This document shows positions 1-37,126 of a stretch of DNA of 37,126 nt, in pieces. The stretch lies in NCBI GenBank assembly GCA_902571315.1, contig CACGBM010000005.1, positions 1 to 37,126 on the forward strand. The letters are read 5' to 3'. The notes under the pieces are model-generated. The model ran no database searches. It had not been told where the DNA came from and saw only the letters and a list, made by a program, of their open reading frames with translations. This stretch comes from Rhodospirillaceae bacterium (GTDB taxonomy: Bacteria; Pseudomonadota; Alphaproteobacteria; TMED109). The translations under genes and the position numbers were made by a program. The first letter of the stretch is position 1. The number at the start of each line of letters is the position of its first letter.

Positions 1-145
1 TAACTTTTAAATTGTTTTCATTAACTTTTCCTACTATAAGAAGCATTACCGCAAAAAAAATTAATAAAAAAGTACTTGCCTTTTGCGCAGTAGCTCCTGC
101 ATATGTTCTAAGTCTAAGAAGAGAGGATTTTTTAACAACTTTTAT
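1..145 (-). CDS. mreC: Rod shape-determining protein MreC, N-terminal part (runs off left edge)
   Basis: Reading leftward, the frame encodes basic residues (IKVVKKSSLLRLRTYAGAT), then QKAS and one hydrophobic membrane segment (FLLIFFAVMLLIVG). This is the usual start of MreC, the inner-membrane-anchored scaffold that couples MreB filaments to the elongasome in the periplasm. It lies directly after mreB, as expected of an mreBC operon. The periplasmic beta-rich domain is outside the window. No ATG, GTG or TTG is available in frame between the preceding in-frame stop and the membrane segment. A GGAG at 153-156 lies 7 bases before an ATA codon (143-145), used here provisionally as the start. Alternatively one A is missing from the A6 run near 130, which would give a TTG start. 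Identity is fairly sure; the start is not. Confidence 0.75.
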   Translation of the reverse strand, partial: MKVVKKSSLLRLRTYAGATAQKASTFLLIFFAVMLLIVGKVNENNLKV

Positions 146-160
146 CTTGTTGCTCCGATT

Positions 161-2772
<2,612 letters not shown>

Positions 2773-2819
2773 GATTTAATTATACTTAAGAATTTTTAAT
2801 TTAAAAGAAAATATAACAT

Positions 2820-3839
2820 TTAGTTTTTAGAAGTATCCACTAATTTATTTTTTTGTATCCATGGCATCATTTCCCTTAATTTTTTACCAACAACCTCTAT
2901 TTGATGATCTTTAGAAATTCTTCTAGAAGCCTTAAAGTTTGGTTGCTTTACTTTACATTCTAGCATCCAATCTCTAACAAATTTTCCAGTTTGAATATCT
3001 CTTAAAATGGCTTTCATTTCTTTTCTTGTGTCATTAGTAATTACTCTTTTTCCTGAAACATAGTCTCCGTATTCTGCGGTATTCGAAATAGAGTATCGCA
3101 TATTTGCAATTCCACCTTCATATAATAAATCAACAATTAATTTTACTTCGTGTAAGCACTCAAAGTATGCCATTTCCGGTGCATAACCAGCATCAACTAA
3201 AGTCTCGTATCCGGCAGTAATAAGTTCTGTAAGTCCTCCACATAAAACTACTTGTTCTCCAAATAAATCTGTCTCACACTCTTCTTTAAAAGTAGTTTCT
3301 ATCATACCTGATCTTCCAGCACCTAAACCTGTGCCATACGCAAGTGCAAGATCTAGTGCATTTCCTGATTTATTTTGATAAACTGAAACTAATGAAGGAA
3401 CACCGCCACCCTTGATATATTCTGATCTCACGGTATGACCTGGACCTTTCGGAGCAATCATAAATACGTCTAAATCATCTCTAGGTTTAATAAGTTCAAA
3501 ATGAATATTAAGTCCATGAGCAAAAACTAAAGCTGAATTATTTTTCATATTTTTATCTAAAAATTGATCATAAATTTCTGATTGAATTTCATCAGGAGTT
3601 GCCATCATCATCAGATCTGCATCCTTTGCAGCATCTTGAATAGTCAAAACATCAAAACCAGCAGACTTTGCTTTTTCTATAGAGCCAGAGTCTTCTTTTA
3701 GTGCTATGTTAATATTATTTACACCACTATCTTTTAAGTTCGCCGCATGAGCATGTCCCTGACTTCCATAACCTATAATTGTTATTTTTTTTTCTCTGAT
3801 TGCATCCAAATTGGAATCTTTATCATAGTAAACCTTCAT
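2820..3839 (-). CDS. ilvC: Ketol-acid reductoisomerase (NADP+), class I
   Basis: Isomerises and reduces acetolactate or acetohydroxybutyrate to dihydroxy acids, the second common step of valine, leucine and isoleucine synthesis. The N-terminal Rossmann domain has [17 protein letters not shown] (about residues 23-39). The C-terminal helical domain carries the Mg-binding acidic residues in [17 protein letters not shown] (about 190-206) and the conserved [17 protein letters not shown]. At 339 residues it is the short class I form. AAGGAGAAAC is an almost ideal ribosome site ahead of the ATG. The gene starts 9 bases after the ilvN stop, so it belongs to the ilvB-tetR-ilvN-ilvC unit. Confidence 0.98.
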
Positions 3840-3848
3840 TGTTTCTCC

Positions 3849-4385
3849 TTAATTAATTTTTAAACTTCCTCTGCTGATTGCTACTGAACCAGTTCTTGCC
3901 ACTTCCACCAAACCTAAATCTTTCATTAATACAATAAAAGCATTTAACTTATCAGAAGAGCCTGTTAACTCAAAAATAAAAGACTGTTTAGTACTGTCAA
4001 CAACTTTTGCTCTAAATATATCAGCGGTTCTTAATGCTTCTACTCTTTTTTCTCCTTTACTTTTTACCTTTACAAAAATTAGTTCTCTAGAAACAAAATC
4101 TCCTTCCGATGTTAAATCAACGACCTTATGAACTAGAACAATTCTTCCCAACTGAGATTTTATTTGTTCAATCTTCATGCGTGTACCAGAGGTTATTATT
4201 GTAATTCTAGAGATATTTTCATCTTCTGTCACTTTAGCAACAGTTAAACTATCAATATTGTAACCTCTTGCAGAAAACATACTGACAACTCTAGCTAGTG
4301 CTCCGACTTGATTTTCTACAAGAATTGCTAAAGCATGACTTTTTACCTGAGAAGAGTCTATATTATTTTTTTCATAAACACTCAT
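3849..4385 (-). CDS. ilvN: Acetolactate synthase small (regulatory) subunit
   Basis: Regulatory subunit of acetohydroxyacid synthase, which in the family binds valine and stimulates the large subunit. The N-terminal ACT domain is clear (SHALAILVENQVGALARVVS, about residues 16-35, then FSARGYNIDSLTVAKVTE). A second ACT-like domain with SREL and ALRTADIFRAKVVD follows at about 99-130. At 178 residues it is the usual length of the short IlvN/IlvH form. Its ATG overlaps the stop of the preceding tetR-type gene by four bases (ATGA), so its translation is probably coupled to that regulator and not directly to ilvB. That is unusual, because ilvB and ilvN normally adjoin. Confidence 0.96.
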   Translation of the reverse strand: MSVYEKNNIDSSQVKSHALAILVENQVGALARVVSMFSARGYNIDSLTVAKVTEDENISRITIITSGTRMKIEQIKSQLGRIVLVHKVVDLTSEGDFVSRELIFVKVKSKGEKRVEALRTADIFRAKVVDSTKQSFIFELTGSSDKLNAFIVLMKDLGLVEVARTGSVAISRGSLKIN

Positions 4386-4975
4386 TTTTCACTAACTCCT
4401 TTTCCCCAAATAGCAGACATTTCTGATAAAATCGCATCTAATTCTGCATACCATAAATTATCTAGATTATCTTTTTTGCTATTGTTTAAAGTTATAGCAA
4501 TACCATGTATCATAGACCAGGCTGTAATAGCGGAACCTTTAGCCGTTAACTTCAATCGTTTACCTTTTTTAAATTTTTCAATTATAATTAATTTAAATTG
4601 TAACACAATTTTTTCACTTAATTGCAATAATTCTTTATTAGATTTACTAAACATTAGATCAAATAATGCTTTTTCTTTTATTGCAAAATTTAAATATGCT
4701 TTTGCTATTAAAAGCATCTGATCTGTGGGAACTTCAGATTTATTTTTTTCAATTAAAATAGTATCAAATAACTTTTTTTCTCCTAAAAGGATTATTTCCT
4801 GTACTAAATGTTTTTTATTTTTAAAATGATTATAAGGAGCGGATGATACAACTCCTATATTTCTAGAAATTGACCTAAAACTAATTTCATCAAAACTTTT
4901 ATAGGCTAATAATTTTATTACTTCGTTTAAGATTGTTTTCTTTAAATTTCCGTGATGATAGCTAGTTTTAGTCAA
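4382..4975 (-). CDS. TetR-family transcriptional regulator lodged between ilvB and ilvN
   Basis: The first about 50 residues form a TetR-type DNA-binding domain: YHHGNLKKTILNEVIKLL, then the helix-turn-helix FRSISRNIGVVSSAPYNHFKNKKHLVQEI. The C-terminal part has SAITAWSMIHGIAITLNN, which resembles the WHG/TetR_C_33 ligand-binding domain. At 197 residues it is normal for TetR. It starts 16 bases after the ilvB stop and overlaps ilvN by ATGA, so it is an integral member of the acetolactate synthase operon. It may respond to a branched-chain intermediate and regulate its own operon, or it may be a passenger with other targets; the sequence does not decide. Base composition is as AT-rich as its neighbours, giving no sign of recent transfer. 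Confidence 0.9.
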   Translation of the reverse strand: MTKTSYHHGNLKKTILNEVIKLLAYKSFDEISFRSISRNIGVVSSAPYNHFKNKKHLVQEIILLGEKKLFDTILIEKNKSEVPTDQMLLIAKAYLNFAIKEKALFDLMFSKSNKELLQLSEKIVLQFKLIIIEKFKKGKRLKLTAKGSAITAWSMIHGIAITLNNSKKDNLDNLWYAELDAILSEMSAIWGKGVSEK

Positions 4976-4991
4976 TTTATTCCTTAAAAAT

Positions 4992-6749
4992 CTATACTAG
5001 CATCTTTCCTTCTTTAGTAGATGTAGCAATGTTATCACTATCTTTTAATTTCATCTCATTATGCGCTGCTCCTGAAGGTATCATTGGAAATACATTTTCT
5101 TTTTCATCCACACAAATATCTGCTATGACTGGTCCGTCATAATTAATCATATCATTAATAACTATATCTAAGTCTTCAGGTTTAGTGGCTCTAACTCCTT
5201 TAATACCATAAGACTCTGCTAATTTTACAAAATCAGGCAATGAGTCTGTATAACTTTCAGAATACCTTCCTCCGTGAAAAAATTCTTGCCATTGGCGAAC
5301 CATACCTAAATACTTATTATTTAAGATAAATATTTTAACAGGTAATCTATATTGTTTTACAGTGGATAACTCTTGGAGATTCATTAAAAAGGATGCTTCT
5401 CCCGCAACACATATGACCAACGACTTTCGATGAGCAATTTGAACCCCAATAGCAGCAGGAAAGCCATATCCCATAGTTCCTAGTCCTCCTGAAGTCATCC
5501 ACCTTTTAGGTTTTTCAAATTTTATATATTGGGCCGCCCACATTTGATGCTGACCTACTTCAGTAGTAATAAAGAAATCCTTATCTGTTATTTTTTTATT
5601 TAAAGTTACTAATGCTTGTTGAGGTTTTATAATTTTTTTTGAATTAATAAAGGATAAGCAATTTTTTTTCTTCCACTTAGTTATTTTTTTCCACCAATCA
5701 CTAGTAAAACTGAGTTTTTTAAATTTACCATTAGTAAGTTCTTTATTAATTAATTTCAAAATTTTTGACACATCTCCTATAATAGGTAAATCTACTTCCA
5801 CATTCTTATTTATTGAAGATGGATCAATATCAATATGAATCTTTTTCGAATTTGGAGAAAAACCATCTAATCTACCAGTTATTCTATCATCAAACCTTGC
5901 TCCTAAATTAATCATCAAATCACAATCATGCATTGACATATTAGCTTCATAGGTACCATGCATACCAAGCATTCCTAAAAAAATTATGTTAGAAGCAGGA
6001 AAAGCACCCAAGCCCATTAAGGTTGAGGTTATAGGGAAATTGGTTAATTTTGAAAACTTTTGCAACTCAGTACTAGCTTTATTTCCTGAATTTATTAAAC
6101 CTCCTCCGATGTAAACAATAGGTTTTTTTGATATTTTTATTAAATCTATTGCTTTATTGATTTGAATATTATAATTTTTAGCGTAAGTTTTTTTTTCTTT
6201 TATTTTGAACTTTGAGCGTAATTTTATATTTTCTTTATACTTTGTTTTACTATTTTGTATATCTTTTGGTAAATCTATAACAACAGGTCCAGGCCTTCCA
6301 GAAGAAGCAATCTGATAACCTTCTAAAATACTCTCCTGTATTAAATTTATATCTTTTACCAAGTAATTATGTTTAGTACATGATCTGGTTATACCAACAG
6401 TATCTGCTTCTTGAAATGCATCAGTCCCAATCAAATGAGTAGGAACTTGCCCGGTCAAACACAATATAGGTATACTATCCATTAAAGCATCTGTTAAACC
6501 TGTAACAGCATTAGTTGCTCCTGGACCAGAGGTGACTAAAACTACTCCCACTTTACCTGTAGATCTTGCATAACCCTCTGCCATATGAACAGCACCTTGT
6601 TCATGCCTTACTAGAATATGCCTTATTTTATTTTGTTTAAAAATTTCATCATATATAGGCAAGATTGCTCCTCCAGGATAACCAAATATATATTCAACAT
6701 CCAATTTTCTCAAAACCTTTATAACTATTTCTGCTCCTGTATAAAGCAT
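4992..6749 (-). CDS. ilvB: Acetolactate synthase large (catalytic) subunit
   Basis: ThDP- and FAD-dependent acetohydroxyacid synthase, joining pyruvate with pyruvate or 2-oxobutyrate to start branched-chain amino acid synthesis. The order is the N-terminal ThDP-PYR domain with catalytic Glu50 in VRHEQGAVHMAEGYARSTG, a central FAD-binding domain (IYIGGGLINSG, NLGARFDDRITGRLDGF), then the ThDP-binding domain (TSGGLGTMGYGFPAAIGVQ; CVAGEASFLMNLQEL; LNNKYLGMVRQWQEFFHGG). The metal-binding motif reads GEAS where many enzymes have GDGS or GDAS; I recall GEAS from other alphaproteobacterial versions, so I do not treat it as inactivating. The 585-residue length is normal. The gene starts 22 bases after miaA and is followed by tetR, ilvN and ilvC. 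Confidence 0.98.
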   Translation of the reverse strand: MLYTGAEIVIKVLRKLDVEYIFGYPGGAILPIYDEIFKQNKIRHILVRHEQGAVHMAEGYARSTGKVGVVLVTSGPGATNAVTGLTDALMDSIPILCLTGQVPTHLIGTDAFQEADTVGITRSCTKHNYLVKDINLIQESILEGYQIASSGRPGPVVIDLPKDIQNSKTKYKENIKLRSKFKIKEKKTYAKNYNIQINKAIDLIKISKKPIVYIGGGLINSGNKASTELQKFSKLTNFPITSTLMGLGAFPASNIIFLGMLGMHGTYEANMSMHDCDLMINLGARFDDRITGRLDGFSPNSKKIHIDIDPSSINKNVEVDLPIIGDVSKILKLINKELTNGKFKKLSFTSDWWKKITKWKKKNCLSFINSKKIIKPQQALVTLNKKITDKDFFITTEVGQHQMWAAQYIKFEKPKRWMTSGGLGTMGYGFPAAIGVQIAHRKSLVICVAGEASFLMNLQELSTVKQYRLPVKIFILNNKYLGMVRQWQEFFHGGRYSESYTDSLPDFVKLAESYGIKGVRATKPEDLDIVINDMINYDGPVIADICVDEKENVFPMIPSGAAHNEMKLKDSDNIATSTKEGKMLV

Positions 6750-6771
6750 ATTAACTCCTTAAGTAATTACA

Positions 6772-7677
6772 TTAAATTATTTTATGAAAAGTTTCCACTA
6801 CTAAAGATAGATTATCTTCTCCACTAACTTTTAAGTTTTGGTCAAATCTATTCTCAAACCAAGTAAATTGCCTCTTAGCAAAGCTTTTTGTTTTTTTTAC
6901 CATTAAATTAATTACATCTTCTAAATCTATCTCATTTTCTATATAACTATTAACTTCTTTAAAGCCGATAGCATTTTTTATATTACAATTTGCTACTTTG
7001 CTTCTATTTTTTTTTAATTCCTCTACTAACCCCTCTTTTAACATCTCAGTAACTCTATTTTTTATGTTTAACCTTACTTTATCTTTATCTGGACTAATAA
7101 GTACTTTAAAGAAATTGTAATTGTTTACTTTTTTACTTTTTGAATGATAGTAAGTTATGTTTTTATTAGTTTCAAAGTAAACTTCTAATAGTTTAGATAT
7201 TCTAAATTTATCAGCAATATGAATTTTAAGTGAATATTCTTTATCCACTTTTGTTATTAAGCTTAAAAGGTCAGCATTACTTATATTCTTTAATAATAGA
7301 CTTACTTTATTTTTAGTTTTTAGTGATATTTTGGGCATATTATTAACTCCCTTAAATAAAAACTCTAAATATAAACCTGAACCTCCTACTATAATTGGGG
7401 TTTTATTATTTTTTAAGACTTTCTTTATTTTACAGTTAGTGTCATATAACCATTTTACTGCATTATATTTTATATTAGTTTCTACATAACCATAAAGATG
7501 ATGAGGAATAATTTTATAATCAATTTCTTTTGGTTGTGAAGTTAATATAGAAAAATATTTATAAACTTGCATACTATCACCGTTAATTATTTCACCTTTT
7601 ATAAGTTTAGCTAAATTTAATGCAAATTTTGATTTGCCAGATGCAGTTGGTCCTCCTAAAATAATTATTTTTTTCAT
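6772..7677 (-). CDS. miaA: tRNA dimethylallyltransferase
   Basis: Transfers a dimethylallyl group to adenosine 37 of tRNAs reading UNN codons. The P-loop GGPTASGKS occupies residues 8-16. The catalytic region GDSMQVYKYFSILTSQPK is at about 34-51 and the substrate loop VGGSGLYLEFLFKG at about 97-110. The C-terminal part has the expected AIGFKEVNSYI and the tRNA-contact tail TKSFAKRQFTWFENRF. At 301 residues it is normal. It is divergent from serB with about 25 AT-only bases between the starts, so the two promoters must overlap. Downstream it runs into ilvB after 22 bases, a linkage known in alphaproteobacteria. Confidence 0.97.
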   Translation of the reverse strand: MKKIIILGGPTASGKSKFALNLAKLIKGEIINGDSMQVYKYFSILTSQPKEIDYKIIPHHLYGYVETNIKYNAVKWLYDTNCKIKKVLKNNKTPIIVGGSGLYLEFLFKGVNNMPKISLKTKNKVSLLLKNISNADLLSLITKVDKEYSLKIHIADKFRISKLLEVYFETNKNITYYHSKSKKVNNYNFFKVLISPDKDKVRLNIKNRVTEMLKEGLVEELKKNRSKVANCNIKNAIGFKEVNSYIENEIDLEDVINLMVKKTKSFAKRQFTWFENRFDQNLKVSGEDNLSLVVETFHKII

Positions 7678-7702
7678 TATTTATATATATATATTATTTA
7701 TT

Positions 7703-8599
7703 ATGCATCATAAATATTTTTCATTTGTATTAACGTTAGTAACAACTAATGAAAAAAACTATAAAGATTGTATTGCTTTTATAAAGAATGTTTTCAAAGA
7801 AAGAAAAGTTTCAATTTCTGAATTTAAAAAACTTTCTAATTTTGCTATAGATATATATTTTTCATGTCAGCAAGTAAATTTCATTTTTATGAAAAAAAAG
7901 ATATATCAATTAAACAAAAAAGCGGATTTATTAATGCAAAACGTAAAGTATAGAAAAAAACATCTAATTGCATGCGATATGGATATGACCATTATAGACT
8001 TAGAAACTATAGATTTAATTAATGAAAACCTATTAAAAAATAAACTGATCTCGAATATTACAAGGGATGCAATGAAAGGTAATATAAATTTTAAGGAATC
8101 CATAATTGAACGAACAAAATTACTCAAAGGAATAAATAAATTAGAAATAATAGATTTAATAAAAAAAATAAAAATTAATGAAGGTGTTGAAAGTGTAATT
8201 AAAACTATGAATAGTTATGGTCATCATACTATGCTAATTTCTGGGGGATATGATTTGATAGTTAAGAACATAGGTAAAAAAGTTGGCTTTAAGGAAATTA
8301 AATGTAATAATTTAGAAATTACTAATAATAAATTAACAGGTAAATTAAAAAATACCATTTTGGATAAAAAAGGTAAATTGCTTCATATTAAAAATGCCTT
8401 AAAAATGAAAAAAATCGAAAAAAAATTCACTTTAGCAATTGGTGACGGGGATAATGATATTGATATGATAAGGTTTTGTAATCTAGGTATAGCCTGGAAT
8501 GCCTATCAAAAGGTAAGAATTGCAGCGGACGTATGTATAAGTTTTGACTTTAAATCACTTTTATATTTTCAAGGATACAGTGATAAAGAAATAATTTAA
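7703..8599 (+). CDS. serB: Phosphoserine phosphatase
   Basis: Last step of serine synthesis, a HAD-superfamily phosphatase. Motif I is ACDMDMTIIDLETIDLIN with nucleophile Asp92 and Asp94. Motif II is LISGGYDLIV, motif III lies around K-K-G-K before HIKNAL, and motif IV is GDGDNDIDMIRFCNLGIAWNA. About 90 N-terminal residues precede the HAD domain, as in SerB proteins with an ACT-like N-terminus. I chose the ATG at 7703 (MHHKYFSFVL) over the upstream ATG at 7634, because the latter would lie inside miaA and add an unconserved segment encoded by the TATATA-rich spacer. The gene is convergent with degP, with one base between the stops. Confidence 0.95.
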   Translation: MHHKYFSFVLTLVTTNEKNYKDCIAFIKNVFKERKVSISEFKKLSNFAIDIYFSCQQVNFIFMKKKIYQLNKKADLLMQNVKYRKKHLIACDMDMTIIDLETIDLINENLLKNKLISNITRDAMKGNINFKESIIERTKLLKGINKLEIIDLIKKIKINEGVESVIKTMNSYGHHTMLISGGYDLIVKNIGKKVGFKEIKCNNLEITNNKLTGKLKNTILDKKGKLLHIKNALKMKKIEKKFTLAIGDGDNDIDMIRFCNLGIAWNAYQKVRIAADVCISFDFKSLLYFQGYSDKEII

Positions 8600-8600
8600 A

Positions 8601-10052
8601 CTAATTTAGTTTTAATGCAACAAAATTGATATTACCTTGTCTATTGATTAGTAAAAGAACGCCTTTCTTTGTTCCATTGAGTGCATTAATAATTTTCTCA
8701 AATTCACTAATATCGTTAATAGGAGTTTGGTTTATCTCCTGAATAATATCTCCAGGCCTAATACCTTTAACTTCCGCATCAGTATTTTGTTCAACTTTTG
8801 TAACTAACAAACCGGACACATCCTCAGGTATGTTTTGTTGCATTCTAATGTCTTTGTTGATTGTAGATAAAGTTAATCCAAGTTTATCAAAGAAATTACT
8901 TTGCAAAGTATTCTCATCAGAACTCTTCACCTTTTTTTCAGCTGGTTTTTCCTCTTCTTTCATTTCCGCAATGACGACCTTCAAATTCTTTCTCTTTTCA
9001 TTTCTCCAGATTACTACGTTAGACCTTGTATTAACTTTAGTTTCTGCAACCAATCTGGGTAATTTTCTCATTTCAGTCACTTCACTACCATTAAATTCTA
9101 AAATTACGTCTCCCGCTTTAATCCCAGCCTCCTCCGCTGGACTATTTGGTATTACACTAGCAACTAATGCACCATAAGGTCTATCTAATCCTAAGCTATT
9201 AGCCAAGTCTTCAGTAACTGTTTGTATTCTTACACCTAGCCAGCCTCTAATCGTACGACCATAATTTTCAAGTTGTTCAACTATATTTTCAGCTAATGCA
9301 GAAGGAATTGCAAATCCTATCCCAACACTTCCACCTGAAGGTGAATAAATAGCTGTATTTACTCCAATAACTTGTCCTTTAAGGTTAAATAGAGGACCTC
9401 CTGAATTACCTCTATTAATGGAAGCATCTGTTTGTATAAAATCATCAAACGGACCGGCATTTATATCTCTAGCTCTAGCTGAAACTATACCAACCGTAAC
9501 TGTATTAACCAATCCAAAAGGATTACCTATAGCCATTGCCCAATTGCCTACTTTTACTTCATCTGAGTTGCCCCATTTTACTGTTTTCAATTTTATGTCA
9601 GTGTTTACCTTTAACAGCGCTAAATCAGTTTTGGCATCTGCTCCTACCAATTCTGCTTGTAGTGATTTACCATCATGAAGAACTACACTGATAGAACTTG
9701 CACCAGAAATAACATGATTATTGGTAACAATTAAGCCCTTTTCATGAATAATAAAACCAGAACCTTGTGCTGTTTCATTTCTTCTAGGTCTTTGTGGAGG
9801 TGTGTTTTGTCTAGGTATACCTCTTCTTTCAAAAAAATCTTTAAAAAAATCTTCAAAAGGAGATCCTGGAGGAAATTGAGGAGCTCTGGGTTGATTAATG
9901 GTCTCTCTAGAAATTATTACAGATACACTTACAACAGAAGGAATTAATTCTTCTGCTAATTCTGAAAAATCAGGTTGCTCAATAGAAGAAACTATTGAAA
10001 TTTTCATTAATAGCAAAAATGAGATATAATAGATATTTAAAACTCTTAGCAT
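8601..10052 (-). CDS. degP: Periplasmic serine protease of the Do/DegP (HtrA) family
   Basis: Envelope protease/chaperone that clears misfolded periplasmic and outer membrane proteins. A signal peptide covers roughly residues 1-24 (hydrophobic YYISFLLLMKISIVSS). The trypsin-like domain has the triad His113 (VTNNHVISGA), Asp143 (KTDLALLKV) and Ser217 (GNSGGP). Two PDZ domains follow, one from about 265 (GWLGVRIQTV, then GALVASVIPNSPAEEAGIKAGD) and one from about 395 (GLLVTKVEQNTDAEVKGIRPGD). Length 483 fits DegP/MucD. AAGGAT lies 5 bases before the ATG. It follows hflK-hflC-DUF2065 on the same strand, an arrangement that groups membrane and periplasmic quality control. Confidence 0.96.
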   Translation of the reverse strand: MLRVLNIYYISFLLLMKISIVSSIEQPDFSELAEELIPSVVSVSVIISRETINQPRAPQFPPGSPFEDFFKDFFERRGIPRQNTPPQRPRRNETAQGSGFIIHEKGLIVTNNHVISGASSISVVLHDGKSLQAELVGADAKTDLALLKVNTDIKLKTVKWGNSDEVKVGNWAMAIGNPFGLVNTVTVGIVSARARDINAGPFDDFIQTDASINRGNSGGPLFNLKGQVIGVNTAIYSPSGGSVGIGFAIPSALAENIVEQLENYGRTIRGWLGVRIQTVTEDLANSLGLDRPYGALVASVIPNSPAEEAGIKAGDVILEFNGSEVTEMRKLPRLVAETKVNTRSNVVIWRNEKRKNLKVVIAEMKEEEKPAEKKVKSSDENTLQSNFFDKLGLTLSTINKDIRMQQNIPEDVSGLLVTKVEQNTDAEVKGIRPGDIIQEINQTPINDISEFEKIINALNGTKKGVLLLINRQGNINFVALKLN

Positions 10053-10074
10053 ATTCTATCCTTACGATTATAAT

Positions 10075-10260
10075 TCATTTTCGGATTATCCACAACAAAA
10101 CAATTCCTACTAATATTGAAAAGCCTCCAATGGCTCGAAGTTTACTTTCGGAATAAATAGTAATGATATACAAAATTTTTTTTAGCCTCATAGGAGAGAC
10201 AAAAAGCAATAATCCTTCTAGTATAAAAATTAAACCAATAGCAGATAAAAAATCAATCAT
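10075..10260 (-). CDS. Small membrane protein of the DUF2065 (YjeT) family
   Basis: A 61-residue protein that is almost entirely two transmembrane helices: FLSAIGLIFILEGLLLFVSP and, after a short basic turn, FSILVGIVLLWIIRK. The pattern AIGLIFILEGLLLF, then P, then LRAIGGFSILVG, is that of DUF2065/YjeT, which in many proteobacteria sits beside hflC. The function is unknown. It lies 14 bases after hflC and 22 before degP on the same strand, which suggests a role as an accessory of the HflKC complex or of envelope proteolysis (inference from position only). Confidence 0.88.
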   Translation of the reverse strand: MIDFLSAIGLIFILEGLLLFVSPMRLKKILYIITIYSESKLRAIGGFSILVGIVLLWIIRK

Positions 10261-10273
10261 TTTCGATCAATTA

Positions 10274-11140
10274 TTATTTGCCTTCTGCATTACCAAAAAA
10301 CTCAAAGAAGTCACTTTTTGGTGATAAAACCATAGTAGTGTCGCCTTCAGTCAAAGCTTTACTATATGCTTGCATAGCTCTGTAAAAAGCAAAAAAATCA
10401 GGATCTTTATTAAAAGCTTTTCCCAGTATTTTATTTTTTTCAGCATCTCCTTCTCCTCTTAAAATATCACTATCTCTTTGAGCCTCAGCTAATAATACTG
10501 TTTTCTGTTTTTCAGACTCAGCTCTAATAAACCTAGCCTTTTCTTCCCCAATAGCTCTAATTTGTGCAGCCTCCTGTTGTCTTTCAGTTTGCATTCTTCT
10601 ATAAATTGCTTCAGAATTTTCAGACGGCAAATCAGCTTTTTTTATTCTTACTTCTTCTATAGAAATTCCAAATTGAGTAGCTCTTTCAGCAACTAATCCT
10701 GAAACTTCCTGCATTAATAATTCACGTCTATCGGAAATTACTGCTTCTAGTGGTACTCTACCCAAAACTGCTCTTAAACTGTTGTTAACAACTGAACCTA
10801 ATCTGTTATTTAGAGCTGCTTCAAATCTTACTGTTTGATAAAATTTTAAAGGATCAATTATTTTATATCTAACAAAAGCATCTACAATTAATCTCTTCTT
10901 GTCAGCTGCTATAATTTCTTCTGCACTGTTATCGAAGAGTAATATTCTTTTATCAAATTTAACCACATTTTGAGCCAAGGGTATTTTGAAATTTAATCCA
11001 GGTTCATTTATAACTCTTATAGGCTCTCCAAATTGAAGAATAAGTGACTGGATTCTTTGCTCTACAAAAAACATTGAGTTATAAGCTAAAACAATCGTTA
11101 AAAATAAAAAGCTTATTAAAATAATAAATCTCTTTTTCAT
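10274..11140 (-). CDS. hflC: HflC, FtsH-modulating SPFH/prohibitin-like protein
   Basis: Partner of HflK in the large membrane-anchored, periplasm-facing cage that surrounds and restrains the FtsH protease. There is one N-terminal transmembrane segment (IILISFLFLTIVLAYNSMFFV), then the SPFH/band-7 domain (QSLILQFGEPIRVINEPGLN, about residues 31-50; DAFVRYKIIDPLKFYQTV, about 87-104). A long charged coiled coil follows (ERQQEAAQIRAIGEEKARF and onward), ending in the HflC-typical KDPDFFAFYRAMQAYSKAL. Length 288 is normal. Its ATG overlaps the end of hflK by one base, indicating coupled translation. ftsH itself is not in the window. Confidence 0.97.
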   Translation of the reverse strand: MKKRFIILISFLFLTIVLAYNSMFFVEQRIQSLILQFGEPIRVINEPGLNFKIPLAQNVVKFDKRILLFDNSAEEIIAADKKRLIVDAFVRYKIIDPLKFYQTVRFEAALNNRLGSVVNNSLRAVLGRVPLEAVISDRRELLMQEVSGLVAERATQFGISIEEVRIKKADLPSENSEAIYRRMQTERQQEAAQIRAIGEEKARFIRAESEKQKTVLLAEAQRDSDILRGEGDAEKNKILGKAFNKDPDFFAFYRAMQAYSKALTEGDTTMVLSPKSDFFEFFGNAEGK

Positions 11141-12240
11141 TATTGCGCCTCGCTATTCTTTTTTAGTGATTTATTCAATTCGGGTAATGGAAGATAAGGT
11201 AAAACACCTGATCCACTATCGTTATCAATAATTACTTTGTTCATATTTTGCATTACCTTTTCCATAGTTTCTAAATATATTCTTCTTCTGGTAACATCTT
11301 TGGCTTCTTTATATTCATTATAAACAGAAATAAATCTTTTTGAAGCACCATCAGCTATAGCAATTACTTCCTGTTTGTAAGCCTCTGCACTTTCTCTAAT
11401 TTTAGATGCTTCACCTTTCGCTTCAGGAACAATTCTATTAGCATAAGCCTGAGCCTCGTTAATTAGTCTTTCCTGATCAGCTCTGGCTCTTTGTACATCT
11501 TTGAAATCATCAATTACAGCAGGCGGAGGATCTGATTTTTGTAATAATAAAGAGGAAACAGTAACACCACTTTCGTTTCTGTCTAAAATTTTTTGCAGAG
11601 ACTCCTGAGCTTCCTGTCTGACTTGATCTCTTCCTTCTGCCAATGCAAAGTCAATATTTGTCTTACCTATTACCTCTCTCATTACACTTTCCGCACTATC
11701 TTTGATATTTTTATCAGGATTTCTAATGTTAAAAACATATTTAGCAGCATCAGAAACGAACCATTGTACAACAAAGTTTATGTCTACTATATTTTCATCT
11801 CCTGTAAGCATTAAACTTTCCTCATCAACATTTCTAATTGATCCAGCATTTTGTGTCCGAAAGCCAACTTCAACACTTCTAGTTGTAGTTACAGGCACCT
11901 TAATAACCTTTTCAATGGGATTAGGAATGTGATAATTTAGTCCAGGACTACTAATTGAAACATACTTTCCGAATCTTAATACTACACCTTGTTCTTCAGG
12001 ACTTATAGTGTAAAAACCACTCATAAGCCACAAAAAAAACAAAACTAAAAATCCCATGAAAAAACTTTTGGGTCCTTTGGAAAAAAATTTTTCTAGCTTT
12101 TCTTTAAATTGCTTCAGCATTTTATCCAAATCATCGCCTTTATTTTTAGGTTTCCAGTTGTTATCACTATTATTATCTTTTTTTCCCCAAGGATTGTTTC
12201 CTCCATTCCATGGCCCGTTATTTTTATTATCCCAAGGCAT
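11140..12240 (-). CDS. hflK: HflK, FtsH-modulating SPFH/prohibitin-like protein
   Basis: Larger partner of HflC. The first about 55 residues are the glycine/asparagine/tryptophan-rich cytoplasmic tail typical of HflK (PWNGGNNPWGKK). One membrane helix follows (FFMGFLVLFFLWLMSGFYTI, about 60-80), then the SPFH domain starting PEEQGVVLRFGKYV. A coiled coil with EAQAYANRIVPEAKGEASKI comes next, and a C-terminal tail ends LPYLPLPELN. Length 366 is normal. AAGGAAAATT provides the ribosome site. It is the first gene of the hflK-hflC-DUF2065-degP run and is divergent from mrp; a TATAAT and a 17-base palindrome lie in the 90-base space between them. Confidence 0.97.
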   Translation of the reverse strand: MPWDNKNNGPWNGGNNPWGKKDNNSDNNWKPKNKGDDLDKMLKQFKEKLEKFFSKGPKSFFMGFLVLFFLWLMSGFYTISPEEQGVVLRFGKYVSISSPGLNYHIPNPIEKVIKVPVTTTRSVEVGFRTQNAGSIRNVDEESLMLTGDENIVDINFVVQWFVSDAAKYVFNIRNPDKNIKDSAESVMREVIGKTNIDFALAEGRDQVRQEAQESLQKILDRNESGVTVSSLLLQKSDPPPAVIDDFKDVQRARADQERLINEAQAYANRIVPEAKGEASKIRESAEAYKQEVIAIADGASKRFISVYNEYKEAKDVTRRRIYLETMEKVMQNMNKVIIDNDSGSGVLPYLPLPELNKSLKKNSEAQ

Positions 12241-12264
12241 AATTTTCCTTTATATTTGAAGTTA

Positions 12265-12281
12265 AATTAACTAAGTTAATT
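12265..12281. promoter_or_regulatory. Palindrome overlapping the hflK -10 region (candidate operator)
   Basis: Perfect inverted repeat AATTAACT-A-AGTTAATT with 8-base arms. It ends inside ATTATA (12279-12284), which on the minus strand is a TATAAT -10 hexamer suitably placed for hflK. A regulator bound here would block that promoter. The element is simple in AT-rich DNA and may be chance; nothing shows which protein would bind it. Confidence 0.4.
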
Positions 12282-12330
12282 ATATATATACATATTAAGG
12301 CCAATTTCAATAATAACAACAGGAAAAAGT

Positions 12331-13284
12331 TTGAAAGATAAAATAATAAACTCATTTAATAGCGAACTCAAAGAATTAATTGATGATATTGTCATAAAAG
12401 ATAAGAAAATTTTTGTAACTTTAAAAGCCCAAAATCCACATCAAGCAAAAAAACTGGATAGTTTAAAAAAAGAATGCGAAAAAAATATATCAAATTTTAA
12501 TTTATTTGAAGAAATAAACATAACATTTACAGCAACTAAAAAAAAATTTTCAAAAGTCATTGTCGTATCAAGTTGTAAAGGAGGAGTTGGAAAATCTACT
12601 TTATCTGTAAATTTAGCCTTATCACTAAAAAAAATAGGAAAAAAAGTAGGATTACTTGATGGCGATTTATATGGACCTTCCATACCGAAACTTTTAAATA
12701 TAAATACAAAACCTGATGTTAATGATAAAAAAAAGATTATACCCATTTCACATTCAGGCATAGAAGTTATGTCTATAGGTTTTTTAATAGATCAAAAAAA
12801 ACCTTTAGTATGGCGAGGACCAATGTTACAAAGTGCAATATTGCAATTAATTAATGATGTTGCTTGGAACTATTTAGACTATTTAATTATAGACTTTCCA
12901 CCAGGTACAGGAGATACACAACTCACAATTATGCAGAAGATTCAAATTGATCATGCTTTAATTGTTACCACTCCTCAAGAAATAGCATTAGCAGACACCA
13001 GAAAAGGAATAAATATGTTTAACAGATTTAAAGTACCAATTGCAGGAATAGTTGAAAATATGAGTTATTTTGTATGTAATAATTGTGGAACTAAACATTT
13101 TTTATTCGGGGAAAATGGAGGAGAAAAATTATCTAAGGAATTTGATATAAAACTATTAGGAAAAATACCATTTCACTCTACAATAGCAAGAAACTGTGAT
13201 GCTGGAACTCCTGAATTAATTCATAAAAACTCAGAATTGAGTAAAATTTACCTTGAACTTTCGAAAAGTTTAATTAAGCAATAA
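12331..13284 (+). CDS. mrp: Mrp/ApbC/NBP35-type Fe-S cluster carrier ATPase
   Basis: P-loop ATPase that carries and transfers Fe-S clusters in the cytoplasm. It has the deviant Walker [10 protein letters not shown] (residues 82-90), the switch/Walker B regions [16 protein letters not shown] and [17 protein letters not shown], and the CxxC cluster-binding pair in [18 protein letters not shown] (about 246-263). The N-terminal about 65 residues look like a shortened, diverged MIP18/DUF59 domain. The start is a TTG preceded by AGGAAAAAG; no ATG upstream fits. It is divergent from hflK and convergent with thyX, and the two coding ends overlap by 15 bases. Confidence 0.94.
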
Positions 13285-14190
13285 AATTAATTCATCCCAT
13301 TCTCTCTGTGAAAGAGAGGTATTTTCACGTTTTACCTTTTTACCTTTTATAAACTTTTTAATTACTTCTAATGCTTCTGCTGATAAATCAGCAGAATTTA
13401 ATTTATAAGAACAAAATGCTTCATATGTAATGGGTACCCACTTTTTCAATAACTCTAACAATATATCAGCGTAGGCTCTTATCTCAAATTGAGAATGACT
13501 ATCAGCTCTAAGGGATAAGAAATGCATGAAGTTGTGAAGATCTACCTTCCAATACCATTGTGTATAAGTATTAAGCGTTAAGTTAATTCTTGCAAGTTCT
13601 CTTGATAAACTCTCCCTTGTATTGTCATACTCTTCGTATTCTTCTTCATTTAACATCCATAAATAATTATTATAATTTCTTTTAGAATCTTCTTTTAAAA
13701 TTTGAATTATTTTTTTTGCTAATTCATTATCAATTTCATTTCCTCTTCCTTGTTTATTGCTTGTTGATTGTTTTGCTAAATTTATTTTTCTTGGAATGTA
13801 AAACTCATCTTCAAGTATAGAATATCTAGCAGAATATTCATTAATATTAGCTGTTCTATGTCTTATCCACTGCCTAGCAATAAATATTGGAAGTTTTACA
13901 TGTAATTTTATTTCACACATCTCGAACGGAGTTGTATGTTTATGTCTAAGTAGGTACCTAATTAATCCTTTATCTAATGACTTTTTTTTTGTGCCTTTAC
14001 CATATGATACTCTAGCAGCTTGTACTATAGAACTATCATTTCCCATATAGTCAACTACTCTAATAAAACCCTTGTCTAGAACCTTTATTGGATTATATAA
14101 AACTCTTTCTAACGCTGATGAAATTGGCCTGTATGTGTAATTTTTTTTTTTTCGAAGATTTTTTATATCTTTATTATTATTTTTTCGCAT
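13270..14190 (-). CDS. thyX: Flavin-dependent thymidylate synthase ThyX
   Basis: Makes dTMP from dUMP with methylene-tetrahydrofolate, FAD and NADPH, without net oxidation of the folate. The ThyX signature [15 protein letters not shown] is at residues 110-124. The region [22 protein letters not shown] precedes it, and [37 protein letters not shown] matches the rest of the active-site region. Length 306 is typical of alphaproteobacterial ThyX. The N-terminal about 17 residues are lysine/asparagine-rich and outside the conserved fold, so the true start could be somewhat downstream. No ThyA is seen in the window. Confidence 0.96.
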
Positions 14191-14253
14191 TAGAATATAT
14201 TAATTTCATAATAAAAAAAATCAAATTAAACTTTAATGCTTTGCATATTTACA

Positions 14254-14259
14254 TATAAT
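14254..14259 (+). promoter_or_regulatory. TATAAT -10 hexamer, probable ssrA promoter
   Basis: A consensus TATAAT lies about 12 bases before a likely RNA start near 14266, just ahead of the tmRNA acceptor piece. The -35 region 16-18 bases upstream is only weakly recognisable (CTTTAA/TTTAAT). The 90-base space between thyX and ssrA (14191-14280) holds nothing else that I can recognise. Confidence 0.5.
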
Positions 14260-14284
14260 AGTATTGTTATTTATTTAACTATGA

Positions 14285-14560
14285 CGATAAACGGTGCGTG
14301 TAATAGGCGAACTGGACCCGGGGGCGGTACCCGGCGCCTCCACCACAGGGGGGCGAAATAGGATCGACAGGCGTTGAAAAGCGTAACTTTTCGTTCGGTA
14401 TTGTTCCACCGCAAAGGACAAAATTATAAATGCAAACGACAATAGTCGTGAGGTTGCATTAGCAGCGTAGAGCTGTTAATTTAACTGTGCAGTAAACTCC
14501 TAATTTGGTCACACATTTTAGGCGGGGTTTGAAGGCACCTGGCAACAGAAGCCTTCAAAA
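14285..14560 (+). ncRNA. ssrA: Circularly permuted (two-piece) transfer-messenger RNA
   Basis: Rescues stalled ribosomes by adding a degradation tag. The order is permuted. The acceptor piece comes first, with T-arm CCGGG-GGCGGTA-CCCGG, acceptor strand CGCCTCC and encoded ACCA (14342-14345). The 5' strand of the acceptor stem, GGGGGCG, follows at once and pairs fully with CGCCTCC, then the GATCGACAGGC typical of tmRNA 5' ends. The tag frame begins with GCA at 14432 and stops with TAG at 14468-14470, encoding ANDNSREVALAA. It has the ANDN start and ALAA end seen in alphaproteobacterial tags, recognised by SspB and ClpX respectively. Downstream helices include AAACTCC/GGGGTTT and TTTGAAGGC/GCCTTCAAA (14528-14559). 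Outer ends are approximate. This is the classic alphaproteobacterial two-piece arrangement; cleavage between the pieces is inferred. Confidence 0.95.
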
Positions 14561-14575
14561 GAAGGAATTGGTGAT

Positions 14576-15043
14576 ATGAAAAAAAAGGATATATTTTTAG
14601 ATTATAAAAGTTTAATAAAATCTAGTTTAATAGAAGTCATTAAACATGCACTAAAAAAAACATCTGAATATGGAATCTCTAATGGTCATCACTTTTATAT
14701 TACTTTTGATACAACCTTTACTAAAAATAAAATACCAGAATATTTAAAAAAAGATTATCCAAAAAATATGATGATTGTGATCGAGAATGAATTTTGGAAT
14801 TTAAAAGTTGATCAAGATTATTTTTCGGTAGAGTTAAAGTTTAAAGGAAAAATTGATCAATTGAAGATATATTTTTCTTCCCTCAAGACTTTTGTAGACC
14901 CTTCTGTATCATTTACTTTAAATTTAGATATAGACGATAAAATTATTTCTAAAAATTCTGATAATAAAACAAAAACATTTAATAATAAAAAACAATTAGA
15001 AAATAAAAGTAATATTATTTTTCTCAAACCTAAGAGCACTTAA
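14576..15043 (+). CDS. sspB: SspB-type ClpXP adaptor for ssrA-tagged proteins
   Basis: SspB tethers ssrA-tagged substrates to ClpX. The sequence follows the alphaproteobacterial SspB pattern: YKSLIKSSLIEVIKHALKK, then GISNGHHFYITFDTT (about 36-50), YPKNMMIVIENEFWNLKVDQDYFSVELKF (about 61-89, the tag-binding core) and KTFVDPSVSFTLNLD (about 103-117). The remaining tail is a lysine/asparagine-rich linker ending in a hydrophobic segment, where SspB normally carries its ClpX-binding motif. The AAGGA ribosome site (14562-14566) lies just past the last tmRNA helix, so sspB could be expressed as an extension of the ssrA transcript. The fumarase ATG follows the stop after one base. Confidence 0.93.
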   Translation: MKKKDIFLDYKSLIKSSLIEVIKHALKKTSEYGISNGHHFYITFDTTFTKNKIPEYLKKDYPKNMMIVIENEFWNLKVDQDYFSVELKFKGKIDQLKIYFSSLKTFVDPSVSFTLNLDIDDKIISKNSDNKTKTFNNKKQLENKSNIIFLKPKST

Positions 15044-15044
15044 A

Positions 15045-16664
15045 ATGTCAGGAAAATTTTCATATCAAGAAATTTTTGATATAAATGATAAAAAAATAGA
15101 ATATGAAAAAGTATTTCCTTTTGAGGGAGAAACATTAACTTTAAATAAAAAAAAACTTTTGTTTGTAAAAGAAAGCAGTTTACAAAAGTTTTCAAAGTTG
15201 GCCTTTTTTAATATATCTCATTATTTAAGATCAAGTCATTTATCTCAATTAAAAAAAATTATCTTAGATAATCAAGCATCAGATAATGATAAATATGTAG
15301 CATTTTCACTTTTAAAAAATGCAAATACAGCAGCAGGAGGTGTTTTGCCTATGTGTCAAGATACTGGAACTGCAATCATTTTAGCAAAAAAAGGAATTAA
15401 CATAATTACGTCTGGTAAAGATGCTTATTTTCTAACTAGAGGAGTGTACAGTTGTTACTTAGATAATAACTTAAGATATAGTCAAGTTGCAGCAAAAAGC
15501 ATGTATGAGGAAAAAAATACACAAAATAACTTACCTGCGCAAATAGATATTTATTCTGAAGGAAAGAATGAATACAAATTCTTATTTATAGCAAAGGGAG
15601 GGGGATCAGCAAATAAAACTTTATTATTTCAAGCGACTCCTTCTGTACTTAAAACACAAAAAATTTTAGATTACCTAAGACCTAAGATAGCTTCAATAGG
15701 AACTTCAGCATGTCCTCCTTATCATTTAGCCGTAGTTATAGGAGGATTATCTGCTGAAATGAATTTAAAAACTCTTAAACTAGCTACCTGCCACTATTTA
15801 GATGGTATTCCTAAAAAAGGTAATTATAAAGGTTTAGCATTTAGAGATCTAAAAATGGAAAAAAATATTTTGAAGATGACCCATGACTTAAAAATAGGTG
15901 CTCAATTTGGAGGAAAATATTTTTGCCATGATATTAGAGTAATAAGGCTTCCTAGACATGGAGCTAGTTTGCCAATTAGTATTGGTGTATCATGTGGAGC
16001 AGATAGACAGATTATTGGAAAGATTAACAAAAATGGTATGTTTCTAGAAAAATTGGAAAAAAATCCATCAAAATTTCTACCTAAAATTAATTTAAAAAAA
16101 CTTACAAAAAAAGAAAAAGTTATTGATTTAAATAAGCCTATAAAAGAGACACTAAAAGAATTATCTAAACTTAAAATCAAATCAAGATTATTATTAAATG
16201 GCACGCTTATTGTTGCAAGAGATATAGCTCATTCAAAATTAAAAGAACAATTAGACAAGGGCAAGCCCTTACCAAGCTACTTTAGAGAAAATCCTATATA
16301 TTATGCTGGTCCTGCAAAAACTCCAAATGGTTACAATACCGGATCTTTTGGCCCTACAACGGCAGGGAGAATGGACTCCTATGTAGAACAATTTCAAAAA
16401 GCAGGAGGAAGTCTTATTATGCTTGCAAAAGGTAATAGATCATTATTAGTTAGACAAAGCTGCAAGAAATATTCAGGTTTTTATTTAGGTTCTATAGGTG
16501 GTCCTGGAGCAGAATTAGCAAGAAAAAATATAATACATGTTAAATGCATTGAATACCCAGAGCTGGGTATGGAAGCTATTTGGAAAATTGTAGTTAAAGA
16601 TTTTCCGGCTTTTTTAGTAATTGATGATAAAGGCAATGATTTTTATGAAAGCTTAATCACTTAA
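15045..16664 (+). CDS. fumA: Class I fumarate hydratase, [4Fe-4S] type
   Basis: Interconverts fumarate and malate in the TCA cycle. It is the oxygen-sensitive iron-sulfur type, with both domains on one chain (539 residues; E. coli FumA is of similar length). Cluster cysteines are visible as Cys104 (PMCQDTGTAI), Cys223 (GTSACPPYHLAVVIGG) and Cys317 (VSCGADRQI), almost exactly where the E. coli enzyme has them. The C-terminal domain shows GPAKTPNGYNTGSFGPTTAG and MDSYVEQFQKAGGSLIMLAK. It directly follows sspB (one base apart) and its stop overlaps the converging GST gene by four bases. No class II FumC is present in the window. Confidence 0.96.
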   Translation: MSGKFSYQEIFDINDKKIEYEKVFPFEGETLTLNKKKLLFVKESSLQKFSKLAFFNISHYLRSSHLSQLKKIILDNQASDNDKYVAFSLLKNANTAAGGVLPMCQDTGTAIILAKKGINIITSGKDAYFLTRGVYSCYLDNNLRYSQVAAKSMYEEKNTQNNLPAQIDIYSEGKNEYKFLFIAKGGGSANKTLLFQATPSVLKTQKILDYLRPKIASIGTSACPPYHLAVVIGGLSAEMNLKTLKLATCHYLDGIPKKGNYKGLAFRDLKMEKNILKMTHDLKIGAQFGGKYFCHDIRVIRLPRHGASLPISIGVSCGADRQIIGKINKNGMFLEKLEKNPSKFLPKINLKKLTKKEKVIDLNKPIKETLKELSKLKIKSRLLLNGTLIVARDIAHSKLKEQLDKGKPLPSYFRENPIYYAGPAKTPNGYNTGSFGPTTAGRMDSYVEQFQKAGGSLIMLAKGNRSLLVRQSCKKYSGFYLGSIGGPGAELARKNIIHVKCIEYPELGMEAIWKIVVKDFPAFLVIDDKGNDFYESLIT

Positions 16665-17314
16665 GTTTGTAAAATATTTTTGACATTTTTCACAACTTTT
16701 TTTGAACTCTCCCTTCTTGGAACTAAAATACCTTTCTTACATGCTTTTCTTCTTTCCATTTGAGCCATCCACCTAGATAGGTTATCTAAATTAGTAATAT
16801 CAATACCTGCCCAAAAATATATTTTAATCCAAGGCCAAGTTGCGATATCAGCAATGGAATATTCTCCACATATCCATTTATTATCTTGTAGTTGTTTATC
16901 CAATACTTCATATAACCTTCTACACTCATTTTGATAACGAGAAATAGCGACTGGTATTTTTTCATTCATATATCTAAAAAAAACATTAGCTTGTCCCTGC
17001 ATTGGACCTATACCAGACATTTGAAACATCAACCACTGCATAATCTCAGTTCTTTTTTCTTCAAAAAAGAATTTATTATATTTAATAGCTAGGTAATAAA
17101 GAATAGCACCACTTTCAAAAATAACTTTCTTGTTCTCATTATCTTTTAATACTGGTATTCTTCCATTTGGGTTTAACTTTAAAAACCATTCTTTTTTTTG
17201 CGTTTGCTTACCTAAGTCAATTTTATGTACTTTATATTTTAGTTTGAGCTCTTCTAACATAATCGATACTTTATAACCATTTGGCGTTGCTGATGTGTAA
17301 AGATCAAAAGTCAT
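16661..17314 (-). CDS. Glutathione S-transferase family protein (YfcG/nu-class-like)
   Basis: The N-terminal thioredoxin fold starts MTFDLYTSATPNGYKVSIML (Thr/Asn instead of a catalytic Tyr/Ser, as in YfcG-like enzymes). It has the cis-proline region LNPNGRIPVL (about 48-57) and the glutathione gamma-Glu contact FESGAILYYLA (about 67-77). The helical C-terminal domain includes MLMFQMSGIGPMQGQ-like residues (about 92-106 in this protein) and the N-capping segment GEYSIADIATWPWI (about 145-158). The best fit is disulfide-bond reductase activity as for YfcG/YghU, but the substrate is not known. Length 217 is normal. The next gene on this strand overlaps at base 17314. Confidence 0.88.
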   Translation of the reverse strand: MTFDLYTSATPNGYKVSIMLEELKLKYKVHKIDLGKQTQKKEWFLKLNPNGRIPVLKDNENKKVIFESGAILYYLAIKYNKFFFEEKRTEIMQWLMFQMSGIGPMQGQANVFFRYMNEKIPVAISRYQNECRRLYEVLDKQLQDNKWICGEYSIADIATWPWIKIYFWAGIDITNLDNLSRWMAQMERRKACKKGILVPRRESSKKVVKNVKNILQT

Positions 17315-19251
17315 TATTCTAATAAATTGTTAATAATGTCATTAAATTTATCATCTAGTTTATCTTTAATAATTTTTTTCATTTTTTTTTCTAACATATC
17401 TCCAATTAATTGATCTGTTTTTGCTTTATTATAATCTAAAGACGTTTCTATATTCTTTATATTACCTTTAAAATTTACATTAAAAAGAGATAATAATTTA
17501 TTATTTTCATCATTATAGTTTAAATTAATGTTAATTTTATTTGGAGCTAGTTCATAAAGACCTGTAGCAATAATTTTATTGTCATCTAATAAAATATCAG
17601 TTTGTGGGAGCATAAAATTTCCATTTTTAATTTCAACAGATATTTCTTGATTTTTTATACTAGTATTTCCCTTAAATACTTTTTTATTCAATTCTAATAA
17701 ATCTTCTACATTTTTTATGTCTAAGATACTTGATTTCAATTTCTTTAAATTTAAATCATTAATTAATATATCTTTAGTATTTAACTTCAACTTACCATTT
17801 AGTTGTTTAAGAATTGAATTTTTATCTTTTGCATTAGTATTACCTTCAATAGAAAAATTCAATAAACCTGATAATCTAGTAAAGTCCATATAATCATTTA
17901 CTTTTTTAATATTTAAATTTTTCGCATTCATAACAAAAGTAGAGAATTTTTTCTTATTTATTTCTGATTTAACTGTCAGTTTTTCGGCAAAATTACTGTT
18001 TAAGTTTGCAGATAAATTTAAATTATTTTTTTTAGAAAATTCAGCGTCTACTTTTTTAATATTATGATTTTTATAGACTATTTCTTTTGCAGTAAAATTT
18101 ACTTTAATATCATAAAACTTTAATGTTTTAAAAATATTATCTACAATATGATATTGTTTACTTTTATCAGGATCTTTAATATTATTTTTTTTACCTTGTA
18201 CTTCAATGGGTTTCTTATTATTATTGAATAATAATAGTTTATCTAAATCCAATATATCAGTAGTCAAATCAACTCTAACAATATTAATTTTTTTTTTTTT
18301 TGTTAAATCTCCCTTAAAGTTTATTAAAGTTTTTTTATTAACGAGTCTGCCGTTATTAAATTTTAATGATTTGTCTGTAAAAGACATCTTAGCTTCTAAT
18401 TTTAAAGACTGATCATGTAAATAATTATTTTTAACTAGACTGCTTAAGTTGTTAACCTTTACATCTATATCACTTTCACCACTAATAGAATTTGCATCAA
18501 TATTAGTATTGTTGTTTAGCTCTAAACCTTTTCCATTAATAAAACCTCTTATGTTAATATTTTCATTCAGATAGTTAATATCATAAGAGAATTTGATCTT
18601 TTCCTCTTTATAAAAAATATTTCCTTCTAAGGAATATTCACTATTATTTTTATAGTTTAATTTGACATTTATATCTTCAAATTTATTTTTTTTGTTTTCA
18701 ATATTGCTTAAAATTAAAGCATTTATTACATATAATGAGTTAATATTTAATGGATTTAATTTTCCTTGATTATTCCTATTATCTTTATTTTCCGTATCTC
18801 TACTTAAATCTTGTTTCGTTTCTTCTTTCGTATTTTTATTAAATACTGATTCCCAATTATATTTTTCATCATTTTTTTTTGTTATATAAATAGTAGGTTT
18901 AACTATTTTAACTGAATTAAATAGTAATTCACCTTTTAACAATGGGAAAAATTTTGGGGATATAAGCAACTCTTCACTTTTAAAAAGATTTTCGCCTTCA
19001 TTAGATACAAAGCTTATATCTTTTACTGATAACCTAAGTCCAGATAAAAAAGAAAGCCTTATATCTCCAGATATCTTTAAAGTATTATTTGTTTTATTAT
19101 AGAATAAATTTTCTATCTTTCCTTTATAGTTATTGATATCAAACAAGGAAGGCATAAGAATTATTACTGAGAGACTAATACCTAAGATAGATAAAAAAGT
19201 ATAAAAAATGACCCTCATATTTAGAGTCCTATCCTTTAATTTTTTCCTCAA
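17314..19251 (-). CDS. AsmA-like inner-membrane-anchored envelope protein
   Basis: 645 residues with one N-terminal membrane helix (VIFYTFLSILGISLSVIILMPSLF, about residues 14-37) followed by DINNYKGKIENLFYNKTNNTLKISGDIRLSFLSGLRLSVKDISF in pieces matching the AsmA N-terminal domain. The long middle is low-complexity beta-strand sequence rich in Asn, Lys and Ile. The C-terminal region (about 470-600) has the AsmA pattern LNGKLKLNTKDILINDLNLK. Family members bridge the periplasm and are implicated in phospholipid transport or outer membrane assembly. The alternation of short hydrophobic strands fits a periplasmic repeated beta groove. Its start overlaps the end of the glutathione peroxidase gene by 23 bases. 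Confidence 0.85.
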   Translation of the reverse strand: MRKKLKDRTLNMRVIFYTFLSILGISLSVIILMPSLFDINNYKGKIENLFYNKTNNTLKISGDIRLSFLSGLRLSVKDISFVSNEGENLFKSEELLISPKFFPLLKGELLFNSVKIVKPTIYITKKNDEKYNWESVFNKNTKEETKQDLSRDTENKDNRNNQGKLNPLNINSLYVINALILSNIENKKNKFEDINVKLNYKNNSEYSLEGNIFYKEEKIKFSYDINYLNENINIRGFINGKGLELNNNTNIDANSISGESDIDVKVNNLSSLVKNNYLHDQSLKLEAKMSFTDKSLKFNNGRLVNKKTLINFKGDLTKKKKINIVRVDLTTDILDLDKLLLFNNNKKPIEVQGKKNNIKDPDKSKQYHIVDNIFKTLKFYDIKVNFTAKEIVYKNHNIKKVDAEFSKKNNLNLSANLNSNFAEKLTVKSEINKKKFSTFVMNAKNLNIKKVNDYMDFTRLSGLLNFSIEGNTNAKDKNSILKQLNGKLKLNTKDILINDLNLKKLKSSILDIKNVEDLLELNKKVFKGNTSIKNQEISVEIKNGNFMLPQTDILLDDNKIIATGLYELAPNKININLNYNDENNKLLSLFNVNFKGNIKNIETSLDYNKAKTDQLIGDMLEKKMKKIIKDKLDDKFNDIINNLLE

Positions 19252-19759
19252 TAACTTTTATTAATTTATTGCTTTTTGGCTTTGTTAAAGCAGAATAAGA
19301 ATCTACTAAATTTCCTGATTTATCAAATAAGACTTTGTGAAAATTCCACTTAGGCTTAATACCATGCTCTTCCTTTAACCATGCATATAATGGATGTTTT
19401 TCACTACCAATTACATCTTCAATTTGAGTCATTGGAAATGTTATATTAAAATTAGTTTCACAAAAATCTTTAACTTTATCTTCAGATTCGTGTTCCTGCA
19501 TAAAACTATTAGATGGAACACCTAATACAACCAAGCCCTTATCTTGATACTCTTCATGTAATTCCTGCAAACCAGCATATTGCTTAGTAAGTCCGCACAT
19601 TGATGCGGTGTTTACTAAAAGTACTACTTTCCCTTGAAAATTTTTTAGGGGCATTTTATTTCCTTCAATGCTTTCAAATTGGAAGTTGTAAAATTCTGTA
19701 CTCATAGACATAAACGAATATAAAAATAATTTAATAATAATAATAGTAATCTTTAACAT
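19229..19759 (-). CDS. Glutathione peroxidase family thiol peroxidase
   Basis: Reduces peroxides through a reactive cysteine. Counting from the ATG at 19759, Cys55 (NTASMCGLTKQYAGLQEL), Gln88 (in GVPSNSFMQEHES), Trp138 and Asn139 (KPKWNFHKVLF) supply the GPx tetrad. Cys100 (KDFCETNFNITFPM) is near the position of the resolving Cys-like region. The usual NQF is replaced by NSF. The first about 18 residues are strongly hydrophobic (MLKITIIIIKLFLYSF), which suggests export or membrane anchoring; many bacterial homologues start near MSTEFYNF and are cytoplasmic. A TTG at 19768, closer to the GGAG at its 5' side, is an alternative start. It lies downstream of smpB on the same strand. Confidence 0.9.
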   Translation of the reverse strand: MLKITIIIIKLFLYSFMSMSTEFYNFQFESIEGNKMPLKNFQGKVVLLVNTASMCGLTKQYAGLQELHEEYQDKGLVVLGVPSNSFMQEHESEDKVKDFCETNFNITFPMTQIEDVIGSEKHPLYAWLKEEHGIKPKWNFHKVLFDKSGNLVDSYSALTKPKSNKLIKVIEEKIKG

Positions 19760-19779
19760 AATAATCAATCGTCTCCATT

Positions 19780-20232
19780 TTAGTTAATATTTTTTAATAA
19801 TCTCTTTTTTTGCATATTCCAATCTTTTTTCTTTTTAACCTCTCTTTTATCATACAATTTTTTACCTTTAGCAATAGCAATTTCTACTTTAGCAATTCCT
19901 TTTTTATTAAAATATAGTTTCAATGGTACTATAGTCATTCCTTCTTTTTCTATTTTACCCTGAAGCTTTGATATTTCTTTTTTATGAACTAATAACTTCC
20001 TTACTCTTTTAGAATTTAATTTAGAATAACTTGAAGCTTTCTCATAATTCGATATATCTGAGTTAACTAAAAAAAGTTGCCCTTTCTTTGCCTCAGCATA
20101 TGCTTCTTTTATGCTAGCTTTACCAACCCTTAATGATTTCACTTCATCACCTGTTAATTGTATTCCTGCCTCTATTTTTTCCAAAATAAAATACTCAAAA
20201 AAAGCTTTTTTATTATTTGCAACTATTTGCAT
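19780..20232 (-). CDS. smpB: SsrA-binding protein SmpB
   Basis: Binds the tRNA-like part of tmRNA and carries it into stalled ribosomes. It has the OB-fold core AFFEYFILEKIEAGIQLTGDEVKSLRVGKASIKEAY in pieces (about residues 10-45), HKKEISKLQGKIEKEGMTIVPLKLYF (about 83-108) and AIAKGKKLYDKREVKKKKDW (about 119-138), and ends in the usual basic tail. Length 150 is normal. The ATG overlaps the dapA stop by one base. dapA-smpB linkage is common in alphaproteobacteria, and the RNA partner ssrA and the adaptor sspB lie about 5 kb to the left. Confidence 0.97.
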   Translation of the reverse strand: MQIVANNKKAFFEYFILEKIEAGIQLTGDEVKSLRVGKASIKEAYAEAKKGQLFLVNSDISNYEKASSYSKLNSKRVRKLLVHKKEISKLQGKIEKEGMTIVPLKLYFNKKGIAKVEIAIAKGKKLYDKREVKKKKDWNMQKKRLLKNIN

Positions 20233-21116
20233 TAATCGAAGGTTATATTTAAATCTTTTAATGCATTATCTATTATAAGTTCATTTTTCTCTAAAATCTC
20301 GCAAAGAGGTAACCTTAACTCATAATTACATATTCCTAACTTGAAGGCAGCATATTTTACAGGACAAGGGTTAGCCTCTAAAAAAAGAGCATTATTTAAA
20401 CTAAATAGTTCTGTATCTATCTTCATTGCTTGCAAAATATCTCCTGCAAACCAAGATTTATGTAAATCTGCAACTCTTTTGGGTGCTATATTTGCAGTAA
20501 CAGAGATTACTCCGTCACCTCCTTGAGCTAAAAAAGCTAATTGAGTGGCATCCTCTCCAGATAATTGATAAAATTTTTTATGTTTAATGTATTTTTTTAG
20601 ATAAGTTGGCCTGCTTAAATCATTAGAGGCATCTTTAATTCCAATTATATTTTCGTGTTCTGACAACTTTTCAATAGTTTCATTACTGATATCTACTACA
20701 CTTCTACCAGGAATATTATAAATAAAAATAGGAAGATCTACAGTATCAGCTATCTTTAAAAAATGTTTTTTTAATCCATCTTGACTTGGCTTATTATAGT
20801 AAGGCACCACTACTAGTGCACTATCTGCTCCACACTGCTTTGCATGTTTAGTTAATGATATTGCCTCTTTGGTTGAGTTTGAACCAGTACCTGCAATAAC
20901 TTGAAGTGCTCCACCCGAGGTTTCTACTGCTATTTCAACTACTTTTTTATGCTCGTCATGACTTAAGGTTGGAGACTCTCCAGTAGTGCCACAAGGCACA
21001 ATGCCATTAGTTCCTTGCTTAATGTGCCATTCGATTATTTTAATATAGCTCTTTTCATCAAATATATCATCTTTAAAAGGTGTTATTAGCGCACAATAAG
21101 ATCCTTGATATTTCAT
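20232..21116 (-). CDS. dapA: 4-hydroxy-tetrahydrodipicolinate synthase
   Basis: Condenses aspartate semialdehyde with pyruvate at the branch point to lysine and diaminopimelate. The TIM barrel has GTTGESPTLSHDEHKKVVE (about residues 42-60), VVVPYYNKPSQDGL (about 102-115), the catalytic tyrosine in IFIYNIPGRSVVDIS (about 132-146) and the Schiff-base lysine in IIGIKDASNDLSR (about 158-170). Length 294 is normal. It is divergent from the lytic transglycosylase gene (35 bases between starts) and coupled to smpB by a one-base overlap, putting a cell-wall precursor enzyme back to back with a cell-wall lytic enzyme. Confidence 0.97.
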   Translation of the reverse strand: MKYQGSYCALITPFKDDIFDEKSYIKIIEWHIKQGTNGIVPCGTTGESPTLSHDEHKKVVEIAVETSGGALQVIAGTGSNSTKEAISLTKHAKQCGADSALVVVPYYNKPSQDGLKKHFLKIADTVDLPIFIYNIPGRSVVDISNETIEKLSEHENIIGIKDASNDLSRPTYLKKYIKHKKFYQLSGEDATQLAFLAQGGDGVISVTANIAPKRVADLHKSWFAGDILQAMKIDTELFSLNNALFLEANPCPVKYAAFKLGICNYELRLPLCEILEKNELIIDNALKDLNITFD

Positions 21117-21151
21117 TTTACTCTCATTTAAATTTTTTATAAGTTATTATT

Positions 21152-23134
21152 ATGCCATATTTTAGAATTTTTATAATATTTTCTTTGCAAGTTTTATTGA
21201 TTAATTTATTAAATGCAGATGATAAATATTCTAAAAGCTTAAACTTAAATGAAGAAAAAATATTTAAACTTTCCTTAAAGTCAGGTGATAAAAAAAAATG
21301 GGCTAGGTCAATTAAAGGAATTGAAAAAATTAATGACGCAGTAGCTAGAAAAATAATAATTTGGAGATGGCTTATTGCTGATGATGGAGTATCTTCAAAA
21401 AAAGATCTAGAAGACTTTTATAAGTCCAGCACAAAATGGCCAAAGATTAATAAAATAAAAGCTAAAATTGAAAGCAGAAAAGTAACTACTAACATTAAAA
21501 AAACATTGGACTGGTTTCAAGAAAACCCTCCAATTACACCGATTGCAAAAATAAAACTGAGTGAAACATTGATTAAAAATAATTTTATTGAAGAAGGTAA
21601 TTGGCTATTAAAAGAGGCCTGGGTAAATAATAGTTTTAGTTATTCAGAAGAAAAATATATTTTAAAAAGTTATAAGAATATTATTACTAATAATGAAAAT
21701 GCAAAAAGATTAGAAAATTTAATCTGGAAGAGACAATGGAGTAGCGCAAATAGACAACTAAAAAGAGTCTCTTCAGATATAAAACAATTTTCAATAGCAA
21801 AAATTAAACTTTCTAGAAGAAGAGGAAATGTAGACCAGGCAATTAAGAATGTTCCAAAAAGTTTAATTAGAGAGGAGTCATTGATTTATGAAAGAGTAAA
21901 ATGGAGAAGGAAAGCAAGACTTGAAAAACCTTCTCTTGAATTACTTTTATCATATCACGGAGAATATTCTCATCCAAAAAAATGGTGGAGAGAGATCAAC
22001 TATCACACTAGAAAACAACTAAGTTATAAGAATTATAAATTAGCAACAAAAATTTTAGAGCAATATAATTTATCTAGTAAAGATTATTTATCAGAAGCAC
22101 AATGGCTAGCAGGCTGGCTATCTCTAACATTTAATAAGGACCCTAAGTCAGCTTATAAATATTTTTCAAAAATGTTTCTAGAAGTTAAAACGCCTATTTC
22201 TAAAGCTAGAGCATCCTATTGGGCAGGAAAAGCGTCAGAAGAAATAGGTAACAAAGAAGATTTAAAAATATGGTACGATAGAGCTGCTGCTTTTCCAGCT
22301 ACCTTTTATGGACAATTAGCTCTTAAAAAATTAAATAGAGAATTATTTTTACCCTCTCAAAATACTGAATTTAATCAGGATGAATTCAAAAAATTTAAAG
22401 ATAATGAATTAGTAAGAGCATTAATCCTATTATTACAAGTAGAAAATAGAAAATTATCTAGAATATTTGCAATGCATTTAGTTACTCAAGCTAAAAATAC
22501 TAAGGATATTTTAATGCTTTCAAAAATACTTAATGACTTTAATCAAGTTTCATTTTCTATATTTGTTGGTAAAAGAGCTATCTACAATAATATTTATATT
22601 CCTAGTCTAAATTTTCCAGTGCCGAGCACAGAATTAATGAATTTAATTAATAAAAATACAGAAATTCCTTTACCTGTTACTTTAGCAATAACCAGGCAAG
22701 AAAGTGCTTTTGATGTTAAAGCAAAAAGTAGAGCAGGCGCAAGAGGATTAATGCAATTAATGCCTAGAACTGCAAGAATAACCGCTAAAAAGAATAATTA
22801 TAAATATAAAAGAATTTATTTAACATCTAGGCCAGCTTATAATGTAAAATTAGGATCTTTTTATTTCAAAGAAATGCTTAATAAATTTAATGGCTCTTAT
22901 GTACTAGCCCTCGCTGCTTATAATGCCGGACCAAGTAGAGTAAACCGGTGGCTAAAAACATATGGAGATCCCAGAAAAAATGAAATAGACCCTGTTACAT
23001 GGATGGAACTAATACCTATAAGCGAAACAAGAAACTATGTACAAAGGGTTATTGAAGGAATTTATATGTATAGAATGCTTGTAAAAAATGAAAAAAATCT
23101 AACTGCTCCTATCAAACAGCTAAAATTATTCTAA
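21152..23134 (+). CDS. slt: Soluble lytic murein transglycosylase (Slt70-like)
   Basis: Cleaves the MurNAc-GlcNAc bond of peptidoglycan in the periplasm to give 1,6-anhydro ends. A signal peptide covers about residues 1-22 (YFRIFIIFSLQVLLINLLNA). The long alpha-helical superhelical U/L region runs to about 490 (ARASYWAGKASEEIG is typical). The SLT catalytic domain has Glu517 in ITRQESAFD, the glycine motif AGARGLMQLMPRTA, YNVKLGSFYFKEML, and ALAAYNAGPSRVNRWL. Length 660 is in the Slt70 range. The next gene on the strand starts about 50 bases downstream. Confidence 0.94.
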   Translation: MPYFRIFIIFSLQVLLINLLNADDKYSKSLNLNEEKIFKLSLKSGDKKKWARSIKGIEKINDAVARKIIIWRWLIADDGVSSKKDLEDFYKSSTKWPKINKIKAKIESRKVTTNIKKTLDWFQENPPITPIAKIKLSETLIKNNFIEEGNWLLKEAWVNNSFSYSEEKYILKSYKNIITNNENAKRLENLIWKRQWSSANRQLKRVSSDIKQFSIAKIKLSRRRGNVDQAIKNVPKSLIREESLIYERVKWRRKARLEKPSLELLLSYHGEYSHPKKWWREINYHTRKQLSYKNYKLATKILEQYNLSSKDYLSEAQWLAGWLSLTFNKDPKSAYKYFSKMFLEVKTPISKARASYWAGKASEEIGNKEDLKIWYDRAAAFPATFYGQLALKKLNRELFLPSQNTEFNQDEFKKFKDNELVRALILLLQVENRKLSRIFAMHLVTQAKNTKDILMLSKILNDFNQVSFSIFVGKRAIYNNIYIPSLNFPVPSTELMNLINKNTEIPLPVTLAITRQESAFDVKAKSRAGARGLMQLMPRTARITAKKNNYKYKRIYLTSRPAYNVKLGSFYFKEMLNKFNGSYVLALAAYNAGPSRVNRWLKTYGDPRKNEIDPVTWMELIPISETRNYVQRVIEGIYMYRMLVKNEKNLTAPIKQLKLF

Positions 23135-23186
23135 ATTTAAATATGTGATAATTTACTTTTTTGTCATATCCTATATTATGTTAAGC

Positions 23187-24053
23187 ATGATATATTTAAG
23201 CTGTCCTTTTAGCGAAAAAGATGAGTGTAAGGCTTTAGGAGGAAGATGGGACTCTCAGAAAAAAAAATGGTATATTCCCGCCGGTGTAGATGCTTCCAAC
23301 TTTAAGAAATGGATTACTGATGATAAAAAAGAGGATGTTATAGAACATAATAAAATAAAAAAAATAATAGAGTTATCTCCTTCATCTTTAGATTTTCAAA
23401 TTAACAAATGTCATAGATGTTTTTATCTTTCAAAAAAACTAGGTATACAAAATAATAATTTTCCACCACCTGTTTTTAATCAATTAGACTTGATTCAGAA
23501 AGATTTTTTTATTGATAAAGATACTAGTTTTATATCAGAAAAGCTTCCTATTGGCAGATTTTTGCAAGAAAATGAATTACCGAAAAAAATTTCATCAAGT
23601 TTGCTTAAAGATAATCGGGATAGAGATTTTAAATTAGTAGGAATACCTGATTTAGTGATAGAATTTGAGGATAAAACCTACGGAATTATTGATTTTAAGA
23701 CTACGAGAATTAATGAAAAAAAAGCTGATTTTTATAAATTTCAACTAGAAGCTTATGCTACTATTTTTGAAAACCCTGGTGAAGTTAATTCTATAAAAAC
23801 GCCATTACTAAAACCTATAACAAAATTGGCTATTCTTCAATTTGATCCAAATAAAATAAAAAGTAAAAATGCAATGAACTGTAATATTATTTTTAATATG
23901 TGTTATATAGAATTAGAAAATAGAATTTATGAAAAATTAATTGATAGAGTGACTTTAGCCTTAGACATTTTAGAAATGAAAGAACCACCTGCTTTTAATA
24001 ATAGTTGCAACAACTGTACATTTTTCAAGAAGCAGTCTCAACTTAATGTCTAA
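23187..24053 (+). CDS. DUF5710 domain fused to a Cas4/RecB-like PD-(D/E)XK nuclease with four cysteines
   Basis: Numbering is from the ATG at 23187. Residues 1-35 fit DUF5710 (MIYLSCPFSEKDECKALGG, then RWDSQKKKWYIPAG), a small fold often found in conjugation or phage-related primases. From about 63 comes a PD-(D/E)XK nuclease: LSPSSLDFQINKCHRCFYL, then GIPDLVIEF with Asp155, IIDFKT with Asp169 and Lys171, and the RecB-type QxxxY motif FQLEAYA. Cysteines 75, 78, 274 and 277 bracket the fold as a CxxC pair at each end. In Cas4/AddB one N-terminal and three C-terminal cysteines hold a 4Fe-4S cluster, so this 2+2 pattern is a variant. The GTG at 23145 and ATG at 23178 are earlier starts, but the domain begins at 23187. 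The biological role is unknown. Confidence 0.8.
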   Translation: MIYLSCPFSEKDECKALGGRWDSQKKKWYIPAGVDASNFKKWITDDKKEDVIEHNKIKKIIELSPSSLDFQINKCHRCFYLSKKLGIQNNNFPPPVFNQLDLIQKDFFIDKDTSFISEKLPIGRFLQENELPKKISSSLLKDNRDRDFKLVGIPDLVIEFEDKTYGIIDFKTTRINEKKADFYKFQLEAYATIFENPGEVNSIKTPLLKPITKLAILQFDPNKIKSKNAMNCNIIFNMCYIELENRIYEKLIDRVTLALDILEMKEPPAFNNSCNNCTFFKKQSQLNV

Positions 24054-24195
24054 ATATATAAAAATTGTTTAAATATCAAAGTAAGTATTCTCACATATGA
24101 ACAGTTTAAATTTTGAAAGAAAATATCTTAGGTAGCGTTATTATGCCTATTTGGATATTATCAATACATTAATATTCGTATATTTACAGGTAAAA

Positions 24196-24720
24196 TTATA
24201 TAAATCTAATTGCAACTATCATAGCTACGCTATAGAACATAATCATAATTATAATTGATGTTGCATTGAAATGTTTAGAAATTGAAGCTTTAGTCATTTG
24301 TTTAGCTTGATATAACAGATCGGGCCATGTGTAAGAAACAAAATCTCCCTGTGTAAATATTGCCTTAATCCTACCTTGGTTATCAACCACAGGTAGCCTT
24401 CTAAATCTATCATTTGACATTGTTCTTAACCATGACAATACTTCATCATCTTCCTTACCTACTCTTGGATTAGGTGTCATAATTTTTTCTAATTTTGTAT
24501 TTTCAGCTTTAAGGTTATTATTAACCAGTTTCTTTAATATGTCTCTTTCAGTACATATACCTATTACTTTATCCAGATTATCAACTACGACAACAGAACC
24601 ATAATTTTTCTCTGACATAGTCTTAACTGCCTTAGCAACTGTGTCTGATTTTTTAAAAGTTATAGGCTGAGGTTTAGACTTAAACTCTGGCCTATCTTTT
24701 AATTTATAACCTCTTTCCAT
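24196..24720 (-). CDS. CBS-domain pair protein with C-terminal membrane helix
   Basis: 174 residues from the ATG at 24720 (MERGYKLKDRPEF). Two CBS domains follow: SDTVAKAVKTMSEKNYGSVV, VVDNLDKVIGICTERDILKK, then MTPNPRVGKEDDEVLSWLRTM, RFRRLPVVDNQGRIKAIFTQ and GDFV. CBS pairs bind adenosyl nucleotides and gate enzymes or transporters. The C-terminal end is a hydrophobic helix (SIIIMIMFYSVAMIVAIRFI), so the protein is tail-anchored in the inner membrane. A longer frame to 24861 exists but would run through the end of tupA and adds no conserved residues. It is last in the tungstate transporter run, 37 bases after tupA. The 142 bases to its left (24054-24195), between convergent genes, hold nothing I can recognise. 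Confidence 0.85.
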   Translation of the reverse strand: MERGYKLKDRPEFKSKPQPITFKKSDTVAKAVKTMSEKNYGSVVVVDNLDKVIGICTERDILKKLVNNNLKAENTKLEKIMTPNPRVGKEDDEVLSWLRTMSNDRFRRLPVVDNQGRIKAIFTQGDFVSYTWPDLLYQAKQMTKASISKHFNATSIIIMIMFYSVAMIVAIRFI

Positions 24721-24757
24721 AATTCTAATACTATTAGAATTAAAAAAAAGATCAATA

Positions 24758-25553
24758 TTATTTGATAAAAAATAATTGCTGATTTTTTTTCTTGAAATTA
24801 ATAATATTTTTTTTTGTATCTTCAGATAAAAGCCAAAGAAGAACTTTTTTACCAAGCTCATATTTGCTGTAAGGACATTTATTTTTATTTATTATTAATG
24901 CATTGTACTCATTAATTAGGGTTTCTTCATTATTTGTATAAGAAATAAAGTCTAGTTTATTTTTAAAAGATAGCCAAGTAGCATTATCGGTTAATGTATA
25001 AGCATTTAAACCTACAGCTGTATTTATAGTTGCTCCCATATTAGTGCCTGTTTCTAGATACCAACTTGTTGGAAACTTTAATGAATTAAGTAATAAACTT
25101 TTCCATATCATTTTTTCTTTATAATGGGTGCCTGAATTATCGCCTCTAGAAATAAAAAGACTTTTTGTTTCATAAATTCTTCTAAAAACTCTTCTAATTT
25201 CTAAATTATTAATCTTTGCAGGATTAGTTTTAGGACCTATCACTAGAAAATAATTATGCATTATGTAATATTTTTTATTCGCAAAGCCTTTTTCTATAAA
25301 ATTTTTCTCTTGTTGAGGACTATGTACAATTAATAAATCTCCGTCGCAATTCATAGAGTTTCTTATTGCAGCACCAGTTCCAACAGCTACAATATTAACT
25401 TTTATACCTAGATCCTCATTAATGAGCGGTAAAATGTAATCATAAAAACCTGAGTTTTTTTAAGGAAGTTGTAGATTGTAAAATTATACTATTTTCTGCT
25501 TTTATTACTGAAATAAATAAATAAGTATAAATAAAAATAATCAAATTTTGCAT
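24758..25553 (-). pseudogene. tupA: Tungstate-binding periplasmic protein TupA, interrupted by a one-base frameshift
   Basis: The frame from ATG 25553 encodes a signal peptide (MQNLIIFIYTYLFISVIKA) and ENSIILQSTTSLK, then loses frame in a run of seven A (25455-25461 on the plus strand shows seven T). In the next frame the protein continues NSGFYDYILPLINEDLG, VNIVAVGTGAAIRN, the family motif SRGDNSGTHYKE and PTSWYLETGTNMGATINTA, through to a normal end. With six A the whole gene is open, about 264 residues. TupA captures tungstate for TupBC. The lesion may be a real mutation, a consensus error or transcript slippage; an ordinary -1 shift would not restore the frame. Everything outside the run is conserved, with no further damage, which favours a recent or artefactual change. 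Confidence 0.85.
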
Positions 25554-25555
25554 TG

Positions 25556-26281
25556 TTAAACTATTAATTTTCCAGCCATGAAAAGCTTACCTTCTTTTGA
25601 CTTAGGTTTTAAAAAGAATAATTTGGCAGTCGTATGCTCACATATACGTCCTTTATTAATAAAAATGATATCATTAGCTAGTCTTTTAGCCTGTAATAAA
25701 TCATGAGTAACTGCTATTACTTTAGTCCCATATTTATTAACTTCTTTAATAATTTTTTCTATAATTTGAATGGAATAAGGATCCAGATTAGACGTTGCTT
25801 CATCTAAAAAAAGAACTTTTGGTAAAGTTGAAATTGCTCTCGCAAGACATAATCTTTGTTTCTCTCCACCAGACAAAAGTATAGCATTCTGATTAACTAA
25901 ATGTAATAAATCTACCCTTTTTAAAACTTTCAATATTTTTTCCTTATTAATTATTTTAGTTCTCTGTTGTAAAGCAAATGAAATATTTTTTAAAACAGAC
26001 CTTCTTAATAATATAGGAGATTGAAAAACCATAGATTGTTGTTTTCTGATAGTTTTATTTAAGGATTTATTTGCAAAAGTAATTTCAGAAATGCTATCAC
26101 TTATTAATCCATGTAAACATTTTAAAAATAAAGTTTTGCCAGCACCATTTGGACCTAAAATAATTGTGATACCTTGCGCTTTAATTTCACAAGAAATATC
26201 ACTAAGTAATTTTCTATGTCCTTTTTCAAAGTTTAGCTTCTTTACTTTTATAGGCATTAAAGTATTTTTTTTACCTACCAT
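25556..26281 (-). CDS. tupC: Tungstate ABC transporter ATP-binding protein
   Basis: ABC ATPase with Walker A LGPNGAGKT (about residues 38-46), Q-loop MVFQSPILLRRSV (about 78-90), signature LLSGGEKQRLCLARAI (about 134-149) and Walker B KVLFLDEATSNLD (about 154-166), followed by the H-loop histidine in VIAVTHDLLQAKRLA. The 241 residues show no C-terminal molybdate-binding TOBE domain, in keeping with TupC rather than ModC. It overlaps the tupB end by 11 bases, and the tupA ATG follows its stop after two bases, so the order is tupB-tupC-tupA. Confidence 0.9.
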   Translation of the reverse strand: MVGKKNTLMPIKVKKLNFEKGHRKLLSDISCEIKAQGITIILGPNGAGKTLFLKCLHGLISDSISEITFANKSLNKTIRKQQSMVFQSPILLRRSVLKNISFALQQRTKIINKEKILKVLKRVDLLHLVNQNAILLSGGEKQRLCLARAISTLPKVLFLDEATSNLDPYSIQIIEKIIKEVNKYGTKVIAVTHDLLQAKRLANDIIFINKGRICEHTTAKLFFLKPKSKEGKLFMAGKLIV

Positions 26282-26981
26282 AATACTGGTCCTTAATGTT
26301 ATATTTTTTATAAGTAACTATTAGGTTTATGGTAATAGAGGTAATTAGAAGTATAATTCCCAAAGCTAGTGCTAAAGAAAGCTCACCTTTTGAGGTTTCC
26401 ATAGCAATAGTAGTTGTCATTACTCTGGTAAGATGATCTATATTTCCTCCAACAATTATTACAGCTCCTACTTCAGAGACTCCTTTTGCAAGACCAGCTA
26501 AAACAACAGTAATTAGTGAATATCTTGCATCTATAATATAAGCTTTAATTGTAGTAACTTTGGGTGTGACTAAAGAAATAAATAAATCATTATAATTCTC
26601 TTGTAGATCCTCAATAATTTGTGTTGTTAAACCTGCAATAATAGGCAGAATTAATATAATTTGTGCTATAATCATTGCAGTAGGAGTATAAAGAATTCCT
26701 AACCAACCGAAAGGTCCAGACCTAGACAAATTAATATAAACAAATAGACCCACAACTACAGGTGGTAAAGACATTAAGGAATTAATTATACCTATAAAGA
26801 GACTTCTCCCCTTAAATCTCTGAGTAGCCAAAAAAGTGCCTAATGGTAAGCCAATCAGACATGAAATAAATAATGCTATTATGGTTACTTTAAAAGATAA
26901 GAAAAAGACCTCTATAAGTTTTTTATCAAAGCTAACTATTAAATTTATAGCAGTAAAAATTGAATCCCAGTAAATGCCCAT
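26271..26981 (-). CDS. tupB: Tungstate ABC transporter permease
   Basis: A 236-residue inner membrane permease with five to six hydrophobic helices. It has the binding-protein-dependent permease (EAA-type) region EDLQENYNDLFISLVTPKVT, and VLAGLAKGVSEVGAVIIVGGNIDHLTRVMTTTIAMET, in pieces, matches TupB-type permeases. SLMSLPPVVVGLFVYINLSRSGPFGWLGILYTPTAMIIAQ, in pieces, is also characteristic. The substrate tungstate is assigned through the TupA-type binding protein downstream, since the permease alone could not separate tungstate from molybdate. It starts 46 bases after the membrane PD-(D/E)XK-like gene. Confidence 0.9.
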   Translation of the reverse strand: MGIYWDSIFTAINLIVSFDKKLIEVFFLSFKVTIIALFISCLIGLPLGTFLATQRFKGRSLFIGIINSLMSLPPVVVGLFVYINLSRSGPFGWLGILYTPTAMIIAQIILILPIIAGLTTQIIEDLQENYNDLFISLVTPKVTTIKAYIIDARYSLITVVLAGLAKGVSEVGAVIIVGGNIDHLTRVMTTTIAMETSKGELSLALALGIILLITSITINLIVTYKKYNIKDQYYGR

Positions 26982-27027
26982 AAAATGACTTTATTATTAA
27001 AAAAATCTTATATAAAATATTATTATA

Positions 27028-27450
27028 CTAAAATTCTATTTTTTTAATTTTATTTTTTTCAATATCTATTAAAATTAAATTTTTATTATTAAAAACTGTA
27101 GAGTATTCTAATAACTGCCTTCTAGTGTAAATTTCTTCAATTGAAGCTGCCTTTCCTGTTTTTACCTCTGCTATAAATTTTTTCTTATCTTTAGATACAA
27201 TCAAATCTGCTCTTACATAAAAATTAACCATTTCGTCATTCTGAAACAATTTTCCTTTTGCTGTAGTTTGAAAACTTTCAATTTTATATCCATTCTTTTT
27301 TAATAATGTAATAGCTTTTTGTTCAGCTTTTTTTCCCTTTCTTTTATATAAATAAAATTTTATATTTTTATAAACTTCTTTTAACTTCCATCCCAAGTAA
27401 AGAAAAAATAATATTAAAACTATTAAAAAAAAACTTTCTAGATTTAACAT
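27028..27450 (-). CDS. Membrane-anchored PD-(D/E)XK-fold mini-protein
   Basis: 140 residues. An N-terminal membrane helix (FFLIVLILFFLYLGWKL, residues 7-23) is followed by a basic segment (YLYKRKGKKAEQKA). After it comes a compact PD-(D/E)XK-like core: Glu43, LKKNGYKIESFQ, Asp82 in VRADLIVSKD, Glu95-Val96-Lys97 in FIAEVKTGKA, and a QxxxY-like RRQLLEY (Gln112, Tyr116). The residue spacing is that of a nuclease active site, so it may be a real nuclease held on the cytoplasmic face. The orientation and substrate are unknown. It follows the HNH remnant by 7 bases and precedes tupB by 46. I do not recognise a named family beyond the fold. Confidence 0.7.
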   Translation of the reverse strand: MLNLESFFLIVLILFFLYLGWKLKEVYKNIKFYLYKRKGKKAEQKAITLLKKNGYKIESFQTTAKGKLFQNDEMVNFYVRADLIVSKDKKKFIAEVKTGKAASIEEIYTRRQLLEYSTVFNNKNLILIDIEKNKIKKIEF

Positions 27451-27457
27451 TTATTTT

Positions 27458-27918
27458 TTAATTTTTGAGCTTTATAGAACATTTGTTAAATAAATCAGCG
27501 TCATTATTTTTAAAAGATAGGTTATATTTTTTCTTAATCTTAAAATAAATACTAACATAATTACAAATATTAATAATTTCATATTCTAGCCCTTTTTTAT
27601 CATTACTTCTTCTTAAAAAATCTTTAGGAGTTGCTGACCCTTTAGAACTATTTATTTTGTGACAAGAGGGAACATGATTTTCTTTATCATTTGCAAAAAC
27701 CTTTTTTTGTTCTAAGGTCCAATTAAATGCACCACTATCAAAAGCATCTTTTAATGAAACAACATGATCTATATTCGTTTTACAATTTTTTTTTGTATAA
27801 TACCCTATGTCAGTTTTTGTAGAGTATGAGTAGAAATGAAAAGAATTTCTATCATATTTTTCTTTTGCATTTATCTTAAAAATAAAAAAAAAATTAAGGT
27901 AATATAAAATATATTCAT
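27458..27918 (-). pseudogene. DUF1524/HNH-type nuclease gene without a usable start
   Basis: The open frame from about 27915 leftward has no ATG, GTG or TTG, but its protein is well conserved in type: YDRNSFHFYSYSTKTDIGYY, then NIDHVVSLKDAFDSGAFNW, KKVFANDKENHVPS, HKINSSKGSATPKDF. This is the DUF1524/HNH pattern (DH, SGA-W, FAND-N, N-KG-P). An ATG at 27916-27918 lies in another frame; adding one T to the ten-T run (27884-27893) would join it to the nuclease as MNIFYITLIFFFIFKINA, a plausible signal peptide. The same T run is the tail of an intrinsic terminator, so the apparent leader could also be coincidence and the gene 5'-truncated. Family members are usually secreted nucleases. Stop at 27458-27460, 7 bases before the next gene. 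Confidence 0.7.
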
Positions 27919-27929
27919 TACCTTAATTT
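27884..27929 (-). terminator. Intrinsic terminator after the MerC-like gene
   Basis: On the minus strand a perfect 13-base inverted repeat (AAATTAAGGTAAT, 13-base loop, ATTACCTTAATTT; plus-strand arms 27891-27903 and 27917-27929) runs directly into ten T. It starts about 20 bases after the stop of the MerC-like gene. This closes the outer membrane protein/MerC unit and overlaps the 5' end of the HNH-type gene. Confidence 0.85.
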
Positions 27930-27949
27930 AGCATTTATTCTTAAAAACA

Positions 27950-28456
27950 TTAAGTAAATTCTCTTATTGATCTAATATTTAAATAATGTGCACCTAGTAA
28001 AATTAAACCACCTAATACTGTAAATATAGTTTCAAGTGTCTCTCCAATGCCTCCATGCTCATGATGTCCGTGTTCAGCTTCCTCATGGTGAGTAGCCTCT
28101 CCATGTCCAGCTTCCTCATGATGAGTAGCCTCTCCATGTCCAATATGACTCTCCGAACCAAAGTTAATATCATGCATGAAGATTGCAATCACAAGAGAGG
28201 ATAAACCTATAACAGCTAAGCTTATGCACTTATAATTATGATGTATCCTTAAAGACTTTGCCATTGCAAATAAACTAATTGGAACTGCAAATAATACTAA
28301 TATTACATGTACTTTTTCATTATTTATCCATAAAGATGCGAAACTAGGAATCATTAATATAATTGCTGGCAAAGCAATACAATGTAATATACAGCAAAGT
28401 GAAAGACATATAGATAGTTTATCGCTAAATTGTTTTTTCGCTTGTGTAAAATTCAT
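27950..28456 (-). CDS. MerC-domain inner membrane protein with His-rich insert
   Basis: 168 residues. The first half follows MerC: DKLSICLSLCCILHCIALPA with the cysteine pair and a third Cys in the first membrane helix, then two to three further helices (KVHVILVLFAVPISLFAM; ISLAVIGLSSLVIAIFMH). Between helices lies a stretch of about 30 residues almost entirely His, Glu, Gly and Ala (HGEATHHEEA repeated, then EHGHHEHGG), before a last helix (IFTVLGGLILLGAHYLNI). MerC proteins move mercury, but the His-rich loop and the location in a Zur-type locus point to zinc (inference). It lies 19 bases after the porin-like gene on the same strand and is followed by an intrinsic terminator. Confidence 0.85.
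   Translation of the reverse strand: MNFTQAKKQFSDKLSICLSLCCILHCIALPAIILMIPSFASLWINNEKVHVILVLFAVPISLFAMAKSLRIHHNYKCISLAVIGLSSLVIAIFMHDINFGSESHIGHGEATHHEEAGHGEATHHEEAEHGHHEHGGIGETLETIFTVLGGLILLGAHYLNIRSIREFT
28075..28140. repeat. 33-base tandem repeat encoding a His-rich metal-binding segment
   Basis: Two adjacent 33-base copies (28075-28107 and 28108-28140) differ at a single base (28088 against 28121). On the minus strand they encode HGEATHHEEAG and HGEATHHEEAE. In-frame copy number could change the number of histidines without breaking the gene. Confidence 0.9.
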
Positions 28457-28475
28457 AATTATTCCTCCTTAAATT

Positions 28476-29813
28476 TTAATGATCATGTCCCTCATGTCCG
28501 CCAGAACCTAAATACATAATGTATTGAAAAATAATTTGATTATCCACCATTTCAGCTTGAGGTGTCTCATGGTTAAGTTGTAATCTCACAACCGATGCAG
28601 AATCAAATTTCCATTCTGACATAACAGAATGCGTTTCAGGATCATTACCTCCTGAGTCTAATGCACTACCAACAAGCCCAGTGGGGGCATCAGCAGGTAC
28701 TAATTTACCATATCTATAACCCAGACTTAAGTGATCATTAAATTGATTTACTAAAGCTAAATAATAACCACTATCATTATCGTCAAAAGCTATGTTTCCA
28801 GTAGATTCTTCACTGTCTGCAAAGGTACCATCCTGATTCCTATAAAAGTATTCAGTACTAATTTTAAATTTCTGATTAGAACTATATGAATTTTCATAAT
28901 CTAAATTAATAATAGATAAATCACTATCTCCACTAAATGTTACAGTGTCTTCATTACCTAATCTTGCATTAGGAGATTTTGATTTTCCTGATAAATGATA
29001 CAAATTAAAAGAAAGTTCCTCAGTATTTGAAATATTTAAATTAGATTTGTAAAAGGCTGACCAAGCATCACTTCCAGTTCCCTCACTGCCTGCTGTATTA
29101 CCAAATGGAAAATCTTCTCCTCTAAAAATACCAAAACCTATTTCTGTTGATCCAAATAAATATGAAACTTCTAAACCATCATCATTATAAGCCTTGTTTA
29201 AAAAAACTCTGTAAGGTAATGGTCTATCTGCAAAATCATCAGCGTGAGCATGCTGTGGATTAAGAGCAGCTACATTCCAAAAAGCCCTACCAAGTTTAAA
29301 AAAAGTATTATCCAAAAAGCTACCATCTAGACTTTCCACATATGCTTCTTCTAATTCTATTTTATCTGCTCCGTCTTCTCTAACTATAGCAGCAGTAAGA
29401 GACCCACTAAATTTTTCACCTATATCTGAATTAATTATTAACTCAGATTCTCCAATGTATAATCCTTCTCTTCCTCTTTCACCCTCATGTGCAGTTCCAA
29501 AACCTTTAGGTTCTACTTCTCCACTTCTAGTGAAAGAAGTATATTTTCCATTTAATACGGCCTCTATATTAAAGCTGCTTTCTTCAGATTGAGCATCATG
29601 CTCATCATGGTGATCAGCTGCTTTAGTCTCTTGCTTTAACTTTTCATTCTCTAATTTTTCTATTTTCGCTTCTAAAGCTTCAATTTTATTTTCATAAATT
29701 TCTTTAATCTGATTAAATTCATTTCTTAAGTCAGATACTTCTTTATTTATATCGGCACTTAAATTTTTTATAAAAAAAATGCTGATAAAAAAAACCACGT
29801 AAAATTTGATCAT
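28476..29813 (-). CDS. Porin-like outer membrane protein with coiled coil and His-rich ends (probably zinc-linked)
   Basis: 445 residues with a signal peptide (MIKFYVVFFISIFFIKNLSA). A coiled coil (about 25-66, LRNEFNQIKEIYENKIEALE and onward) of the type that trimerises porins is followed by ADHHDEHDAQ. Next come many alternating strands with aromatic girdles and D/G/N-rich turns (for example YYLALVNQFNDHLSLGYRYG). The C-terminus has FQYIMYLG, where a terminal aromatic is expected, then a His-rich tail GSGGHEGHDH. No TonB box or plug domain is visible, so passive or facilitated entry is more likely than TonB-driven transport. It is divergent from zur across the palindrome and co-directional with the MerC-like gene. 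A role in zinc passage is inferred from position and histidines. Confidence 0.8.
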   Translation of the reverse strand: MIKFYVVFFISIFFIKNLSADINKEVSDLRNEFNQIKEIYENKIEALEAKIEKLENEKLKQETKAADHHDEHDAQSEESSFNIEAVLNGKYTSFTRSGEVEPKGFGTAHEGERGREGLYIGESELIINSDIGEKFSGSLTAAIVREDGADKIELEEAYVESLDGSFLDNTFFKLGRAFWNVAALNPQHAHADDFADRPLPYRVFLNKAYNDDGLEVSYLFGSTEIGFGIFRGEDFPFGNTAGSEGTGSDAWSAFYKSNLNISNTEELSFNLYHLSGKSKSPNARLGNEDTVTFSGDSDLSIINLDYENSYSSNQKFKISTEYFYRNQDGTFADSEESTGNIAFDDNDSGYYLALVNQFNDHLSLGYRYGKLVPADAPTGLVGSALDSGGNDPETHSVMSEWKFDSASVVRLQLNHETPQAEMVDNQIIFQYIMYLGSGGHEGHDH

Positions 29814-29865
29814 ATCTCTTCCCTTTTTTAAATTATCAAAGCCTAAGTGAGTTTAAGCTAAGTGT

Positions 29866-29917
29866 TAAATATCATTTTTGAAATATTATTGCAATAATGT
29901 CAATAATATATTGATAT
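29866..29917. promoter_or_regulatory. Divergent promoter pair with candidate Zur box
   Basis: A perfect 14-base palindrome ATTATTGCAATAAT (29885-29898) contains TTGCAA, which can act as -35 on both strands. Rightward, TTGCAA, 17 bases and TGATAT (29912-29917) would drive zur. Leftward, TTGCAA, 17 bases and TATTTA (29866-29871) would drive the porin-like gene. A second inverted repeat TCAATA-ATA-TATTGA lies at 29900-29914. A dimeric regulator on the palindrome would shut both directions. Zur of other proteobacteria binds AT-rich palindromes of this kind; the exact sequence here is a prediction. The rest of 29814-29944 is T/A-rich with no gene. Confidence 0.6.
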
Positions 29918-29944
29918 ATTTTTTTTTTATATTATTTTTAAAAG

Positions 29945-30379
29945 ATGAGAAGAATAAATACTGAAAATCTTCTAAGTTATTGTCTAAAGCGTAAAAAAAC
30001 TTTAACTGCATCCAGAACTTTAGTTATAAAAACGTTATCAAGGCGTAAAAAACCAATATCTGCATATGAATTAAGAGATATGATTAATAAAGATCGAGAT
30101 GTTAAAATAAATATTTCACAAATATACAGAGTTTTAGAGTTTTGGATTGATTTAGGACTAATTCATAAAATTTCTTCAATTAATAAATTTTTGCTCTGCA
30201 CTACACCAGATGAAAAACATACTCATATGTTGAATTTTTGCACTGTTTGTGAAAAAGTTTTTGAAACATGTAATAAAAAAATGGGGTTAAACTTTAGAAA
30301 AAGCACAGCTAAACTGAATCTTGCTTTCAATGATACTCGCTCTATAGAAATACCTGTAATTTGTCCGAAGTGTAGTTGA
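29945..30379 (+). CDS. zur: Zinc uptake regulator Zur (Fur family)
   Basis: 144-residue Fur-family repressor. The winged-helix domain covers about residues 1-85, with SAYELRDMINKDRDVKINISQIYRVLEFWIDLGLIHKI in pieces; YRVLEFWIDLGLIH is closer to Zur (YRALDFL-GLIH) than to ferric Fur. The dimerisation domain has KHTHMLNFCTVCEKVFETC and a C-terminal CPKC, four cysteines that form the structural zinc site. With zinc bound, the family represses uptake genes. It sits first in a rightward operon of zinc-type transport genes and divergent from the porin-like gene. The stop overlaps the next ATG by one base (TGATG). Zur rather than Fur or Mur is supported chiefly by the neighbours. Confidence 0.88.
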   Translation: MRRINTENLLSYCLKRKKTLTASRTLVIKTLSRRKKPISAYELRDMINKDRDVKINISQIYRVLEFWIDLGLIHKISSINKFLLCTTPDEKHTHMLNFCTVCEKVFETCNKKMGLNFRKSTAKLNLAFNDTRSIEIPVICPKCS

Positions 30380-30747
30380 TGGAACATTTATTAGAACATT
30401 ACCTTTATGGCTTTTCAGCTAATTTAAGAGGGTTTGTGTTTGGTTTTTTTCATGCTGCGATCATGATCTTAGGGTACTACACAGGTTGGAGTATAAATAG
30501 ATTCCTAAAAATAATTTCTAATGGATATATCGCAGGTATTTTTGGTGCTGCTTTATCTCATGTAGTAGCAGATGTTATAGCAAGTTTTTTAGATCCTCAT
30601 ATTAGAAAAATGGTTTTAGGAATAGTATTAGGAGGAATTGTTCCCTTGTTTTTTATTCCTTTACTTGAAAAGTATGTTGTAAAGAGCAAAAACCATATTG
30701 TTACTGGAGATCATGAAGATATAAAAAAAGATTTAAAAAGCCATTAA
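30379..30747 (+). CDS. Small multi-spanning membrane protein in the zur operon
   Basis: 122 residues from the ATG at 30379 (a TTG one codon earlier is less likely). Three hydrophobic helices are visible: GFVFGFFHAAIMILGYYTGW, YIAGIFGAALSHVVADVIASF and MVLGIVLGGIVPLFFIPLLE. Histidines and acidic residues sit in or near the helices (HAAIM, SHVVADV, DPH), possibly for metal coordination. The termini are MEHLLEHYLYG and a charged tail KNHIVTGDHEDIKKDLKSH. I do not recognise a family. Translational coupling to zur and the zrgA-like gene 22 bases downstream make a role in zinc handling likely. Confidence 0.75.
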   Translation: MEHLLEHYLYGFSANLRGFVFGFFHAAIMILGYYTGWSINRFLKIISNGYIAGIFGAALSHVVADVIASFLDPHIRKMVLGIVLGGIVPLFFIPLLEKYVVKSKNHIVTGDHEDIKKDLKSH

Positions 30748-30769
30748 AATAATATAAAGGAGAATTTAA

Positions 30770-31339
30770 ATGAAATTTTTTATTGGATTACTATTAATGA
30801 TTAGCCTTCACAGTTTTGCCGAAGATGACCATCATAGTCATGATCATGGTCATGACCACACTAGTGAAGAAAATTCCAAGAAAGATAAAAAACCTCTGGA
30901 TGCGCATGTACATGGTGTCAGTATTCTTAATTTTGTGCAAGATATGGAAAAGTTATCATTTGAATTTGAGATGCCAGGTTTCGACGTAGTTGGCTTTGAA
31001 CATAAAGCAAAGAAAAAGGAAGATATTAAAAAAGTTAGAAATGCATTAAACATACTATCTGATTATAAGAATATGATTAAAATGGCTGCTAGCGCTAACT
31101 GTAAAGAGGAAAAGACCTCGGCAAAGGTAATTAATGAAGGTTCTCATTCAGAATTTATAAGTCAATATTTATTAAGTTGTGAAAAAATATCCTTAATTAA
31201 AGATATTCAAATTATATATTTTGACAGTTTTCCATTTAGTAAAGAACTTAATATAAACTTAGTGACTAAAAATAAAAAATTATCTCAGATTACTGATAAA
31301 AAAAATAGTATAATTAATGTGGAAGGTTACCTTAATTAA
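30770..31339 (+). CDS. zrgA: ZrgA-like (DUF2796) periplasmic His-rich zinc protein
   Basis: 189 residues. A signal peptide (MKFFIGLLLMISLHSFA) is followed by a histidine cluster (EDDHHSHDHGHDHTSEE) and then the DUF2796 core: DAHVHGVSILNFVQDMEKLS and FEFEMPGFDVVGFEHKAK (about residues 43-80), an alpha segment, and beta-strands with two cysteines (Cys103 region in AASANCKEE and SCEKISLIK). DUF2796/ZrgA was described in the Vibrio zinc-regulated gene set, where it works with a MacB-like ABC pair and a DUF3299 protein; the same set follows here. GGAGAATTTAA precedes the ATG. It probably binds periplasmic zinc, but it is unrelated to the ZnuA cluster of binding proteins. Confidence 0.88.
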   Translation: MKFFIGLLLMISLHSFAEDDHHSHDHGHDHTSEENSKKDKKPLDAHVHGVSILNFVQDMEKLSFEFEMPGFDVVGFEHKAKKKEDIKKVRNALNILSDYKNMIKMAASANCKEEKTSAKVINEGSHSEFISQYLLSCEKISLIKDIQIIYFDSFPFSKELNINLVTKNKKLSQITDKKNSIINVEGYLN

Positions 31340-31344
31340 GTTAA

Positions 31345-32040
31345 ATGTATAATGCTTTAGAAATAAATGATTTATTTTTCAAATGGGAAAATAAGGAATC
31401 ATTTAAATTAAAAATAACAAAGCTAGAAATAGAAAATAAAAAAAAAATTGTTATCTTTGGTAAAAGTGGATCAGGAAAATCAACATTACTAAATTTAATA
31501 AGTGGTATTTTGTCCCCTTTAAAAGGTAGTTTAAATATCAATAATATTGATATAACCAAGTTATCTCAAAAAAAAAAAGATGAGTTTAGAGCTAATAATA
31601 TTGGTGTAATATTTCAACAATTTAATATTTTAGATTATATATCTCCTTTGCAAAATATTTTATTGCCTTGTTTTTTTACTAAATTTAAGAAGTATGATAA
31701 ACTGTATTTTTATGATAGAGCTTTTAATTTAGCTCAAAAAATAGATATAAATAAAAATATCTTACTACAAAATAATTCAAAAAATTTATCTGTGGGACAG
31801 AAACAGAGAATAGCAATTTTAAGGGCTATAATTAATAAACCATTTTTAATTCTTGCAGATGAAGCAACATCAGCTCTTGATGACAAAAATAAAAAAGATT
31901 TCATTAACCTTCTAATGAACTTATGTGATGAAGAAAAAGTCACTTTGCTAATGGTAAGTCATGACACTTCATTAAAAAAGAATTTTGATGATTTTATTAA
32001 TTTAGAAAAAATTTTAATCAGAAATGAAAATATTAATTAA
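31345..32040 (+). CDS. ABC transporter ATP-binding protein, LolD/MacB type, of the zinc locus
   Basis: 231 residues. Walker A GKSGSGKST (about residues 38-46), Q-loop VIFQQFNILDYISPLQNILLP in pieces (about 89-109), signature NLSVGQKQRIAILRAI (about 147-162, SVGQ in place of SGGQ), Walker B FLILADEATSALD and the H-loop LLMVSHD. ATPases of this subfamily work with FtsX/MacB permeases in type VII ABC systems, and such a permease follows with a 17-base overlap. It starts 5 bases after zrgA. In the Vibrio Zrg system the corresponding ATPase is needed for zinc uptake. Confidence 0.9.
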   Translation: MYNALEINDLFFKWENKESFKLKITKLEIENKKKIVIFGKSGSGKSTLLNLISGILSPLKGSLNINNIDITKLSQKKKDEFRANNIGVIFQQFNILDYISPLQNILLPCFFTKFKKYDKLYFYDRAFNLAQKIDINKNILLQNNSKNLSVGQKQRIAILRAIINKPFLILADEATSALDDKNKKDFINLLMNLCDEEKVTLLMVSHDTSLKKNFDDFINLEKILIRNENIN

Positions 32041-33271
32041 TATTGCTTTTCAATCTTTATTAAATAGAAAAGTTACAGTTATTTTAACAATAATTTCATT
32101 AACAATATCTATAGTCTTATTTCTTTCAATAGATACATTAAGATTAGGAGCAAAAAAAAGTTTCTTTGGTAATGTAAAATCAGGAGATTTGATCTTAGGA
32201 GCTAGGTCTGGAGAAATTCAGTTATTACTTTATTCTTTATTTCAAATTGGTAGTCCTACTAATAATATTAGTTGGGAAAGTTATAAAGAAATCTCAAAAA
32301 AACCTGAAGTAGATTGGATCATACCTATATCTTTAGGTGATAGTCATAAACAATTTAGAGTAATGGGTACCACACAAAATTATTTTGAAAAATTTTCTTA
32401 TCGAAAAGATCAAAAGTTACTGTTCAAATCTGGAACATATTTTCGAAGCACCTTTGATGTTGTAATAGGAAGCGATGTAGCCAAAATATTAAATTATAAA
32501 TTAGAAGATGATATTATTATTGCTCATGGTATAGCATCACAATCTTTGCATGATGAATTTCCATTTAAAATTAAAGGTATTTTAAAAAAGACTGGAACGT
32601 CAACAGATAAATTGGTTCTAGTTAGTCTTGAAGCATTAGAAGCCATTCATAAAGATTGGAAAACTGGATCAAAGTTACCTTCTAAAATTAAAAATAAAGA
32701 AAAAGAAATTAAAAATTTTGATTTAACTCCCAAAGAGCTAACTGCAGCAGTAATAAAGTTAAAGTCTCCAATTAGTATATTTAAAATACAAAGAGAAATT
32801 AATGATTACCAAGAAGAGTCTTTACAAGCAATCATACCAGGAATTGTACTTACTAAACTATGGCAGATAGTATCTATAACCGAAAATATAATGTTATCAA
32901 TATCGAGTATGGTTATTGTAAGTGCTATCTTAGGTATGATTGCAATATTATATTCTAATCTCAATAATAGAAGAAAAGAAATGGCACTTCTTAGAATAGT
33001 AGGTGCTTCCCCTAAAAATATTTTTACTTTAATGATGGTTGAAGCATTCTTGATATCTTTTTTTAGTATTATATTTGCTATTGTTATAGTTCAGATATCT
33101 AGCTTTATTTTTTTTCCGATATTAGATAGACAATTCGGTATTTTTTTAGAACAGAAAATATGGAATGCTAGAAATTTATATTTTTTAAATTTAGTTTTGA
33201 TTTCTTCATTATTAGTAAGTATATTTCCAAGTATTCAAGCTTTTAGAAAATCTATTAATGATGGTATTTAA
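32024..33271 (+). CDS. FtsX/MacB-type ABC permease of the zinc locus
   Basis: 415 residues: an N-terminal membrane helix (VTVILTIISLTISIVLFLSI, about residues 18-37), a large periplasmic MacB-like domain (about 45-275, with SGDLILGARSGEIQLLLYSLF and VDWIIPISLGDSHKQFRVMG in pieces), then three C-terminal helices of the FtsX domain (ISSMVIVSAILGMIAILYSN; FLISFFSIIFAIVIVQISSF; LYFLNLVLISSLLVSIFPSI). The coupling region NNRRKEMALLRIVGASPKNIF between the helices is diagnostic. Such proteins usually transmit force or expel substrates rather than import them, which makes the zinc context mechanistically interesting. It overlaps both neighbours by 14-17 bases. Confidence 0.9.
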   Translation: MKILINIAFQSLLNRKVTVILTIISLTISIVLFLSIDTLRLGAKKSFFGNVKSGDLILGARSGEIQLLLYSLFQIGSPTNNISWESYKEISKKPEVDWIIPISLGDSHKQFRVMGTTQNYFEKFSYRKDQKLLFKSGTYFRSTFDVVIGSDVAKILNYKLEDDIIIAHGIASQSLHDEFPFKIKGILKKTGTSTDKLVLVSLEALEAIHKDWKTGSKLPSKIKNKEKEIKNFDLTPKELTAAVIKLKSPISIFKIQREINDYQEESLQAIIPGIVLTKLWQIVSITENIMLSISSMVIVSAILGMIAILYSNLNNRRKEMALLRIVGASPKNIFTLMMVEAFLISFFSIIFAIVIVQISSFIFFPILDRQFGIFLEQKIWNARNLYFLNLVLISSLLVSIFPSIQAFRKSINDGI

Positions 33272-33809
33272 AGTGCAATTAGTTTTTAAATTTTTTTTTC
33301 AATGTTTAGTAATATTCTTATTAGTTTTAAACAATGTTTCGAGCGATGATAGTTTAAGGTTAAAGTGGTTTGAGTTAGTTCCAAAATTTGCTTATGATTT
33401 TGTTCCTGAGTCTGGAGTGACTGAAGAAATGTGGGAAGATGAAGTATTTTTACAAAAGGTAGAAAAGGCAGGCCTTTTAATAAATGATGAAGTAGTAGGA
33501 AAAAAAATTCAAATAGACGGGTTTATGGTACCTCTAGAGTTTGACTATGTCGAAGGTTTAACTGTAGAAGAGTTTGTCTTGGTTCCTGATGCAGGAATGT
33601 GCATACATGTACCTCCTCCTCCTCCAAACCAAATGATTTTTGTTAAACTAAAAAAACCTGAAAAAGTTAGGTTCATGTACCAGCCAATTCTTATTGAAGG
33701 TGTTTTAAAAAAAACTACTCCTATAAAAGATGTCTATAATAGTATTTATGAGGTTTCTGCAGAGAGTATAAGAGATATAGATATGGAAGACTTATATTAT
33801 GAAGATTAG
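33258..33809 (+). CDS. DUF3299 secreted/periplasmic protein of the zinc locus
   Basis: 183 residues with a signal peptide (VQLVFKFFFQCLVIFLLVLNNVSS). The conserved DUF3299 core runs QIDGFMVPLEFDYVEGLTVE, EFVLVPDAGMCIHVPPPP and PNQMIFVKL (about residues 82-130), with one Cys and one His in the CIHVPPPPPNQ motif. The N-terminal part (LRLKWFELVPKFAYDF) matches the usual W-L-P segment. The biochemical role is unknown. In Vibrio a protein of this family belongs to the zrg gene set. The start overlaps the permease by 14 bases. Confidence 0.88.
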   Translation: MMVFKVQLVFKFFFQCLVIFLLVLNNVSSDDSLRLKWFELVPKFAYDFVPESGVTEEMWEDEVFLQKVEKAGLLINDEVVGKKIQIDGFMVPLEFDYVEGLTVEEFVLVPDAGMCIHVPPPPPNQMIFVKLKKPEKVRFMYQPILIEGVLKKTTPIKDVYNSIYEVSAESIRDIDMEDLYYED

Positions 33810-33818
33810 GATAAAAAA

Positions 33819-34622
33819 ATGCTAAAGCAAGCTAACGATTTTTATGAGGAGTCTAAAGATATACACTATATTTTAAAAAATATTTCTGAAGATAAGCTAA
33901 ACACTCCTACACAATTTAAGAGTTGGTCTTTCACTGATATAATTAGGCATCTTCATGTTTGGAACATTGCTGCTTATAAGTCTCTTCAGGGTAAGAGTGA
34001 GTGGGAAAAATTTAATAATGAGTTACAGTTTTTTTTTAAGAATAAAAAGAAATTAAGTGATTTTGAAAAAAATTTTACTGAAAATATAAATGGAAAAGAA
34101 TTAATTGATATATGGCAAAATACCTTTAAAGAAGTTTCCAAAATATTTAGTAAAGAGGACGCTAAAAAAAGAGTTAAATGGGTAGGACCAGATATGAGCG
34201 TAATTTCATCAATAAGTGCCAGACATATGGAAACTTGGGCACATTCACAAGCAATATATGACTCTCTAGGCAAAATAAGAAAAAATAAAGATAGAATATT
34301 AAATATAGTTATAATAGGAAATAATACTTTTGATTGGACTTATAAAGTCAATAACAAAGAAATACCAATTAAAAAACCTTATTTAAAGCTAATTGCACCT
34401 TCTGGAAAGATATGGGAATTTAATGATCATGAAAATTCAAATAAAATAGAGGGATTGGCCGAAGAATTTTGCCAAGTTGTAACACAAGTAAGAAATATTA
34501 AAGATGTAGATTTAAAGTTAAATGGAAAAACTTCCACTGAATGGATGTCAATTGCACAGTGCTTTGCTGGCAAGGCATCCTCTCCTCCACTGCCTGGAAC
34601 TAGAAAGTGTATAACAGAATAA
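33819..34622 (+). CDS. TIGR03084-like putative metal-dependent protein (DinB-like fold)
   Basis: 267 residues. The N-terminal half is a four-helix DinB/maleylpyruvate-isomerase-type bundle with SWSFTDIIRHLHVWNIAAYKS (His44, His46) and ISARHMETWAHSQAIYD (His136, Glu138, His142), which could bind a divalent metal. The C-terminal half (about 165-267) has FDWTYKVNNKEIPIKKPYLK, LIAPSGKIWEFND and DLKLNGKTSTEWMSIAQCFAG, matching the conserved tail of the TIGR03084 family. The function is unestablished. It follows the DUF3299 gene by 9 bases and seems to be the last gene of the zur operon, so a zinc-dependent or zinc-sparing role is possible. Confidence 0.8.
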   Translation: MLKQANDFYEESKDIHYILKNISEDKLNTPTQFKSWSFTDIIRHLHVWNIAAYKSLQGKSEWEKFNNELQFFFKNKKKLSDFEKNFTENINGKELIDIWQNTFKEVSKIFSKEDAKKRVKWVGPDMSVISSISARHMETWAHSQAIYDSLGKIRKNKDRILNIVIIGNNTFDWTYKVNNKEIPIKKPYLKLIAPSGKIWEFNDHENSNKIEGLAEEFCQVVTQVRNIKDVDLKLNGKTSTEWMSIAQCFAGKASSPPLPGTRKCITE

Positions 34623-34645
34623 TATTAATGTGTAGCAACTATATT

Positions 34646-34819
34646 TTACTTAATTTTTTTAAGAATTAAAACTAATGTAACAAATATTAGTGTAAGAAAA
34701 ATTTCTATATAAAAGCTAAAAAATATATAAATACTTATAAGAATTATAGCAGCTAATGTAATATATAAGAGTGCTTGCTGAATATTATCTGAGTTGAAAA
34801 ATTCTTTTATTTTATTCAT
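34646..34819 (-). CDS. Very small two-helix membrane protein
   Basis: 57 residues, ATG at 34819: MNKIKEFFNSDNIQQALLYI, then TLAAIILISIYIFFSFYIEI and FLTLIFVTLVLILKKIK. Two hydrophobic helices with a charged start and a lysine end make it a credible inner membrane micro-protein. No family is recognised. It is divergent from the small lipoprotein gene to its right and convergent with the TIGR03084-like gene. The coding claim rests on frame length and amphipathic layout only. Confidence 0.5.
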   Translation of the reverse strand: MNKIKEFFNSDNIQQALLYITLAAIILISIYIFFSFYIEIFLTLIFVTLVLILKKIK

Positions 34820-34887
34820 AATAAATTATACAAAATATTTTTATTTATAAAAATTATTTTTACACTTTTACTAAGTAATAAATCAAT

Positions 34888-35061
34888 ATGAATATAAAAA
34901 AATTTATAAAAATTATAATAGCTTTTAGTGTTATTTTAATTGGCTGTAATGATCAAAATCGAAATAAAAGTGATTATAAAAAGCAAACTGACGTACCTCT
35001 TACGGGACAATCAATAAATAAAAAAACTAGTCCTAGTAATAAAGTAAGCGACTTTTATTAA
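34888..35061 (+). CDS. Small lipoprotein
   Basis: 57 residues, ATG at 34888. The signal peptide MNIKKFIKIIIAFSVILIGC ends in a lipobox (LIGC) with Cys20. The mature part is short, polar and Asn/Lys/Gln-rich (NDQNRNKSDYKKQTDVPLTG, then QSINKKTSP and a C-terminal SDFY), with no domain. Similar small lipoproteins (YifL-like, often ending in PLTGQ-type segments) are common in proteobacteria; the function is unknown. It ends 13 bases before the converging flavoprotein gene. Confidence 0.75.
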   Translation: MNIKKFIKIIIAFSVILIGCNDQNRNKSDYKKQTDVPLTGQSINKKTSPSNKVSDFY

Positions 35062-35074
35062 TGAGAGATATAAT

Positions 35075-36256
35075 TCAGGCATATTGGCCAGCAATATAAC
35101 CAGATGACCAAGCCCATTGAAAGTTATATCCCCCTAAGTGCCCTGTAACGTCAACTACTTCACCAATAAAAAATAAACCAGGATATTTTTTAGACATCAT
35201 AGTTTTTGATGATAACTCATTAGTATCCACACCACCTAAGGTAACCTCCGCTGTTCTATACCCTTCTGTCCCTGTAGGATGAACAATCCAATTATTAATT
35301 GAGTCTGCTAACTTTTTAATATTTTTATTTGATAATTCTCCAATATTTCCAGTTATTTGATTTTCTTCACATATTAAAGTGGCTAACCTTTTAGCTAAGA
35401 AGTAATTTATAATAGTATTTATATTCTGTTTAGGAAAAATATTTCTTTTTTCTAATAAAAGGTTAAAAATATTCTTTTCTGGACAAAGATCTATATTAAT
35501 GCTGTCTCCTTCTTTCCAATAAGAAGATATTTGTAATATTGAAGGTCCACTTAGTCCTCTATGTGTGAAAAGCATTCCTTCTTCAAAGAAAGTTTTTTTG
35601 AGAGAAATTACAGCATTTGCAGAAACTCCTGCGAGTAGTTTGCACTTATTTAGTATTTTTTCATTAAAAGTAAGAGGTACTAAAGCTGGAACTGTATCAA
35701 TGACATTTATATTAAATTGTTTAGCTACATCATATCCGAATTTACTTGCTCCTATTTTTGGAACAGATAATCCTCCGGTAGCTATTATTAATGAACTGCT
35801 TAGATATGTATTTAAATTATCTCGAATAATAAAAATTTTATCCTTGTAATTGATCTTTAGAACCTTAGTGTCTACTTTTAAAATTACATTCGCTAATTGA
35901 CATTCATTCAATAGCATATCTATAATTTCCTGGGCACTACTATCACAAAATAATTGTCCTAATTTTTTTTCATGAAATTTAATTTTATATTTTTTAACTA
36001 AATCAATAAAATTTTCCTGATTGTATTGACTAAGAGCAGAAATAATAAAGCTTGGATTATTAGATATATATTTACTAGGGCTAGTATTAATATTTGTAAA
36101 ATTACACCTACCACCACCAGAAATCCTTATTTTTTCTCCTATCTTTTTTGAGTGGTCGATTAATAATGTTTTTCTTCCTCTTTTGCCTGCCTCAATGGCA
36201 CTCATCATACCAGCAGCTCCAGCTCCTATAACAACAACATCATATTTTTCATTCAT
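35075..36256 (-). CDS. BaiN/HI0933-family FAD-dependent oxidoreductase
   Basis: 393 residues. The N-terminal FAD-binding Rossmann motif is VVVIGAGAAGMMSAIEAG (about residues 7-24), followed by the family hallmark KKIGEKIRISGGGRCNFTN (about 38-56). LIIATGGLSVPKIGASKFGYDVA (about 150-172) and the C-terminal GLFFIGEVVDVTGHLGGYNFQWAW (about 359-382) complete the fold. The middle insertion holds MLFTHRGLSGPSILQIS. Family members (YhiN, HI0933) are flavoproteins of uncertain substrate. The gene is convergent with the small lipoprotein gene and on the same strand as the pseudogene upstream, whose end lies 30 bases before its start. Confidence 0.93.
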   Translation of the reverse strand: MNEKYDVVVIGAGAAGMMSAIEAGKRGRKTLLIDHSKKIGEKIRISGGGRCNFTNINTSPSKYISNNPSFIISALSQYNQENFIDLVKKYKIKFHEKKLGQLFCDSSAQEIIDMLLNECQLANVILKVDTKVLKINYKDKIFIIRDNLNTYLSSSLIIATGGLSVPKIGASKFGYDVAKQFNINVIDTVPALVPLTFNEKILNKCKLLAGVSANAVISLKKTFFEEGMLFTHRGLSGPSILQISSYWKEGDSINIDLCPEKNIFNLLLEKRNIFPKQNINTIINYFLAKRLATLICEENQITGNIGELSNKNIKKLADSINNWIVHPTGTEGYRTAEVTLGGVDTNELSSKTMMSKKYPGLFFIGEVVDVTGHLGGYNFQWAWSSGYIAGQYA

Positions 36257-36285
36257 ATTTTAAAATTGTACACTAATGAAAATTT

Positions 36286-37126
36286 TTAGTTTAATAAAAC
36301 CTTATTTAATTCTGAATAAAATAATTCAAAATCCTCTATTTGTGGAAGATGACCTAAACCTTTTAATTCTATTAGCTTAATATTACTATTCATTTTTCTT
36401 ACTCTTTTTCTAAGTAAATCATATCTATCTAAATCATAATTTACACCAACTTTTTTCCATTTTCTTCCTAGTCCTGTAAGATTCCTGGTTTCTAAAATTA
36501 GAGAAACTGATACTTTAAAGTTTTAAACTATACTATTACGGACCCGGTAAAAATCATATCATAAGTTTTAGCTCTGATTTTTGCTAATAATTTCCAGTCC
36601 CTCCATTTATCCGACTAATAAGATGAGAAGCTAACAATTCATAATTTTCATTCCAATGAACATCGTAATAATTTTTTTTTGGTAGTTTATAATATTTTCA
36701 GGCCGCAGCTATAATTCTTTATTATAAAAGAAACTAATATCTTTATATTCTACATATTCAAGATAAATTTCTAGACCTAGAGAATTAATTAATATTAGGT
36801 TAGAAATTCTATTTGCATAGATCAGTGAAAATCTAGATGCTAGCATACCACCCATTGAATGCACTATAAGCTGGATAGAGGAAATATTTAATAAATCCAA
36901 TAAGTTTTTTGTATTTAAAGCTAAAGCTTCAAATGTAAACTGATAATTTAGAGGTTTAGAGGATTTGCCAAAACCTATTTAATCTGGGATTAGTACTACG
37001 TAACCTAAACTATTTAATTGTAAAGAAATCTCTTTCCAATAATTACTAGAAAAGTTTTTTCCATGTAAAGGTGTTACAGTTCCTCTGTGATTGTTATTTT
37101 AGGACAAATACATATAAGCCATTTCC
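36286..37126 (-). pseudogene. Decayed alpha/beta-hydrolase gene (runs off right edge)
   Basis: Pieces of one hydrolase lie in order but in different frames: MAYMYLS, stop (37099-37101), PLHGKNFSSNYWKEISLQLN (oxyanion HGKNF), VLIPD, stop (36979-36981), IGFGKSSKP, the nucleophile elbow VHSMGGMLASRF, NSLGLEIYLEYVEYKD, stop at 36709-36711. After a frame change come KNYYDVHWNENYELLASHLI, then DWKLLAKIRAKTYDMIFTGS in another frame, further stops, and finally LKGLGHLPQIEDFELFYSEL with the catalytic His, ending at 36286. This matches the hydrolase type carrying HGKNF, PDQIGFGKS, HSTGGMLA and GHLPH. At least three in-frame stops and two frame changes rule out a single sequencing error. The gene is dead. 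Confidence 0.9.

Follow-up and report, generated by a model that had tools for sequence, protein, structure and literature searches.

A divergent gene block with a Zrg core

The window, by which we mean the whole 37,126-nt stretch of DNA that was analyzed, contains all nine of the open reading frames from which an earlier note had proposed a zinc island at 27950-34622. A MerC-like gene and a porin gene point leftward. The rightward genes are zur, a gene for a small membrane protein, zrgA, a LolD-like ATPase, a MacB-type permease, DUF3299, and TIGR03084. Neighbors in the rightward run either overlap or are separated by about 5-25 bp, so we read them as operon-like: zur and the small-protein gene overlap at 30379, the ATPase and permease genes at 32024-32040, and the permease and DUF3299 genes at 33258-33271. 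The divergent block is kept in the window's genus (G003 and G004) and in a sister genus (G010, G014, G017, and G020), which argues that the arrangement is not due to chance. The island is conserved whole across these two sister genera of marine Alphaproteobacteria.

The core of the block is a Zrg system, as the earlier note had recognized by comparison with Vibrio (PMC9820375; PMC9817125). ZrgA (30770..31339, plus strand) is a periplasmic zinc-binding protein with a His-rich N-terminus. It matches PF10986 at 97.1 bits (curated cut-off 27.4), and it is similar to the PDB entries 8ezw (E = 3.4e-15) and 7ahw (E = 1.3e-6); it did not reach the cut-off of the NCBIfam equivalog for ZrgA (106.7 versus 185). 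In a pairwise alignment, it keeps the site-1 ligands as assigned in PMC9820375, namely H46 and H48 (HxH) and E77 (GFEH), as well as the disulfide C111/C137. The same operon encodes a LolD/MacB-type ABC ATPase (31345..32040, plus strand; the ZrgC counterpart), a MacB/FtsX-type permease (32024..33271, plus strand; the ZrgB counterpart), and a periplasmic DUF3299 protein (33258..33809, plus strand; the counterpart of ZrgE and PA4066). The ATPase matches PF00005 (ABC_tran) at 100 bits, and its best match in NCBIfam is LolD, below the cut-off. The DUF3299 protein matches PF11736 at 97.3 bits and the structure of PA4066 (4hsp) with E = 1e-15. None of the island's proteins matched ZrgD (DUF2607). ZrgD is also absent from some Vibrionaceae (PMC9817125), so we do not consider it essential to the definition of a Zrg system.

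The last gene (33819..34622, plus strand) matches TIGR03084 (DinB/maleylpyruvate isomerase-like) at 261.7 bits, above the NCBIfam cut-off of 247.95. The earlier note had included it in the zinc run, and this was not supported: adjacency to the island is confined to the window's genus. Four genes separate the TIGR03084 gene from the island in the sister genus; in G010, the gene is not near the island; and the zrg clusters of other groups have no TIGR03084 gene nearby. Because of this pattern, the gene is probably a passenger at the operon's end and not part of the system.

The product of zur (29945..30379, plus strand) is a Zur-type member of the Fur family (PF01475, 32.8 bits) that did not reach the cut-off of NCBIfam's Zur equivalog (69 versus 167 bits). 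A palindromic candidate operator, TGAAATATTATTGCA (29879..29893), lies between the porin and zur genes. It differs from the family pattern TGCAATANTATTGCA at one position, and no other site in the window comes within two mismatches. Seven members of the lineage share the operator in their divergent regions, and the pattern is present in 13 of 15 genomes from the family, while a control with the reversed pattern gave zero. The operator also precedes DUF1826 genes, the second zrgA of G010, and, in the same and related genomes, genes or operons for CobW GTPases; these COG0523 GTPases are common targets of Zur (PMC6103462). A Fur-family regulator and an operator common to the island and the CobW genes support the predicted control of the island by Zur.

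The porin and the standard zinc importers

The porin gene (28476..29813, minus strand) encodes a protein of 445 amino acids with a signal peptide and a coiled coil, which AlphaFold2 models as a 16-strand barrel (pLDDT 83.1). The relatives of this model, as found by Foldseek, are OprP, DcaP, VhChiP, and OmpC. The protein had no family match in Pfam or NCBIfam, and a sequence search of the PDB gave no credible relative. We also looked for a plug domain or a Pfam match to TonB receptors and found none; nor does the barrel have the 22 strands of a receptor. In an alignment of 53 sequences, an HxHxDD motif (H188, H190, D192, and D193) is invariant, and it lies in the loop that joins strand 5 to strand 6. 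ZnuA is encoded directly downstream of the porin in 70 of 80 homologous loci, from several phyla, and these loci usually encode the ABC-3 permease as well. Given the model, the alignment, and these neighbors, the protein is probably an outer-membrane zinc porin, with HxHxDD as a candidate selectivity motif.

The earlier note had described the porin as an extension of the Zrg system. It does seem to be the outer-membrane component of the island, but it is not specific to Zrg. Most of its homologs are found away from zrg genes, because the usual partners are ZnuA and the ABC-3 permease, so the association fails the note's own test of co-occurrence, though the porin is almost always beside genes for a zinc importer. 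Only the window's lineage has a Zrg system in ZnuA's place beside the porin, without ZnuA; two other loci (L231 and L241) contain the porin and both systems. In this lineage, the Zrg core occupies the position that ZnuA and the ABC-3 permease have beside this porin in other bacteria.

In Vibrio campbellii (L338), a homolog of the porin directly precedes ZnuA and the ABC-3 permease. From the gene order and the species, this homolog appears to be the omr of omr-znuAII-znuBII (PMC9817125); the window lacks omr's ZnuA and ABC-3 partners. In V. parahaemolyticus, zinc limitation induces the zrg and omr-znuAII-znuBII genes by 76- to 1034-fold (PMC9817125). Omr was described as a TonB-dependent receptor, whereas the model of its homolog in the window is a 16-strand porin. 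This family of probable zinc porins is widespread; it has apparently been named as a TonB receptor in Vibrio and is unnamed elsewhere.

The standard zinc importers appear to have been lost from the lineage. As the earlier note observed, there is no znuABC in the window, and this absence extends further: we did not detect ZnuA or the ABC-3 permease in any of ten genomes from the two genera (the window's own genome, G000, and nine relatives), and no protein in these genera matched ZIP above the cut-off. These genomes are incomplete (the window's is 54% complete, and the others include genomes at 97% and 91%), but if a gene were universally present, the naive probability of not seeing it in any of the ten would be 6e-7. 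The search covered ZnuA, ABC-3, and ZIP among the possible zinc importers, which also include Nramp transporters, P-type ATPases, and TonB receptors. ABC ATPases are too alike to single out the ZnuC that serves an ABC-3 permease. Within this scope, Zrg is the only recognized system for zinc uptake in the two genera.

Two inner-membrane proteins

The MerC-like protein (27950..28456, minus strand) has a His-rich loop and matches PF03203 at 74.7 bits (cut-off 27.6). MerC is a family of inner-membrane proteins for metal uptake. The gene adjoins the porin gene in seven loci from this lineage (L188-L194), and further loci (L231, L241, L304, L313, L317, and L324) also have a MerC-like gene in the neighborhood of zur, CobW, or zrg genes. 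A search of the literature turned up no specific paper on MerC in Zur regulons. The family match, together with the MerR-, HMA-, and MerT-like genes that follow DUF3299 in the sister genus, could indicate that the island detoxifies mercury or excess zinc. We consider this very improbable: the island contains neither merR nor merA, which encodes mercuric reductase; in the window's own genus, the island lacks the MerR-, HMA-, and MerT-like genes; and the operator is shared with CobW genes, which are typical of zinc starvation. Instead, the MerC-like protein is a candidate for the path of zinc through the inner membrane or for an accessory protein.

The small membrane protein (30379..30747, plus strand; 122 amino acids) does not match any family in Pfam or NCBIfam. 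Its gene likely starts with the ATG at 30379, rather than with the TTG at 30376 in the list of reading frames. The alignment shows conserved H25, H61, D65, and D72, with histidine and aspartate in hydrophobic stretches. The protein is absent from zrg loci outside this lineage, and its homologs elsewhere adjoin a Fur-family gene (L129), CobW genes (L132 and L133), or a TonB receptor (L130), so it is sometimes linked to zinc in other genomes. We considered two more distant relationships. First, 10 of 12 members have weak similarity to MntP, below the threshold, which we treat as a lead only. Second, a match to ZIP in G004 (6e-7) runs through a stop codon into the His-rich start of zrgA, so we attribute it to composition; a match to ZIP at 0.0018 was seen in 1 of the 12 members.

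A type VII ABC pair and the direction of transport

The permease has both of the domains of MacB exporters (MacB_PCD, 45.7 bits, and FtsX, 45 bits) and a LolD-like ATPase, as in MacB, LolCDE, and FtsX (type VII ABC transporters). In contrast to those systems, the ATPase is a separate chain (there is no fusion of the two genes), the operon does not contain genes for MacA or TolC, and the permease has periplasmic histidines of its own: H168, H176, and H209 are invariant in 47 of 47 zinc-linked MacB-type permeases and are found in 0 of 23 control permeases with MacB_PCD. These histidines are specific to the subfamily. The AlphaFold2 model of the permease (pLDDT 50.2) is too poor to place them in space. 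Permease trees do not favor either vertical loss or horizontal exchange of the Zrg genes within the family: one tree gave a branch with support of 98/96, but with long branches removed, the support was 49 and the AU test gave P = 0.356.

We judge it somewhat probable that this is a Zur-repressed zinc-acquisition island that reaches from the outer membrane to the cytoplasm, by way of the porin, ZrgA, the MacB-type pair, and the DUF3299 protein. The specificity for zinc, the direction, the order of hand-over, and the inner-membrane pore that we infer are as follows. Zinc would enter through the porin, where HxHxDD in a pore-narrowing loop would favor Zn2+, and ZrgA would bind it on the periplasmic side. 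Driven by the LolD-like ATPase and the MacB-type permease, zinc would then be handed over towards the cytoplasm, passing from site 1 of ZrgA to a histidine site (H168/H176/H209) in the periplasmic domain of the permease, with help from the DUF3299 protein. The permease dimer might itself carry out translocation, or a partner from the island (the MerC-like or small membrane protein) might do so. Part of the earlier note's interpretation survives in this proposal (the zinc island, the Zur control, the Zrg core, the outer-membrane component, and the lack of ZnuABC), but not the porin as a Zrg-specific part or the membership of TIGR03084.

Type VII ABC transporters work by mechanotransmission. In a variant of the proposal above, the pair would spend ATP on stripping or loading periplasmic zinc, and a separate pore would move it across the inner membrane: the MerC-like or small protein here, and the ABC-3 permease in another genus (g5). 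In g5, the ATPase-permease pair is found with ZnuA, DUF3299, and an ABC-3 permease, but neither ZrgA nor a second, ZnuC-like ATPase is encoded alongside. The uptake role of the MerC family and the small protein's His/Asp residues and slight MntP likeness fit this idea. However, MerC-like genes are in only some zrg loci, the small protein is in none outside the lineage, and most ABC-3 operons lack a MacB pair. We view this variant as possible but unlikely.

To our knowledge, MacB-type pairs are mechanotransmitters for export or extraction, not importers. Another alternative is that the pair exports a metal complex or metallophore during zinc starvation while some unrecognized transporter imports zinc. 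Besides the MacB_PCD and FtsX fold, this is favored by work on Pseudomonas aeruginosa, where PA4063-PA4066, which shares the four core families of the island and their order (PMC8561739; PMC11481552), was assigned to the export of cobalt-pyochelin: mutants in PA4065 accumulate cobalt in a pyochelin-dependent manner, and its predicted structure matches MacB (PMC11481552). However, P. aeruginosa also has ZnuABC and pseudopaline, whereas no recognized alternative importer was found in the window's lineage, which keeps Zrg without ZnuA or ABC-3. Also, the outer-membrane partner is a plugless porin rather than a metallophore receptor, ZrgA retains its zinc site, the operon lacks MacA and TolC, and the genetics of Vibrio point to zinc acquisition: V. 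cholerae that has lost znuA requires zrgA to grow when zinc is limiting (PMC9820375), and the zrg genes of V. parahaemolyticus are among those induced by zinc limitation (PMC9817125). Overall, we consider export to be quite unlikely at this locus. The earlier note asked how a type VII pair could serve import, and the question is indeed disputed; but it had already been raised (PMC9820375) and, for P. aeruginosa, answered as export (PMC11481552). The direction and mechanism of Zrg/PA4063-66 are in dispute, with import proposed in Vibrio and export in Pseudomonas.

Compared to ZrgABCDE of V. cholerae and V. parahaemolyticus (PMC9820375; PMC9817125), the island likewise has the ZrgA site-1 ligands and disulfide cysteines, the ATPase, the MacB-type permease, DUF3299, and Zur-type control; it differs in lacking ZrgD, in adding the porin, the MerC-like protein, and another small membrane protein, and in belonging to a lineage without detected ZnuABC.

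Our tentative, more specific suggestion, which we rate a little below an even chance, is that in this marine lineage the type VII pair took over zinc import from ZnuABC, with zinc passing from the porin to ZrgA, to the permease's histidine site, and to the cytoplasm, alone or via the MerC-like or small protein. Against the island as a zinc-acquisition system we counted the export or extraction role of type VII pairs, the assignment in P. aeruginosa, the Zur score below its cut-off, and the incomplete genomes. If the suggestion is true, then, as far as we know, no lineage before this one has been shown to rely on a mechanotransmission ABC pair for importing a nutrient metal. The species studied so far also carry ZnuABC, so a lineage that combines Zrg as the sole recognized system with a conserved, probable zinc porin makes a natural case for import, and the subfamily-specific histidines make the question of type VII zinc uptake testable by mutation. 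The locus is a variation on the known Zrg system, and its lineage is a good one for learning how this pump works.

The island and its host genome

The open reading frames and families that the earlier note assigned to the island (27950 to 34622 in the window) were confirmed, and the rightward genes, from zur to TIGR03084, overlap or almost abut. The source genome is alphaproteobacterial, 1.03 Mb, and 54% complete; the window also contains a permuted tmRNA gene of the alphaproteobacterial type (14228 to 14559). The closest relatives are marine single-cell or metagenome genomes (AG-919-G06, AG-919-A04, AG-390-K05, SP81, NP101, and TMED93) that are labeled "Rhodospirillaceae," "Candidatus Pelagibacterales," and similar. 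The entire block is kept in two genomes from the window's genus, g1 (G003 and G004), and in four from the sister genus, g6 (G010, G014, G017, and G020). The island copy of zrgA was not found in three other g1 genomes (G001, G002, and G005), which can be explained by their incompleteness (57 to 67% complete). The island is real and conserved and, on strong comparative evidence, zinc regulated. Elsewhere in the window (25556 to 26981), a TupB-like ABC permease and ATPase, with NF038017 above its cutoff and the TupB model below its own, might be an oxyanion importer.

The porin and the exchange of ZnuA/ABC-3 for Zrg

The proposal that the porin is an extension of the Zrg system was not borne out: a gene for ZnuA (PF01297) lies immediately 3' of the porin in 70 of 80 homologous loci, with a median gap of 10 bp. 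These loci are from named genomes of Alphaproteobacteria, Gammaproteobacteria, Desulfobulbaceae, Dadabacteria, Verrucomicrobia, and others. Seven of the 10 exceptions are from the window's lineage; in the others, ZnuA is elsewhere in the locus (L241), the ZnuA match overlaps the porin frame (L265), or the contig ends (L242). Vibrio campbellii and Sulfurovum have the same porin-ZnuA order. Example operons of porin, ZnuA, and the ABC-3 permease (PF00950) among the porin loci (named as the set L188 to L267) are L105:6259-9280 and L339:4261-7148. No ABC ATPase was found within 6 kb of such operons in 61 of 64 loci. In Vibrio parahaemolyticus, zinc limitation induces the omr-znuAII-znuBII operon 283- to 1,034-fold (PMC9817125); this cluster has been reported for V. 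campbellii as well. We infer that omr of V. campbellii, although named as a TonB-dependent receptor, belongs to the window's porin family.

An AlphaFold2 model of the porin has 16 strands (pLDDT of 83) and is similar to OprP, DcaP, VhChiP, and OmpC. Conservation in the family peaks around HxHxDDF, which the alignment and the model place in the loop that joins strand 5 to strand 6. In classical porins, this is L3, the pore-narrowing loop, and we infer a candidate zinc-selecting constriction.

A single family of genomes shows three arrangements around the porin. G006 has zur, porin, ZnuA, and ABC-3. Genus g5 (MarineAlpha9_Bin3, TMED109, and others) has zur, the LolD-like ATPase, the MacB-type permease, porin, ZnuA, the ABC-3 permease, and DUF3299, without ZrgA. 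The window's lineage (g1 and g6) has the porin with ZrgA, ATPase, permease, and DUF3299, without ZnuA or ABC-3. All components, including the MerC-like gene, occur together in L231 (AG-404-I19) and L241 (Burkholderiales AH-141-I18).

Neither PF01297 nor PF00950 had a match in any of the six g1 or four g6 genomes, including ones that are 97% and 91% complete; most control genomes and the genera g2, g5, and g8 had matches. The naive chance of missing a universally present gene across all ten genomes is 6e-7. ZIP had no match over the cutoff in g1 or g6 either. Thus, Zrg is the sole recognized zinc uptake system of this lineage, in a search that took in ZnuA, ABC-3, and ZIP. Permease trees did not choose between loss and transfer as the route of the exchange.

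Zur-type operators and accessory genes

The region between porin and zur contains a conserved palindrome, TGCAATANTATTGCA, in seven members of the lineage. When at most one mismatch is allowed, 13 of 15 genomes in the family contain it, each at 1 to 4 places, while the reversed pattern had zero sites in the same search. The window's copy differs from the pattern at one position, and no other site in the 37 kb comes within two mismatches of it. The operator also precedes a DsrE-like gene and a CobW G3E GTPase in five genomes (G000, the window's own, on contig 47; G001; G003; G014; and G017), is immediately upstream of CobW in G013, adjoins DUF1826-like genes, and in G010 lies upstream of a second zrgA that stands alone. 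COG0523 GTPases are repeated targets of Zur (PMC6103462). The few single-mismatch sites within unrelated coding genes look like chance occurrences. No site was found near the solitary second zrgA of the window's genome. The island's regulator scored under the curated cutoff for Zur, so its name is based on context. The DsrE-like protein (125 amino acids; L171:2167-2544 and L174:3041-3418) stands under a Zur-type operator, ahead of the CobW GTPase, in several family genomes.

At several loci (L231, L241, L304, L313, L317, and L324), a MerC-like gene has zur, CobW, or zrg genes in its vicinity, and it is therefore plausible that the MerC-like protein serves as an accessory or as a pore. The small membrane protein is kept in small-genome Alphaproteobacteria (11 of 289 genomes of the class). 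Outside the lineage, its neighbors include a Fur-family gene (L129), CobW genes (L132 and L133), and a TonB receptor (L130); the neighbors at the remaining six loci have no evident link to zinc. TIGR03084 touches the operon in g1 only: in the sister genus it is four genes away in three of four genomes and is not nearby in the fourth, G010. In the sister genus (L032:10972-12819), a set of MerR-, HMA-, and MerT-like genes lies between DUF3299 and TIGR03084.

ZrgA, the permease, and the direction of transport

The window's ZrgA retains the site-1 ligands and disulfide cysteines of Vibrio cholerae ZrgA, and its DUF3299 protein matches the structure (4hsp) of PA4066 from Pseudomonas aeruginosa. Across the phylum, 27 of 40 DUF3299 loci include the ATPase-permease pair, and 23 of those 27 include zrgA. 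The window's genome also has a solitary second zrgA beside a peroxiredoxin-like gene, without ATPase or permease (L002:1336-1935; G000:C12:16919-17332), and solitary copies occur in relatives G002, G003, G010, and G014.

All 47 zinc-linked permeases have D55, D106, H168, H176, D195, and H209, and 43 of them have H108 (numbered as in the window's protein). These residues are all in the periplasmic domain between membrane segments one and two. The same genomes also encode 23 MacB_PCD permeases outside this set, none of which has histidine at 168, 176, or 209, as judged from the most frequent letters listed; D195 is common to both groups. The simplest reading is that these residues form a candidate metal site specific to the subfamily. 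The g5 permeases have a long His-rich insert in the periplasmic domain, just past H168 (L138:2813-4207, L225:6169-7521, and L238:240-1664), as if the zinc-gathering stretch of ZrgA, which is missing from the g5 locus, had been relocated into the permease.

Zinc starvation genetics in Vibrio favors a role in acquisition (PMC9820375, PMC9817125), but the MacB pair of P. aeruginosa has been argued to export cobalt-pyochelin (PMC11481552). In the window's lineage, the outer membrane partner is a porin without a plug, and ZnuA and ABC-3 are absent; both points favor inward movement. The ATPase-permease pair likely serves import, or the inward handover of zinc.

The island is mostly assembled from already known parts. 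As far as we could find, three points are new: Zrg has been exchanged for ZnuA/ABC-3 next to a probable zinc porin that both arrangements share, the permease histidines are specific to their subfamily, and the small membrane protein is linked to zinc genes.
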